Origin: Mesodorylaimus sp. YZB2_4
Lineage: Eukaryota > Nematoda > Enoplea > Dorylaimida > Dorylaimidae
Assembly (NCBI GenBank): GCA_030248295.1
Contig: JASANH010000666.1
Location: 62,001 to 126,000, forward strand
Length of the DNA stretch: 64,000 bases
Direction of reading: 5' to 3'
Shown here: positions 1-64,000 of the stretch, piece after piece
How positions within the stretch are numbered: the stretch's first letter is position 1
Layout: each line of letters starts with the position of its first letter
Notes under the pieces: generated by a model
Databases searched by the model: none
What the model was told of the DNA's origin: nothing
The model's input: the letters and a program-made list of their open reading frames with translations, nothing else
Position numbers and translations under genes: made by a program

Positions 1-48
1 GGAAAATGCAAAACGTGTACAGATCGTAGATACAAAAATGCTGATTAC
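1..48. repeat. 48-bp direct repeat, copy 1
   Basis: Positions 1-48 match 4,421-4,468 with a single mismatch (gtgtac versus gtggac). The match ends exactly where the left terminus of the hAT element starts, in the shared octamer CTGATTAC. It may continue leftward beyond the window edge. Confidence 0.85.
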
Positions 49-3000
49 CAGTGTTGCCAGATGCCACACATGGAAAATCGCCAAACGAGCCTGAAAATCC
101 GCCAAAACCCGTCATTTCAAAATTTTAAAACCGCCAATAAATCCGCCACATCAAAAATTCTTTTCAAATGAAATTTCACGAAAAATATGCAAAAAAATCA
201 ACGCATTTCATACCAATGCCTCCAACGCATCAACAGCATCAAAAACATCATCAAAAATTAAATTTTCCACATCACTGATCTCAACGTTTTTATAAATATC
301 ACTGTTGAACAAGCTCAAAAAAACTTTGCAAGCTTCGAAACTAGACGATTTTACACCAAGAAATTTCAGTCCGAATCGAACTGCTAACACTGCTTCAACA
401 GTTTCACAAGCCAGTCGATTTCGAAGATTCGTTTTGACTAGTGCCATCGCAGAGAAAGCTCGTTCGACCGTCGCATTCGAAAATGGTAAGCAGAAAAGAT
501 TCAAAGCGAAAATTGCGATGTTGCCAAACCGTGGATTTCCAGCAGCATCTTTGTTCTCCAAAACTTCGATCCAAAATTGCACCGAATCTTTGTCCGACCG
601 ATCGTAGAACAGGTGTAGAGATTGAAATTAGTCGTACGAACTTTCGATCGATGGGGTTAACGAACGAAAACGTTGGAGTAACGGCACAATGTTCTCAGAC
701 TTTCCAATATTTGTTGGACTGAGAACTCGAGCAATCGAAATGTTCGTAAAAATTGCGGCAACCGATCCTGGACCTGAAAACTCAAATTTTTAATTTCATT
801 AGAGTAGAAGAAATATACAGAAATACCTGCTTTGCAGCCATAATTAAACATGATCGGCAGCGCTCCCATATGACATCTCGCATTGCTGGCTCGACGTTAT
901 TGATCAATGAAAGAAACTCGAATCCAAAGTCAACCATACTCGAAGCACTAAAATAAAAGTGTGTAGAAATTTTAAAACAACATATTAAAACTTCTAACCA
1001 ACAGTAATCTCCGAATTCAAAATCCGTTATATCAGTCTCCAATCGGTGATGCTTTTCCAATTGACTGGGCGAAACGAATTTGCGTAATAAACTGAAACAA
1101 AGAGAATTATTTGATTGAAAATCTAAAAAAATATAAGATTACCTGACATAAAACATGTCTAATTCGTTCATTAATTTTAAGACATCCGCATCTTCGCTTT
1201 GAAATAATAAATTCTTTTCCACGAACGGTTCGAGGAACCATCGGCAAAACGATAAGTAAATCTGAAAAAACAGAAATTAACGAAAACGTTTGATAAAAGG
1301 TATTGATGAAAGGTATTTAATAATACTCTATTTTGAGGATCCTTCATCATGTCGTATAATTGGCGAGCGGTAAATCGTTGCCGAGAATGCGCTTCGGATT
1401 TTTCTGAGCCAAAAAATTGAACGAGTTCGTCCCATTGCTTCAGTATTGCATCGATGCATTGGAATAAGGATAACCAACGAACGTCAGGTAATTTGAGAAT
1501 CTTCATTGACGCGGTACCATTGATGCTCTTGTAGAGCTGAAAAAATTAAATCATTTGATAAATGAAAAATTAATGAAAAAACGTACCTCCGCATATCGAT
1601 CTTTTCGACTTCTGCTCGTGCAAAAATATCCGTAAATCTCTTTGACCAGAGTTTCCAAATGCGATGGAAGTTCGTCGAAAGCATATTCCGCCGCCTTATG
1701 CAACGAGTGGCAAACGCATCTGACCAACACCAGGTTTTCTTGCTTTTCTTTGAGACGAGCGTAGACGCCTGATTTTTCGCCAACGAGAACATTTGCTCCA
1801 TCTGTCCCGAGGCCGATCAAATTGTTGATATTCAAGCCATCGTCTTGCAGAATATTCTAAATCGCTTACGTAATTGAATCGGCATCTTTTCCCTCCAGAC
1901 GTACAAGTCTGAAAAATGCAAAATTGAAATATTATAATAAAAATTAAAATAACAAGCTTACCTGTAAAACGTTGTGACCATTTTTCTTAGTTTGACCGAG
2001 AAATAACGAAGCACCAAGCAAAGCATGGGGCACGTCGAAACATCTGTCGATTCGTCGATGAGCAAAGAAAATTTTCCAGAGCCAAGATCGTCGATAATCA
2101 ATTTTCGAAATCCAACGCCAAGTACTCGACGAATTAATCTTCCGCATTTTGTTCGACCGAGCTAAAAATGAAAAAAATCAGTTCGGTTATTGATTAAAAA
2201 ATATTATTAAAATAAATTTAGTACCTTTATCTTGTTTACAATCGCATCCTTTTTAACTGCGGGATCGTTTTTTGTGACGGATTTGATCAAATCGACTAAA
2301 TCGTCAACTTGTCGAAATGCGATAGCCGATTCACAAATAAATGCAACAATTTTCAACTCGGATTTCTCCTGACCATCGGTGGATACGAATGAGCTGGTAA
2401 TTTTTAAGTTTTCCGTTATAATTTTTTGCGTCGTTGCCATCGCCTTTTCGTGTTTTGAAGTCGACGCATGAGCTTTTAAATCGTTCAATCTTGCTCCGAG
2501 TTCCGTTTTGCAGTATTTGCACCATGGTTTGTTCGAGTTTCTTTGGCTTCGCATTGGCCAACCTGGAAAAAAAGAGCTGGAAAGAAAATACATGAAATTA
2601 TGTTATATTTAATTACCTTTTAATTCTGGATAAGCTTCCCATTGTTTCTTGTACACTCGTTGGCCTTCGATACGCTTTTTCTTCACCGATTCACCAGAAT
2701 AATCAGCTTTACGTTTCGAATTGCTTCTTCGATCATCTTCCGTATTGTCCTTGTTTTCAGAAGTACTGCTGAGCGAGTCCACCAAAACGATGCTACGATT
2801 TCCTTCATCGCCGTCGCTTTTTTCAATTGCTTCGTCATTCATTACGAAGAAAACCGAACGATCGTATTCGACGATGTCGGACGGAATACTGAGATAAAAA
2901 CAAAAAATATGTAGAAAAACGAATTTATTTAAAAAATTATCTTTGGTTCCCAATCTTTGGTTTTGGCATGGCAATTTACATTCTTCATTCATTTTTGGTT

Positions 3001-3303
3001 TTGGTTGCGAAAAATACTTTCGCTTTTGTAGCAGACAATTGAAAATGTTATGTTATACTCAGAAAAGTGCCAGCGGTTAATTTAAATTGCATTTCTACAA
3101 CCTTTTAAATACTTTTTATAAAAAAAATGTTAATTTTAATTGCATTTTTTACTAATATGAGCAAATTTTTATAAAATCGCCACATTCCGTCACAAAATAG
3201 CATAGTCCGCCACAAAATCCGGCAGAACCTCATCCCGCCAAAACGCCCGCCATGAAGGTCCAAAAACCGCCAATGTGGCGGAAAACCGCCACATCTGGCA
3301 ACA
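49..3303 (-). mobile_element. hAT-family DNA transposon, copy 1 (decayed)
   Basis: The left end begins CAGTGTTGCCAGATG and the right end finishes with CATCTGGCAACAG, so the termini are inverted copies of one hAT-like end. Both subterminal regions are rich in CCGCCA/TGGCGG motifs (about 60-150 and 3,180-3,300). The interior encodes a fragmented minus-strand transposase with a BED finger and a hAT dimerisation domain. The left 8-bp flank is CTGATTAC, but the base run after the right end (TTTCCTGA) is not a duplicate of it, so no clean target-site duplication is present. A second copy of the same family lies at 32,102-35,446. Confidence 0.85.
208..2842 (-). pseudogene. hAT transposase (BED finger, DDE, hAT dimerisation), split by introns and frameshifts
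   Basis: On the minus strand the gene starts with an acidic/basic linker, followed by a BED-type zinc finger near 2,470-2,540 (WCKYC, then LKAHASTSKH). Next comes a conserved AFRQVDDLVDLIKS segment. The exon near 1,960-2,140 should carry the DEST catalytic region but is readable only in pieces. The segment near 1,570-1,835 (LIGLGTDGAN, CHSLHKAAEYAF) is well conserved. The C-terminal hAT dimerisation domain is at 208-582 (FCLPFSNATVERAFSAM). Several GT...AG intervals separate exons. Reading frames do not join without interruptions, so this copy is probably inactive. The domain order and motifs match the ZBED/ZMYM-like hAT transposases of animals. Confidence 0.8.
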
Positions 3304-3346
3304 GTTTCCTGAAATAAGAAACAAGTGATGTTTGGGCCAGCACACG

Positions 3347-4384
3347 CTACTTCCACATAAACAAAAATATTCTCACCATTAGAAACTTTTCCCAATTTGG
3401 TTTCGTCTCACTCTGCCAAAGAGCCAGGAGAATCGAGTTTTGAAATTTTGTTCTTATCACACGGGGCAATTCTGCAACGACTCCCAGCAAGGGCCAAAAC
3501 GATCCAGATTTTGCTTTCGTAAACTTGGCACCATCCGAGTTTATAACTAAATGAAGAACGAGCGAAAAACCATCAGGATTTGGGTATTTAGATCGATATA
3601 ATTCTCCGGTCAATAAATCAGTCAACACTTCACCATTCATGGCGGTAGCTGCAGAAATGTTGAGGTTGTCCAAAATTTTCTCACCGTAATTGCTTATAAT
3701 CATAACCAATTGCTTTTCGATGCTAAATACAGCAATATTGGCCGGTCTCGAATAACGTCCATCGCCTTTGCACGCATCAACGCAAGACTTGACAAATTTC
3801 CTATAACAGTCACCGAATATTTTCGACATCGACGAAAGAATCGTGAAGCGGTCATTGAGAACGTTACTAATAATCCGTTTCATCACTTTGATAGAGGCTG
3901 GACAGCGATTTGATGTTGGCATGATAAACTGGAACATTTTGCAAATACCATCTATCGCGGTGTCGGGCAAATTATGCGACCGCTGGTAGGCAATAACCAA
4001 ACAGCAAAAATCGTTCACTGAAAGTGGCGATGTGAATGGCTGCACGACTGAATAAATTGGAACAGGGGGAGCAATATCAAAATCATCGTCATCATCGTCA
4101 TCTTCATTAGAAATGTTCAATTTGTTCGAGAATGCAACGCGCAAATTTGGTGTGCATGATTCGCCAAATATAGAATTGTCAGGAGTTAAGGTAAATAAGG
4201 GCGCAACGAACTCATCCAGCGCTGAACTTCCACCATCGTCATCGTCGGTCTGATATTTTGGAATCGTTTCAAAATTCTCAGATTCGAATTGCCATGCAGC
4301 TTCAGGGAATGATGCAGCTTCATTTCGATGTTGCTGTAACAAGCGGCTGATGTGATAGTTTTTTCGCATTTTTGGTAATGACAT
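3347..4384 (-). CDS. TNP2/CACTA-like transposase-domain protein, N-terminal part
   Basis: This open frame of 345 codons has an N-terminal start MSLPKMRKNYH, an acidic segment near residue 95-110 (a run of Asp), and a C-terminal block reading LVINSDGAKFTKAKSGSFWP, then a variant of NELPP..R and ILLALWQSETKPNWEKFL. That block is the signature of the animal transposase-domain family related to plant TNP2 (CACTA/EnSpm), where it is normally followed by a long catalytic C-terminus. Here it stops within about 45 bp of the hAT right end, and a possible splice donor (GTGAGA) sits just after EKFL. The remaining catalytic portion is not in the window. It may have been displaced by the hAT insertion or may continue in exons off to the left. 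Confidence 0.6.
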   Translation of the reverse strand: MSLPKMRKNYHISRLLQQHRNEAASFPEAAWQFESENFETIPKYQTDDDDGGSSALDEFVAPLFTLTPDNSIFGESCTPNLRVAFSNKLNISNEDDDDDDDFDIAPPVPIYSVVQPFTSPLSVNDFCCLVIAYQRSHNLPDTAIDGICKMFQFIMPTSNRCPASIKVMKRIISNVLNDRFTILSSMSKIFGDCYRKFVKSCVDACKGDGRYSRPANIAVFSIEKQLVMIISNYGEKILDNLNISAATAMNGEVLTDLLTGELYRSKYPNPDGFSLVLHLVINSDGAKFTKAKSGSFWPLLGVVAELPRVIRTKFQNSILLALWQSETKPNWEKFLMVRIFLFMWK

Positions 4385-4420
4385 ATTGAGCAGGTGAAAC
4401 TAAATAAAACGACGATGAGC

Positions 4421-4468
4421 GGAAAATGCAAAACGTGGACAGATCGTAGATACAAAAATGCTGATTAC
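4421..4468. repeat. 48-bp direct repeat, copy 2
   Basis: Second copy of the sequence at window positions 1-48, here upstream of the TNP2-like gene. It is followed by TTCCCC instead of the hAT terminus. Confidence 0.85.
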
Positions 4469-4728
4469 TTCCCCTTTTCTTTTCTTCTCTATAGCATACT
4501 GTAACTGCTGCGCGCACAGCTGTCAGCATGTGCGACCGCTTATATCACTGCAAATCTTGTATGGCCAAGCCAAGCCACCCGTCTTTTGGAAAAGGGAGGG
4601 AAAGAATACGAGTATAGTCGAGAGTCTCTTTTAGATGTAATCATTACATAGATAATTACAACGAATATTAGTATCGACTAGATTAGTATTTCAATAATTT
4701 AGCAGTCATTTAGGCTAATCCATCTAAA
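4469..4728 (+). promoter_or_regulatory. Presumed promoter and 5' UTR of the 4.7-8.3 kb gene
   Basis: A gene-free interval between two divergently read genes, the minus-strand TNP2-like frame and the plus-strand gene starting at 4,729. It contains a pyrimidine tract (4,470-4,490), an AT-rich stretch from 4,630, and no convincing TATA box at a fixed spacing. The assignment is positional only. Confidence 0.3.
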
Positions 4729-7700
4729 ATGGCTGATGCCTTGAATTTGCGTCAGAAAATAACAAATACGCAAAGATATAACGGTGAAGGTGAGTCAGTT
4801 ATGGGCCTAGACCCATATACTGTATGTTTTCTGACATCGTTGGAGATAATTTTGTAAATAAAGTTGAAGAAGTCAATCTATCATTCTTTCAGGCGAACAA
4901 AAGCCTGTTTTTGCAGTGCTTTGCAGCAATGGCGATGCATTCGATGTACGGCTAAACAGTCATCTTTACTTTCCATCGTCCGCTGTCGCAGCTGGAACAA
5001 TCGACCCATTAGAAAAGCGTTTACAATGGAAATATGGACAAATTGTTAACATTGTTGAAAACAAGAAGATCTACGAATGCGAAGTCTTCCGGATGTGTAA
5101 GGTCTACTTTTTTTGGCTGTGAGGTTTTATTGTAAACTATTACTTTTGTGGCTAAACTTCACTTTATGGAAAGTATCAAATTTAAAAAAACAGATATTAC
5201 CAACGTTTTTTGCCCTGATGAAAAACCATAACACCGTTAAAATTTTGTGGCGGTCAAGCCACAAAAATATCTTGAATTTTATTCCGTTTCCGCATAGGCT
5301 TATGTGAAGGAAGCACGTGCAAATAAGAGGGACAAGCCGGCTAAGTATTCTGTTTCTTTGGAGGGAGGGTTAGAGGAAAGGGAGGTTTAGACCACTCCGA
5401 GCACGCCCTCCCAATGGCGATGAATCCATTTTGAGCCCCGGGGTGTCAGGGGGGGCCCACCAGCCCACCCACCAGGGCCGAATTGCTGCGTCGAGCGCTG
5501 AGAGCCCTAAATTCATAGCTGGTTTTTTGGTGCAAAGTACCTGCTAGCATAGTGGAGCTTAGCGTGTATGCGCTAAAACCTCGTCCCCATCGCTCTGCCT
5601 GAGCCACACAGACAGTGAGTCGCGCTCTATCATTGACCTTTCATCACTGAGTTTCCGTGTAAAGAAAGGTGACCGCCGCGAAATTTCAATTGATTAGTGG
5701 GTTTTCAGGGATGCTGGAGACCATAGTATCATTGGTTTTTGAAAGTTCGATACTTTTCATACAGTATATTTGTGCCACTTTTGTTTCTGTTGGATAGAAA
5801 GTTAACGAATATTGTACAATGGTTATGGTTTCAAGGTGTTACGGAAAAAGAGAAACAAGACGCCTTGGGAGAGCTCACGCAGCATTAAGTCAATGAAAGT
5901 CGAGCCAGAAACAACACCAGCTTCCGTGAAGGTGACTCGGTGGCATCATCACCAGATGTTTTTCTTGGCAACACCACGAAACGCTCAAGGAACCAAGAAG
6001 AATGCGAAGAAATTCTAAGCGGTGCTGGCTCGTTAGCTCGACATAGTCCAGGTAAGTTGCATTGAATTTTTTCAAAAGCTATAAATTTCTGGATTTTTTA
6101 ATGTCTGCTCGCCAATCCTAGTTTGTATTTCACTCACTATCTCTTAGCTGCAAGCGAAGCCAGCCTACTTCTAGTAGTGATGGATTTTCCTCGTTTCAGG
6201 CACGAATGATGTGGATATTTTTGAGAATAGTGAGCGAGGTTCGTCATATTGTCAAAGCCTGCCAGATGCTGAGCCAACACTGAAAGATCTGTTGAACGCT
6301 GTATCCGCTATACGAACAACCATCACTGCGTTGGAAGCGGACCAGAAGTTGAGTTTTGGGAAGTTGGACCACCGGGTTGGAAAAATCGAGCAATGTATCC
6401 GAAATGGAGATGTAAGTAGCGCGAAAGTGAGGTTTTTTGGGTTGTTATGGTGTAACTGAGGTGACAAAGTCAAGATTGTTTTCACTTGATTTTTTCAGTT
6501 TGAGCCATACGGATGGGCTTGAAAAAATTTTTTGAAACACCTAAGTTTCTAGCTTGATTTTTGCAAGACTGAAAATTGAGTTTAAAAAATCAAGTTTTCA
6601 AAAACTTGATTTTTCCGAACTTCCATGGTGAGACATTCTGCTTTGATACCTGACCATGTGTAGCAAGTAAGGAATTCCTGGGTGGCTATTTATAACAAGC
6701 TTCTTGGCGCCATATTTTAACGCGAGTGCACATTATAAGGATGGCTCTGTCGAGAGTGCGGCCGACTCGCGACAGCAACTAGGACTGCAAGGAACTACGT
6801 CGGAGTGTATCCAATACCATTCGACACTCGATGGATATTCGTATCGCTGTACCTGAGAACTAAAGCTTAAAATTCGAGCTATTGTTACTTAATTCGAGGA
6901 GTAAGCGAGGAGCACTTGGCCGAGATATGCCTCCTGTACCCTCTGGCGATACCTGCATTTCATTGGGGCATGACGGCTGTCTTATGGCTACTGGGGACTA
7001 CTGAGCAAGAGAGCACAAGGAGGCCCTCAGCGCATCAGCCTTTGAGGAAGCAGCCAGAACCATTCATGTAGCATCTTGCTGTATGAACTGTTTTGCAGTC
7101 AAGTAGGATATTACCAAAGGGGAATTTTCCTTTCCCGTTTTCGCAGGCCTTCCCTCCTCACAACAGGCATCAAAGAATCTCTTATCTGTTGAAACTCGAA
7201 AACATCAAGTTTTTGGGAACTCGATGTTTTTTTTCAAAACTCACTCTTTGAAAATTGAAAAAATCAGGCTAGAAACTTGATGTTTCGACAATTTTTTCAA
7301 GAATGAAATCAAAAGTGAGAAAATCTTGATTTGTCACCTGTGGTACACCGTCGTTGTGGCATGCAAAATTTAGGAAGAGTTTCTATAATTTTTCTCTGGG
7401 CTTGAAGAGAGGCCCTTTTGTCATGATTTTATGATCTTTCATGCCTTTGTAGATGACAAAGATTTTTTCTAAAAACGAGAAAAAGTCGTCAATTGATTCA
7501 GCAATCCGAAATGGATCTTGAAATCTGTTCCATTCAAATGAAATGGTAAATGAATGCCGCATTTTTCACAGTTTAGCGCTTCGCTTTGAAACTGTTTCGT
7601 TTTCAGAACCACTTCGACTGGATGGGCGTGAATTTCATGGAGAAAGTGAACTCATTTGTGAAAGGTACTTTGTTAATTTTCTCGCATTTTACTCACGCTC

Positions 7701-8286
7701 GTCCTATTTCAGGGTTTATTGACGCTCCGGATAAGTTTTACAAATCGTTAGCTTATCAGATTTGGGGCAAACGAAATCTCAGACATTGGAAGATCCCATC
7801 TGCTAAAGAGCGAGAGAGTGGTCGCCCATCTTTGAAGCAAAAGGATCCTCATGGTTTCAAAATGTTTCAGTGTAAGTTACTTCATTCTAGGTTTGTCATT
7901 AGTGCAGCTTCTCTTAATTTTTAGATGCTTCGGTGAAATTTTTTAAGAGAACCATGCCGAGTGTTAATTAGCAATCTATCGAGGTTGATATTGATGGCGT
8001 CGATAAACGATACTTGAACAGCATCACTACTTTGACGAATCAGTCTGGTTTAGATGCGAGAAGATCGCTCGGGTAAGAGCATGCCTTATGTATTACGTAA
8101 TGTCAACTTGCTGAACTCTTTTTTTTTAGCATAACACCTGAAAAACTCGAAAACTGCTGGTACTATGATTTGATCGCAGCTGGACACCGACTACGTCCTG
8201 ATTGGACGATTTGGGAAGAGTGCACTGACGAAGCTGCGGCCAAAGATGATCAAATCAAGATGATAAAATCTTACCAGTCCTGGTAA
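4729..8286 (+). CDS. Nine-exon gene of unknown function, possibly BEN-domain-like; two in-frame stops
   Basis: Probable exons are 4,729-4,789; 4,893-5,101; 5,298-about 5,390; 5,798-6,051; 6,200-6,411; 7,607-7,664; 7,713-7,871; 7,925-8,072; 8,130-8,286. The start MADALNLRQK is followed by a donor GTGAGT. Exon 2 encodes a compact N-terminal region (VFAVLCSNGD to YECEVFRM). Exons 4-5 are Ser/Glu-rich, with a helical segment ending in EADQKLSFGKLDHRVGKIEQ. Exons 6-9 encode a basic region (YQIWGKRNLRHW, KFFKRTMPS) and end at SYQSW plus TAA. The architecture of a divergent N-terminal module, a helical linker and a C-terminal LxxxxW...K-rich block resembles BEN-domain proteins, but the match is weak. 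A TAA at 5,886 and a TAG at 7,969 interrupt otherwise coherent exons, and the exon 2/3 junction needs a weak GTCTAC donor. The gene may therefore be decaying. Confidence 0.55.
6449..7349. mobile_element. 0.9-kb inverted-repeat MITE in an intron
   Basis: Both ends share a degenerate inverted repeat of roughly 150 bp. The left end starts GGTGTAACTGAGGTGACAAA, and the right end read on the minus strand starts GGTGTACCACAGGTGACAAA. Both continue through TCAAGAT, TTGATTT and AAGTTTCTAGC.TGATTTTT. The flanks GTTGTTAT (6,441-6,448) and GTCGTTGT (7,350-7,357) agree at 6 of 8 positions, as expected of an aged 8-bp target-site duplication. The central 450 bp holds no recognisable gene. It sits in the intron between exons 5 and 6 of the surrounding gene. 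Confidence 0.75.
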
Positions 8287-9246
8287 GAGTCGTGCTAAGA
8301 CCTATGAAGAGTTTTAGCAAGATCTTGGTAAGATTTCAGTAAAATGGGAAATGCGGGTTATCCTTTGTCAACTCAAACAAAGGTTGTGTAATCCTGATCA
8401 TCACCTGAGATTATCTCAATTATGCAATCCTGCATCATGCAACATTTCAGACGCCATGCATCTAATTTATCGTCGAATGCCAATCGAATTCTGAATCGCT
8501 TTTTCACAAGTGAAAGAAGAACTTTGCCTTGTTTTTGCAGTTTTATTGACCTGCGAATATTTTAAAGGAGATGGGTGGGCTGGTTTCTGGTAGGCCAGTT
8601 TCTGTCAGCACATTCATTGTTTTTGGTACCAAAAATGCAGGCAGGTAAACAATCTTGATCAGATAACATGTTTCTGTCAACACATTCATTGTTCATCAAA
8701 TGAACTGTGCGCCAAGTGCGGATGCGAGCGGAAGGAAAGAAAAGCCTTGAAGACACATCTTCTTGAACGTCTGTATCCGACAATGATTCACGGAACGTGT
8801 CCAAGGTTGCTGTAGAGGGCTCTGCATCCGCGATGCACTGTACTGCGAATACTACAGCTTCCATAACTGTGCATGATTCCGCTAATAATTTCTGCGCTGC
8901 AATACTGCAAACTTCGAGCACGTCAAAATGTTCAAACATGTCCATTCCTCCTGGATATCAAAATAAAAATTTGAGTTTAAGTGTTTTAAAGTAACATCAA
9001 AAACAAAATGTAGAACTCCTGCATTCAGCAGGCCCTAGAAAGCTGCTCATCAGACACCAATTTCTGTTTGAGAAAACCCCTCAGCAAGGGGGGAGTGTGG
9101 CCCGCGAGCAGGTATGACCAGGAAAAAGGTGGCGGGATAAATATTGGCGTTTAATAGAAACTAGATTAGAGTTTCCAACGGTCTCTCAAAAATTGAGAAT
9201 AAGGGTTTTTAAGGGTTCTTAATACGACGAAAATTAAAAAATTTTG
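8287..9246. other. Intergenic, no supported gene
   Basis: Contains a minus-strand open frame at 8,562-8,945 with a Cys/Asp-rich repeated peptide (NNECVDRN and NNECADRN), which reflects a short DNA duplication of gtttctgtca.cacattcattg at about 8,599 and 8,667. Near 9,085-9,110 a purine run, AAGGGGGGAG, is followed directly by TGTGGCCCGCG. This is the arrangement of a polypurine tract next to an LTR start, but no matching LTR partner was found. Confidence 0.4.
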
Positions 9247-9775
9247 CTAGAAAAAAGAAACGATTGGAGATTTTTTCTTTTCCCTGGACTTGCGAGACTT
9301 CTTTCTTTTCGGTTCGGCCGACGTTCCGCTAGTGCTCAGTCCATCACTTGCCGGGTCTGAAGGGGGCGAATTTGGTGGCGCCAACTTGTCTAAACGCTTA
9401 GACATAGTATCGATTCTTCCGACAAGACTGCCCATCAACTCCTGGACACTGGGTTTGTAGGACCCACCCGCTTTCGCAGGCTGGGTACCAACCTCACCGG
9501 CGTCCCCCCCTGGAACCCACTGTTCCGCCACTTCCACTCGACGCTGTTTCATTCGCCTTTGCAACCGCCCGATTGACCATACCCCGCAAGGCATCCGGGT
9601 GAAAAATCACTCGTCCGCCGCCCATCGAATAGATGGCCGCAAAGAACTGACCAACCGGTACTGTAACATGTCCATCCGGCACCCCAGGGGTGCTCGCTTT
9701 GGCTGCTGGCAAGAGCTGCTGTTTCGATGAAACGCATTCTCCCAATTTCTTCTTTCCGGACTCCATATCCAGCAC
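9247..9775 (-). pseudogene. Hypothetical protein, split by a frameshift
   Basis: Two overlapping minus-strand frames look like one coding unit. Positions 9,775-9,494 encode an N-terminal part (MLDMESGKKKLGECVSS to FHPDALRGMVNRAVAKANE), and 9,594-9,247 encode a C-terminal part (PSVQELMGSLVGRIDTMSKR, then Pro/Ser-rich and a final KRKKSRKSREKKK). The frame changes near 9,550. A coiled segment, a Pro/Ser linker and a basic tail would suit a gag-type or nuclear protein, but no family is recognised. Confidence 0.35.
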
Positions 9776-10559
9776 TTCAAACTGATCGATTCGGAAAATT
9801 TGACTTGCTTTCTATGGATAGGAAGAAAAAGAGGTTATACCTAGGTTCAGTAGGTCCATGTCTACACTGGGCATTATCCTTGGGAGTTGATGACTCATTG
9901 CCCCAACGAAGTCGAGGTGAATCATGTCCCTTTTGACACCCCCACCCTTTTCGACTTGGATGGGTTTCCCTACCACACTTCAGGAGAGTAGTGGTAAAGT
10001 GTACGGCAAGGTCCTACATAGTCCTTTGGAGCTAGGTCCTGTATTAGAGTCCCACTCTTATAGTCCGAGGCGTCCTGATCTGGTGAGTTAAGGTAGGATT
10101 GTTCTACGAAACCAATATGAGCTCGTCTTTTCATGTCCTTGAAGCGCTTCAGTCTGTTCGTGAATTTTGGCTAGTCAATAAAGATTTGCTTCCAATTGAG
10201 TGGAGCCCCCTTGTAGGAACCCACCTAAGCACTACGCTTGGCGAGTCTTTGGCAGTCGAATCTCCCCCTGGTAAGTATCGCCCAATCAACGTATCGTTTT
10301 CGATTTCTAGGACCCCCACCCGTGCCCGTAACCGCACCGCTTGCCGCGGGCTAGGGGTAGACGAGGTGTTTATACTGCCTTGCCTGCTGAGTATTAGTTC
10401 CCTCGAGAATCAGTCGAAAAGTCGATCGATCGTCAAGGAGAGCCGCCTGAGTCCTGGCAAAGCAAACGCACGTCACCCACCCACCTTTCCGTGATACGGC
10501 GCCCTGCCGTCTACCGTCTAACAGAAGCCAAGCAAGCAAGGCCACCAAATTTTTCGAAG
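9776..10559 (+). other. Possible LTR/leader region of the older retroelement
   Basis: This GC-richer stretch precedes the gag-like frame starting near 10,560. It contains an AATAAA at about 10,177 followed by leader-like sequence, and at 10,490-10,510 a GATACGGCGCCCTGCC segment placed where a primer-binding site would be expected. No second LTR copy is in the window, so the assignment is tentative. An open plus-strand frame at 10,099-10,494 lacks recognisable domains. Confidence 0.3.
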
Positions 10560-11177
10560 TGAATTAGTAACAGAACCGTCTGGCCCGCAAGCAAAGCGGG
10601 ATCGCAAAGCAAGCAACTCAGCCAGCCAAGTGTTTTCCAGCCCACAACGGCCGCGAACCGTCGCACCGTTACCCAAGAATTCCAGCGAATCCATCTAGAA
10701 GCCGCTGCGAACCAAAACGTCCCTAGGCAGACCAGACGAGCACAGCAAAACGCACAGCTCGCAAACAATCCAGCCGGTTATCAAGAAGATAACAATCCCA
10801 TTGTAGACCTCGTTCCAATAGGACCTGAGCAGCGAAATAGCCAACCGGGAAACTTACCTAACGGGCCACCTCCAGTCAAGAACTTTCAGTCAGGGCCTAG
10901 CCCCAAAGCCATGGCCGACCAAGAAAACGGAGTTGAACAGCAGAATAATTCCAATGCACCTGCAGCCCCTGGTCCGCAATTTGACTAAGCCGCAGCCATA
11001 CAGGGCGCAGCCACAGCTGCAGCCCGAGCCGACAGAGCTGCAAATCCCAGTCCTTTCGCCGGATTGTTAGTCATGGCCAAGATGCCGCCGCCATTTTCAG
11101 GCAGCATGTCCAAAAGCTTAATCGATTGGCTCGTTGAATATCAAAATTTTGCCATGCGCATGCGCCTCGACAAGCAT
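10560..11177 (+). pseudogene. Gag of an older LTR retroelement, 5' part
   Basis: A long frame rich in Gln, Asn, Pro and Ala leads into MADQENGVEQQNNSNAP, a TAA at about 10,986, then a capsid-like block reading MPPPFSGSMSKSLIDWL and YQNFAMRMRLDKH. The PPPFSG...W...Y pattern is the usual start of the Gag capsid region in Ty3/gypsy-type elements. The frame is broken at 11,178 by the left LTR of a younger element and resumes after 17,846. Confidence 0.7.
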
Positions 11178-11661
11178 TGTGATGTGGCTTTGATTGAGAA
11201 CGTCCAGGGGTTTGGTTTATTGATTACCACACCACATAAGTGATTTATTGCTCACTGGTGACTGGCCGTTGATACGGGTGGTATCGTTTGAATGACTGCT
11301 GAATGGCACAACCATGGCTGATCGTCGAAACGTTTACTGAATAATGCCGCACGAATGCCGAACGAAATTGATTAGACTCCCTTACACACGAAAATGCGCC
11401 TCCTTATAAACCCTCTCCCAATACACGTGCCTATAGAGTACAAGGTAAAACAAACAATGTCATAAAAGAAAAACCAGTATGGTTACAAAATCTGATGCAC
11501 GCGTGTTAGATCCAAAAACATTTCTGGTTCCTGTCGCTTGGCCGCTTATGAACTTTGATCCATTTCAGAAACTAGCGCGGCCTCGATGTGGGTGCAAGAT
11601 ACAGGAAAAATGTGCAAACACCAGAACTGGCGGCAAATTCAAATACGGATGCTTCGTCACA
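11178..11661 (-). repeat. Left LTR (3' LTR of the minus-strand gypsy element)
   Basis: 484 bp, starting TGTGATGTGGCTTTGATTG and ending GGATGCTTCGTCACA. It aligns along its whole length with 17,360-17,846, with scattered substitutions and small indels. Confidence 0.92.
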
Positions 11662-11855
11662 TACGCCCAGGGTTTGAGACGCAAGCGTCCTCGTGCGTCT
11701 TATTTCTTCTGTTGGCGATGAGATGACCAAGCTTGATAACGTTGCGTCTGAGGTGGATTCGTCCTCAATCCATGGCCACGAGTCCTGACGGGTACAGTCT
11801 CTTGGGACGTCGCTGACTTCATTGTTGGAGCTGCTATAGTTGAACTGGAGGTGGC

Positions 11856-12299
11856 TTAGCTCTTAGCATATTGTTGATTCGATTGTGTGGGTCCATCTGT
11901 CGTGGTGTTACTGGTTGATGTCGGTGCTAGCACTTGCGATTCCTGAGCTTGATCTGACTCAGTTTGGGACGACTTTTTCGATGGGACTATTGACTTGGGT
12001 GCAGACGGCATCGACGAGACGGCAGTAGGACGGGCGGGCGAAGATGGCGGCGTTGTAAAAGCAGGTGAACTTGATCGTGGTTCGTCGTTTGAGCGGATCG
12101 GGATCTCTTGCGCTGCTGAATCCATTCGTTCACTCGATTCTTGGACTGGTCCCGTCTCTGGAACCTGTGGCATGTCGTGGGCTTGTTCCTGTGCGACTCG
12201 CGGGACCATTTGTGTCGCAGGTAAATCCTCATCTTCGTCGTCGTCCACTGGTGGCAGTTGCCATGGTGCATAGCATTTCTTCAGACGGTTATTATGCAC
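11856..12299 (-). CDS. C-terminal tail of gypsy Pol (post-integrase)
   Basis: Begins at a block reading VHNNRLKKCYAPWQLPP, the basic segment that typically follows the integrase core in gypsy elements (often written as a HV.RLKPY motif). It continues as about 125 residues of low-complexity Asp/Glu- then Ser/Pro/Thr/Gln-rich sequence ending QQYAKS. It lies downstream of the integrase, separated by interruptions around 12,300-12,595. The tail is unusually long and acidic for the family. Confidence 0.7.
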   Translation of the reverse strand: MHNNRLKKCYAPWQLPPVDDDEDEDLPATQMVPRVAQEQAHDMPQVPETGPVQESSERMDSAAQEIPIRSNDEPRSSSPAFTTPPSSPARPTAVSSMPSAPKSIVPSKKSSQTESDQAQESQVLAPTSTSNTTTDGPTQSNQQYAKS

Positions 12300-12595
12300 G
12301 AGCTTTGATGTTGCTGTTGGGTTTGTCCATTCCCTGATAACACTATCGACTTTCGTTGGCTTGGCTGATATGACATACGGACCTTACCACTTTGGTTGCA
12401 ACTTAGCTCCCATGCCTTTTGGAACTCTTTGTAACCATACTAAGCTATTAATTGGGAGTTCGATGTCGTTGCTACTCTGATCATGGTCCTTTTTCTGTCG
12501 TTCCTGTGCTTCCAGCAGGTTCTTCCTGATCACTGCTTTCATGAGGTTCAACCCAGCTGCGATTTCATCTGCGAATGTCTTTGGGGTAGCAGGAG

Positions 12596-13453
12596 TTATT
12601 GGTTGTATGGACAGTTACCTTGAATACGTGGCTCTCGTCCAAACATGATCCTGTAGGGCGAGTACTTCAATGACGCCTGGATTGATGACCGATACGCAAA
12701 AAGGATGAATGGGAGAACAGTATCCCAAGACTGGTCATACTGTTTCATACAAATACCCAGCATGTTGCCTGGGACTTTGTTAGATCGTTCTGTCAACCCG
12801 TTGCACATGGGATGGTATGCGGTTGTGTTCTTTTTAGTGATATTGCAAAGCCTGCATACCTCCTGCATCACGCTGTTCAAAAACTCAGTGCCTCGATCTG
12901 ACACAAGCTCGTTGCAGCTGCCATATCGACACAAAATGTCGCGAATGAAGACAGCAGCTACTCTCTTCGCTTCTTTATTGGGGATTGGTGTTGCCTTAAC
13001 CCAGCGCGTGAAATAGTCCATGAAAACGATAATGTGCTGATTGCCTTGTTTTGTGGTTGGCAACGGCCCGAAAAGGTCTACTTTGAACCGCTCCCATTGT
13101 CCAGCGGTTGGAGGCAATGGGTGCAATGGTGAAACCTGCTTTTGCGTTGGGTCTCCAAACTGCGCACACAGAGGACACTGTTTGACGTAACGCTTGACAT
13201 CTTGAAAATATCCGTCCCAGTAGTATCGTTGTGCTATTTTGTCAAAGGTCGTTCCTACGCCAAAATGTGCCGCGAATGTATCGCTATGGCATTGATGTAG
13301 GATATCGCCTTTCATGCTGTGCGGGACAACTATTTGGAAAACTGGTTTGGCATTCTTGCTCCAGCGCATCAGATGGACCAAGATACCATCTTTCATTAAG
13401 TATCTCGGTTTCTCGAGCAGAAATTGTTTAGCCATATTCTCGTCCATTGGCAA
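12596..13453 (-). CDS. Gypsy integrase
   Basis: The 285-codon frame contains the N-terminal zinc-binding HHCC module (HQCHSDTFAAHFG ... CPLC), then the catalytic core with Asp in FKVDLFGPLPTTKQG, Asp in LVSDRGTEFLNSV and Glu in NGLTERSNK. It ends with the conserved block around YRSSIQASLKYSPYRIMFGR. These are the three catalytic acidic residues of a retroviral-type integrase, which inserts the cDNA copy into the host chromosome. The core is unbroken in this copy, although the flanking junctions are damaged. Confidence 0.9.
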   Translation of the reverse strand: MPMDENMAKQFLLEKPRYLMKDGILVHLMRWSKNAKPVFQIVVPHSMKGDILHQCHSDTFAAHFGVGTTFDKIAQRYYWDGYFQDVKRYVKQCPLCAQFGDPTQKQVSPLHPLPPTAGQWERFKVDLFGPLPTTKQGNQHIIVFMDYFTRWVKATPIPNKEAKRVAAVFIRDILCRYGSCNELVSDRGTEFLNSVMQEVCRLCNITKKNTTAYHPMCNGLTERSNKVPGNMLGICMKQYDQSWDTVLPFILFAYRSSIQASLKYSPYRIMFGREPRIQGNCPYNQ

Positions 13454-13734
13454 TATGCCTTGCTCTAAGAAATCGATTCGAGCTCTCAGACCTGGATCTC
13501 CCGTTGATGCTGTGACAGATCATACAGTTGTGCGTTTGCTCCTAATTTACACAAATCGACTTGCGACACTTCTCGTTCGATCGCTAAGAAATCTGCTTCG
13601 CCAATGCTGGCTCGTGATAGAGCATACGTTTCCGTGTTTTCTTCCTGGCCGATACTTGCTCTGGAAATGCACGCCTGTCATATTTGCAATCCAATTAGCA
13701 AAACGTCGTGAGTTTTATTTTTGAAAATGTAGAC

Positions 13735-14190
13735 TTATTGCAGATGGTCAGTGATGATCGTGAATTTCTGACTGTAGATATAGGGCTTGAACAGTTTGAC
13801 TGCCCAGTAGACAGCTAAGCCTTCCAACTCAGTTACCGAATACCTGGTCTCGCTAGGTAACAGCGTTCTGCTAGCATAAGTCACAGGGTGCTCGACGCCA
13901 TCATCGTCGTCACCCATAATTATGGCTCCTAGTCCTTCTTGACTGGCGTCTGTCAATATTGTGAATGGGCGTTTGAAATTTGGATACATTAAAATTGGCG
14001 CAGTAGTTAACTTTTTTTTTAATTCTTCAAACGCTTGCATCGCCTCCCTTCCAAAATCGAATTTCACATTTCCTTTTGTCAACTCGTTAAGAGGGCGAGC
14101 TATCCTCGGGAAGTTTTCGATGAAACGCCTGTAGAATGAACAAATGCCGAGAAAACGACGGAAAGTTTTTCTATCTTTTGGGATTGGCAT
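13735..14190 (-). CDS. Gypsy RT thumb and RNase H
   Basis: The frame starts with the RT connection segment (FLGICSFYRRFIENFPRIA) and continues into RNase H with the first catalytic Asp in FTILTDASQEGLGAIIM. Next come the Glu region TRYSVTELEGLAVYWAVK and a final FTIITDH that carries the third acidic residue. It breaks off at ITDHLQ plus a stop. The following 280 bp up to the integrase (13,454-13,734) is degraded and seems to have lost part of the usual linker, keeping a recognisable ALSRAS peptide. Confidence 0.88.
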   Translation of the reverse strand: MPIPKDRKTFRRFLGICSFYRRFIENFPRIARPLNELTKGNVKFDFGREAMQAFEELKKKLTTAPILMYPNFKRPFTILTDASQEGLGAIIMGDDDDGVEHPVTYASRTLLPSETRYSVTELEGLAVYWAVKLFKPYIYSQKFTIITDHLQ

Positions 14191-15480
14191 TTTCTGATAC
14201 GGCTTTTACTGTGCTGCTGTCTGGCTTTAACCCTTCCGCTGAGACGATGTGACCCAGGAATGGAATTTCCTTTCGCAAAAAGTTGCACTCAGAGAGCTTG
14301 CATCCGAGGTTTACTTTATGCAATCGCTGCAAGACGGCTTCTAGTCGTTTTTGGTGTTCCTCGAAGGTGTCCGCAAAAATCAGGACATCGTCTAAGTAGA
14401 CTAAACATTTGTTCCACATGATTCCAGATAGCACTGCGCTCATGACACGCATGAAGACTGCGGGTTTATTGGTCAACCCGAAAGGCAATACCTTCCACTG
14501 GTAGTGACCACCACCAGGTACTCTGAAAGCTGTCTTCTCTCTGTCTCTTTCTTTCAGCTTTATTTGCCAATAGCCTGTTATGAGGTCCAGTGTGGAAAAG
14601 AATTTGGCTTCTGATAACGAGTCCAATAAATCGTCAATGCGTGGCAAAGGAAACTCGTCTCTGACAGTAATTTCATTCAGCTTTTTGAAATCCACGCAGA
14701 ACCGGTATTCGTTCAACTTCTTAGGCACAAGACAAATAGGACTGGCCTAAGGACTGTGTGAGTCCTCGATTTGTTCACCTTCTTTTATTTCTTGGATCAT
14801 TTTATCGACTATCTGTCTTTGGCAGAAGGGTAAACGACGAGGGGGTTGGTGGATCGGTGGATGTGATCCTGTATTAATAGCATGCTCGATTTCAATGTCG
14901 GCTGGCTTTAAACTGAGGGTGCTGGTTGCGAAAATACTCTTTGTTCGTGGAATGCCGCTCAAGATAGCCATGTCGTTTATTGGCGATGTGAAATCAGCTG
15001 CGAAGCACACGTCTTTCCCTTTATGCTGTTCTGATAGGGATTGTCCCCAGATAAAGTTCTCAGTGTGAGGTGGGATAGTTGTTGGTGTTCCCACTTCGAT
15101 TGCATCCATGTGCTCTTTTCCTGCACTTGAGCAAATTTTGCTGCACTGCTCGATAATTGCTGCACTAACTGGCATCTTTTGTGAAAAGTCGAAACATAAT
15201 TTGCCCATCTTGTCCATCATATCCCGTCCTATGATCTTTGTGACTGGCAGACCATCCAAGACATAGAGTGGATGGGTGATTCTTTTTCCCATGACTGCCA
15301 CTTTGCACCTGACCAGAGTGCGAGCGACGGCTGCCGTGCCGTTAATCGATTTTATCGGGGCAGGTTTGCAATGGTTTACATCCAGCTAGGAATTTCTTTC
15401 CACCAGTGCACTCACCAATGGCTCGCTGATAAAACTTTTTCCTGCGCCTGTGTCTAGTAGGGCTTTGGCTCGTATGTTAC
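14171..15480 (-). CDS. Gypsy aspartic protease and reverse transcriptase core
   Basis: On the minus strand, a protease begins near 15,470 with ALLDTGAGKSFISEPL (active-site DTG) and includes the flap-side IIGRDMM motif near 15,220. The linker runs to EGEQIEDSHSP, where a TAG replaces the Trp expected before ASPICLVPKK. The RT palm follows at 14,171-14,728 with RFCVDFKKLNE, FSTLDLITGYWQIKL (first catalytic Asp), VLPFGL and the YLDD box (two catalytic Asp). The RT core itself is open. The nonsense codon at about 14,746 and a stop near 15,388 inside the protease would block a single polyprotein. Confidence 0.9.
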
Positions 15481-15571
15481 TACTGATGAATTCCACCCAT
15501 GGGACTGCTGCAGGAACAATTGATTCTCCTGAATTTGCGCCTATTTCTTCATCTGGATTTACTTCTCATCG

Positions 15572-15859
15572 TCAGTTTCTTTGCCTCCTGTGTTTGCGGC
15601 GTGCATATTTCCTTATTTTTATTTGTCCTATAATATATTCGCCGAGAACGGCCCGCATAAGTGGCAACCCACTTAGAAGACCCAAACAAAGGTCAATAAC
15701 TGGCAAGAATGTCATGATGGCACAAACCAAAAATGTCAGTATTTCGCCAAGCACAAACGGTCTCTTCATCATTTCATATCGTTGTTTGATTCGTTGCATT
15801 GGCCAGGGCACCTTGATCCGGCTGAGCGATTGGCGCACTTCTGTTGACTGGTGCGACAA
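15572..15859 (-). other. Hydrophobic open frame between gag and protease of the gypsy element
   Basis: A 95-codon minus-strand frame with a basic start (RIKVPWPMQRIKQRYEMMKR) and a strongly hydrophobic centre (ILTFLVCAIMTFLPVIDLC) that could span a membrane. It lies exactly between the end of gag and the protease. Nothing equivalent is standard in gypsy Pol, so it is either a shadow of the degraded gag-pol linker or a small unknown insertion. Confidence 0.25.
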
Positions 15860-16031
15860 CTGAATTCACTGGCTGAAAATCATCACATGAAAACAGCTCC
15901 CTATTGACGCCTGTGATGCAGCATTCCAAAAATCTCCCGATTGAAATTATTCTTCGTTCTCTTCCTCCAGTGCGGCGTGATGATTACCCCCTGGTTGGGA
16001 CTCACGCTCACCTACGTTGTGATTTTGTTTA

Positions 16032-16682
16032 TCAGCATGAGGACGCCCACTCACACCCCACCCACAGGACGTTCACGATGAGGTGCGCCTTTGCCTCTAT
16101 GACAACGATTGGTTCGACTACCCAGATTATTGGAGAAGCTGGGGTTTGATCGATTACTAACCTGGTGTTCCGCAAGGACATGGGTTCTTGCACATTCATT
16201 CGCCGTTTGGACGCTTGATAGTGCACGCAATTTTGCCGAATGTGGCCAATGTTGCTACAATGCTCGCATCCTTGACCATTGGACTGGCTGTAGCGTTGAT
16301 GAAACGAGGCCAACAAACGACAATCTTGGGCCGTGTGGTTCGTGAAACCATCGAAATGGCACACTTGACGTGGCTGATCTTGATTGCCGGATCCTCGCGA
16401 CTGGTTGATTTGTGATCTGCTGCCACGGCCTTTAGGACCGTTCCGAAAACTCCCACGGCCTTGACCGAAAGTGGCATTCAACGTTGATGATAAATCGCCT
16501 TGTATGATGACGGCTGAAGAATTTAAGGAAAACATGCGTTGCGTCAACTCGGTGGCTGTGACAGCTGCAACAACCTCATCTGAAGGTTTAGCCAAATTTT
16601 TGTATGCGGCTTTCCAAAGTTTAGCATCGCTATGGTTAAGGTCATTGACTTTTAGACCGGCTATGAAACGTTCTTTTAGCAC
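16032..16682 (-). CDS. Gypsy Gag, C-terminal half with two zinc knuckles
   Basis: The frame contains a capsid-end block, LKERFIAGLKVNDLNHSDA, typical of gypsy Gag. A Gly/Arg-rich basic stretch (GRGSFRNGPKGRGSR) and two nucleic-acid-binding CCHC knuckles follow. The second, CEHCSNIGHIRQNC, has perfect C-X2-C-X4-H-X4-C spacing. The first, CHFDGFTNHTAQDC, has Asp where the second Cys should be. The N-terminal half of Gag continues toward 17,340 but is broken by frameshifts. The coat protein packages the element RNA in the cytoplasm. Confidence 0.82.
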   Translation of the reverse strand: MLKERFIAGLKVNDLNHSDAKLWKAAYKNLAKPSDEVVAAVTATELTQRMFSLNSSAVIIQGDLSSTLNATFGQGRGSFRNGPKGRGSRSQINQSRGSGNQDQPRQVCHFDGFTNHTAQDCRLLASFHQRYSQSNGQGCEHCSNIGHIRQNCVHYQASKRRMNVQEPMSLRNTRLVIDQTPASPIIWVVEPIVVIEAKAHLIVNVLWVGCEWASSC

Positions 16683-17359
16683 GACTTTTGAGCCTCATCT
16701 CCTATACCAACGTGAGCTTTCTTTACCAGATTTCTAAGGTCACGCAGGTAATCGGCTTCTATCTTATCTGGTGTTTTAGTCCTAGTTTGTAATTCCTAAA
16801 GCCATATTGCTACTTAAATCGGATTTGACAAATTATTAAATAAAAACGCTTCGGCATTATCATAGAAATTTTTAGCATTTGCTTCTGCGCTACGAAAAAC
16901 TTCCAGAGCCCTGCTTTTCAAACATTTTTTCTATTCCAAAAACTTTTGGGCATGGTTTAGGCCATACACTAAGTCTGCCTGATACTCAAAATCCTCAAAC
17001 CAATAAAGAACATCTCGCTCTCCGTTGTCAACGGGTTAGTGTCCCAAATGCGATAGAATGGTTGATATACTATTGCTCGCAAAACTTCTGCCATGACTGA
17101 TGATTATTAGATTGACAATCAAGAACGTCGGGTTTTGACTGATCGGTTATGATGAGTACACGGGTTTTGGCCCAGTACGGTTTGCTAACCTCAGTTAACA
17201 GTTGTGCTGCCCGCCTGAGTGAACAACCACAGTGTCCTTGGGACTGCCTGGGTTTATTGTGTGATTGCAGACTGCCTCAGAATACTCAGTAACCGATTGC
17301 GGTTTGCCTGAGTTGATTGCCAATCTTTCTCCCCTGGTAAGACCTGAGCAGCCCCCAAA

Positions 17360-17846
17360 TGTGATTTGGCTTGGATTGAGAACGTCTAGGGGTTTGGTTC
17401 ATTGATTACCACACTACATAAGAGATTTATTGCTCACGGGTGACTGGCCGTTGATACGGGTGGTATCGTTTGAATGACCGCTTGAATGGCACAACCATGA
17501 CTGATCGTCGAAACATTTACTGAATAATGCCGCACGAATGCCGAACGAAATTGAACAGACTCCCTTGCACATGAAAATGCGCCCCCTTATATACATTTCG
17601 TAATACACGTGCCTATAGAGTACAAGGTCAGACAAACAATGTCATAAAAGAAAAACCAGTATGCTTAGCACAAAATCTGATGCACGCGTGTTAGATCTGG
17701 AAACATTTCTGGTTCCTGTCGCTTGGCCGCTCATGAACTTTGATCCATCTCAGAAACTGGCGCGGCCTCGATGTGGGTGCAAGAAACAGGAAAAATGTGC
17801 AAACACCAGAACTGGCGGCAAATTTAAATACGGATGCTTCGTCACA
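17360..17846 (-). repeat. Right LTR (5' LTR of the minus-strand gypsy element)
   Basis: 487 bp, TGTGATTTGGCTTGGATTG to GGATGCTTCGTCACA, the partner of 11,178-11,661. Just inside (17,335-17,359) the minus strand reads TTTGGGGGCTGCTCAGG, containing a TGG that could start a tRNA primer-binding site. Confidence 0.92.
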
Positions 17847-18870
17847 GCAAGGCTGCATCGATAATCTGGGAGCCCACCTTACAGGACCTGGCTGTACCGC
17901 CTATAATGAAATACCATCTACCATGCCAGACCAAGGTCGATGGACTCACATTGAAGCGCCAATGCGAGCGCGCTTTTCAGAAGAGCGAGGTCTTGCTCTC
18001 CAAGAGTTGGAATTCATGAACCGCTCGTAGAAAGAAGGCGAAAGCGCCAAAGTTTATGACAACGCACTAAAGGAACTATCGAAAAACGTGTACCGTTATG
18101 CCACAGCTAATGTCTGCAACCGCACAGCATCTCCCAGATGATTGCCGAGGTCCTAACCAATTTCTCCCAGACCCGCCTAACCTCATTTTACCGCACCACT
18201 GAAAAACCTTTCACCCGTCATTCACCCCATTCGATCCAACCAAGCATTGTGGCTTTTGTCGAGCTAAAAATTATGCCTCTCGTAGCCATGAAGAGAGAGC
18301 AACTGTTTCAGAAAACTTCAGCCAGCCGCCACCCATTCACCAGTCCCGCATTCGGACATGAGAAGTCATCATTTTTGTAAGCTTTGCTAACGCACTCGGC
18401 ATAAAACGGATGAATGCTTGCAATAGGGCGCCACCAATCGTCCAAGCCGCCGCCAACAGCACGATCCGCAATCAGCGCAAGGATGCCCCTTCTCCAGACA
18501 CCAACCTGGTCAATTTTACTCCACTCGACCAAGCGCACCGAATGAATCCGCTACACTAAAACCACGTGTAAGCCATGATAAGTGTAGAAAGTCTGGCGGC
18601 GTAGGCCACTATGCGCGTGACTGTCCGTCTCCGCAGGTCCTTACCGTCCCGCACACCATGCACCAGACACCTAATCCGCTTTCCTTTGTCTTGTGGCAGC
18701 AGCACGCCATCACCATCCCAACCGTCGACGACCGCACTGTAGTCGCCTCCCATGTACCCAGCTTGTACAACCAGGAAGCCATCTACCTGGCTGCTTCATT
18801 CTATGGCCAAGTCGAGTTTAGCTATTTGAGGAATACCAACTTTTACTTTTTCACATTCCAGTATTGAGGT
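17847..18870 (+). pseudogene. Gag of the older LTR retroelement, 3' part
   Basis: Right of the younger element the Gag frame resumes with HLTGPGCTAYNEIPSTMPDQ and LALQELEFMNRS, then a TAG, then KEGESAKVYDNALKEL. This is the usual capsid helix pattern ending in a knuckle near 18,575-18,625 (CRKSGGVGHYARDC, where Ser replaces the second Cys). After the knuckle an aspartic-protease-like region would be expected, and the open segment at 18,658-18,867 may represent it. Frames shift at least twice. Coding frame on the two sides of the younger insertion is compatible, which supports the nested-insertion reading. Confidence 0.7.
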
Positions 18871-18889
18871 TGCGATGTCTTGTGGATCC

Positions 18890-19986
18890 GAGGATGGCTC
18901 ATAGGGATGTCAAATTAGGATTTTCAGAGTGTGACAAGGCCAGATTATACTGTGTCGAGCCAAGGTGGCGTCGTGATCCGCAATATAATTTCTACTTGTT
19001 ACACGCCTATCGAAGACGAGCAATAGCATCGGGTATTTGCTAGTTGATGTTGTGCACTGAAGCATTGCAATCTAAGACTGTAAGGGACATTCTGGATTTA
19101 GTGACTTCGGGTAACCGCGGATTCGAGTGTTCGTTTAAAACTGTGTTTGGCCAGCTAAGAGGCAGAGCAGAGTGTTGGGCTGCCAGGCGAAAAGATTTGA
19201 AAGCCATGGTGAGCGACTTGGGCCTGCTCACCTGATTTGTGACCTTATCAGCTGCAGAGTATAAGTGCGATGACATGAAGGACTTGCTAGTGACAATGAA
19301 TGAGGATCTGATTGACGTAAACAACATGCGAGCGGGCGAGCGTTGTGTCATGGCTGCTGTGTACACGGCCAAGCATTTTAACAGACGATTCCTCAGTTTC
19401 TTTAACAATGTCGTTGAAGCTCGTGATGGGTCGCTAGGTGAAGTGATTGAGGTATTGGAGATACGAGTATCAGCAGCGCAGTGCCCCGCACATTTACATG
19501 GTTGTCTGGGTGGAGAATGCACCAAAAAGAGAGTGAACTCCGAAGAAGAAATTCTGATTTTTATACAAAAATATGAGAACATTCGGGCTGCCAGACAAAC
19601 GAGAAGACCCTGTGTTGTACGATCCGGTCGTTAGACATCAGTGGCATACATGTAATCGGTACTGCAAGAAATTCAGAAAAGTCTTGCGCGGGTCTAACTT
19701 CATGTGCAGGTTCGACTTCTCCCGAGCACCAACGACTGATGCTATAGAGAAACCCAGTGCAAGGTTGCTGAAGAGATGCGAATGGCATAGGTGCCAGTGG
19801 GCTATAAGAGCTGCCAAGTACCAAACGAGAAATCGGGTTAAACGACTACTCTTAGGCCATGTTGCGCTTGTGGTGTCAAATATTGACGTGCAATTTTGCG
19901 GATATAAAAGTGAAGCCATCATTACGTATATCGTATCGTATTTGACAAAGATAGAGACAGCAGCTTTGGACAAAGTGGTTAATTGA
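18890..19986 (+). pseudogene. Helitron N-terminal domain and HUH Rep endonuclease
   Basis: Coding begins near RMAHRDVKLGFSECDKARLY and RWRRDPQYNFYLLHAYRRR, followed by a TAG at 19,041. The block RGRAECWAARRKDLKAMVSD is followed by a TGA (about 19,234) and VTLSAAEY, the well-conserved Helitron helicase-like N domain. The metal-binding HUH motif is visible as PAHLHGC at about 19,487-19,504. A frameshift near 19,590 leads to HQWHTCNRYC and FMCRFDFSRAP, a Cys/His segment, and then IITYIVSYLTKIE, where the two tyrosines spaced Y-X3-Y match the Helitron catalytic pair. The Rep would nick and join single-stranded DNA during rolling-circle transposition; this copy cannot make an intact one. Confidence 0.85.
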
Positions 19987-20981
19987 TATTGGGAAGTGCA
20001 AGTCGGTTTAAGGTCAGCTGTTTAGCTTTGCTAGCAGATGCTTGTCGATGCGAGAATGCGGTATTCACGAGGCAATCGATATCTTTAGTGGGGTATCTCT
20101 GTTCGGAAAATCAAAATCAGTCATGTATCTGCCTGCCAAGCAACCGTCTGACAGAATGCGCAGGTTGCAAGGACAAAAGGAATTGAAGGAATTGAGGGGA
20201 GATGACCATTTAGTCATTTAGTTAGTCATTTAGGATGTCATTTAGTCATGATGGGAGATTTTCCGCAACTAAAACCTCTCAAAGGCGATCGCTTATTTTG
20301 TAATTTAAAAAAATCTGCAGAGGATGATCGGCTACATATACGCTAGCGATTTGTTGCTATGTTTGAATGCGTACAGAAAGCTAACTGAGAATAAAAGACA
20401 GCGCAGCTGTTTCATGCTAGCAGGCATTTCAGACAGACTGCTGGTAGGTGGAATGACTGAGCAAGATGTGCAAGTCTTGCATTCGAGATCGATAAGCTTG
20501 CACGACGATGATGCATTATATATTGATCAACTGATCGATTCGTATTTAACTGTTCGGCAAAATGCGCTCAAGCTTGTCTGTCTGATGCCGAAACTGAGTA
20601 TGTGCGAACAATTTAACAGACGTATGCTCGATATCATCAGCACTGCAAAAACATATACGCTAAGAGCTATCGACGACTTTGAGCCTCCATTTAGAAGCGC
20701 AAAAGAATCTGAGGGATTGCACAAGCTGTTGGCTGAATGTAAAGAAAAGTTGGTGACACGGCTGCTTTAGAAAGCGAAATGATGTTTACGGCTGGTGCCA
20801 GAGCGATGCAGCGCAGAAATGTCGATGTTGAGGAAGGCCTTGTCAATGTTTCTCTTGGGACAAGGACTAGCATTTGCTTGCAAGGGCACCCTAATTATCA
20901 CAGAGTATTGGTCATGTTTGATTATATACACGAACCAAAACCTATTTGTCGTCCGCACGCGAAGTTTCCGCTAAGTGACAA
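19987..20981 (+). pseudogene. Helitron PIF1-like helicase, N-terminal part, motifs I-II missing
   Basis: Motif III is recognisable as MMGDFPQLKPL at about 20,247-20,280, motif IV as YRKLTENKRQRSC near 20,375 and motif V as FTAGARAMQRRNVDVEEGLV near 20,787-20,850. The Walker A and DExx motifs that should precede motif III are absent: the 60 bp before it consist of four imperfect copies of gtcatttag (20,208-20,246), suggesting deletion with repeat expansion. A TAG at about 20,768 separates motif IV and V frames. The helicase frame reaches the left end of the 2.6-kb insertion (HAKFPLSD) and continues on the far side. Confidence 0.82.
20208..20246. repeat. Short gtcatttag tandem repeat at a deletion junction
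   Basis: Four imperfect copies of gtcatttag lie directly before helicase motif III, at the point where motifs I and II are missing. Confidence 0.6.
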
Positions 20982-21002
20982 CCCAGATTCCCAGCTCCAC
21001 TA

Positions 21003-21236
21003 AGATCCGCTGTGGATCCACCAATATCTCCATGGATCCACTGATTTACATGCATTCCACATGGATCCATGCCATTCCATAATAAATCCACGTGGATCCA
21101 AGATCCATCCACGTCGATCTCTACTGGAATCAGGTGGATAATCCGTGGAGCTGCATGGATTCCATCTGTGGATTCCACAGTGGATTCACAATGGATCCAG
21201 ATGTGGATTCTGATGGATCCATATGGATCGACAGCG
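21003..21236. repeat. Left TGGATCCA/TGGATTCCA cluster
   Basis: About fifteen irregularly spaced copies of near-palindromic TGGATCCA, TGGATTCCA and close variants, many forming GGATCC. Spacing varies, so it is a motif cluster and not a strict tandem array. Confidence 0.85.
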
Positions 21237-23369
21237 GAAAACATTAAGTTTATCCCGATATTGTATATATATATCCCAAAGCTACTGCATGTTGCATGCT
21301 GATAGTTCCAGGCTTGACGTATGGGAATTTAAACAGTACAAGATAGGCTTGGACTCTAAGAACCATATTGTGTCAGTCAACGAATGATGCGGAGAGCGAG
21401 TCTCCTATTTTCCGGATGTTACAACGCAAGACATTTCGAGATTGAGGTAGATGAATAAAACAAAATACACGTAGGGGGGACCCGACGGTACAGCCTACTA
21501 CCCAGCTACCCCACCCGCCCACAACAGCAGCGGCCGTAAAAGCGACTGCTTATGACAAAACAAAGATGGCGTTCTGTTTTTGAGTTTTCGCGGGAAAATG
21601 TGCGCTGGCTTGGCTTTGCTTTGCGTGCGTCTTGCCCCCATGCATCCGCTCGCTCCCGTTTTTCAAGGAAGGAAAGACAAAAAGAGAGATCACTTCATTT
21701 CATTAGCCCGTACATTTTCTTATCTCACGTCGGCATTGGATTAGATTTTAGAATTTGGTAATTTCAATTCCGTTATTTGTCGTAAGAAAACTTTGAAGAA
21801 ATTTTGTTGATATTCGTCGGTTCGGCGCCATGTTTTCAACCAGCTTTGGTACCTTTTTGCAAGTTCGACGGTATTTACATATCACAATAAGTTTTTTTTT
21901 AGTACTAAATCGGTTTAAAAAGATGTAGGCCGATATTTAAGGAATCGTGTTCGAATATTATTTCCTGATCCTAATTTTTAAAGTGCAGTTTGCAGCCAGG
22001 ACACCAACAAAAAAGCGAAAGTGATTCACCGAGCCAAGATCTGTGACGGCTGTAAGAAGGTAAAGTACGCTGCAGGCCGAAATTTCTGATTTTCTACTTT
22101 TACCTTGAGACCTGAATTCTTCTTTCAGGCTGCGCGAATTCGACTGGGTATATAGTTCGATGAATCGAATCAAATTTCTGAAACGGAACATGAAAGTTCT
22201 GCTCAAAGATGTCGATTTCCGGCATCCGATAAGTTCGATTTCGATCCTGTCTTGAATTACAGTAGTACAATATTATTTCGCTAGCTCGGCGTTTTTTGCG
22301 GCTGTCATTTATGGGCGTTATCTTCTTGGCAAAAGTAAGTCTTGACTGGGGTCCTACCCGCAAAATCGGCCTAGGTGGTGTAGTTGTAATTTCAAGTGCT
22401 GGGTTGGACTTTGTCCATGAGCTTTGCCCCAACATGAAGGTCTGCCCCTAAAATTTTTAGAGTCGAGGCTTTATATTAAAGCGAGGATAATTTCACAGGT
22501 TTTTTTAAATATGTATGTATACTCTATGCAAAAACCATAACAAACTTGCAAACAGGTCCAAAAAATTGAATCGGTCAAAAAATGTTGGTGTACCTTAACA
22601 CATTTTGAGACGTCACCTTCCATCAGGGTCATATAACACTGGAAAACTTGGGAAAATGAGAGAAAAAAGGGAATTGAACTCATCGGGTTTTGGAACTGAT
22701 CCATCCCTCGCCGAGATAATCTTTGCAGGCAGGAAGTCCGTGATCTGTCACTCTGCCTTCTTCAAAACTGGGCTTGCATCAGAGAGGAATCCTTATCCAA
22801 TACATTTACAACACTCAATCAGCATTTGTAATTTATAGCTCATATATTTTTAGCCTAACAGAGCTCGTGGCGTGGGGATTCGTGCCCAATATTTGATTCG
22901 TCAATGTTATGCTGGGACTCTGTCAATGCCGGCATACAATGCAGTAAGGCTTAGAGTGAGTTCTTTAGATTTCTCAGTGCTGATAGTGTTTGCTTGCAGA
23001 GTTCTTTAATGGACGAGGTCAACGTTTGGAAACTTACGATCAGAACTCACTGGGCCAGGTAATTACAATCGGCAGCGCTAGACCTAACGGCGTGAACACT
23101 TACTGGCCATAGCGAAGAAGCATTTAGACTGTCCAGACAATGAATTTTTCACACTTACGTCTGTAAGTGCATTCAAAAGTTTTGTAAACCGATTTTATGC
23201 ATAGCTATGACTTGGCTCTGGCGGTTGGTGTCATATATGCTTCAAGTTTTATTCAATGTTATGTGCTATCTAGTCTTATTTAGATGCTTGTTTACATGGG
23301 AGCAAAGTAAATGATTTTTTTGTCCAGAATACAAATTTCTGCAGGAAGGAGTGGAGGTGGAAACAGTGA

Positions 23370-23580
23370 GCACCACCATGGATCCAAACGGAATGTTACC
23401 AATTCCATGTGGATTCCCCATAGTTCTTCGTTGGATCCATGCGGATATTCGTCATTTCCATTGAGGATCCACGTGGAAAACCAGCTGTTCCATGGTGGAT
23501 TCCATGTGGACAGCCGTGTGGATCTCCATGGAGGAATAGAGATTTGCACGTGGATTCCATATGGAATCCATGGTGGAACC
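23370..23580. repeat. Right TGGATCCA/TGGATTCCA cluster
   Basis: Mirror partner of the left cluster, again with over ten near-palindromic units (CCATGGATCC, GGATTCCATGTGGA and variants), ending 10 bp from the right terminal inverted repeat. Confidence 0.85.
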
Positions 23581-23600
23581 TATATTTTAGGGAATCTGGG

Positions 23601-23891
23601 AAAGTGAAGTCGTTTTCAGTTCCCATGACTTTTAGCATGCGCTTTGACCATTCACAAGTGTCACAGACTGACTATGGAGTATGTGATGGTAGATGCGTGC
23701 AATTCTGTTTTCGAAGAAGGTATGACATACGTGGCTCTAAGCCAGTCACCAGGTTGAATAGGCTAGACTTGACGAATTTCGATCCAGCTCCTGTCGTTGC
23801 AAGCAAGCAAGTTATAAATCAAATCAATAAATTACAGTCGTTGTTCAATCCAGAAAGTGCTCTATGTACCACCTGTAGTAATCGGAAATAG
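23601..23891 (+). pseudogene. Helitron helicase, C-terminal part
   Basis: The frame resumes after the insertion with SFSVPMTFSMRFDHSQVSQT, which aligns in position with the helicase block that normally contains the TIHKSQG motif (here degraded). It ends with TRLNRLDLTNFDPAPVVAS and a terminal helix NQINKLQSLF, the usual end of Helitron helicases. A TAG (about 23,889) closes it. The following 23,892-24,035 encodes a hydrophilic Lys/Glu/Gln-rich linker that leads to the protease domain. Confidence 0.75.
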
Positions 23892-24095
23892 GCGGCGGTG
23901 ACTGATCAAGACGAAAGACTTCCAGTTGCAAAATCGCAGAAACTGGAACACAAATCTTCTGAAAAGACTGCAAACGACCAGAGCAAATGTGCTGAAAAAG
24001 TGATCGACCGACCAAAACAAAAACATCAGCCGTAACAGAAGAAGTAACTATTAGGAAATATGCCTAGATAACTCAGTTTTTATTGGCCCAGATTT

Positions 24096-24984
24096 ATGAA
24101 CAACGAACGCTACATCTGTTATGCTAATTGTGTATTGCAAATAATGTTTTTTTGCCCGTTGCTGATAAGCTGCGAAAGGTTCATAATACAGATACGAATG
24201 TAATCAAGAAGCTATCAGTGTTATATTTGCAATATAGTAGTAGGTTAGCCACAAAAGACCATCGTTTATTATCCGCGAAGCAAGTTAATAAATGCCTCGG
24301 TGCTGGATTTCAAACGAGCGCGCAGCAATGTGCTTTGGAGTACTTGTGCGCCCTGTTAGACGGATTAGATTGCCAACAAATGTTCCAGTTGACAACTTCG
24401 CTGGTTAGACAGTGCCCAGTTTGCTTGGCTGTTTTAAATGGGCACAAAAAGGTGGCAAATACATTGCCCTTGGGAATTTTCCAAAACACAGACAGTTCGC
24501 AGATAGATTTTGGAGCGGCAGTAAGCAGCTGTGTGTGTTTAGAGTGTGCGTTCGAACATGTTGGTTGTGGGCATAAGCGTAGCATGGAATATCGCATAAT
24601 AATCAATATGCAAAAATATATAGTCGTAAACTCAGCTCGGCGTACAATGCAGAATGGAGTAGAAGTATTTGACGGTCGCAGATTTACTCGTTTCGATTGT
24701 TAGCAAATGTTGTCGGAGATACTATGTACCGTTTGACTTGTGCAGTTTACCATGAAAACACTGATACGACCACAGATCGATTGCATATGCTCGAGCAAGA
24801 GTGTATCAGTGACCTTCCCACAGGAATTTTGCGGGGAGTTGCCAGTGCCCATGGGCACTACTATTCGATTAGTAGAAACGTCGATTACGGCTGGGTTCTA
24901 TGCGGCGATGACGACGTGAGACAATTGCAGATGTTTCCTAGCGATTTAGTCGATGCTGTATTTTTTGGTATGCGAGCGAGTTAG
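24096..24984 (+). pseudogene. Ubiquitin-specific protease (USP, C19) domain in the Helitron-like element
   Basis: The Cys box reads ERYICYANCVLQIMFFCP (24,105-24,158), matching the USP nucleophile region. The frame then shifts within a T7 run near 24,146-24,152. The middle block includes ALEYLCALLDGLDC and two CxxC pairs (QCPVC, CLEC) that could form the USP zinc finger. A TAG at about 24,702 separates the last piece, which ends in a clear His box: AHGHYYSISRNVDYGWVLCG followed by DDDV. The order Cys box, CxxC pairs, His box and Asp is that of a complete C19 fold. USPs remove ubiquitin from proteins. The single frameshift and stop suggest it was once functional. It follows the helicase by about 200 bp in the same orientation. 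Confidence 0.8.
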
Positions 24985-26198
24985 GCAAAGTAGCCAAATT
25001 ACTGACGGCTTACCTGTATTAGCAACAACGAATAATGTGCGACGTAACATGGCAAGAGTACCATATCTTAGGTATCATATCATATCTCAAGTATCTTTGA
25101 TAATAACGAGATAAAAAACCTGCTACAGGCAGTAGGACAATGCACCTAAGGATTATTTGAAACATCGGAGCGGTCAGAAGCTAACAGAGAATGAAACTGT
25201 CGTTGATAATTTTGCATACACTACTTATTGTTAGTTGTCTGCATACTTGGTAGTCGAAAGGGTGTATCACGTCCATAATGCGAGTATTACTGTGAATAAA
25301 ATGTTTGCCGAATCACGCAAGCAGTACAGTTTATGATATTGAACAACATGATGATGTGAGAGCATGATATTGAGTGATGCAGAGGAGATATCTATGCAAT
25401 GGAGATCGAGTTGCCAGGCGTAGTTGGTGGCCGAACATATACGTGAGAAACAGATTGTGGTATGAATAAACAAAGGCAATTACAATTCACGCAAATAGGC
25501 TATAGATTTTAGCACATGAGCATGTAGACAGAGAGAGACACTGACACATGTAAGCAATGAGGCTCAGATGGACATGGACATACACACGCACTGACCATCA
25601 GGGCCGACTGTGGCCTAAATTTACTCCATCCTGCTACGGATGGAAAGTCGTCACAAAATTTATCTTATCGCATTAGCTGCCACATAAATATATACTGTAT
25701 CTCCGATGTTTGCTAGTCGATCCCTCCTGTGAAGTCGATTTATTTGCCACAGGTAACTCGATGTCCTTGTTTAAATCTTCTCTAGTCCTGTTCTTATTCC
25801 ACTTTTCTGCTTAAAAAAGGAGCGACAAAACCAACGTGGCCTATGATATCGGCAACACTCTTAAAATCACCAGTTTTGTCGAATGCATTAGTCGAAGTGA
25901 CCCGAGTATGGAACCAAGCATATCTGTGTCACGAGAGTTAAAAAATTCAGGTAACATAGTTTTGTTCTCCCCTCAAACCACCACAAAAAGTAACAGAATT
26001 CATCCTGTCATTCATAGCCATATGACGGTGAACCTTTTTGGGCAAACACGTGGCATCAATTCGTCTCATCGACGACGCCGACTCACGCATTCGAGTTTGG
26101 CTCAGTCGAAATCGATTTGAAAACTGGCGCTCGAATGTATCTCGAATGTCTGAATATTCGCTGCCGTGTTTAACTGACCTCACCAGCGAAAGATAGTA
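24985..26198. other. Gene-poor interval after the Helitron-like element
   Basis: AT-rich sequence with many short frames and stops. A frame at 25,836-26,120 has no recognisable domain. No repeats longer than about 15 bp were noticed. The 3' end of the Helitron may lie here but no CTRR-type hairpin end was identified. Confidence 0.4.
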
Positions 26199-26686
26199 CA
26201 GTCGAGTTCACTTATAGTCATACCGGATAATGTCACAGTCCGGTTATTATCAAAGGTTTCCAAGGTCTTGAATTTCTTCCCTATACTTTGTGTGCATATT
26301 GAGTTTGCTTATCATCATGGTGACTTTGGCTTAGTCCGCTTACTGTCACATAAATTTCTCGGCCAAGCGGATTAAGTATGACAAAATAGTCACATTTACA
26401 CTCAGTCACATGTCAGTCTGAAAACGCGAAAAAACGCTTGAATGAAGGCGAATGGCACCTCTATGCTTCAGCTTTGATCTGACTGATCCCAATATTTTGG
26501 ATTTCTCTGGTTACAAAACAGCGTTTCGTCTTCAAAAACGCTAGGATTATATGCAAATGATACAAAATGGCGATGAAACGCATGAAAATGAAGTTTTGGC
26601 CCTTTCAGAGTGTACTGTACTTCAGTTTCAGTCACACTCCGGATGTTGTCACATTTTCTTCCAGAGCTTCCTAAGCGGACTAGACT
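26199..26686. mobile_element. pogo/Tigger-like MITE (about 490 bp)
   Basis: The left end is CAGTCGAGTTCACTTATAGTC, preceded by TA. The right end read on the minus strand is AGTCTAGTCCGCTTAGGAAG. Both are followed by related ..GTCACA.TCCGG motifs (26,228-26,244 and 26,634-26,651). The internal sequence repeats words such as AAGCGGATTAAG, TAGTCCGCTTACTGTCAC and GTCACA. The ends resemble the CAGT(A/C)GAGT...CTTA termini of Tigger/pogo elements, which insert at TA. No coding capacity. Confidence 0.5.
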
Positions 26687-26912
26687 TTATATCGCTCACA
26701 AGCACTGGATAAGTATTCGAAAAACGATGGCTAGGCGGAATTTCACGGTAAGCGTGGGCCTTGAAAAGTGATATTTTACGCTTCACAAAAAGGGGAATAA
26801 CGAAGGAGCCAATCAACGCTGCTTATGTACTTCACTAAAAGCAGCATCTTGGGATGAGGCGGAGTTTTTTTGACGGAGACTTTGCATTTTTGTTGCACAT
26901 TCTTCTCCATGC

Positions 26913-27567
26913 TTGTCGCACAGTTACTCTGGTCACTTTTTTGTGCTATCGGATGAGATTAGGGGGCGGGGGTGGTTAAAGACGGAGTACACTCTACATC
27001 GCACATTCGAAGTCCGAAAAAAAAATTCGAATTTTTCAAACAGCATCCAAAATCACTGCGTGTTGCATAATGTTTTCGAATTTCACGCGCTGGATCCCAA
27101 GAAAAATGGAGAAACGCATATTTTTTCAAACTTTCGCGATACCGTGTGCTTGACCAAGAGAACGTTGCGAGCGCGTCTAGACCAGTGCGCACACCGAAAA
27201 TTTTTAAAATTTTTCCCCATGTCTGCTAGAACAGCGAAGAAGAAACTGCCTGAGTCCGCGAAAGGAGATACCTGGCTTCAGTATCTCGTTGTCCTAATCA
27301 ACAGTAAAATGGCGACAGGAGGATCTTATTTGGAAACGACTTTCCGAAATTCTGATTTTGATGAAGGAACAAGCTCAGATGACTTGGAGATCGAGCAGTC
27401 GATGCCTTGGTCAAGAGGCTACGGTTTCAAACCAGCTTTGTGATAATTGTCGCGTCAGTACTCTACGAAATCTGAAAGAGGCATTCTCTTGTTGTAAACT
27501 GGCCGCTTGCGCAGCCATACAACAAAAGATCGACAAAAGATTGGAGAATCTGTCCGTGTCGTCTTGA
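26913..27567 (+). pseudogene. Unidentified coding fragment, frameshifted
   Basis: One frame (26,913-27,443) contains FMSARTAKKK-type basic and Ser/Asp-rich segments (SDFDEGTSSDDLEIEQ in outline). An overlapping frame (27,358-27,567) ends in a Cys/Ala/Lys-rich helix (KEAFSCCKLAACAAIQQKID). Together they could be one protein with a frameshift near 27,400, perhaps a DNA-binding (MADF-like) factor or transposase accessory protein. No family assignment is justified. Confidence 0.3.
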
Positions 27568-27599
27568 ATACCTTATTTACGAGCTGTTGCTTGGCTGGC

Positions 27600-28500
27600 T
27601 CCTGCATACTAGGCGCGTGGACGCGTGCGGGCGTGCGAGCGCGCGTGCGTGAACGAAAATTCAGGTTATACTTCACGCGTGAAAGCCAGCGTGGGCGCGT
27701 GCGTGAAGATGGCGCGTGCGTGAGAGAATGGGGGGGAGGGGGTCGCGTGAACACGTGACGCCCTCCCTCTGCAGTCTTCTATATTATCTAATCTTAATCG
27801 CTTAGCCCCGCAGCGTGGTCAATCCACCAAGCATTTCATTTGAGTAGCCCTGTGCCCTGTGAGGGGACATTTGAAGTCTGAATTTATGCGGGAACATCTC
27901 ACAAATGGTGAGACCTAAAATAAACTTGAAAAAGGCGTTCGAAAGCTCATCATCTTGCGGTTCAATATATTTAAAATCTCTCTAAGACCACGTGTTAGGG
28001 ACATATGGGCCAGATCGCTCAAGTACACATTTTTATGTGTATTTTCATAAGGAGGAGGTGAAAAGTATATTTGACTTTTGCATCACCATGCACTCATGGG
28101 GTACTTACTACTGAGCACGAAAAATAACGGGGTCAAATTTTCCACTTTGAAAAGTCTCGGTCGACCCTTGCAGAAACCATGTCTCAAAAAACTCATTAAA
28201 CAGTAATCCATGACGTAGATTTAACAAATTTGACAAAACCGTCGTATTGTTTAATAAATTCAACCTTTTTCTGAACTTTTTCCTTTTTACTACTGAAAAA
28301 ACAAGTGAGATTCAAGGCTCCACGCGCGTGCGTGATTGATCCAGGAAAAGTCATTTTGGTCCGCACGCCACGCACCGCGTGCACGCTTAGCGTTCACGCG
28401 ACCATCACGCGAGCCCAACTTTTTCGACCGGCATACTTCGACGCAGCGCGTGGCGTGGCCGCGTGATCACGTGACCGACCACCACGCGCTATGATGCTGG
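27600..28500. mobile_element. Possible non-autonomous element with GCGTG-rich ends
   Basis: CpG-rich clusters dense in GCGTG/CACGC lie at 27,610-27,760 and 28,318-28,490, on either side of an AT-rich 550-bp core. The palindromic words GCGTGAACACGTGACG (27,743-27,758) and GCGTGATCACGTGACC (28,459-28,474) occur in corresponding places. The contrast in base composition with the surroundings and the paired clusters suggest element ends, but no clear inverted termini or target duplication were found. Confidence 0.35.
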
Positions 28501-28501
28501 T

Positions 28502-28768
28502 TTGGCAGACGAGCAAAAAATGAAAACGACAGAAAGGTTGATGCGCGAACAAGTGAATGAATTAGAAATAAGTCGTTTAATTCAACAACAACTACGAGAA
28601 TTAGGAAAATGGATCGAAAATCGAACTTGGTATCAACGCCATGTCAACGCCCTTCCTCCGAGCGTGAAATTTGGAATTGATGGTTGGTACCAAGACGGAA
28701 ATTATGAGTCAGAGAACGAAACATCTGATAACGAATATGATGGTCCGTTGCCAAATCCAGAGGCTTGA
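28502..28768 (+). CDS. Small coiled-coil ORF, unknown function
   Basis: The frame follows a possible acceptor (TTTGGCAG). It encodes a charged helical region (MKTTERLMREQVNELEISRL, IQQQLRELGKWIENRTWYQR) and an acidic C-terminus ending DGPLPNPEA. Codon usage and composition look protein-like. It could be the last exon of a gene whose upstream exons were displaced by the preceding GCGTG-rich segment. No family is recognised. Confidence 0.35.
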   Translation: MADEQKMKTTERLMREQVNELEISRLIQQQLRELGKWIENRTWYQRHVNALPPSVKFGIDGWYQDGNYESENETSDNEYDGPLPNPEA

Positions 28769-28903
28769 AAAATTAAACACGATCTGTTGTTTTTTTTTAA
28801 TTTCCATTGGCGTTGCTGTGATGTTTTGCAGGGACGAGAAAATTTTTGTACCGTTGGGGAGGTATTAGACTAACATAATCTTTTAACATCTGTTTCGTGT
28901 TCT

Positions 28904-31626
28904 GCAGAACTCAGGTACGAAGGCCGTATTCCAGAAGCGTTTTCCAGCGAGATATTTACAATGAGGCGATTGGTTTCCAGCCAGAGGCCGTATTTCAGTT
29001 AGCTCGCTGCAAAATAGAGACACAAAAGAAAAATTCCAGCGAGGTGACTGTGTCTTATTCCACTGAGCTCGCTGTGAAAGTTAATTGACTGTAGAAGTGA
29101 CTATAGAAACGCCTAACTTTTTTGCACCAATTCCAGTAACAAAAATAGGGTCGTAGTGATTCACCAATGACGGCTCGCAGATTCCTGCGACTTCTGCATG
29201 CATTTTGCTGTCACCAACAGTTCGTACATAGGTACTAACGCTGTGGACCACGGATTAAGTGATTTTAGGAGTGTTCAAAGCGGTTGTACAGAGATGTGTG
29301 CGAATGTCGGATGAAGAAAATAAAATACAGGTCATGATTTCTTCAATCTTTCCTACCTTCTTACATTTATTCCATCCTACTCCCACACTTTATACATTCA
29401 TTTTTCTCAGTTTTCACTTCTTCTTACACGAATTCCTCCCTTTTCGATGACGCTTTTAGGAGAGCTCAAAGTGTCAGAGGAAACTGCAAATGTTCCATCT
29501 CAAAAGTATATGCACCGGAGTTTCGCTAACTCCTTGAAACGTGCGCCCCTGAGGTAAAAAGGAATCTACGGAATGTTATGTCCGTGGAGCCAGATTAGAG
29601 AACTGAACCTTTGCTTATCACATGTACAGTAAATGATCATCGAAAAGATAAAGCTCTTCTTCAGTCTGAAATGCAGAGGATACTGTATGTCTAACGACTG
29701 AACTGTTGATCACCTTGTACTTGGACCACCCGACCCACCTTCCCGTTCGATATCAAAACTGGGCTGAACACCACCCTTTTTGATTTTCTGCCCTTGGCCA
29801 AGCAGAGAATCACGCGAAACAAACAATACAGCGTAGAATATAAATGTACAACGAGCAGTCTTTCTCTTATTATTCAGACAGATTTGAACTCGTGCTAAAG
29901 ATGTACTGGCTACATCGGTAACATGTGCCCGTATAAACTGCAACTTGTTACCCCACTTTTCGCGCCCATCATCAGTTTGCTCCTTACTCTTTTGCGACCG
30001 CGGTTTCACCATTTTGAATTCGAGTCGACAACGCACCCAGTCAACGGGTCAATGCAAAAGCAGAATGCAAGAATGACACAATCCAAAGGCCGCCTACCAG
30101 GGGTCTCTCTCCACTTTACACTCCCCAAGACCGCTTTCGTCTGGCTCTTTACGACTCTCACATCTTTATTCCGCGACACCTTGCGCGCATTCTCTCCATG
30201 GCGGCTCGCACAACACCAATCGAACATCCGCAGTCTCATACATTCTGTACTGTGAGAAAAAGGCGCGAAAGCAATACGGTTTCTTCGTGAAAAATATTGC
30301 CCTTTCTTTTCAAAATTAAACTACTCATGTTGGCCGGCTCAGGTTGCCTTTCGGCACTTCGGAAAGGTCTTTGAAAAGTACGAAATCTTTTGCTAATTAT
30401 GATAAGATTAGCAAAAGCTGACCTGAGCAAAAACTCTAGGTGCAGTGCATTTCATCTCACTAATCGATGATTTGCGCCAGAGCCCGTCACAACTTGATTT
30501 CCTGGCAACTTGATCTTGAAATGGTGCCCCCGCAGTGCGCCAACGATAGGCACGTGTGGTAAGTGGCCAGAACTATTCTTGCTTCTCTGAAATTCCAATT
30601 TCCTTAGAAATCTAGTGCTTTGAAGAAGGTGCCAAGCTTGCCCGGTCATTTATCTAAAGGGGCGTCGTACCTGCAAGCGAGTCCTTTCAGTCAAAGGTTA
30701 GACACCAGCGAGCTTTTCTCTGCTGCGTCAGCCAGGAAGGCAGCAAGCATGCCTCTCCCTGCTGAAGACATTCACAAAGTCGAGGCATGGCGGCAAGAAG
30801 GGTTTGGCTTGTGTGATAACTTTGCATTGAAGGAAGGGGAATCGAGGGAATCTAAGGAAAAACGTGCGTGCAAAGCTGGATGGGAGAATTGAACCTATGC
30901 TTATCACGTGGCATTGGTCGTTAGAAGTATGGCTCAAATCCCCTCTTTGTTTTGAAAGGCAAAGGGGTCTGCCTCTTGACTGGGCTGCTTTCCACTACTA
31001 GTTGGTTCTTTTTGCCCCTCCCATCTTGTCAGATCAAAAACATGCTGAACAACATCGTGGCCCGGTAGGAAATCGTGCGAAACAATCATCAAGAAACAGT
31101 ATTTGATTATACAAAGACCCTTTCTTTTACTAACATGAAACTTTTATTGGAAACCTGAAAAATCGGCCCTCTCATTGACCACTTCATCTCTGAACCGCTA
31201 TTGGGACAACTCACCGCAAAACTACCATTGTTATAGTGTAAAAGCTCGCTGGATAACAGTAACAGGCGAGCGAAAGCATCAGAAGATTTTTCCCAGTCAC
31301 CTTCGACAGTTGACTAGACTTTTCTAGCGACAAAATTTTATGAAATGGCTTTTTATATACTTTCTGCTCAGTGACTGTGTTATCAGACTCGGTGTCTGGA
31401 GCAAGACGGGCTTTAGGGTGTGCTCGAGCGTCAATATTCTTTTCGACCACTGCTGAAAAAAGGAGTCTGCCCAGTGACTGTGTTAACGGACACAGTGACT
31501 GAAACTTTGTAACTGGAAGTGTTTCTGTACAAGCAAACGCATCCACCTCGCTGGAGTCCAAACGCCTCATTGTAAAATCTCGCTGGAAAACGCTTCTGGA
31601 ATACGGTCTTCGAACCCGAGTTCTGC
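28904..31626. mobile_element. 2.7-kb element with about 70-bp inverted repeats
   Basis: The left arm (28,904-28,972) and the reverse complement of the right arm (31,626-31,558) both read GCAGAACTC.GGT.CGAAG.CC and continue GTATTCCAGAAGCGTTTTCC, AGCGAGA and ACAATGAGGCG, with only a few differences. A second partial copy of the motif (AGGCCGTATTTCAG) follows the left arm. The interior contains a degenerate internal duplication of about 300 bp (29,580-29,900 and 30,870-31,130 share the words GAACCT.TGCTTATCAC.TG and GCGAAACAA). Small frames inside (for example 29,710-30,036 minus, 30,620-30,892 plus) have no recognisable transposase. Target duplication is not evident. Confidence 0.7.
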
Positions 31627-32101
31627 GCGACATGAAGAAGATGTTAAAAGATTATGCTAGTCTTCTTAATCATCAAAATTTAGCAACACGCCGTTCGTTT
31701 TAAAAACCAATCAGGAGCGGGAAAGGAGGCACGGCTAACTGAAACCGAGATTCACTAAATTTGAATTTCCCGCCAAAAAATGGGTGGGCGGGATACTTTA
31801 GATACTCTGGTTCGCTAACCATACTTTACCCTGTGCGCGATGGTTGTCTGCTAGAAGGCGGGAAAGGACGCACGGCTAACTTAGTTAAGATGACGTCACC
31901 AACGCTTAAGGATAGTCTCAAAAATGGCCCCTTAGGGGTTCTAAGTATACTACTTAAATTATGACTATATTTCATATAAGCTAAATTTACAAATTTAACA
32001 ATATATATATATTTGCAATCGATGTCGGCAAAGGGGACACGACAGAGAGACCGCCCCTTCAATCCACCGACAAAGGCACGCCGCATGGATCGAGTGGCGG
32101 C
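31627..32101. other. Spacer with a duplicated GCGGGAAAGGA.GCACGGCTAAC motif
   Basis: The word gcgggaaagga(g/c)gcacggctaact occurs twice, at about 31,718-31,742 and 31,858-31,882, roughly 140 bp apart. A minus-strand frame (31,826-32,113) is interrupted by the left end of the second hAT copy. No gene can be named. Confidence 0.4.
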
Positions 32102-35100
32102 CAGTGTTGCCATGCTGAAAATGATTCCCGCAGCTCACAACCCTAAAAATGGCCAAAAACGGCCATTAAAATTTTTGAAGCCGTTACATAAACTGCCATC
32201 ATAAGAAACGATCAAGTTCGCAACTCAGCGAGTTTCCAGAACAAGCAGCATTATCCGAATAACAACATCTTTACTCCAACAAATCGTGTCATGACCAGAA
32301 CAGATCTATCTGTCTTCCAAAACGTCTAAAGCCGCGTACACATCATTAAATTCAAGCTTGTTATCACCATCCAGACAGAAATAGAGCTAATTTCAGTAAT
32401 CAGCACCAGAAATAGAGTAAATTTCTGACGTGAACCATTTGAGCATTTTCTTTGGTGCAGTATAACTAGCGGGCGTTACACGAATAAACTTCAAACCGTA
32501 ACGAACTTGCAAGACCGAATCAACAGTATCACTTATAAGCCTATTCCTCGGATTAATTTTGACTGAAGCCATTAAAGAAAACACCCTTTCAAATGCAGCA
32601 TTGGAAAATGGAAGTGATAATAACCGCAAAGCAAACACAGAGATATTACCAAAACGTCCATTCCCTCCAGCGTCCTTGTTGCCATGCACCTCCGACCAAA
32701 ACGAAACAGCGTCTGAATTCCCAACATCGTAATCCTCGTAGACCATTGCCAAAGATCGATATTCGTCTAAGGCTGACTGGATATCGGGCGACAAACAGTG
32801 GAAACGTTGAAGCAACGGCACGATCATTCTTTCTCCTCGTCCACTGATCACATTCGCTGGACTCAAATATTCCAGTAAGCGAAGCGTGTTCATGCTAGCT
32901 GGCAAGCGTGTACGAACCTGAACAAAGAAACAATTCTCAGATCAATGATTTCTCAGAGAAAACGCAAGTTTACCTGACGTGCAGCTTCTACCAAACATAG
33001 TTTGCACCGCTCTTTGATCACTTCCCGATCCGCAGCGTTTCCGACCGTGTTGATAGCGTCCAAAAATTCAATACCGAAATCGACCATGCCCAAGTGGCTA
33101 AAAAGTAAAGCAGTCGAGTATACTTATACTGTGGAGATGATCATAAACGTCCTTACCACAAATGCCTTTCGAAATCAAATTCCATCATATCCATATTCGA
33201 AGATCGAAAATTGTCTAGTTGTCCAATGACCACAATCTTCCTCAATAAGCTAAAATGAAATGATTTCAGTATTTATGTAGGCACAGGAGGTGGAAGAATT
33301 AAAGCAAGAAAACTCACTTGTAATAAAAAAGATCGATTTCATGGACCAGTTTCAAAACGTCCGCATTTTCCGATTGAAAAAGCACGTTTTTATCGATAAA
33401 TGGTTTCAAGAAGAATCGACAAAATTTTAGATACACCTTAAAAAAGGAAGATGCTGGAATGGAAATTCAATAAAAAGACTAGAAACGGAGGTACCTTGTT
33501 TGTCGGATCTGACAGCATGTCATACAGACGTCGTGCGGTGGATCGCTGCTCCCATACTCCAGATTCTCGCTCTACCGCAAAAAACGCAACTAATTCGTCC
33601 CACTGTTTCAACAAAGCGTCGACGCATAAGTATAAAGAAAGTCACCTGACGCCGTGTAATTTGAGGAGTTTTCGAGGCATCGATCCATTCATTTGATTGT
33701 ATAACTGAAAAACACAAATTTGGAACACTTCATACTAGAGTAGAGGAGCATCATACCTGCTTATAGCGATCCTGACGGCTGCTGCTTCGACAAAAGTAGG
33801 CGTAAACCTCTCCGACAATAGATTCCAAATGCGCTGGAAGCTTTGCGAAAGCATACTCAGCCGCTTTATGCAACGAGTGGCAAGCGCATTTGATCAAGAC
33901 GAGTTCCGGTTGCAGTTCTTGTAAACGAGCGATAACACCCGAATGTTGCCCAACCAACGTATTCGCTCCATCAGTGCCTAATCCGACCATATTCTTAACA
34001 TCCAATTTGTCTTCCTCCAAGGCGATGAGAATAGCTGATGTAATCTGTTCCGCCATCTTTCCATCCAAGCGAATCATTCTGAGATAATGCATAAATAAAG
34101 TAATAAATGTCCTGACACCTGTAAATGTCATAAATTCCTTTACCTGTAAAACGTTGTCACAACCTGGTGTCGTTCGAAAGAGTAATAACAGATGACCACG
34201 CAAAGCATAGGTAAAATGGACACATCCGTCGATTCATCCATCAGTAAAGAAAACTTCCCATCGCCGAGATCATTAAGCAATATTTTCCGAAACCCAGGGC
34301 CAAGGACTCGCGTTATCAGCTTCGTACATTTGGTTCTGCCAAGCTGAAAAGAAATAGAAAAACTCTTGAGTTTGAAGCTGCCATTTTTTATCGTATTACT
34401 CCAGGCCTACATCAAAATTTCCTATGCAATTCATGGCTATACTGTGGCATAAAAATAAGCTTACCTTCAAACTCTTTGCAGTTCCATCCTTCCTCACGAC
34501 CGATTTGATAAGATCAATAAAATTATCTACTTGACGAAAGGCGATGCCCGAGTCGGCGATAAATGCGGCGATTTTCATTTCAGCGATCTTCTGTTCATCC
34601 AAAATCGGTGGCTTGGCAAAAGATATGATCGACGTTGCAACGAATTCCTTAGCAGCTTTCACTGATTTCAGATGCTTCTCCGTGGTTGCATGAGCCTTCA
34701 GATCGTATAATTTGGCATTCATTTCGCAACTGCAATATTTGCATCTTGCCTTTTTTGAATCAGTAGCTGGTCCCAACCACTCTGTAACAGAGAAGCCCAG
34801 TTCTAAACTATGAAAATGAACATCAATAATTGTGGTCTAAACTGATTACCTTTCAGCTCGGGAAAAGTTTCCCAGACTTTCTGATAATGACGAATTCTTC
34901 ACGCTTCTTTTTTGGATTGCCGCCGCCGCCTCGTTTTTGTCTTTTCGTTCCTGCTGAAGAAACTGTAGCAGATCGACGTTCATCTTCGGTATTATAATCA
35001 GTGCCATCACTGCTTTCGGAGTCAACCACAACTGAGATCATTTCTTCACCCTCCGCTATCACGACTAAACGAATCGACTATCGAGTGTCACTCACTCACA

Positions 35101-35446
35101 TAGTGATAGACAATCAGATCAGGTGGTAGGTACCTCCCTCCGCCCATGGATATACTGAACCCCATGGATATGTATACTGTTCAGTATCAGTGCCGTGCGC
35201 TTTTTTGGACATTATTACAGTAAGATTGCACGCGAACACGGAGTGTTTTGTAGTAAGCGGCAGTGAACCAGAGAATCAACGTTAAAAGCGCTAAATTTCG
35301 AACAAAAACCTTAAACCGGCCACATCCACGATGAAAAGGTGAAAATGGCCACAAAACCCGCCACAACAGTCGCCCGGCCACAGAACCCGCAGCAGGACAC
35401 AATTCCGGCCAAAAGTGGCCGGAAAAGGCCACGTCTGGCAACGCTG
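32102..35446 (-). mobile_element. hAT-family DNA transposon, copy 2
   Basis: The left end is CAGTGTTGCCATG and the right end, on the minus strand, is CAGCGTTGCCAGACGTGGCC. Subterminal GGCCA/TGGCC motifs recall the CCGCCA motifs of copy 1. The flanks (GTGGCGGC and CTTCACAC) do not form a target-site duplication. The coding region follows the same plan as copy 1, 32 kb away, but is diverged at many residues, so the two are separate old insertions of one family and not a recent duplication. Confidence 0.85.
32393..35062 (-). pseudogene. hAT transposase copy 2, about seven exons, one frameshift
   Basis: Exons on the minus strand encode: a Lys/Gly-rich leader from MIAEGEEMISVVV (35,062), a BED zinc finger (CKYCSCEMNA then LKAHATTEKH, about 34,680-34,750), AFRQVDNFIDLIKSVVRKDG, and a catalytic DDE segment with FSLLMDESTDVS (34,225-34,260). 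Next come MVGLGTDGANTLVGQHSG and CACHSLHKAAEYAF (33,830-33,990), a linker, and the hAT dimerisation domain LPFSNAAFERVFSLMASVKI near 32,540-32,600, ending GADY plus TAA (32,393). Most junctions have GT...AG introns of 50-90 bp. A frameshift near 34,890 disconnects the leader from the WETFPELKG segment before the BED finger. The copy is better preserved than copy 1 but probably inactive. Confidence 0.82.
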
Positions 35447-36465
35447 CTTCACACGAATCAGCGATTCATGCAGTTGAAAAAATGTGTTTCGGCGACTCCG
35501 AAGTAGATTCACAAATGAGCCGACCTCTTTAATGTAGGTCGCTCTGGCCTCAGGAGTGCGGAATTCATTCACAATGGACGGCTTCTTAGATAAATGGGCC
35601 TGGACCTCCTTTCGAACAGGCCTCAACGAACGAAGAACGGTAGTCATTATGCACGTTCTGCTACCATGTCTTATCCAACGTGCACCTTTCCACTATCCTT
35701 GCTGTTACTACTACTGACCCATAATATACACGAACACACAGTTAAATAGGGGGCGGCGCTGATCCGCCTCTGGTCGCTATAAACTAGAAAATTCTCGCGC
35801 GGGCTACATGCGCGACAACTGGTCCCGCCCAGTGACCCTGCATGGGTCCGAATCGGAGAGGATGTTCGAGTCGCTCCCACGATAGTGGACGCATGGTCCG
35901 AAGTAACTAAGACTCATTAGTCAAGACAGTCATGCAAGGACCCTGCAGGCAGGAGCAGACATACAACGTAAAGCAGCGGCCAGAGCCACGAAGTACTCCA
36001 GCGCCACTTTGTTGGCAGTGGAGAGGCACAGGAAGAACTTCTTGGATCGGTGCAGGTGGGGTTGGTCGACTTCGAGAGAATGGCTCCAGTCTGATATGTG
36101 TGAGCACAAGGACCATATGGGTTCTCGACTAAGGGAGTAGCCGCAGGCGTCGGCTATCAAAGGGGTTCTGACGGACATGAGCCACAAATGCCCCCTCAAG
36201 AACATACAGTATCACTCTCTTCTTTCAGATTTTTATGCAACACATCAACGAGTCTGTAGGTAACAGATTATACTATTTGAAGCGCAAGGCTCAAAGCTCA
36301 AAATTTGGACTTATCAAGATCAACAGCAAGATATGACAAATATGACAAGTAATCTTACCAAAACTTAATATGACAAGGAAAACCACGTAACAGCTTAAAG
36401 TTAAAACAGCCAACAAGTGGATGTCTTCCTATATCTATGCGACCCTCTACGACCCCCTCTGATTA
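35447..36465. other. Flank of hAT copy 2; no supported gene
   Basis: A minus-strand frame starting at 35,647 (MTTVLRSLRPVRKEV, then KKPSIVNEFRTPEARATY) runs open up to the hAT right end and may be a host or element exon truncated by the insertion. From 35,660 to 36,465 only short interrupted frames are present. Confidence 0.35.
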
Positions 36466-38392
36466 ATACTTGTTATAACTTTGGTAACCCTCCCTAACCT
36501 CATTCAAAACGTGCAACAGGAAGCATTCAGCGGTGTCTTCAGACTCAAACCAATGCTCGCTCACTTTAACTGACTCCGAGCACACATGGGCCTTGAAATC
36601 GCCTATATCTTCTTTCAAAAGTGATCGTCGAATCCAAAGGCACAGTTCTGCAACCAGTGAATAACTGAACAAACTTGGAGACAGACTGCTTCGAACTCGG
36701 ATCTGAAAGAGTAACATAAAGCTGACACGCAACTGAATTTCAGCGCACGAGTGAGCGCGGCAGCACGTACAGTACGTGATGCATTTTATCTGCATGACAA
36801 ATCCTAGAGCCCCTTTCGAGAGGGAGCCAAGGTCCCAGGTCCCAGACACCCCCAAATCCTCACCGTCGTCTGGTTGTTCAGTAACTTAAAAACACTCTGT
36901 ATCAGTGCTTCTTGATAGTATTCGTAACCTTGATCGGCCTCAGTAGTAACGAATTTCGAGACTTGTTCTTTCGTCATCGAGCATTCGTTGATTTTAGGAA
37001 AATAGGCACCCGACGATACGTCAGCAATGACGACTCCTCCCGCGCGCCCGCACAATTTCAGAAAAGCTTGGTACTTGCAAATACTTTTGAGCCCGTCGAC
37101 TAAAATGTCAAGAGGCAAGGTCTCCACATTGTGTGCAGAGTGGGAATGCTAATGCTCACCCAGTTAAGCAAGTTGAGACGATCTTTTGATCAGGGCATAG
37201 TAACGTTACTGAGCGATTTGGCTCACGACGCCATCGCGGTCCGATTTTTGAATTTTGTAAAACCCGCGTCGACTTTCCGTTGTGTAATAAAGCCGGGTAG
37301 GAGCTATAGTGTGATAGCAGAAATCCTACCGTTGGCTCAGGCTCGTTAACTAGCACACCGCCACTTCGGCACTATCGCTTTTACTTTTTCTCAACAAAGC
37401 AGAGAAGGACCGACCGTACAGTGCAACTCCCAACTTTCCACTGCCATCAGCATCGAATAGACACATAATGAAATGGTAATGGAAGGTCAAGAGGTCGGTG
37501 GGTGCTCGCATGGGAATGTCCAATACCTTGAGTTTGAGGAGCGAAGCGGCAGCTGCTATCGGGTGGAAAGTCAAGCAAGTTAATCTGGTGGTAAAATACT
37601 GCGTGGCCTAAACTAGTGTTTGTCGGGCGGTCGTCGGCGTGGGAAATAAGCGTGGAAATATAATTGTTTGTGTATGAGATGAGAAGAGGCGATGTCCGGT
37701 TTTCTTTGCTAATGTCATACAGACGATACCTTGCCATTAGTTCTTTACATTACAGTCGCTGCCACCCAAGTGTAGCCAGTTTGCACTCCGCTGTCTTTAA
37801 TAATAGCGACCAGTTCGTGATTCTATGAGTCCGTCAATTCGCCTTCGCCACTGACTAAAACCTAAAAAATTGGGTGCGCCTAGAAATGTATTCTCTTAAT
37901 TAACACGTAAATCAAAGTTATTCCTTTATCTCGTTGCACTAACAAACTCACCTTTCGCAGCAGCTGCTGCATCTCGTGAGACAGTTTATCTTCCATTGCA
38001 GCCTGTAGACGATCTGGTTTGATCCCGCTTATTGCGGCTTTCATAATCTCCGCTAAGCCAGCCATAATGTACTGACCATGGCGAACAATAGGACCCATAA
38101 ATTGCCCGCATCGGAAATATTCCCGCTCCATTAGCAGATCTGTGGCAGCTGTGACAACAAGGCGGTCATCTTGCCCTGAACAAAATCGCCCTGTTAGCGA
38201 TAGCACTTTCACCATATAAAATTTATTATTGTTATTATTACCTTCGAACATAGGGTCCAAGATTTGCTCACGAATCGCTTTCAAATACGTGTTTGTATGC
38301 TTCTGTGATAGATAGCGCATCGGCGACAATTGCAGCGGCTTCCGCAACCATGCGTCGAGCGAGCTGTTAAAAGAATTATATGTCAGCCACAC
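36466..38392 (-). pseudogene. Unidentified multi-exon minus-strand gene, several stops
   Basis: Coding-like exons on the minus strand include 38,371-37,950 (SSLDAWLRKPLQLSPMRYL and AATDLLMEREYFRCGQFMG, with a GTAATAATAA intron in the middle and a GTGAGT donor at the end). A following exon near 37,870-37,735 (LVSGEGELTDS, NHELVAIIKDSGVQTG) carries two in-frame stops. Another exon lies at 37,127-36,860 (METLPLDILVDGLKSICKYQ, AGGVVIADVSSGAYFP). A last exon after a ttactctttcag acceptor runs 36,703-36,466 (SYSLVAELCLWIRRSLLKED to EGYQSYNKY plus TAA). They read like globular protein but no domain is recognised, and it is not certain they belong to one gene. Confidence 0.4.
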
Positions 38393-38887
38393 CTACAACT
38401 CTGGCTCATTCCACTTGAAACCTGAAGCGGCTTATAGATTATTCGCCCATCTCTGGCCACGAGATCGTTTGTTCTGGCGATGATAAACAACTATCGCGTG
38501 CCGGGCCCCACCATTGAACGAGCGACTATCGCGACGAAATGAGCGTTGGCGCTGGGTAGAGTGACGGTTTGAGTGACCCCATGGATTATGTCATGACTCA
38601 ACAGTCGCCAATAATTATATTGGCCGGAAAAAAATTTGACAACACCAATGAAGCGAGCGCGTTAATACATCAAGATCGAGCCTGCTTCATCACAGCCTAC
38701 AAGAAAGTTGGTTAGCCTATGTGTGCATTTTCTTGATGATGCACCTATCAATTTACCTTGGCCCCAATTTTCGTCATTGACGTTTTCGACGAGCGCTTTC
38801 CCATCAGACAGAATGGGGTACCTGATCGGGCAATCCTGTCACGTTCGAAAACTAGACAAAGAAGAAAATTTCCCATGTTTCATCGGT

Positions 38888-39088
38888 CTAGAAAGAAACA
38901 TGTTTCACTTTTAGATAATCAACTCGTAACATTACGAGCGACTCGACGCGATCCCAGTTTTTAGATTTGATAGATCGCGTGAGTCGTTTCACAGCGACCA
39001 GCTCCTCGCCATTGAATAAAATATTTGCGCAGACTACGAAGGCATCGTGAGCACGGGCCTTGACATACTGATACGCCGCCTTGGCCAA
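38888..39088 (-). CDS. Single coding-like exon, unknown
   Basis: The minus-strand frame encodes NLAKAAYQYVKARAHDAFVV then LTRSIKSKNWDRVESLVML, an amphipathic helical composition. It lies upstream of, and in the same orientation as, the unidentified gene at 36.5-38.4 kb and could be one of its earlier exons. Confidence 0.3.
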   Translation of the reverse strand: MAKAAYQYVKARAHDAFVVCANILFNGEELVAVKRLTRSIKSKNWDRVESLVMLRVDYLKVKHVSF

Positions 39089-40448
39089 ATTAAAATTGTG
39101 TCAGAAAAGTGACACACGTGCGGGATAGAAATGGGATAATACAATTACGTCCTCAGTAATATATCGACATTTTTCAAGTTCGTTCGATCAAAAAAGCCAC
39201 GTTCTCCTGAAATGTGGGAAGCACTCTATTTTGTTGAGGAAACAAAGTCTATCTAGCTATCTAATATTTTGAGAAATCACTGATCATAAAATCTCCTCGC
39301 TGCCACCCGACGCCACGCCTTCAACACGTGACCATGCATACCCCCGTGCTTAGCCACATGCGCACTGACCTCGCCGAAAATCCCTCACTGTACTTTTCAC
39401 AGCCCACACACGTGAAATATACGCACCCCACCCCTCGTCTATACTTTTTATACCCTATTCCCAAGGTAAGCGCTTACGATGAATTGCACAACGCACCGCA
39501 ACGCGGCTGTCTGCAACAAACACGCTCAGCTACGTACACCGCGTGTCGCCACGATACCCCATTCCTCTGACTTTTTACCTCGAACCATCGAGAAAAAACC
39601 CAAAAATACTTTTATCTTCTCCAGCGTGAAATTCTTCGCACACTTCATCCATAAAATACCTATGTCGTCACTAAAAATTTCGAGAAATCACTGATCATAA
39701 CATCACCTCGCTGCCACCCGCCGCCTTTCCTCCAACGCGTACGTATAGTTATACCCCCGCGTGCAATACTGCCGCCTTTTGCACCGACTTGCATAGGTCA
39801 ACACACAATATTTTCCACAGGCCTCACACGCAAAACATACCATAATTAAATTCGACATGTATACACATGCAGAGTGACCACAGCCCAACGCGGTTTCTTA
39901 CTTGTCTTCAGACCAGAGTGGCGTGGTCAGGGAGCAACTAACTTACGAGGGAGCCTATTTGAGTGTCCTCCTCAATTTCGGGTCAAAAACCAAAGAAAAA
40001 CATCACAAATGACCATAGAAACAGTTTGCCAAAATTTTAGCTGCCAATGGCCACGTGGTCAGCTGTGACCAGCGGTCAAAGTTGGCTGGTTTACGCGCTC
40101 GAATTCGAATTCCTATAGTAGCGGTGGGCGGAGCTACCATGGTACCTGAGCGTCATTCTTACTTCAAAACCTCCAGAAGGCGGAGACTAGAAGAAGTGTG
40201 CATCTGGAAAAGTGCGCTAGTCTTGATCCAGGCTTGAAACCAGGCTTGAAACTTTCCTTTCTTTCCATCCAAGATCAGAGAAATTTCGAGAAACAAGAGT
40301 TTTGGAGAAGTTTTTTGTTTTTCAATAAAAGTAATTTGCTTTGTTTATTGGGGGGGGGGGGGGGAAATTTTATAGAAGCATTGTCATGTTTAAAAGGGTA
40401 GCTAGAATTTTTACGAGGTAAATGCGCATCATCTTATTTCTTTTTCAG
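39089..40448. other. Gene-free interval with a direct repeat and a poly-G run
   Basis: The 45-bp word gagaaatcactgatcataa.atc.cctcgctgccacccg occurs at about 39,271-39,316 and 39,680-39,725, a direct repeat spaced 410 bp. Both copies are followed by CACGTG/ACGCGT-type words. A run of 15 G lies at 40,350-40,364, a likely length-variable or hard-to-assemble site. Confidence 0.6.
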
Positions 40449-40593
40449 ATTTCGACGAGAAACTGATATCGATCGATATCGTTCGTAGGAAGTCTTCATT
40501 TTTTTGGTAAGTGTCCGTTCTGTCGATTTGTTTGTGAATAAGTGTCCAGGTTCGAGGAGATGCAAAAGTTTTTCCCAAAAAATGACGTCCAAG
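40449..40593 (+). CDS. Two short putative exons, unknown gene
   Basis: Segments 40,449-40,506 and 40,550-40,593 are bounded by tttttcag/GTAAGT and gtccag/GTAATT signals and join in frame (FDEKLISIDIVRRKSSFF then FEEMQKFFPKNDVQ). The intron between them would be only 43 bp. The next exon candidate (40,990) does not match in phase, so gene membership is uncertain. Confidence 0.35.
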
Positions 40594-40816
40594 GTAATTT
40601 AAAATCAAGTTTTGAAAAAGTGATAAAAAAGTTGAGATTTGCTGCTAAAAATGTGTCACCGATACTTACTTACAGTTGTTAAAAGATTCGATAGGAAATT
40701 CAGGATCGTCCTCCAAAACTGTGGCATTTTGACGAATTTCTAAATTTTTATGAAGAAACGAGTTTTTGATTGAATTCATGAAACTATATCGAATATCTGA
40801 AAAATGATGGGCGGAA

Positions 40817-41850
40817 ATTAATGTTGCCCTGCCAATTTCGACGATTTCCAGTGTAGCAACTGGTTTTTCATGTTATTCACGATCAGAAATGATGTTTGAA
40901 ACTTTCTTGAAGCAAGTGTCTTGGGAACTTGTTTATTTCAAGTCATGATTGTGTTTCCGATGCCTCATGCTCCATGACGCTAATTATAGGAGGAAGCGAC
41001 GCGCAAGTATGTGGAGCCGAGTCGACGCATCCGTAAGCCATCGCGTGCTGTTGAGGTCACGGACAGTATCGACGTGGCGGATTTGGACAGAAGAGACCAG
41101 GTAAGTTTGGGAAGTGCTCAGCCAGCATAGGGCCAATACTCTAGAGGTCAGGTCGGGGTCGAGGTCAAAGGGTTCAGGTCAGGTCAAGGTCGAGGTCAAA
41201 GGGTTCTGGTCAGGTCGAGGTCGAGGTCAAAGGGTTCAGGTCAGGTCGGGGTCGAGGTCAAAGGGTTCAGGTCAGGTCGGGGTCGAGGTCAAAGGGTTCA
41301 GGTCAGGTCGGGGTAATTAAAGTTGCCCTGCCAATTTCGACAATTTCCAGTGTAGCAACTGGTTTTTCATGTTATTCACGATCAGAAATGATGTTTGAAA
41401 CTTTCTTGAAGCAAGTGTCTTGGGAACTTGTTTATTTCAAGTCATGATTGTGTTTCCGATGCCTCATGCTCTATGACGCTAATTATAGGAGGAAGCGACG
41501 CGCAGGTATGTGGAGCCGAGTCGACGCATCTGTAAGCCATCGCGTGCTGTTGAGGTCACAGACAGTATCGACGTGGCGGATTTGGACAGAAGAGACCAGG
41601 TAAGTTTGGGAAGTGCTCAGCCAGCATAGGGCCAATACTCTAGAGGTCAGGTCGGGGTCGAGGTCAAAGGGTTCAGGTCAGGTCGGGGTCGAGGTTAAAG
41701 GGTTCAGGTCAGGTCGGGGTCGAGGTCAAAGGGTTCAGGTCAGGTCGGGGTCGAGGTCAAAGGGTTCAGGTCTGGTCGGGGTCGAGGTCAAAGGGTTAAG
41801 GTCAGGTCGGGGTCGAGGTCGAAGGATTAGGTCTGGTCGAGGCTCCTGGA
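40817..41850 (+). repeat. Tandem duplication (about 500 bp, two copies), each with a 111-nt exon and a 31-bp minisatellite
   Basis: Copy 1 (40,817-41,314) and copy 2 (41,316-about 41,850) are nearly identical from GTTGCCCTGCCAATTTCGAC onward. Each contains an intron end (aattatag), a 111-nt exon (40,990-41,100 and 41,489-41,599) starting EEATRKYVEPSRR and ending DVADLDRRDQ, a GTAAGT donor, and a minisatellite of 31-bp units (GGTCGAGGTCAAAGGGTTCA plus CAGGTCGGG). There are about 5 units in copy 1 and about 6 in copy 2. The exon is a diverged paralogue of exon 2 of the G-patch gene at 45,822-45,932. Confidence 0.85.
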
Positions 41851-43174
41851 GGGTCCCCTTTTTAAACTGGGAAACTGTGCAGTGCTGGTGAAGCTTTTTG
41901 ACCCCTTTGTCGTTTTTCCTCGATGTCGTGGCCAAGGGTGGCTACCCCTGACCGCGGCCAAACAGCAAGAAATGCCAACTTTGTCATAATACTGAAGCCG
42001 CATGTTTTCAGGAGTAAATGTAAGAGATCAGCGAGGCATATTGCATGGGCGTGCAGAAATAACGGCTACCCCTGGACCACATAACGATTTGGTGTGATGC
42101 GTTCGATCGTGGCTGAAATACACCAACTAAATGCCGCTGATCGATATGCAACTGGTCGAGCCGAGAAGCCTTTTGGGTGCGCAAGGTGTGGCGTAAGTGC
42201 TATTGGTTTTGGCGGACGATAGTAGCGTCGAGACCCATATTATTATCGAAGTGGATGCTCATTGATGATGAGGCCATGATTTTGAGAAAGACTTTGGGGT
42301 CTCGTCGATTTGAAGGGAGGAATTGGAGCTTGTTTTAACTCCCTCTGCCAAGTCTAGGTGCTGTGTTCTTGATGTCCAAAATGCTGTCTTCACGACCATG
42401 GGCAAGGCCACGATGGAAAGATAAACGCGGGTATTTTAAAAGATTTGTTTAAAAATTTTGTAACGCGAATATACGGTTATGGAATTAAGTGCTGTCTTGA
42501 ATAAAATGGTGCAGCAAGTGGTTTCGTGAGCCTTGATGTACAGTAGTTATGGCTGTAGTAATGCGGACTTTGAAAAGGTTTCATTAGTTTGGAAGGCGCC
42601 TCGGTTCTTTTTTCAGTTGCACACGTTTTTATAGCTTCAAGGAGAACAATGAATGCGAACGGCGAGGGCGGCGGTGGAGGTGGCGGCGGGAGAGGTGGCG
42701 GCGGACGAGGTGGCGGCGGCAGAGGTGGTGGCGGTGGGAGCAGCAGCGAATGGACGCGTCGGCTGAGGCCGAAGACGACAGCGACTGCTTCCACGCCGCC
42801 ACCACGGCCATGGTTAAGACGGCTGCGGCCACGCTTGGCCAAATTTTGAAAGAGTTGCTGCGAGTGCTTTTGAAAGTTGCTGCAAAGAGCTTTGATAATT
42901 TTGATTTTTTCTGAGTTTTTTTTAAAGATATGAGATTTGTTATGTTTGTTAGTTTTGTATCCGTTGTAGCCCACACGTGTTGTACATAAATAAGTGACGA
43001 GGGAGCGAGTACTTAAGGTTGAGCTTGTGAATCGAGCGTCAGGCAGAAGCCAGGCCAAAGTAGCTTTCTTGGTCGCTTCTTATTATTCATTATGTGCCAG
43101 GGCTGTTTTCTTGAACTCCCGCCTACAGTAAGCCCAATGCCTGATCATCAAAAGAGTGTGCGGTCGCTGAAAGA
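41851..43174 (+). other. Gene-poor interval with a glycine/arginine-rich low-complexity block
   Basis: Most of the interval shows no supported gene. At about 42,656-42,742 a GGC/GGT-rich run encodes, on the plus strand, GRGGGGRGGGG-type RGG sequence within an open frame (42,589-42,849). On the minus strand the same DNA reads as poly-Pro. This could be an RGG-box exon but lacks clear splice context, so a simple-sequence origin is equally likely. Confidence 0.4.
43167..43174. repeat. 8-bp target-site duplication (left)
   Basis: CTGAAAGA directly before the left end of the 517-bp palindromic element. An identical octamer follows the right end. Confidence 0.9.
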
Positions 43175-43691
43175 CATGGCTATACTATATGTGATGAATC
43201 ACTGGCTCGCACCGAAGCGGGCGCCCCCTAATGGTATGAATCAGTCAGCGTTGCCGGCATTCTCCATGAAAGCCCGGAAAGGAATGATATCAAATGAACA
43301 GTGCCAAGAGGCATGAAATCAGTCAAATGTGGACAATTTGAACTGTCATCACGTTTGGGCGAAAACATCGTTATTTTGAATTCGCCGCCAATCAGGTTCT
43401 TATCGATCTCGTCTGCTAGGATGCGGCAAGCTGACTATGTTGCGCAGCTGTGCACAGTATGCCTTCGAACCTGATTGGCGGCAAATTCAAAATAACGATG
43501 TTTTCGCCCAAACGTGATGACAGTTCAAATTGTCCACATTTGACTGATTTCATGCCTCTAGGCACTGTTCATTTGATATCATTCCTTTCCGGGCTTTCAT
43601 GGAGAATGCCGGCAACGCTGACTGATTCATACCGTTAGGGGGCGCTCGCTTCGGTGCGAGCCAGTGATTTATCACATATAGTATAGCCATG
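43175..43691. mobile_element. 517-bp near-perfect palindromic MITE
   Basis: Two arms of 224 bp (43,175-43,398 and 43,468-43,691) are inverted copies with only about five to seven mismatches, separated by a 69-bp spacer. The element starts CATGGCTATACTATATG and ends CATATAGTATAGCCATG, and is flanked by identical octamers CTGAAAGA (43,167-43,174 and 43,692-43,699). It has no coding capacity. Its RNA would fold into a long hairpin. The 8-bp duplication points to mobilisation by a hAT-type or other 8-bp-cutting transposase, and the high arm identity to recent activity. Confidence 0.93.
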
Positions 43692-43699
43692 CTGAAAGA
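43692..43699. repeat. 8-bp target-site duplication (right)
   Basis: CTGAAAGA directly after the right end of the 517-bp palindromic element, identical to 43,167-43,174. Confidence 0.9.
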
Positions 43700-44144
43700 C
43701 GACGAGAAAACTTAAACAAAGAAAGGACCAGTTTTTTTCTCGCTGGTGGATTACGTGCATTTTGTTGTTTATGGATCGAGTGCGTGTACTCACAATTTTG
43801 TTTTTTAGACAGTCGAGAGGGGTGAACATGCAAAGCGGGAAAAAAAGAGGGCTAAAGGTGGTTTGTGGGAGGAGCAATGGTTATGCAAAAGTGTTTTTCT
43901 CCATTACTTTCCTTTTTCAGGTTTGTTCGAGACTCGCTCTTATCTCTGATAGAAAGCTGTTTTCAATCATCAGGGCCCGAGAAGGTAAGCATGTTGAACT
44001 CGGTATGTGGGAAAATTTTAAGGTTTAGGCCTCTAGTCATTAGTTTCAAAGCTTTTTGACTCGAAGAAAAGTTCGGAGAAACCTGATACACCCGATCAAA
44101 TACCTACTGCATATTCGACCACATCGTGCCATGGTTTTCCTTAG

Positions 44145-45076
44145 GAAAATGAGTATAAAAATGGAAGGAAGCGCTTGCTGGTGCATGGAAGACGAGAAGA
44201 CAGCTCAGGTAAATTATAGCGGGATTATGGTGACACCTATTCTCAATAGGTTCTTTTTAGGGCGTCCTCTACGAGCAGCTACAATCAGTTCGGGCGACTC
44301 TGGTTGACAAGATGGATATGGTTCCATTGGTCTTTGGCTCAAACAAAGCTCTCGCCAGCATAGCCGTGATGCGACCATCGACATTAGAAAACCTCGCTTT
44401 AGCCGATGACCTGAAGCGGCGGCAGGTCGAGCAATATGGTCAGTTGTATTTGGACGAAGTCAGTTTATTCTGTTCCAAGTACCCGCTAGCTCCGAGGGAT
44501 GTCCTGACGCGAGATCAAGTACTGAAAAAGCGACCATCAACGAAGCCGCTGGCTAAAATTCGAATCGAGGTATGCTCACTGAAGGCTTGGAATCAGCTGG
44601 GAAGGCCTTAGCAACGCGATGTCACGAGTGACCGACGAGACACGGGATAGTGGCACTTTCCACCCTCCTGAAACAGTGGTTGGTACCTCGCTAGCGGGTT
44701 TAAATCACACGCCTCGGCCCTAAGGAAGTGAGAACCATGCCTTTAAGGAATGCAGGACCTGTTGGCCGGGAGCGGGAATGCATTACCCACTTTGTTGTAG
44801 GATGTAGCTTTGAACTACGCAGTAGTTACAATCGCGATTTTATAGGTGCCACATGCTGCTGTTGCAACAGAAGAGGCAGCTGCGAACAGAGCACAAAAAC
44901 GGCCAGCATCGCAGGAATGGACATCACCGCCTCTGCCATCTAGAAGTCGTGTCGAATATGGCGTGCCATGGCCCATGGTTTACACCCAGCGTAAGCTAAC
45001 CGATTTTTTTAAGCTGGTTCAGCAACCGAACAAGAAGCAGCGAAGGATTACCGAGTTTTTCGTCAAATTGGCATAG
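44145..45076 (+). CDS. WRN/RecQ-like helicase, 3' exons: HRDC domain and two PIP boxes
   Basis: Exons 44,145-44,208, 44,261-44,569 and 44,846-45,076 join in phase at canonical sites. The second exon encodes a complete HRDC domain, from GVLYEQLQSVRATLVDKMDM through LASIAVMRPSTLENLALADD to YGQLYLDEVSLFC. Its KMD.P...NK.L..MA.MRPTT-like core is closest in pattern to the WRN HRDC module, which helps RecQ helicases bind branched DNA. The last exon has a disordered stretch, then QRKLTDFF and QRRITEFF, two PCNA-interacting (PIP, QxxLxxFF) boxes 20 residues apart, ending VKLA plus TAG. A polyadenylation signal AATAAA follows at 45,228. The helicase core and RQC region are not found in this window. 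A coding-like exon (about 43,921-43,982) precedes it but does not fit in phase. EXOSC10-type nucleases also carry HRDC but lack PIP boxes. Confidence 0.75.
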
Positions 45077-45227
45077 ACCTGCAGGTGACCAGTGCTGGGG
45101 GATTTGATTTCAGACTTTCTATTGTGTTTGAACTTATCATGCGCGCAATTTAAGAATGCTTCAATCTTTTCTATGTAACTTGTATCCTACACGTGTTTGT
45201 AAATAGTGGGCTGCTTGCGTATGATGG

Positions 45228-45233
45228 AATAAA
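45228..45233 (+). terminator. Polyadenylation signal AATAAA of the HRDC gene
   Basis: AATAAA 152 bp after the TAG stop of the HRDC/PIP-box gene, followed within 130 bp by the start of the next gene in the same orientation. Confidence 0.6.
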
Positions 45234-45369
45234 AGTTTCAGACATTTGATGTGTTTACGACTAGATGAAAGCTGCGACGAGTCGCCTGTTGTACCCTGTA
45301 TTAGCTGAACCTATGTGAATAGAAGCATGCTTGCTCTGATATCAACTTCTAATTGTTTTCTTTTAGATA

Positions 45370-46834
45370 ATGGCGACTGAACAAAAAATTGAAGAAGTGA
45401 GTAATTCGAGCGTGCCGCCACCGCCAGAAATCGTGGAAGTGGTCGAGGAGGAGGTAAGTTATTTGCCTTTCTTGCTGCTTTAGGGTTCAGGCGATTGTGC
45501 AAAATAAGAAATAGCTGGGCAGCGCGAGATAGTGCGAAAAGCTGAACAAGAAACTGGCAGGGAAACCTGTGCACCCTGTACTGCATTTTTGCCGCCTCAT
45601 GTAACCCCCCGCCTGGTAGGCCATGGCGAGTGGGAGAGAGTAATCGATACTCTCCCCTGGCTGGGAAACGTCAACCCCTCGGGTTGATGTTGCAGCCGTA
45701 GGTATAGTCGCACGACTATCCTGCTCCAGTCGGAGTTTTTGTCCCGCCGACTTCGGTCGGCCGCCTCCCTTCTACGCCTGCCAGGCCTGGTTACACTCAT
45801 TTTCTGTAATGCCGATTTCAGGAGCGGGCGACTGGTCGTAAGGTGCAGGCCAGTCGACCCACCAACGACCTATGCCGTGTCTTCTCTGACATGTGCTGCA
45901 TCAACGTCGGAGATTTGGACTCGCGAGACCGGGTAAGATCCAGAAGGCTTGCTTTTTTTCATGCTGACGAAATCTTATGTTTCTAGGCGTGGTCATTTGA
46001 AATAGGTGGGGACTACGACCTGGAGCCGGGCAACGAAGAAGATGAGGAAGGGGAAGAGCCGGAGAAGCAGAAGAAGGAGAAATTGTGGCAACGCCGGCTC
46101 CGTCGAACGATGTTGGAGGACCACTACTGGTCGTGGATGAACGGCACACGCGTTGCGAAACCAACGCCCACCGACAAACTGTGGGCCGCCGTCGAGGACG
46201 CCAGTGATCGCATCCTGGAACCATTGGGGGCGTGGCAGTCCGAATCGCGCCCGCTTGCCTCGGCTTTGCTGCTCGCCATGGGCTACAAAGTCGGCGGCGG
46301 TTTGGGTCGCTACGGGCAAGGCATCGTGTCGCCTATCGAATCGATACCAAGCTCGAATGCGGCCCAGCGCGAGAAGGCTCTATATCGGCCACGCCCCCTG
46401 TTTGCAGAAGCGACGGCGCGTCCAATTTTGGTAAGAGCATCTGTTTCACGATAAGACCAGTGGGTCACTTGGTTGTGTGCAATCCTTGCGTCATTACAGG
46501 CGAGGATCGTGGCCAACATAGCGGAGAGGGAGGCGAAGAAGAAGGCTAAGAAGGAGGAGGAGGAGTTGGCGAAGGAGAAGAAAAAGTTGGCGAAGGAGGA
46601 GGAGGAGTTGGCGAAGGAGGAAGCGGCCTTGTTTCAGGCGGTGAGGGCTCTTTTCACATCACCAAGGTAGGAGCTTCTATTTTCGCTTGCCACTTATAGC
46701 TGGCGGCGTCAGCTTGCGTATCGTACTGCAAGCGATGCAAGGCGGACGTCAACGACCATCAGACGTCGTCCCACCAGGAGTGGTGGGACAGCCTGCAGCC
46801 AGCGACGCGTGCGGCGCTGTGCAAGCGTAAGTGA
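45370..46834 (+). CDS. G-patch domain protein, five exons, intact (304 aa)
   Basis: Exons 45,370-45,453, 45,822-45,932, 45,987-46,430, 46,500-46,640 and 46,700-46,834 all join in phase 0 at GT...AG sites and give 304 residues without a stop. The start MATEQKIEEV follows a ttttag, a possible trans- or 5'-UTR splice acceptor. Order: acidic/Pro N-terminus; exon-2 module (ERATGRKVQASR to NVGDLDSRDR); acidic GNEEDEEGEE; basic helix; G-patch at about residues 150-180 (ALLLAMGYKVGGGLGRYGQG then IVSPIES); Lys/Glu coiled coil (KKEEEELAKEKKK); and a C-terminal CKRCKADVNDHQTSSH, a C-X2-C-X6-H-X4-H finger. G-patch proteins bind RNA or activate DEAH helicases in splicing. The G-patch plus coiled coil recalls ZGPAT, but no CCCH finger is seen, so the subfamily is open. 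Confidence 0.85.
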
Positions 46835-46989
46835 TTGGCCGGGGAAACAAAGTGGGAGGGGGGGATAAGTTAGTCGAGTTGGTTTGGGAAAAATTTTTTT
46901 GTGTGACAAGGGAGAAAAATTTATATTTGTGCCAGTGCCGCGTTGTAAATATTATTTGTGCCATTGATTAGGAAAAAACTTATATTTGT

Positions 46990-47150
46990 GCCATTGATTT
47001 TCTTTGTATATAAGCGCCGTAATCCACCAGTGTCTGTAATTATGCACATTACATTATTTATTTGTACAGTAACTTATTTGTACAGTGCCTTGCTATTGAT
47101 TTCCTTTGTATATAAGCGCCGTAATCTACTCGTGTCTGTAATTATGTACA
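46990..47150. repeat. About 100-bp imperfect direct duplication before the minisatellite
   Basis: The word ttctttgtatataagcgccgtaatc (with small changes) occurs near 46,999 and 47,100, followed each time by gtgtctgtaattatg.acat. Copies are about 100 bp apart and contain a TATATAA. Confidence 0.65.
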
Positions 47151-47177
47151 TTTACTCTGGTGAAACACTAAAAAATC

Positions 47178-47533
47178 TACAACACAGGTGGGCACAAAAT
47201 TCATGGAATATACAACACAGGTGGGCACAAAATTCATGGAATATACAACACAGGTGGGCACAAAATTCATGGAATATACAACACAGGTGGGCACAAAATT
47301 CATAGAATATACAACACAGGTGGGCACAAAATTCATGGAATATACAACACAGGTGGGCACGAAATTCATGGAATATACAACACAGGTGGGCACAAAATTC
47401 ATGGAATATACAACACAGGTGGGCACAAAATTCATGGAATATACAACACAGGTGGGCACAAAATTCATGGAGTATACAACACAGGTGGGCACAAAATTCA
47501 TGGAATATACAACACAGGTGGGCACAAAATTCA
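47178..47533. repeat. 33-bp minisatellite, about 10.7 copies
   Basis: Unit: GTGGGCACAAAATTCATGGA followed by ATATACAACACAG. Copies are almost identical (single changes such as catagaat, cacgaaat and ggagtat). Because 33 is divisible by 3 and the unit lacks stops in several frames, long open frames exist on both strands (plus VGTKFMEYTTQ; minus MNFVPTCVVYS and HEFCAHLCCIF). The array lies between the ends of two converging genes; a coding role is unlikely. Confidence 0.92.
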
Positions 47534-47634
47534 TACGCAACAAAAAAGGCAATAGTGGAACAATGTACAACACGAGTGGGCAAATGACGAAATCAAAACG
47601 TGTGTATGCGAGTCATTTCGTATCACAGCTCTTT

Positions 47635-49528
47635 CTATAAGCCCATGCACTGCTCAATCGATCGATTGTTGACAGGCTGATGCTGCACCAACCAATGATT
47701 GTGGTAAGCAACGAAAAAATGCTGAAAGCACAGGCACTCTTCGCAGTGCACGCATCAAATAAAAGCGGGCTGTGGTCCGCACGACTGGCGTCTGCACTGG
47801 TCCAAGGTTGGCGGGAAAAGAATTTCATTGGCCGTCTCGAATTGCGGCGGCCGCTCGAAACGCAGACCTAAAGAGGAGTACAGAGTATTCTTACAGCCTT
47901 GACACGTGCACGAACCTCCTTACCTGACGCATAAAACGCGTATTGACCCATCGGTGCGAAACGGGGGCGCTCGAACATGTGATGTACCAGGGACTGGATC
48001 TTAATTACGTTGTCACGTTGGTACAGGTTGATGTGGAGCTGCCGGCATTGCGCATGATCGTAGAATCGCCGAACAACGCCTTTCCATTGCCGATTGTAAT
48101 AAACATCAAGTGGCTGCGTTGTGGCTGTTGCGCCGGGTGGTATGACCATGCGCTTGACTTGGAAACCAAGATTGTAAGCCGGTTCGTCATCTGGCTCCAC
48201 CTTGTGCTCCGTTTGACCACCCCACGAATCGAGTAGCAGCAGACAGTCGCCTGTTAGCGCCGGCGACAAACGGTATTCCAAGTACCGATCGAATAGACTG
48301 CTTGTCAGTTTTCCTGACGCGCTGCACGTAACTTGGAACCAGGAGAACGCAAAAAATAAGATGAACGTCATCAAAGAAGGATATAAAACATACTTTGACA
48401 TTGGGGGCCCGAAAATATGTCTTCTCGATCTTCGGGCCCATCTTCCCAGTCGTTTCCTGGAGGCACAGATATAACGGTGACAACAACTTGCCCGACGACG
48501 TTAAAGCAGGCTGCACCGTGTACGAGTGGGTCGTCTTGTTCATCGATCTGATCGACAATGCTGTGTCTTTTTCCCCTGTTAAAACGAAACGCAGATATTT
48601 TAAAAGTACAGCAGATGATAGGGACAGAATGCCCACCTTTCCACGTTAGCGTTCGACCACTAAAGTACTCGTACAGATAACCAGATTGATCAGTATTTAT
48701 GACCAAATCCGGGTCATAGTTGGCGAGCTCGCCCAGGGCCTCGAGGCGGAACTCCCACGCGGCTTCCTCCATTTCCACCGCCTTCCGCACCTTCGCGTCA
48801 GACCAAACCTTGGTCACCTAAAACAAGAACAACCTATACAAACGCATCTTTGCTTCGCAGCTAGAATTACGTACCTTTCGGCTGCAAATATTGTTACGCC
48901 GTTTCCAGTTCTGGGCCCAGTAATTGCTTAATGGGGTCTTGCTTGACTCGTGATCCAAGCCCTCTTCGGCCGAGGCTTCTCTCGCCCACTGCACCACGTC
49001 ACGATCACGCACCGTCAATTTCAGCGCGCGTGCCTCGTCAAATCGTTGCTGCACCTTGTCATTGACGGCTTGCCACTTCATTTTTCGCGTGCCACCAGCG
49101 GCAACCTGCTTTCGGAACCGCCGCAGCTGCTTCTGATCTAGGCCCCGGAAATTGCGCTGTATACTCGGAAACTTGTAGTTCGGGTGGGCGTCGCAGAATG
49201 CTATCAACTTTTTCTTTTTTTCCCAGGTCCATTCACTGTCCTTGGCCTTCTTTTTTTCTGGCTTGTAGTCGCTGTCGCTCCCTTTGGACCCGTTCTCGCT
49301 GTCTTCTTCTGATTCGGGCTGATTTTTCTCCATGGGCTGTACTTCGACCATTTCTTCCACAATATCCAAGCAATGATCGCCACCTTTATCTTTCTCGACT
49401 ACAATGCGGCATTTTGAAAACCCATAGTCACGGGAGATATCGGTCAGCAGGTCGCCCACAGTTATGCTAGTGTCCACCTAGATTAGGGCCACCTCACCAT
49501 TTCCGCTAACGTTAACGCATAATTTCAT
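47635..49528 (-). pseudogene. jerky/pogo-type transposase-derived gene, five exons, two nonsense codons
   Basis: Minus-strand exons: 49,528-48,875 (MKLCVNVSGNGEVALI, TAG, VDTSITVGDLL, acidic linker, then a CENP-B/Tc5-type HTH with RDVVQWAREASAEEG and NWKRRNNICSRK); 48,817-48,637 (PDLVINTDQSGYLYEYFSG, first catalytic Asp); 48,575-48,394 (THSYTVQPALTSSGKLLSPL); about 48,330-47,935 (SGKLTSSLFDRYLEYRL, LLLLDSWGGQTEH with the second Asp, then ATTQPLDVYYNRQW); and about 47,877-47,635 (ERPPQFETANEI, CRRQSCGPQPAFI, TGA, CVHCEECLCFQHFF). Introns are 55-75 bp with GT...AG ends; the phase at the third junction is not clean. The C-terminal Cys/His tail is a zinc-binding module typical of this insect/nematode jerky-like family. 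Two nonsense codons (49,480 and about 47,760) suggest recent loss of function. Confidence 0.8.
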
Positions 49529-50234
49529 TTTTTCTGATCTAAAAAGCAAGCAGCACATGATTTACTCCCCAAAAATCTCAATTTCTTGCATAAGCTCCCT
49601 CAAAACCCATGAACCTTCATTTTTTAAACCAGACCCCAGCCCTAGAAAATATGAGAAAAAACTGGTTCAAGAACAAGAGCGAATCATGGCAGGACAAATA
49701 TGCACTGGTTATCAGGTGAAGGTTAGACACAATACATCATGCAAAACACGAACACACACGGCCTAACCATCACTGTATCTCATAGAACTAGTCAGACAAG
49801 ATGAACGATGTCTCTAGGCAAATGGTCAGGATCCATTTAATTGCTGAATGAATTATGCTGAATATCTTATTAGGGAAAATGTCATCCTGGCGCCAATTTA
49901 AACCTGAAGATAAGAAGTTCTCTCGATTGACTATATCACACTGGCACATCATTCATCGGATATGCAGCTTTGGCATGATAGTCAAGCCTGCATAATCTAA
50001 ATCGCTACCTATCGCTGTATGTCTGGCACAAACTTTTCAGCAACTTCATTCCTGCTTCAAAAAGAAGCATGGAAGCCACCATCAGACTAACGACCTGAAC
50101 AAGCGTCTTTAACAAATTTAGGGTATTTCGACTTACCTCACATGTTCATCATCATCATGTTCATGTTTTACCACATCACCAAACGCTTATGCGCACTCGA
50201 GGGTGAAGGGACACATTTTACACGAAATGATTTA
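49529..50234. other. Gene-free interval
   Basis: AT-rich with no frame longer than about 70 codons that looks coding, and no long repeats noticed. Confidence 0.4.
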
Positions 50235-50315
50235 CTGGCCCGCGAGTCGAACACTCGCCCGTAACTGCGCACCTGGCGTGAGAGGCAGACGCCTAACCCA
50301 CCAGGCCACGAGGCC
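50235..50315 (-). tRNA. tRNA-like sequence, probably a pseudogene or SINE head
   Basis: On the minus strand the segment has an A-box-like TGGCCTGGTGGGTTAGGC and a B-box GTGTTCGACTC inside a perfect 5-bp T-stem (GCGAG / CTCGC) with a 7-base loop. A D-stem GCCT/AGGC is also present. The candidate anticodon loop CTCTCAC would read CTC (Glu). The anticodon stem and acceptor stem pair poorly and the region between anticodon and T arms is long, so a functional tRNA is unlikely. Internal RNA polymerase III promoter boxes make a tRNA-derived SINE the best alternative. Confidence 0.45.
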
Positions 50316-51693
50316 GGTGGGTTGGACCTTACTGCCCTATGGGCGATGGGCGTCGCGCAGCCCTGCACTGAATTGTCCACCAGTGCGTCCGACATGTATA
50401 TGGGCACATATGCCAGCACTTTCACCCATTCCATTAGCCTGTCCTACCACCTGGCTGGAGCTATATGGGATTCAGCGAGCGGGTCGACCAGTAGCTCGTC
50501 TCGATTACTGACGTGAGGCTTGCCAGCTCCCTTTCCATTTTGTTAACTGGGTTATTAATATCCTAACTAGTCCCCAAATCGACAAGCTATCTTTCGTTTT
50601 TGTTCCACTGGTTTCAAACTGACCACTGCCTCCTTCGGAGCTGGTTGGTCCAGTAAGACAGGTATCATTCGATCGACGCGATGGCCTTCGCAATAGTACC
50701 TACAGCACTACTTCCAGGAGGTCAGGATTAGCGCGTTCCTCCACTTTCACCAGAGGAACGCCGCGCGCGACGGTTTCTTTGGAGAAGCTGCCACTGCTTG
50801 TAGCGAGATAAGCGTTGTGGAAGCGTTTAGCAGCAGAGAGAATGATCGAACCGACTGCTCTGGTCGGCCGACGACGAGAGACTGAGTATAGACAAACTTC
50901 GTTACACTGTCTTTACAGACAAAGGTAAGCAGGCGACCTCTCTGGTCGGAGACAGAACGAAGAGTGAGCCACAGGAGAGCGAACTAGGCATAAAAGAGGA
51001 AAAGAGTCAAATCGTAAAGTCACGGATCGACGTTGCTTCTCCTGGGCTGTAATGTGAGCGTTGAATCCATCGCGCTCCGTCGCGACACTGCTTATTCATT
51101 ATTGCTCGAATTGAACCCATATGAGCGTCACACGTCCGTTATTGGTCGAGTGGACGGAATCCGCCTACAAAGACCAACACAAACCCCCGACAGGGATTCG
51201 GGAAGCCCTTCTGGGCTCTGCTACTGTAAGCTTAAACTCCTTTTTGCTCGCTTCACCCGTGACTTTGCTCATTTTCCCCTTCAAAGTAAAATCGGACTGA
51301 ATAGGACCGAAGTTTTTCTCTTGTGTCCGTCTTCCGCGACAACGAGCGCCCTCGCTGCGTCGTAAGCGCCCCAACACCTCAATCGTTTGTTCAGTCACAT
51401 CTTCGAGGACAAAAAAATTCCAATCTGTCTTCTGCTAGCCCCATGTTTTCACTAACTACAAACGTTCCTTCGCCACTTCGGCCACCCATCGACACCATTC
51501 AGCTTCACCACTGCCGCAATTATCTACACGCAAACCTCGCGCCACGATGAAACCCAAGCTGCTTATTTACTGCATACGCGCTAAAACCAACAAGTTCCAC
51601 GTCAGTTAGTACCAAGAAAAACCACGAGAACAACGCCTGAATTAAACACCACCTGCTCTCCACCAGCTTCCACACCATTCTCAGACAGCCAAA
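50316..51693. other. Gene-poor interval following the tRNA-like sequence
   Basis: GC-richer than its surroundings at 50,320-50,480 (may be the body of a tRNA-derived SINE), then mixed sequence. Open frames such as 51,033-51,365 lack recognisable features. Confidence 0.35.
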
Positions 51694-51955
51694 ATGACGA
51701 AACTACCCATATCACCAATAACCGACAACGACGACGACCCTCCGACTGTACGTTCACCCGCTCGCATACGATCATCTACCAACGTTTCATCTAGATGAAG
51801 ACGAAAACGTTGAACTATGTCCTTTTGCCAACATGATGCTGTCACCACTCGAAAAAACGGACTGGCAACCTGGACCAATGAACCGCACTCCTCTCAACAA
51901 CGGTAAGGCGCTCCCGGGTCTAAATTGGGGTCGCATAAATGCATTTCCCAAGTAG
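51694..51955 (+). pseudogene. Short acidic/Pro-rich ORF with a +1 frameshift
   Basis: Starts MTKLPISPITDNDDDPPTVR, runs to SSTNVSS, then continues after a one-base shift near 51,795 as DEDENVELCPFANMMLSPLE and KTDWQPGPMNRTPLNN before TAG at 51,953. The two halves have coherent, protein-like composition, so a single frameshifted ORF is more likely than chance. No family recognised. Confidence 0.4.
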
Positions 51956-52171
51956 TGAATTTGGGTTATCTCCGTTAATTGTTCTTATGAACTGCAAGAA
52001 CAAAAATCCTATTTTACTGATCTTTGTTACAAGTCACCCGCCTGCAAAAAGGCAGGCGTTTTGAATCCTCAAAGTAAACCATGCGCTCAGTTTTTCTCGG
52101 GGTAGTTGTACGGAATTGCTACTTTCTGTCCGCATTGCGTGAAGACTCCAACTTCCCATGTAAAATAACAT

Positions 52172-52519
52172 TTGTTCAGATCCGCTTGTCCAAACAATGA
52201 CCATGAAAGAACTCGCAGCACGAATATTTGCCAAAAGCAATCCCACAAGATCATCAGCTCGCCCAATTATCCTTCCCAATGTACAGTAGATCGCTATTGG
52301 CCCCATAATTTTATTGCGTCAATAAAAAAAATGTTTAATTTTGAGATAGACGCTACTGATGATGAGGTTAAAGAAACTGAAGGTACTTATCTTGTTTTTG
52401 ACTATGCTTATAAGCCATCAGATTTTATCGAGGAAATGTTCAGTGGAGCTAGCAAGGCGCCGTTCAGTGAAAGCTTGATGCTCCCTTTGTCTGGCCTCGT
52501 TGTGATTCCAGCTCGTTGA
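52172..52519 (+). CDS. Hypothetical ORF, 115 codons
   Basis: The second half (MFNFEIDATDDEVKETEG, FDYAYKPSDFIEEMFSGASK) has an acidic, protein-like composition. It could be a terminal exon, with the upstream half spurious. No domain recognised. Confidence 0.3.
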   Translation: MFRSACPNNDHERTRSTNICQKQSHKIISSPNYPSQCTVDRYWPHNFIASIKKMFNFEIDATDDEVKETEGTYLVFDYAYKPSDFIEEMFSGASKAPFSESLMLPLSGLVVIPAR

Positions 52520-53834
52520 TACCGCAAGCGTTTTTTGTGAGGGAATTATTGACGGCTTTTGGATAAGTGCTGAAGGTTTTGTGAACGTTTTAAGGGTCAC
52601 GTGCGACGGGATTTACCTTGAGCGTCTGGCAGTCCTGATTTGAAGTTGAGCAATAAAGTTCTGCCGCTGTGATTTCTTGACGGCACGTCGGTGGCAACGT
52701 GTCAGGTAATGTGTGCGAGAGGCAGCATTTCTATTCGGGGAGAAAGGGTCGGATATGCAACGTCAGAAGAGGTGAGAGGCGCTGTTTTGTTTTGCTAAAT
52801 TTGATAATTTCAAAATTTTAGTTTTTTCTGCCAAACAGGTCGCACATTTTAGTTGTGAACGCCTTCCTGCTGCTCCGTTAGCGCTGTCCTGACTGCAAGT
52901 CACGCAAGTAGCCCACTGATTCATACGGCAATCCACGACTGAACTGTCGACAATAAGATCTCCAACATCTTAAACAATTCGGATTATTGAAGCTTCCGGA
53001 AAACGGAGATCAGTTATTTGTGGACGTAGCCTTTCATTTATCTTTTGCTCTTTATTGCGCGTCCTTGTTTCACTCGATTTTAATCATGTGTGCAAATAGT
53101 TAGGACTTCTGCACAGAAAAAAGTACATATGCTGTATTCATTTTCTCATAAGTTTAGCGAAAGCAAAATCACCTCCGAAAAATATCACCTCAGATAACCT
53201 TCCGCATCAGCCCATACTTCTTGATAAAAATTTTTAGTTTAGCACTCAAAAAAGAACACGTATCCACGAGACGAATAAACAAGATGACTGTATGGCAAAC
53301 CAGATGTACCCATTTGCACCGTCGTAGTGGCAGTGGATCCGCAAAAACCAGTGAAAATATTAGCCGTGTCAAGTTTGAAAGCAATCCACAAATCGTAATC
53401 TCTGCCACCTGTCATCGACGAACACCATGAGGCTAACACAAGAATTCGCTGGTGATTCAGAATTTCGGGGCGTTCTATTTTATGAATATGGCCGTCTTTC
53501 CGAAGCGCACCTTAAAAGTTGATTGTTTATGAGCCACTACAGTCGTAGGCCAACCGAACAGCGATTCTTACTCATCAACAACGGCGAACGCGGGATTAGT
53601 ATGTTGTGGGGACATCAGAATGAGGTCAGGTCGAGTCCGAAATGAACAGAGGACCATGTGCAGTATATAGGAAGGCATTTTCAAGGGCCATCTCGGTTCA
53701 GCCAGCCTTTGCGGACAGCAAACCTATTTCGGCCATATCCCCTTCTGACTAGCAGCTGTCTTAGGCCATTGTTTCTTTTGGGCCAGTCCGGCTGATTCAA
53801 ATACAAAATATTTAGAGGATAAAAAAACACCCAC
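52520..53834. other. Interval without a supported gene
   Basis: Two overlapping minus-strand frames near 53,190-53,439 compete (one with FKLDTANIFTGFCGSTATTT) but neither has a recognisable domain. Remaining sequence has no long repeats. Confidence 0.35.
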
Positions 53835-54314
53835 TCATTTAAATCCGCCAGCTCCTTGCAACGCGACGAAGAGATTTCGCAGAAAATACTCGCAGTATTT
53901 TTGACGGTCGAGCCCATTCAAATGCAGGCGCTTTTGGGAGCTTATAACACGTATTTTCCCATTAAAAATTTGCGAAATCGACAAAATTATGTAAAGTTTT
54001 GTGATTTGTCCCTTGTCCTCTGTATCCGCACACAGATCACACAAAAGCCTGGCTGACTTGTCATAAGAGTTCTCACGCGGGAGATTCAAATGAAGAACGT
54101 TTCGGAAACTGGAAATGGTCCATTTGGACTCGATGTTGTCTCCGTTAGACTGGCAGGTCATGACCGAAAATCCTCTGTCATAGCACACCTGATCATTAGT
54201 TCTCATTCCGATTTTTCTGTCAGACAGTAGAAGTTTGTAGCCGGCCTTGACTTGCATGATCTCCATGCAAATCATAGAGACAAGGAGTACGAATAAGACT
54301 AATACGCGTGACAT
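53835..54314 (-). CDS. Small predicted secreted protein, 159 aa
   Basis: The frame starts MSRVLVLFVLLVSMICMEIM followed by QVKAGYKLLL, a classic signal peptide with a probable cleavage site near VKA. The mature part is rich in Cys (VCYDRGFSVMTCQS, LLCDLCADTEDK, YCEYF), suggesting disulfide bonds. It is uninterrupted to TAA. Sequence just upstream of the ATG is AT-rich with no convincing splice acceptor, so this may be a single-exon gene. It is not similar to any family that can be named; a second small secreted frame lies at 57,048-57,347 in the same orientation. Confidence 0.5.
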   Translation of the reverse strand: MSRVLVLFVLLVSMICMEIMQVKAGYKLLLSDRKIGMRTNDQVCYDRGFSVMTCQSNGDNIESKWTISSFRNVLHLNLPRENSYDKSARLLCDLCADTEDKGQITKLYIILSISQIFNGKIRVISSQKRLHLNGLDRQKYCEYFLRNLFVALQGAGGFK

Positions 54315-55570
54315 TGTTTTAAAAAAAACATGGTTACGAAGAAATGATGACCTGGTCTGGCCTCCAGCTAGAGCATCAGGCCGTTGCTCCCAGTAAGATA
54401 GCGCCAGGACGAAAAATCAAAACAAAAAATTTTGCACACGTTTTATCATACAGCAGAGCACGCTACCGCACTGACGGAATCAAACTGATGCTGGCATTAA
54501 ACTGGAAAGGGAGCCAAACCTAACTTTCAGGCTGCACCCAATTATATAAACAATGGCTGTAGCCTACTCATCAAGACATAATTTCCCGCTTAAACTTGTC
54601 ACCCCAAGCGCCGAGTACGACGGCTGAATTATGAAGGTAAGCCATCTTTTTTTTTTATTCCGCTTAGGTCGTTCCCAAGACCAGCTGATCGTAAGCGTGA
54701 ATTACTTTTTCGCGAAGCCCATGTTTGTACAAGATCCAAAAATACTGCCGCCTTTTCCAAACGGATACTGAGTTAAAACAGGTAAGATTAATTTGACAGT
54801 CGTCTGGCACCGTCGACAATATTTTGACCTTGTCTGAATAAAACAGGTTTGCCACCAGGTTGATTCTGAAAACTATCTATTCGTCATTATGGCAGTGAGG
54901 AGCACTGACAGATTTGAGTGTGTTGCCTGAGGTTTTTCGTTTTCGATATACTCGTTCTTTGGTCCTCTTCAAAAAAACATTTTTTATTATTGTGCTAGGT
55001 GGATCAGAATGCCATCTAGTTACTTGACAGCGCACACGTGCGAATTGGCCACCTCAAAACAACCCTGGTATCAAAGAGAAACGACCATTTGGTTATTTGC
55101 CATAATGACCCCAACATGTTAAGACAAATTACACGCAAAATTAAGTTCCACCCTGTGCGCAAGTTAATGTATGACCTTTTAGATCTGCCGCCGCTAAGCC
55201 TAGGCGAGTCGTAGACGTGTATGCGTAGTGCCATACGATAGAGAATTCATTTTTCTACAAAATTAGCATGAGTTTGCAAAGTTAGGGTCGTTTTAACAAT
55301 TTTTGAGAATTATTCTTATGTCAGCTGCTCAAAAGTTGGCCTCTTTGGGTTTTTAGTACTTCCTCAGCTTCGACGATTTATTATTCAAGTAAATCAAAAT
55401 GGCTCAAAGCGAGTGGTCTTCTTTGTTTTAATGAGTATCTACGACTTTTTTGAGCTGTTCCCCAATAATTTTTGTGACCGAGCAGCTATATATATTTAAA
55501 AATCGATTATGATCGATTCTTGGCCGATCATACTCGATTTTATTGATTTCAAGCGATCTGTGTTGTCCGT
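54315..55570. other. Interval with two short minus-strand frames
   Basis: Frames at 54,664-54,855 and 55,016-55,234 (minus) contain protein-like segments (LFYSDKVKILSTVPDDCQIN, RVICLNMLGSLWQITKWSF) but no domain or clear splice linkage. No repeats seen. Confidence 0.3.
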
Positions 55571-55600
55571 ATGATTTTTAACTGTGTGTTTTCTACTACA

Positions 55601-55800
55601 GGCGTTGGTCAAAACATATCTAAATTAGTTGCTGGGAAGATTATTCAGCTGCACAAAAGCGGATACAAGTCGGAAAAAATTGTTGAAGAATTGAAAAAAA
55701 CAAATCGAATGGCGATTTTATACCATCCGATCAAGCTATTGGGAAATTTTTGGCTGAATATGAGCAAACTGGATGCGTCAAACAATAATCTGGCGAAGGA
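55601..55800 (+). pseudogene. Fragment resembling a Tc1/mariner-type N-terminal HTH
   Basis: After a possible acceptor (tctactacag) the frame reads GQNISKLVAGKIIQLHKSGY followed by KSEKIVEELKKTNR, a helix-turn-helix pattern of the kind found at the start of Tc1-like transposases. A less coherent segment and antisense overlap with the LINE fragment follow. No catalytic domain is present. Confidence 0.4.
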
Positions 55801-55949
55801 CGACCTCGAAAAACCACCGATCGCGACGATCACCGCTAACAAGGATTGCGGAGACCAAACGGTTTTCCGTTCGCTGGGATCGATCGCAAAAAATTTCAGC
55901 GATTCATCTGGAAATTCGATTGGTAGGGACACTGCTCGTCGATGAGATG

Positions 55950-56600
55950 AGATCCATGGGCTTCGTCCAGCGCATCGAACATTTTTTTGTGGTATTAGGG
56001 TCGTCAAGACTTCGTTGATCGTGGCAGTTAATCGGGAACAGGCTTCATCCATGGAAGGGGCATCAGCTACCAGCTGCGATAAGTTGCAGTCCTCCAACCG
56101 ACGATTAACCACTTTCCAATCCACACGCTTATATAGTTAGATTCGCTTCATGATTGGTGGGTGAGGTTTACGCCGCCCAAGTAGCGAAACAGATATAGTG
56201 ATGTGATCGGATGTAGAGACTGGGGGGGGGGGGGGGGGGGAGAGAGAACTGTTGTAGATATGTGTCGCTGGCAGTCTTTAATGAATATCAAATCAAGCAG
56301 TGATCAATCCTTCCAAGTGGGGTGATCTACCATTTGGATCCCACCCACTACAGATAGAAGATGAAGGAGACGCCGGCGGGTGGGAGAATCGACTTGGAAG
56401 TCAACGTTAAAATCGCCAATGATCACTGAATTCCGAAGGTTTCTACCAAACGCCCGAAACAGATACCCACTTAGAGCGTCTACGGCGGCTGGCGAAGTGT
56501 TTGGAATATAAACCGTAACACAAACGATCGCGCTGGAACCAGTACCAACCCGCACAGTCAGACTTTTAAAGTCTTGATGGCATATTTATGGGTGGGAAGA
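55950..56600 (-). mobile_element. LINE (non-LTR retrotransposon) endonuclease fragment
   Basis: On the minus strand the frame 56,555-56,304 contains IVCVTVYIPNTSPAAVDALS then NSVIIGDFNVDFQVDSPTRR, the GDFN motif of apurinic-type LINE endonucleases. It continues as LLDLIFIKDCQRHIS, is split by a 20-base poly-G (minus strand poly-C) run at 56,222-56,241, and resumes with SDHITISVSLLGRRKP, the SDH catalytic motif. A post-endonuclease segment (NRRLEDCNLSQLVADAPSMD) follows to about 55,950. No reverse transcriptase is present, so this is a piece with both ends missing. The pattern fits Jockey/CR1-clade elements. Confidence 0.8.
56222..56241. repeat. Poly-G run inside the LINE fragment
   Basis: About 20 G followed by an (AG)n run. 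Splits the endonuclease frame between the LLDLI and SDH motifs; length may be unreliable in the assembly. Confidence 0.8.
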
Positions 56601-57047
56601 CACGACCGCTCTCAATGATGGACTACCCTATTCCCTCTTTGATAGGAAAAGTTTTTCCCTGGAATAAATCGGTTGAGAATAAAAGAAACTGTAGTATGTT
56701 CAGTTTCAACCGCTTCAGGGCTTATCAGTCGGACGATAAGTATTGTTTTCTTCTTATCTGATCAGGAGGATTCCAAGACAAGAACAAGCGCGTTTGTTCG
56801 CGCTTTTGGAGGTAAGACCACAAAACGTTGAGGCATTTATAGCGAGGTGGATTCGCGTCGGCGCAGTGGTAGAGAGCGGTCTGTTCTTCTCGCTCTCGAC
56901 TCATGTGTCAATGATCAGACGCGGATGCTCTGTGCAGGACATGACGATGATAAACACTTTCGGTACACCAGCAGGTTGCAACATTGTCATAAATATTCCA
57001 ATGTACATGATAGCGTGTGTGGGAATAGAATTCAAAACGTATCGTGA
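56601..57047. other. Interval with no supported gene
   Basis: A plus-strand frame at 56,743-57,051 has no recognisable domain; nothing else noted. Confidence 0.35.
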
Positions 57048-57347
57048 TTAATCAATGACATGCGCATCAACCACACCATCAGTAAAGACCACACGTTTAG
57101 CAGGATTTATCGAAGACGCACTATAAAGCATTATGATAGCAGCCCTGGTTCGATTAGATATTGGTAAAAAACTGATCAAGTCTTCAGCTTCACTTAGCTT
57201 TTCTTTTGGTTGAGCTTCTGCCATATGACACGGTGGAAAATCGCCAGTTTTAGTCAAGTCAGTTTGGCAACCCAGCATGGGAAAACCAAAGACTGTAAAA
57301 AAGATCGCCAGAAAAAAGAAGCAATTTCTATAACAGGAGAGTGACAA
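57048..57347 (-). CDS. Small predicted secreted or membrane protein, 99 aa
   Basis: Starts MSLSCYRNCFFFLAIFFTVF followed by GFPMLGCQTDL, a hydrophobic signal or anchor segment with a plausible cleavage site before CQT. The rest is mixed polar (AQPKEKLSEAEDLISFLP) and ends VDAHVID. Single open frame. Function unknown. It lies 430 bp downstream of, and in the same orientation as, the Bcl-2-like gene. Confidence 0.45.
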   Translation of the reverse strand: MSLSCYRNCFFFLAIFFTVFGFPMLGCQTDLTKTGDFPPCHMAEAQPKEKLSEAEDLISFLPISNRTRAAIIMLYSASSINPAKRVVFTDGVVDAHVID

Positions 57348-57570
57348 GTTGAAAGTGAAACCGTTTACGCCAGTCTATTTTGCTTGCTTGAACATTTTGA
57401 TGTTGTATGGTTATAAAAATATCGACCTGATATGTCACATGGACGAGAATTAGAGCATTTTAGTTGTGTCTTTGAGATTGGACAGAGAAGCCTATGCACG
57501 TAATATGGACGCTTTGAAGATGTATTTGTCTCGAGGCATGGATGTGGCAGATATGTTCAGACAGGCTTAA
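57342..57570 (+). CDS. Putative terminal exon, unknown gene
   Basis: After a ctataacag acceptor, the frame encodes PFTPVYFACLNILMLYGYKN, HMDEN, a TAG, then LRLDREAYARNMDALKMYLS and GMDVADMFRQA plus TAA. An AATAAA lies 17 bp later (57,587). The composition and the polyadenylation signal suggest a real 3' exon with one nonsense codon. No family recognised. Confidence 0.35.
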
Positions 57571-57775
57571 GATGAGTGTGCTCAGAAATAAACTTGTATA
57601 CTTTTTTTGTTTTTAAGCACGCATCTCGTAAGCAGAGGCTAACGCAGAAAGCATGCGACAAAACATGATTTGAATTTAATATCTTTTCAAAATCATATGT
57701 CGCTGGCAACGATTGGAATTTTTTAGAATGCATTATATCGAAATGAGCACTCAGGTGACTGGATACGTAATTTCA

Positions 57776-58224
57776 CTACGCGAACACGAAAAGCGAAAGT
57801 ATGGCAGTGCACAGAATGGTCAGCCCAAGTACACTTAACACTGTTGGCCAAGAATCAGTCTGTAACATAAGGAGATCATATTAAGTACGATTCTCGATCC
57901 ACGACCGTAGTTGTGTATTTGAATCAGATAAATCAGAAACTTGGCACTTGTTGGGGCGAATCAGGCGTAGTGGGCAACCAAGGCGTAGAAGGCCGCAATT
58001 CTCTGCCACGTGATTCCACTGGTGAACACTTTATCTGCGACCTGCTTGAGTCTGCTTATTTCCATCGATTTCACGTTGGCAATCAGTAAGAATCGTTTGT
58101 TCCCGAAAACTTTTTTCACTGCCCGACGCATGGCCGATGCGTATCGATTAGGTGGCGGGCCAGCGTCACCGATGCTCCTTAAAATCAAATCCCTGACAAC
58201 TTGACTCGTTACTAAAGCAGCCAT
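57776..58224 (-). CDS. Bcl-2-like protein (BH1 motif; BH2/transmembrane tail in another frame)
   Basis: The 87-codon frame (58,224-57,961) starts MAALVTSQVVRDLILRSIGD, has a helix MRRAVKKVFGN and ends KVFTSGITWQRIAAFYALVA followed by HYA and TGA. GITW.RI..FYA is the BH1 motif that lines the groove of Bcl-2 family apoptosis regulators, and the pattern is closest to Bok-like members. Downstream, in a different frame, QLRSWIENRT recalls the BH2 start. After a TAA comes a hydrophobic C-terminal anchor (SVLGLTILCTAILSLFVFA, ending at 57,776). The two halves could be joined by an unrecognised splice or separated by a frameshift. If functional the protein would sit on mitochondrial or ER membranes. 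Host gene and captured viral-type apoptosis regulator are both possible. Confidence 0.6.
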
Positions 58225-58532
58225 TCCCAGAAGGAAAAAGCTGACAGCGACTCCGCTTTCATGGTCGCTTAGCTGCTTGGATGTGCTTTAAAATATATGA
58301 AAGTGCTGCCTGCACATCACATGCACTTAAATTTAAATTTTCCCGCCCATTCTATGCCTGGTTTTGTCATGCCTTTTCACTTTCAACAAAATTTGTTTTT
58401 CTTTTGTAAGCACACACACAACAGCACCTACAAAACCAACACCACATATTATACCATACCAACAAAACATACTGCTTATCTCGAGAACTTTCTAGGATTG
58501 GCCGTAACCAATCGATTGCCGCTGAGCACGAT

Positions 58533-61113
58533 GTGCATTTCATTGGCCTATTTTCCCGCTTCGTCATCGTAGCCAATGATAAAGTCGAATCCATATCTAA
58601 TAACAGTCCAACCTCCGTCCATGACCGCCTGTCCATCTTGAAAACCTCGTTACAACAGCTCCTCCCACTTTTGTTAGCCGTCGTGAAATACGTACGAGGG
58701 CGTGTTGACCCGTTGTTGTTGTTGCGCATTCTCGTACGATCTATGCGCGCGCTGGATCTTTTTAGGGCCGGACAGGGTATCGCCACAAGTAAACTCTGGG
58801 AACGATTGACCAACTTTATGGCTTCAGGTCAGATACTGCAGCTGAGGATCCTGCTAACTGATTTCAGCCCCGATTCGGGTGACATTAGCGCCACGTATGA
58901 AGCAACGCGGGCGGATCCAGAAACATCGACAATACGCCAAAGATTCGGGCGGGTATCATCGAGAAAGGTGACGCCAAACAACAATTTGAAACAACCGAGT
59001 CCTAAGAAGAGAGAAGACAACCATGGACTCGATGAAAATAGCAAAGTTTTGAGTCCAGCTAGGCATGAAGAGTGAGATTGCGAATCCCAGATTTCAGGCA
59101 GGTAGCTTTTCATAGGTTTACTTCAGTCTCGTGGCAGACAATGAGGCGCAAGAAGTGAAAGAAAACGAAGAAGCTCGTCCTGTGGTGAATCTGACCATTC
59201 CAGGAAACAAGGCCGATTTACAAACACCAAAACCACCATTACGCAAGCGAGCACCGTCACCCGCTGCGACAGTCGTGGTAAGTCGCTTGCAGAGTGTTCT
59301 CGAGTCCATAATGAAACAAGTCATTTGCAGGTACTGGCAAAAAGTTTGATTAAAGTTTCGCCTTTTGGAACCAAGGAAAAGGCCTCGAGTCCCTCGTTCT
59401 CGACTCCTCGTTTGATGCCGACTAATCGAGGCAAGACACCGCAGGAAAGTGCCGTCAAGGTGGGTTGGTGGTCCGCATCTTAAAATAGAGGTGCGTGTTC
59501 GTACAATTAAGTGAAGAAGCGCGTGTTCGTCTGCGCCAGCCTTTGGCATCGGCAACGGCGAAACAAGAGGTAAAAATTAAACATTCGCGGATCCTGGCAC
59601 TCCCTTATGATTTTCGGGAAAGGGACCAGCCAACCACTAGGTCCGACTGATAAGACAATTATCGGTATTGGCCGATAACCGATTACGCAATTATCGGCCG
59701 ATAAAAACGATAATACTGATAAATTTTGAACGTGTGAAAACATCAAATTTTAGGGCGCGGTAGGTCAGCTCCTTGGGGTATGTCGGGATCACTTTTCTCA
59801 TGATCAGGATCAGGTTTTTTTGCATTTTTGCCTATGAACCTATTTTCTCGCTAAAGCACACTATAGTAATCCAGGTTTTTTAAAGCTTTTTCTTAGACCG
59901 ATTTTCGATCATTATGAGCCTATAACTGACAGTCGGTGCCGTTGCCCATTCATAATGTATATGCCTAGCAAAGTAAGTGGGGTAAAGCAAATAAACAATT
60001 TTTCAACTTTGATTTTTTCCAGCCTTGCAAATTTGTCATCTGAACCTGGTGCCTTTGCGACGTTGATACAATGTATTTGTTCAATGCTCAGGTTTATCAC
60101 TGCAAGAAAACAGCAGCTGCCAACGACACAGCAACTGCTGATCGATCATTTGGAGAACAGGTATTTTGATAGCCTTGATTGTAAGAAATAGCTATCAATC
60201 TCAATTGTTCTCAATTTCAGGTGGTGCAAACGCTGATGGCCCCACTCTAAAACAATGGGCGTACGCTGTACACTGATAATTTCTTCACCTCAGTCGAGCT
60301 AGCGAACAAACTGTATGAAGAGCGGACGTATGTAGTGGGGGGCAGTTCGACCACATAGGAAAAAAATTTTAAAGGATTTCACAGTGGAGCCCATCAGCCT
60401 GAATGAAAGTCGATTCCTATTTTCTGAAGGAAAGACGCTCCTGAGATACCTAGCCAAGGAGAAGAAACAAAGTTTCTTGTTGTCGACGATGCATCATTCA
60501 AAGCAGATCAAAAAAATCTCTCAGGATCCGGCTTCTAACGATGAAGAATCCGATCATGATCAAGACGGACGAGGCAGCCGAGGACGGGAAAGCCGTGGAC
60601 GAGGCGATTGTGGACGTAGTGGTCTTAGATGTGGTGGTCGTGGATGCCTATCAAAAAATACTCAGAACTGCGGAGCCAACCAGCCATCAGAAAAGGTCGG
60701 GCGCCTTAAAATTAGACCCACTAAGGAAGCCTGTGACAAGCGGAACAGACTCACTGGCTGGTCTATTTTATCCACGATTTTTATTAAATACTTCCTCTTA
60801 TAGGTTGGAACTGCCTGCATTGCAGCGCAGCAATACGTCGCCGCTGTTACAACGCGCATCCCGCGAACAGGAGACAAACTCCAACGGGAATAACGACGAT
60901 GACGACAAGGAGACCAGCCCGAGGAGATCGTCCAGAGATGTATCTATTAGAGAAAAAGTCAAGAGAGGACTGTGCCGTGACCAAGTTCGTCTGGAACAGC
61001 CACCGAGCCAACCTGCGGTTGTGGTCGTTTTTAGATTAGCAGGCTGGTGTAACGGAAAATTGGTTCAGCGGGCAATAAACGGCATGCATCTACCAGTTAG
61101 CGTATGTCTTTAA
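58533..61113 (+). CDS. Multi-exon gene of unknown function, disordered C-terminus
   Basis: The first long exon (58,533-59,075) encodes a helical, Leu/Arg-rich region (SLQQLLPLLLAVVKYVRGRV, LLRILVRSMRALDLF) then a Ser/Lys/Pro-rich tail. Later coding segments are 59,131-59,280 (DNEAQEVKENEEARPVVNL, KPPLRKRAPSPAATVV, GTAAGT donor), 59,331-59,459 (LIKVSPFGTKEKASSPSFST), about 59,491-59,570 (LSEEARVRLRQPLASATAKQ, GTAAAA donor), and, across an interval that contains a piggyBac remnant, 60,803-61,113 (LELPALQRSNTSPLLQRASR, then Asn/Asp-rich). The serine/proline-rich composition suggests a nuclear or cytoskeletal scaffold. Exon linkage is inferred. Confidence 0.4.
59655..59720. repeat. Palindromic TTATCGGCCGATAA cluster
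   Basis: The segment contains attatcggtattggccgataa followed by attatcggccgataa, overlapping inverted copies of TTATCGG/CCGATAA that could form a short hairpin. It lies in the intron-like interval before the piggyBac remnant. Confidence 0.6.
60219..60520 (+). mobile_element. piggyBac transposase remnant
   Basis: The frame reads VVQTLMAPL, a TAA, NNGRTLYTDNFFTSVELANK and LYEERTYVVG, the block around the second catalytic Asp of piggyBac transposases. After a shift it continues with LNESRFLFSEGKTLLRYLAK and QSFLLSTMHHSK, the next conserved region. Flanking sequence (RG-rich GRGSRGRESRGRGDCGR after 60,560) is not piggyBac. No TTAA-flanked ends were found, so only an internal fragment remains. 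Confidence 0.8.
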
Positions 61114-61183
61114 ATCGATAGTGAACGGTGCACTCCTACCACGTCGACCGCAGTCCCGATCACATATCTTGCACGCCTACCGC

Positions 61184-61196
61184 CCCCCCCCCCCAA
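61184..61196. repeat. Poly-C run
   Basis: A run of about 13 C, likely length-variable; it lies just past the 3' side of the RING gene. Confidence 0.75.
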
Positions 61197-61334
61197 CTGT
61201 ACCTCGTCTTTGTTTATTCTTGTACGGCTACGGCGCCCGATTCGCTGGCTACAGGTGGCGCGACGAAGTCCTCGAAACAGTCATCGTTTCGGTCTTCTAA
61301 TGGGCGTGAGTTCTTTGAAATGATTTCGAACTCG

Positions 61335-62024
61335 TTATTTAACTCTTCCAGCATTTCGTGCTCCATAGCGGAAGGCATTACACGAAGCGACGTCGTTTTC
61401 CGCAATGACGATTCTATTGTGAGCCACCGATATATCGACAAGTGGAAACGTGGAATTGCACATCGGGCATTTGAATTCGCCTCGTAGTTTGTATCTCGAC
61501 GTCGATGCCGAATTTCGCAAAGCGCATCTTTTGCAGCCAATTATCTTGGGGCATTGGCGGCAGACTTGCGGGCTGCGAGCAAATGACGTGCAGTAGGAAC
61601 ACTCCAACTGCAGCACTTTTTTCGTTAGCCAACCTGAAACATAGAGATGTCATTAAAGTATGCGTTGGGTCGTCTCAGATCTCCTTTTCAGTTCTCCCTG
61701 GTTTCTCCCCGCTTCTTCCTAGCCAGTCCAGCACAAATTCTCATGAAACTCACGATTCATCTCCTCGGATTGTTTTTTAAAATATTGTTTTCTCATCTCC
61801 ATAAATGCGCCCTCCAGCTTGTCCAGTTTCGCGTCGATGTTTTGTTGTGTGCTCGATTTTCGAGTGTCGGCTGTCAATTGCACTTGTTTTGGTTTAGTCC
61901 AGACGCACCAGACGCAATCTGTGTGTGCACCTGTTTTTCCTTTAGTCAGAATTAGTTCATGCTTTTTTATGCTTTCATTCCTGCCTACATCGCCAGCGCC
62001 ATAAATCCTGGGCTCATTAGTCAT
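61335..62024 (-). CDS. Two-exon RING-like zinc-finger protein, 189 aa
   Basis: Exon 1 (62,024-61,754) starts MTNEPRIYGAGDVG, contains a coiled-coil segment (QNIDAKLDKLEGAFMEMRKQ) and ends at a GTGAGT donor. Exon 2 (61,633-61,335) follows a tttcag acceptor, and the split Arg codon joins in frame. It encodes a cysteine finger C-X2-C-X9-C-X2-C-X5-C-X2-C-X18-C-X2-C at residues 102-149 (LECSYCTSFARSPQVCRQCP through FKCPMCN), as in RING-type E3 ubiquitin ligases but with Cys at the usual His position. It ends NAGRVK plus TAA. In another frame, 61,378-61,214 encodes an acidic stretch (HEMLEELNNEFEIISKNSRP) that may be a displaced longer C-terminus after a frameshift near 61,390. Confidence 0.6.
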
Positions 62025-62754
62025 AGCCTATTCATGGTAACATAATAGTTTCCTTGTAGCATATGACTAAGCCACGCCCATGATGTCATGTCTATTTCGC
62101 GTGTGCATTGTGCAATTCATACTGGAAGTGGATTAGCCACGCCTTTACAGGGCTGCGAGAACTCCTGGATATAAGGGCTTGCACTTGTATGGTCTGGGTT
62201 CTTTTTGGCTAGCTCAACTTTAAAGTAAAGACTCCATTAGTTGCACAAGTCAGGCCACGATACAACATGTTTCTATTCAACTCTTCAAGCGCTCCCGCCC
62301 CATCTTCCTGTATCTCCTCCATCTCTTTAATCGCGTCATCCAAGGATAACTATTGTTTCACAGCTTGTTTGCCTGTAACGGACGACAAGGCGTCAGTAGG
62401 TTGGGCAATACACTAAACTGTGATTGTTGTCCACTTCTCTCTGGTTGTCCTGGGTTCTCGCATTTTTTGTTAGACTGTGGGCCACTATCGACCAATACGC
62501 CAATCGATTGTTGGCTCTTGAATTCAAATTTCCCGGCTCCATTAACTGGCGAATGATAACGTTTTCCCTTTCCGGCGCGGGCTCCCTGTCCTGTTTCTGC
62601 TTGGGACTGGAGTAGTATAAGCGTACCCCTCTTCATGAGTCACTTAGGGCACCAATGGTTAATGTGAGTGTAAAGCGGATGGATGAAAAGACTGTGAGTG
62701 AGTTACCCTAAGCTGCTGCCTAGCTAAGTGACAAATAAGTATTGTATATGGCCA
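62025..62754. other. Gene-free interval
   Basis: Short interrupted frames only; contains a Ser/Ala/Pro-type frame near 62,268-62,420 with no recognisable domain. Confidence 0.35.
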
Positions 62755-63175
62755 CTTTGTTGATGTGCAGGTGCATTACACTAGGATATTATTTGTTGAT
62801 GCACAGGTACATTACAGTAGGATCTATTTTCTTGATGTGCAGGTAGATTACAGTACGATATAGTTTCTTGATGAGGAGTACATTACAGTACAGTAATATA
62901 TATTTTGTTGATGTGCAGGTTCATTACACTAGGATATATGTTTTTGATGTGCAGGTACATTACAGTAGGATGTATTTTGATCTTTTTTAGGATTTATTGT
63001 GTTGATGAGTAGTACATTACAGTAGGATAAATTTTTTTGTTAATGAGCAAGTACTCGATACTTTGTTGATGTGCAGGTACATTACAGTAGAATTATTTTG
63101 ATGAACAAGTACATTACAGTAAGACTTTGTTGATAAGCAAGTACATTACAGTAGGATGAACTGTATTTATTCGCA
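62755..63175. repeat. Degenerate minisatellite, units of about 30-45 bp, roughly 11 copies
   Basis: Consensus word TTGATGTGCAGGTACATTAC followed by AGTAGGATATATTTT, repeated with frequent changes (gatgaacaagtacattacagtaagac, gatgagtagtacattacagtagg and others). The variation shows an older array than the 33-bp minisatellite at 47.2 kb. It ends 270 bp before the first of the capsid-associated reading frames. Confidence 0.85.
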
Positions 63176-63448
63176 GGTTCAGTATTATATTTTTGTTTTA
63201 TCCGTCTTTTTTAATTTCTGTCTGCTTCATGTGTGTGTGTGTCTGACCACAAGAAATTGTATTTGAATGAAATGATACAACATTCAAATTTTCTGAATTT
63301 CTGCGTCTCGCCCTCAATCACGCTTACAAGTCTTAAATTTTGTCATTTTTGATTAGCATCATGCCCTGTTCTCCCATTCTCACATTTTTTGAGTAGAAAA
63401 GTGCAATGTAGAACTAAAAACAAAGATTTTCAATGAGTTTTGAGTGTC

Positions 63449-63610
63449 ATGGCAGATCAGCCACGCGCTAGAAGTAACCGCCCTGTTGATCGATTATCTT
63501 TGTTCTCTTTGTTGGGAAAGGCTGGTCCAGCTAGGAAAAGTCTTCAACAAAAGTCCAAGAAACGTAAAAGCCAGAAAAATAAGAAGATCCAGTCAAAAAA
63601 GAGGAAATGA
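63449..63610 (+). CDS. Small lysine-rich protein (53 aa) overlapping the capsid-like gene
   Basis: Starts MADQPRARSNRPVDRLSLFS and ends in a highly basic tail (SLQQKSKKRKSQKNKKIQSK, then KRK) plus TGA at 63,608-63,610. Length and composition are those of small DNA-condensing core peptides found beside capsid genes in adenovirus-like and Polinton/adintovirus-like genomes; the similarity is compositional only. The stop overlaps the start of the next frame in ATGA, a coupling arrangement common in compact viral genomes and rare in animal nuclear genes. No intron signals are present. The basic tail could also act as a nuclear localisation signal. Confidence 0.6.
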   Translation: MADQPRARSNRPVDRLSLFSLLGKAGPARKSLQQKSKKRKSQKNKKIQSKKRK

Positions 63611-64000
63611 GTCGGTTAGATACAACGGTCGACCTAGACGTTTTCTCAGAACCGCCAGAAGAACTCAGTATCGCTGAAAGTAGGATAGAAACCATTTCTG
63701 TCAATCTACCCTTACCTAACAATGACGTCAATTCACCATTGGAATTTCGCATACCAAGTGTTCCTACGTGGTTTACTGATTTGTCGCCCACCCTCCTGGA
63801 AGTGCACATGAAAATCCAATATGCGGCTGATAAAGAGGCCGATAAAGGTATCTCAAAAACGAAACAGATTGGTCTGGTGCCGAATGTGTTAATGTCCATG
63901 TTCTCTGGTGTCACTTTTTTGTTCAATAACGAAATGATACTCCAAAGCAGCAACTGCTCGCCATGGAGCGCTTACTTGGACGTGCTGGCTGGCTGCCCTT
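63607..64000 (+). CDS. Polinton/adintovirus-like major capsid protein, N-terminal part (runs off the window)
   Basis: The frame is open from ATG (63,607) to the window edge for 131 codons without a stop. It starts MSRLDTTVDLDVFSEPPEE, then has a beta-rich region (ISVNLPLPNNDVNSPLEFRI, PTWFTDLSPTLLEVHMKIQY), an insertion with DKEADKG, and VPNVLMSMFSGVTFLFNNEM then SAYLDVLAGCP. The order of strand-rich blocks, with the pattern tLLeV..ki, a V.N.l.S.FS.V...NN segment and a Tyr-X-X-L...LL-type helix, corresponds to the first jelly roll of the double-jelly-roll capsid proteins of Polinton/Maverick elements and the related family found in many invertebrate genomes (including the nematode F54H12.2-type proteins). 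The assignment rests on pattern recognition of a partial protein. Unlike almost everything else in this window it shows no stop or frameshift. Confidence 0.65.
   Translation, partial: MSRLDTTVDLDVFSEPPEELSIAESRIETISVNLPLPNNDVNSPLEFRIPSVPTWFTDLSPTLLEVHMKIQYAADKEADKGISKTKQIGLVPNVLMSMFSGVTFLFNNEMILQSSNCSPWSAYLDVLAGCP

Follow-up and report, generated by a model that had tools for sequence, protein, structure and literature searches.

At the right-hand edge of the window (the whole stretch of 64,000 nucleotides that was analysed, C234:62001-126000 within a 145-Mb assembly), two coupled open frames look like the start of an undamaged capsid operon; do they belong to a living virus-like element or to the remnant of one? 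The assembly makes the sequence to the right of the edge readable.

A Pair of Overlapping Frames

The first frame starts with the ATG at 63449 and has lysine or arginine in 19 of its 53 codons; its TGA (63608-63610) sits within an ATGA (63607-63610). The second frame starts there and stays open over 131 codons, from 63607 to 63999, reaching the window edge. An earlier note on this DNA had described exactly this, a 53-residue basic frame joined through an ATGA to a second frame of at least 131 codons. We take the pair to be more than chance because the second frame has 122 matches in the genome, some being pieces of one copy, and because the same arrangement recurs. The features of this region are as follows:

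62659..63292, + strand: left terminal-inverted-repeat region of a deletion derivative, shared at 84-93% with C41, C745 and C258
62756-62971 and 63062-63154, + strand: minisatellite with a unit of about 36 bp, making up most of the left repeat
63293..63448, + strand: region upstream of the basic ORF, kept in related copies (homology)
63449..63610, + strand: gene of a small basic protein, 53 codons plus TGA (ORF, recurrence in related copies)
63607..64000, + strand: 5' part of a putative gene for a major capsid protein of the double-jelly-roll type (sequence homology; fold modelled for a homologue)

Position 62659 is the start of homology with C745, rather than a mapped outer end of the repeat; for copies with no match to the minisatellite, homology begins at 63296-63391.

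Identification of the Capsid Protein

The 131 residues encoded in the window correspond to the N-terminal part of a protein that has 432 residues in unbroken copies. Sequence comparison of this protein with Pfam, PHROGs, NCBIfam and PDB gave no significant match, so identification relied on the predicted fold; scans of IMG/VR with the window piece, a whole capsid protein and P0007 returned no relatives. The model of the full-length homologue P0001 (70% identical) matches the double-jelly-roll capsids of iridovirus, PBCV-1, Sputnik and mavirus. Further fold matches, each at 11% identity, are to a protein of an adintovirus and to one of 420 residues from a MELD virus. The capsid reading of the earlier note, and the comparison with double-jelly-roll structures that it proposed, thus came out positive at the level of fold, whereas searches at the sequence level were null. 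The model supports the second frame as a Polinton/adintovirus-like double-jelly-roll capsid protein, with the gene of a basic protein in front of it.

Decay of the Window Copy

The first stop of the capsid frame is codon 144 (64036-64038 on the scale of the window), 36 bases beyond the edge, and a second in-frame stop follows at codon 242 (reference position 243). Despite these stops, the frame runs colinear to the same end as the unbroken copies; the packaging-ATPase gene behind it is also broken (L009 2915-3415 and on). The intact look is an edge effect of where the window ends, and the claim that the pair is uninterrupted falls with the two capsid stops and the broken ATPase gene to the right; an intact look at a window edge should be read with caution. 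Stops or frame breaks are present in all six window-type copies sampled (C234, C41, C96, C745, C258 and C846).

Rightward extension had been proposed as a check, and one expected neighbour is there, the ATPase gene, in broken form, but the capsid frame ends soon and neither integrase, nor polymerase, nor adenain-type protease is found among the matches listed nearby; the gene of the 128-residue protein described below is likewise missing beside the window copy among the matches listed. A recent arrival is not supported. That the frame ends quickly is half of one of the refuting outcomes which the earlier note had set, and only a broken ATPase gene follows. Among the matches listed, the copy does not combine integrase, polymerase and an open capsid frame as a complete Polinton would.

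Substitution Patterns

As a null we used local non-coding differences (128 of 1438 sites, transition/transversion rate ratio of 4.6), with an expected synonymous share of 0.299. For the capsid gene, we counted 21 non-synonymous against 10 synonymous changes on the window branch (omega-like value of 0.90, p = 0.45), a pattern that fits neutrality and not the selection that had been suggested; the ATPase gene of the window copy has 7 and 11 (0.63, p = 0.24). The basic frame of the window copy is separated from its two local duplicates by 4 non-synonymous changes and 0 synonymous ones, a count that argues against selection on this frame. There is no sign of selection on the window copy. Relaxed selection on window-type copies, a candidate from first dN/dS values of 0.22-0.47, was rejected since the window branch is neutral under the local non-coding null.

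For the capsid gene, the corresponding counts of synonymous and non-synonymous changes are 9 and 19 on the C745 branch (0.90, p = 0.47), 6 and 5 on the C41 branch (0.36, p = 0.077) and 22 and 24 on the C258 branch (0.47, p = 0.008). Pooled over the four derivative copies they deviate from neutrality, with 47 and 69 for the capsid gene (0.63, p = 0.0096) and 22 and 26 for the ATPase gene (0.48, p = 0.0088); the substitution counts indicate that some constraint acted at some point in the history of this subfamily. C41 was left out of a 115-codon comparison, where in-frame length differences gave 161-164 apparent changes. Among the other open capsid copies, uncorrected pairwise dN/dS ranges from 0.05 to 0.51, the highest values being with C410 (C255-C713, 0.069; C789-C225, 0.050), so the capsid protein is conserved within the family.

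Capsid Family and Full Elements

Neighbouring genes were surveyed for 71 of the 122 capsid matches, including all 26 that are open over at least 398 codons with no stop in the matched part. An A32/FtsK-HerA-type packaging ATPase adjoins the capsid gene in this family: an ATPase match lies 0.9-2.6 kb downstream on the same strand in 22 of the 26 open copies and in 48 of the 71 surveyed. Three of those 22 ATPase matches carry stops (C216, C964 and C410), and two of the 26 open capsid matches, C846 and C96, show frame breaks further on. PF04665 (Pox_A32-type) was recognised in 14 of 30 ATPase homologues, direct Pfam scores being under the cut-off. The capsid homologue P0001 and the ATPase homologue P0012 each come from a contig of 4434 bases, and thus probably from one and the same contig.

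The gene order in C255 and C713 is putative integrase, 128-residue protein, basic protein, capsid, ATPase; read further, C713 has a 160-residue frame and then a convergent polymerase beyond the ATPase gene. Neither is a fully intact element, because the integrase frame is interrupted in each. The integrase gene is found directly upstream in C713, C604, C446, C579, C657, C162, C255 and C216; a domain match places a chromodomain at the C-terminus of its product, the core of which gave no rve match, its D,D,E being read by eye. The family also has a family-B DNA polymerase: PF03175 is above cut-off at 58 of 62 places in this genome and in 0 of 14 control genomes, and its matches are convergent to the ATPase gene in C713, C750 and C388, and in C604 below the cut-off. 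The C713 polymerase scores 26.1 bits, and isolated pieces 25.7 and 25.3, against a Pfam cut-off of 25.8 bits; a polymerase piece of 749 residues had no PF03175 match in a separate search and nothing in PDB, and the motifs NSxYG and DTDS were seen by eye. The 128-residue protein, for which no homologue or domain was found, is encoded in full elements one gene upstream of the capsid gene of the basic-capsid pair and by this position is probably the penton. The PF00770 search found no adenain protease with this capsid family, its three places (C162, C23 and C108) all being away from any close capsid copy. Of the neighbours predicted by the earlier note, a putative integrase, packaging ATPase and polymerase are present in sibling elements; the window copy has, among the matches listed, only the broken ATPase gene.

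Several other sequences were seen in passing. A distant Polinton lineage at C162:15563-28680 holds PF00770, relatives of the integrase (38%) and ATPase (32%) and PF03175 within 13 kb. The minus strand of L037 (C713:13176-15000) carries, by eye, pieces of a more typical Polinton capsid and a penton-like protein. Within the window, 12656-12907 on the minus strand weakly matches a Polinton integrase (25%, E 1e-4) and perhaps belongs to another integrase-bearing element. In L016 (C96:187001-197000), two related open frames near a capsid relic resemble fucosyltransferases by eye.

As for the host, PF01060, which we take to be a nematode family, has 27 matches in the genome and 0 in the 14 control genomes, which may hold no animal; this points to a nematode. 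The SL1 spliced leader has 0 exact matches in the genome, so no typical chromadorean leader was seen, and an insect-cuticle family matched neither the genome nor any control.

The Basic Gene

We surveyed the basic gene in 14 first-clade copies, a number that includes the window copy's two local duplicates and leaves aside C789. The stop of the upstream frame is at the ATGA position in 13 of the 14, that of C96 being shifted. Of those 13, 10 carry the complete basic ORF from its Met; C657 is truncated at the edge of its locus, and in C861- and C846 the frame lacks a Met. The copies on C255, C713, C216 and C861 form six pairs. Five of these give an uncorrected pN/pS of 0.24-0.38; in the remaining pair, four non-synonymous changes stand against no synonymous one, and its C861 copy has a stop in the capsid frame. 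The second clade has a longer basic frame, with a deeper overlap in some copies and a shared PVxRLxL-type N-terminal stretch (by eye). The basic gene overlapping the capsid gene is a stable feature of one clade; from its composition, the protein is probably a DNA-condensing core protein.

A Probable Deletion Subfamily with Terminal Repeats

We counted 13 contigs as window-type, those whose matches are longer and of higher identity (78-100%): C234, C745, C41, C258, C846, C96, C365, C161, C157, C169, C754, C354 and C208. Short matches on C678, C349, C110 and C149 reach similar identity and were not included. In C41, C745, C258 and the window copy, the minisatellite-bearing left part is directly followed by the basic and capsid genes. 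A 1.4-kb region to the right of the ATPase gene recurs over its whole length in C745, C41, C312 and C466 (90-92%) and in part in C35, C365, C354 and C258 (75-91%). The derivative subfamily has terminal inverted repeats: the inner part of the left repeat is found again, in inverse orientation, at the right end of the C745, C312, C466, C41, C35, C365 and C354 copies, ending each time at the base corresponding to 63292, and the inverted match of C234 itself (134782-134990) extends to the base corresponding to 63365. Between the two pieces of C713, no terminal repeats were found.

Among the matches listed, the 13 contigs have no integrase, 128-residue protein or PF03175 match, with two exceptions: C234 has a second-clade element near the contig end, and C208 a piece of the 128-residue protein some 18 kb from its capsid piece. 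Since these genes are missing among the matches listed, the window copy is most likely a member of a deletion subfamily that could move only with help. At C773:11079-20641, the same terminal repeats surround an open frame of 1114 codons with a PF03175 match, with no capsid, ATPase or integrase among the matches listed. An element of about 1.9 kb at C35:616-2503 looks like a miniature derivative, combining both repeats with a portion of the 1.4-kb region.

The surroundings of the window copy are themselves rearranged. Its 5' part, to capsid codon 115, recurs at 98% identity, inverted at C234:129178-129785 and direct within 131154-133724, and two arms of 1.57 kb, C234:122968-124531 (window 60968-62531) and 136540-138106, are inverse and 98.3% identical. 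These repeats arose either by local duplication after insertion or as part of a larger nested element. A minus-strand frame in window 60968-62531 resembles, by eye, a cysteine-rich zinc-binding protein. About 14-17 kb to the right of the window lies the separate second-clade Polinton element (C234:139657-142639; L010, minus strand), with an open ATPase frame of 249 codons, a broken capsid gene, a basic ORF, a protein like the 128-residue one and an integrase end.

Neighbouring pairs among the 71 surveyed capsid matches are in opposite orientation in 10 of 11 cases. Inverted capsid-ATPase pairs with arms about 97-98% identical were observed in L024 (C861), L038/L039 (C657) and L040 (C764). As the arms run to a contig end in C861, C657 and C764, misassembly of two haplotypes is possible; another reading is snap-back copying of a linear genome.

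Interpretation

Very probably, what lies at the window edge is the left end of a Polinton (Maverick) copy, non-autonomous and decayed, and the host is an animal, most likely a nematode. This reading draws on sequence homology, on the fold modelled for a close homologue, on the linkage of genes in siblings, on the stops and on the shared derivative structure. The full element would comprise a chromodomain integrase, the 128-residue protein, the basic protein, a capsid protein of about 432 residues, a Pox_A32-type ATPase and a convergent family-B polymerase; the polymerase, presumably by protein priming, would copy the linear element DNA, the integrase would insert the copied DNA, and the capsid protein, basic protein and ATPase would together assemble a particle and fill it. 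The subfamily of the window copy appears to have kept the terminal repeats and the basic protein, capsid and ATPase genes and to have lost the integrase/128 and polymerase segments, so that the window copy would have needed the full element to move, presumably mobilised in trans. It is now dead, with its capsid stops, broken ATPase gene and neutral substitutions, its 5' part having been duplicated nearby later.

An intact virus-like element, under selection or of recent arrival, would account for the 53- and 131-codon frames being open within the window and for siblings that are open and conserved (uncorrected dN/dS of about 0.07 for C255-C713 and 0.05 for C789-C225). The two stops and the broken ATPase gene beyond the edge, the damage in all six sampled window-type copies and the neutral pattern on the window branch make it very improbable; for the window copy the stops already refute it, provided that they are not errors of the assembly. 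Domestication of the capsid gene by the host is hardly credible: many copies in one genome and a conserved basic-plus-capsid arrangement would fit it, but mobile-element genes and terminal repeats accompany the copies, and the one in the window is broken.

It is unlikely, too, that the capsid-plus-ATPase derivative functioned as a satellite, with selection maintaining its capsid genes and full elements lending it integrase and polymerase. The pooled capsid and ATPase values of the derivative copies and the complementary polymerase element on C773, its 1114-codon PF03175 frame between the same repeats, argue for it; yet the selection signal comes mainly from C258, whose right side is matched in part only, and C41, and its source may instead be an earlier period within a full-length parent, gene conversion or a mutation spectrum drawn from just 128 differences. 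We give a slim chance to the wider scenario of a Polinton population split into capsid-and-packaging-only and polymerase-only elements with the same terminal repeats, the capsid-only line having spread as a satellite with its virion genes under selection before the copies died. If the satellite reading were true, this would be an integrated element family keeping its virion genes while losing those for replication and integration.

Comparison with Known Systems

Polintons, or Mavericks (Polintoviricetes), have a gene set of polymerase, integrase, protease, ATPase and capsid proteins according to PMC11071308, and the present family resembles them in uniting the predicted capsid fold, a packaging ATPase, a putative chromodomain integrase and a family-B polymerase in one multi-copy element. 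Counting upstream from the capsid gene, the family has a small gene at a distance of one gene, the commoner location of the penton PX according to PMC4028283. The family differs in its capsid protein of about 432 residues, and the window copy in having no integrase or polymerase among the matches listed. Adintoviruses are defined, in PMC11071296, by a PolB with an OTU-like domain, a hexon recognisable by BLASTp and an rve integrase with a C-terminal chromodomain. The putative integrase of the family likewise ends in a chromodomain, and the fold matches to adintovirus and MELD virus proteins are at 11% identity. The Mavirus and Sputnik virophages, which are associated with protist-giant-virus hosts, differ from it, with a capsid identity of 8-10%.

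Repeated polinton incursions in nematodes were reportedly described by Jeong et al. in 2023. The nematode Romanomermis culicivorax holds 6.5 Mb of Polintons, as stated in PMC10879605. The present family is like these in being multi-copy in what is probably a nematode genome. The genome studied here holds many Polinton capsid operons, a large set that is conserved in part. The copy in the window is one of its many copies, a broken remnant of an already known kind of element.
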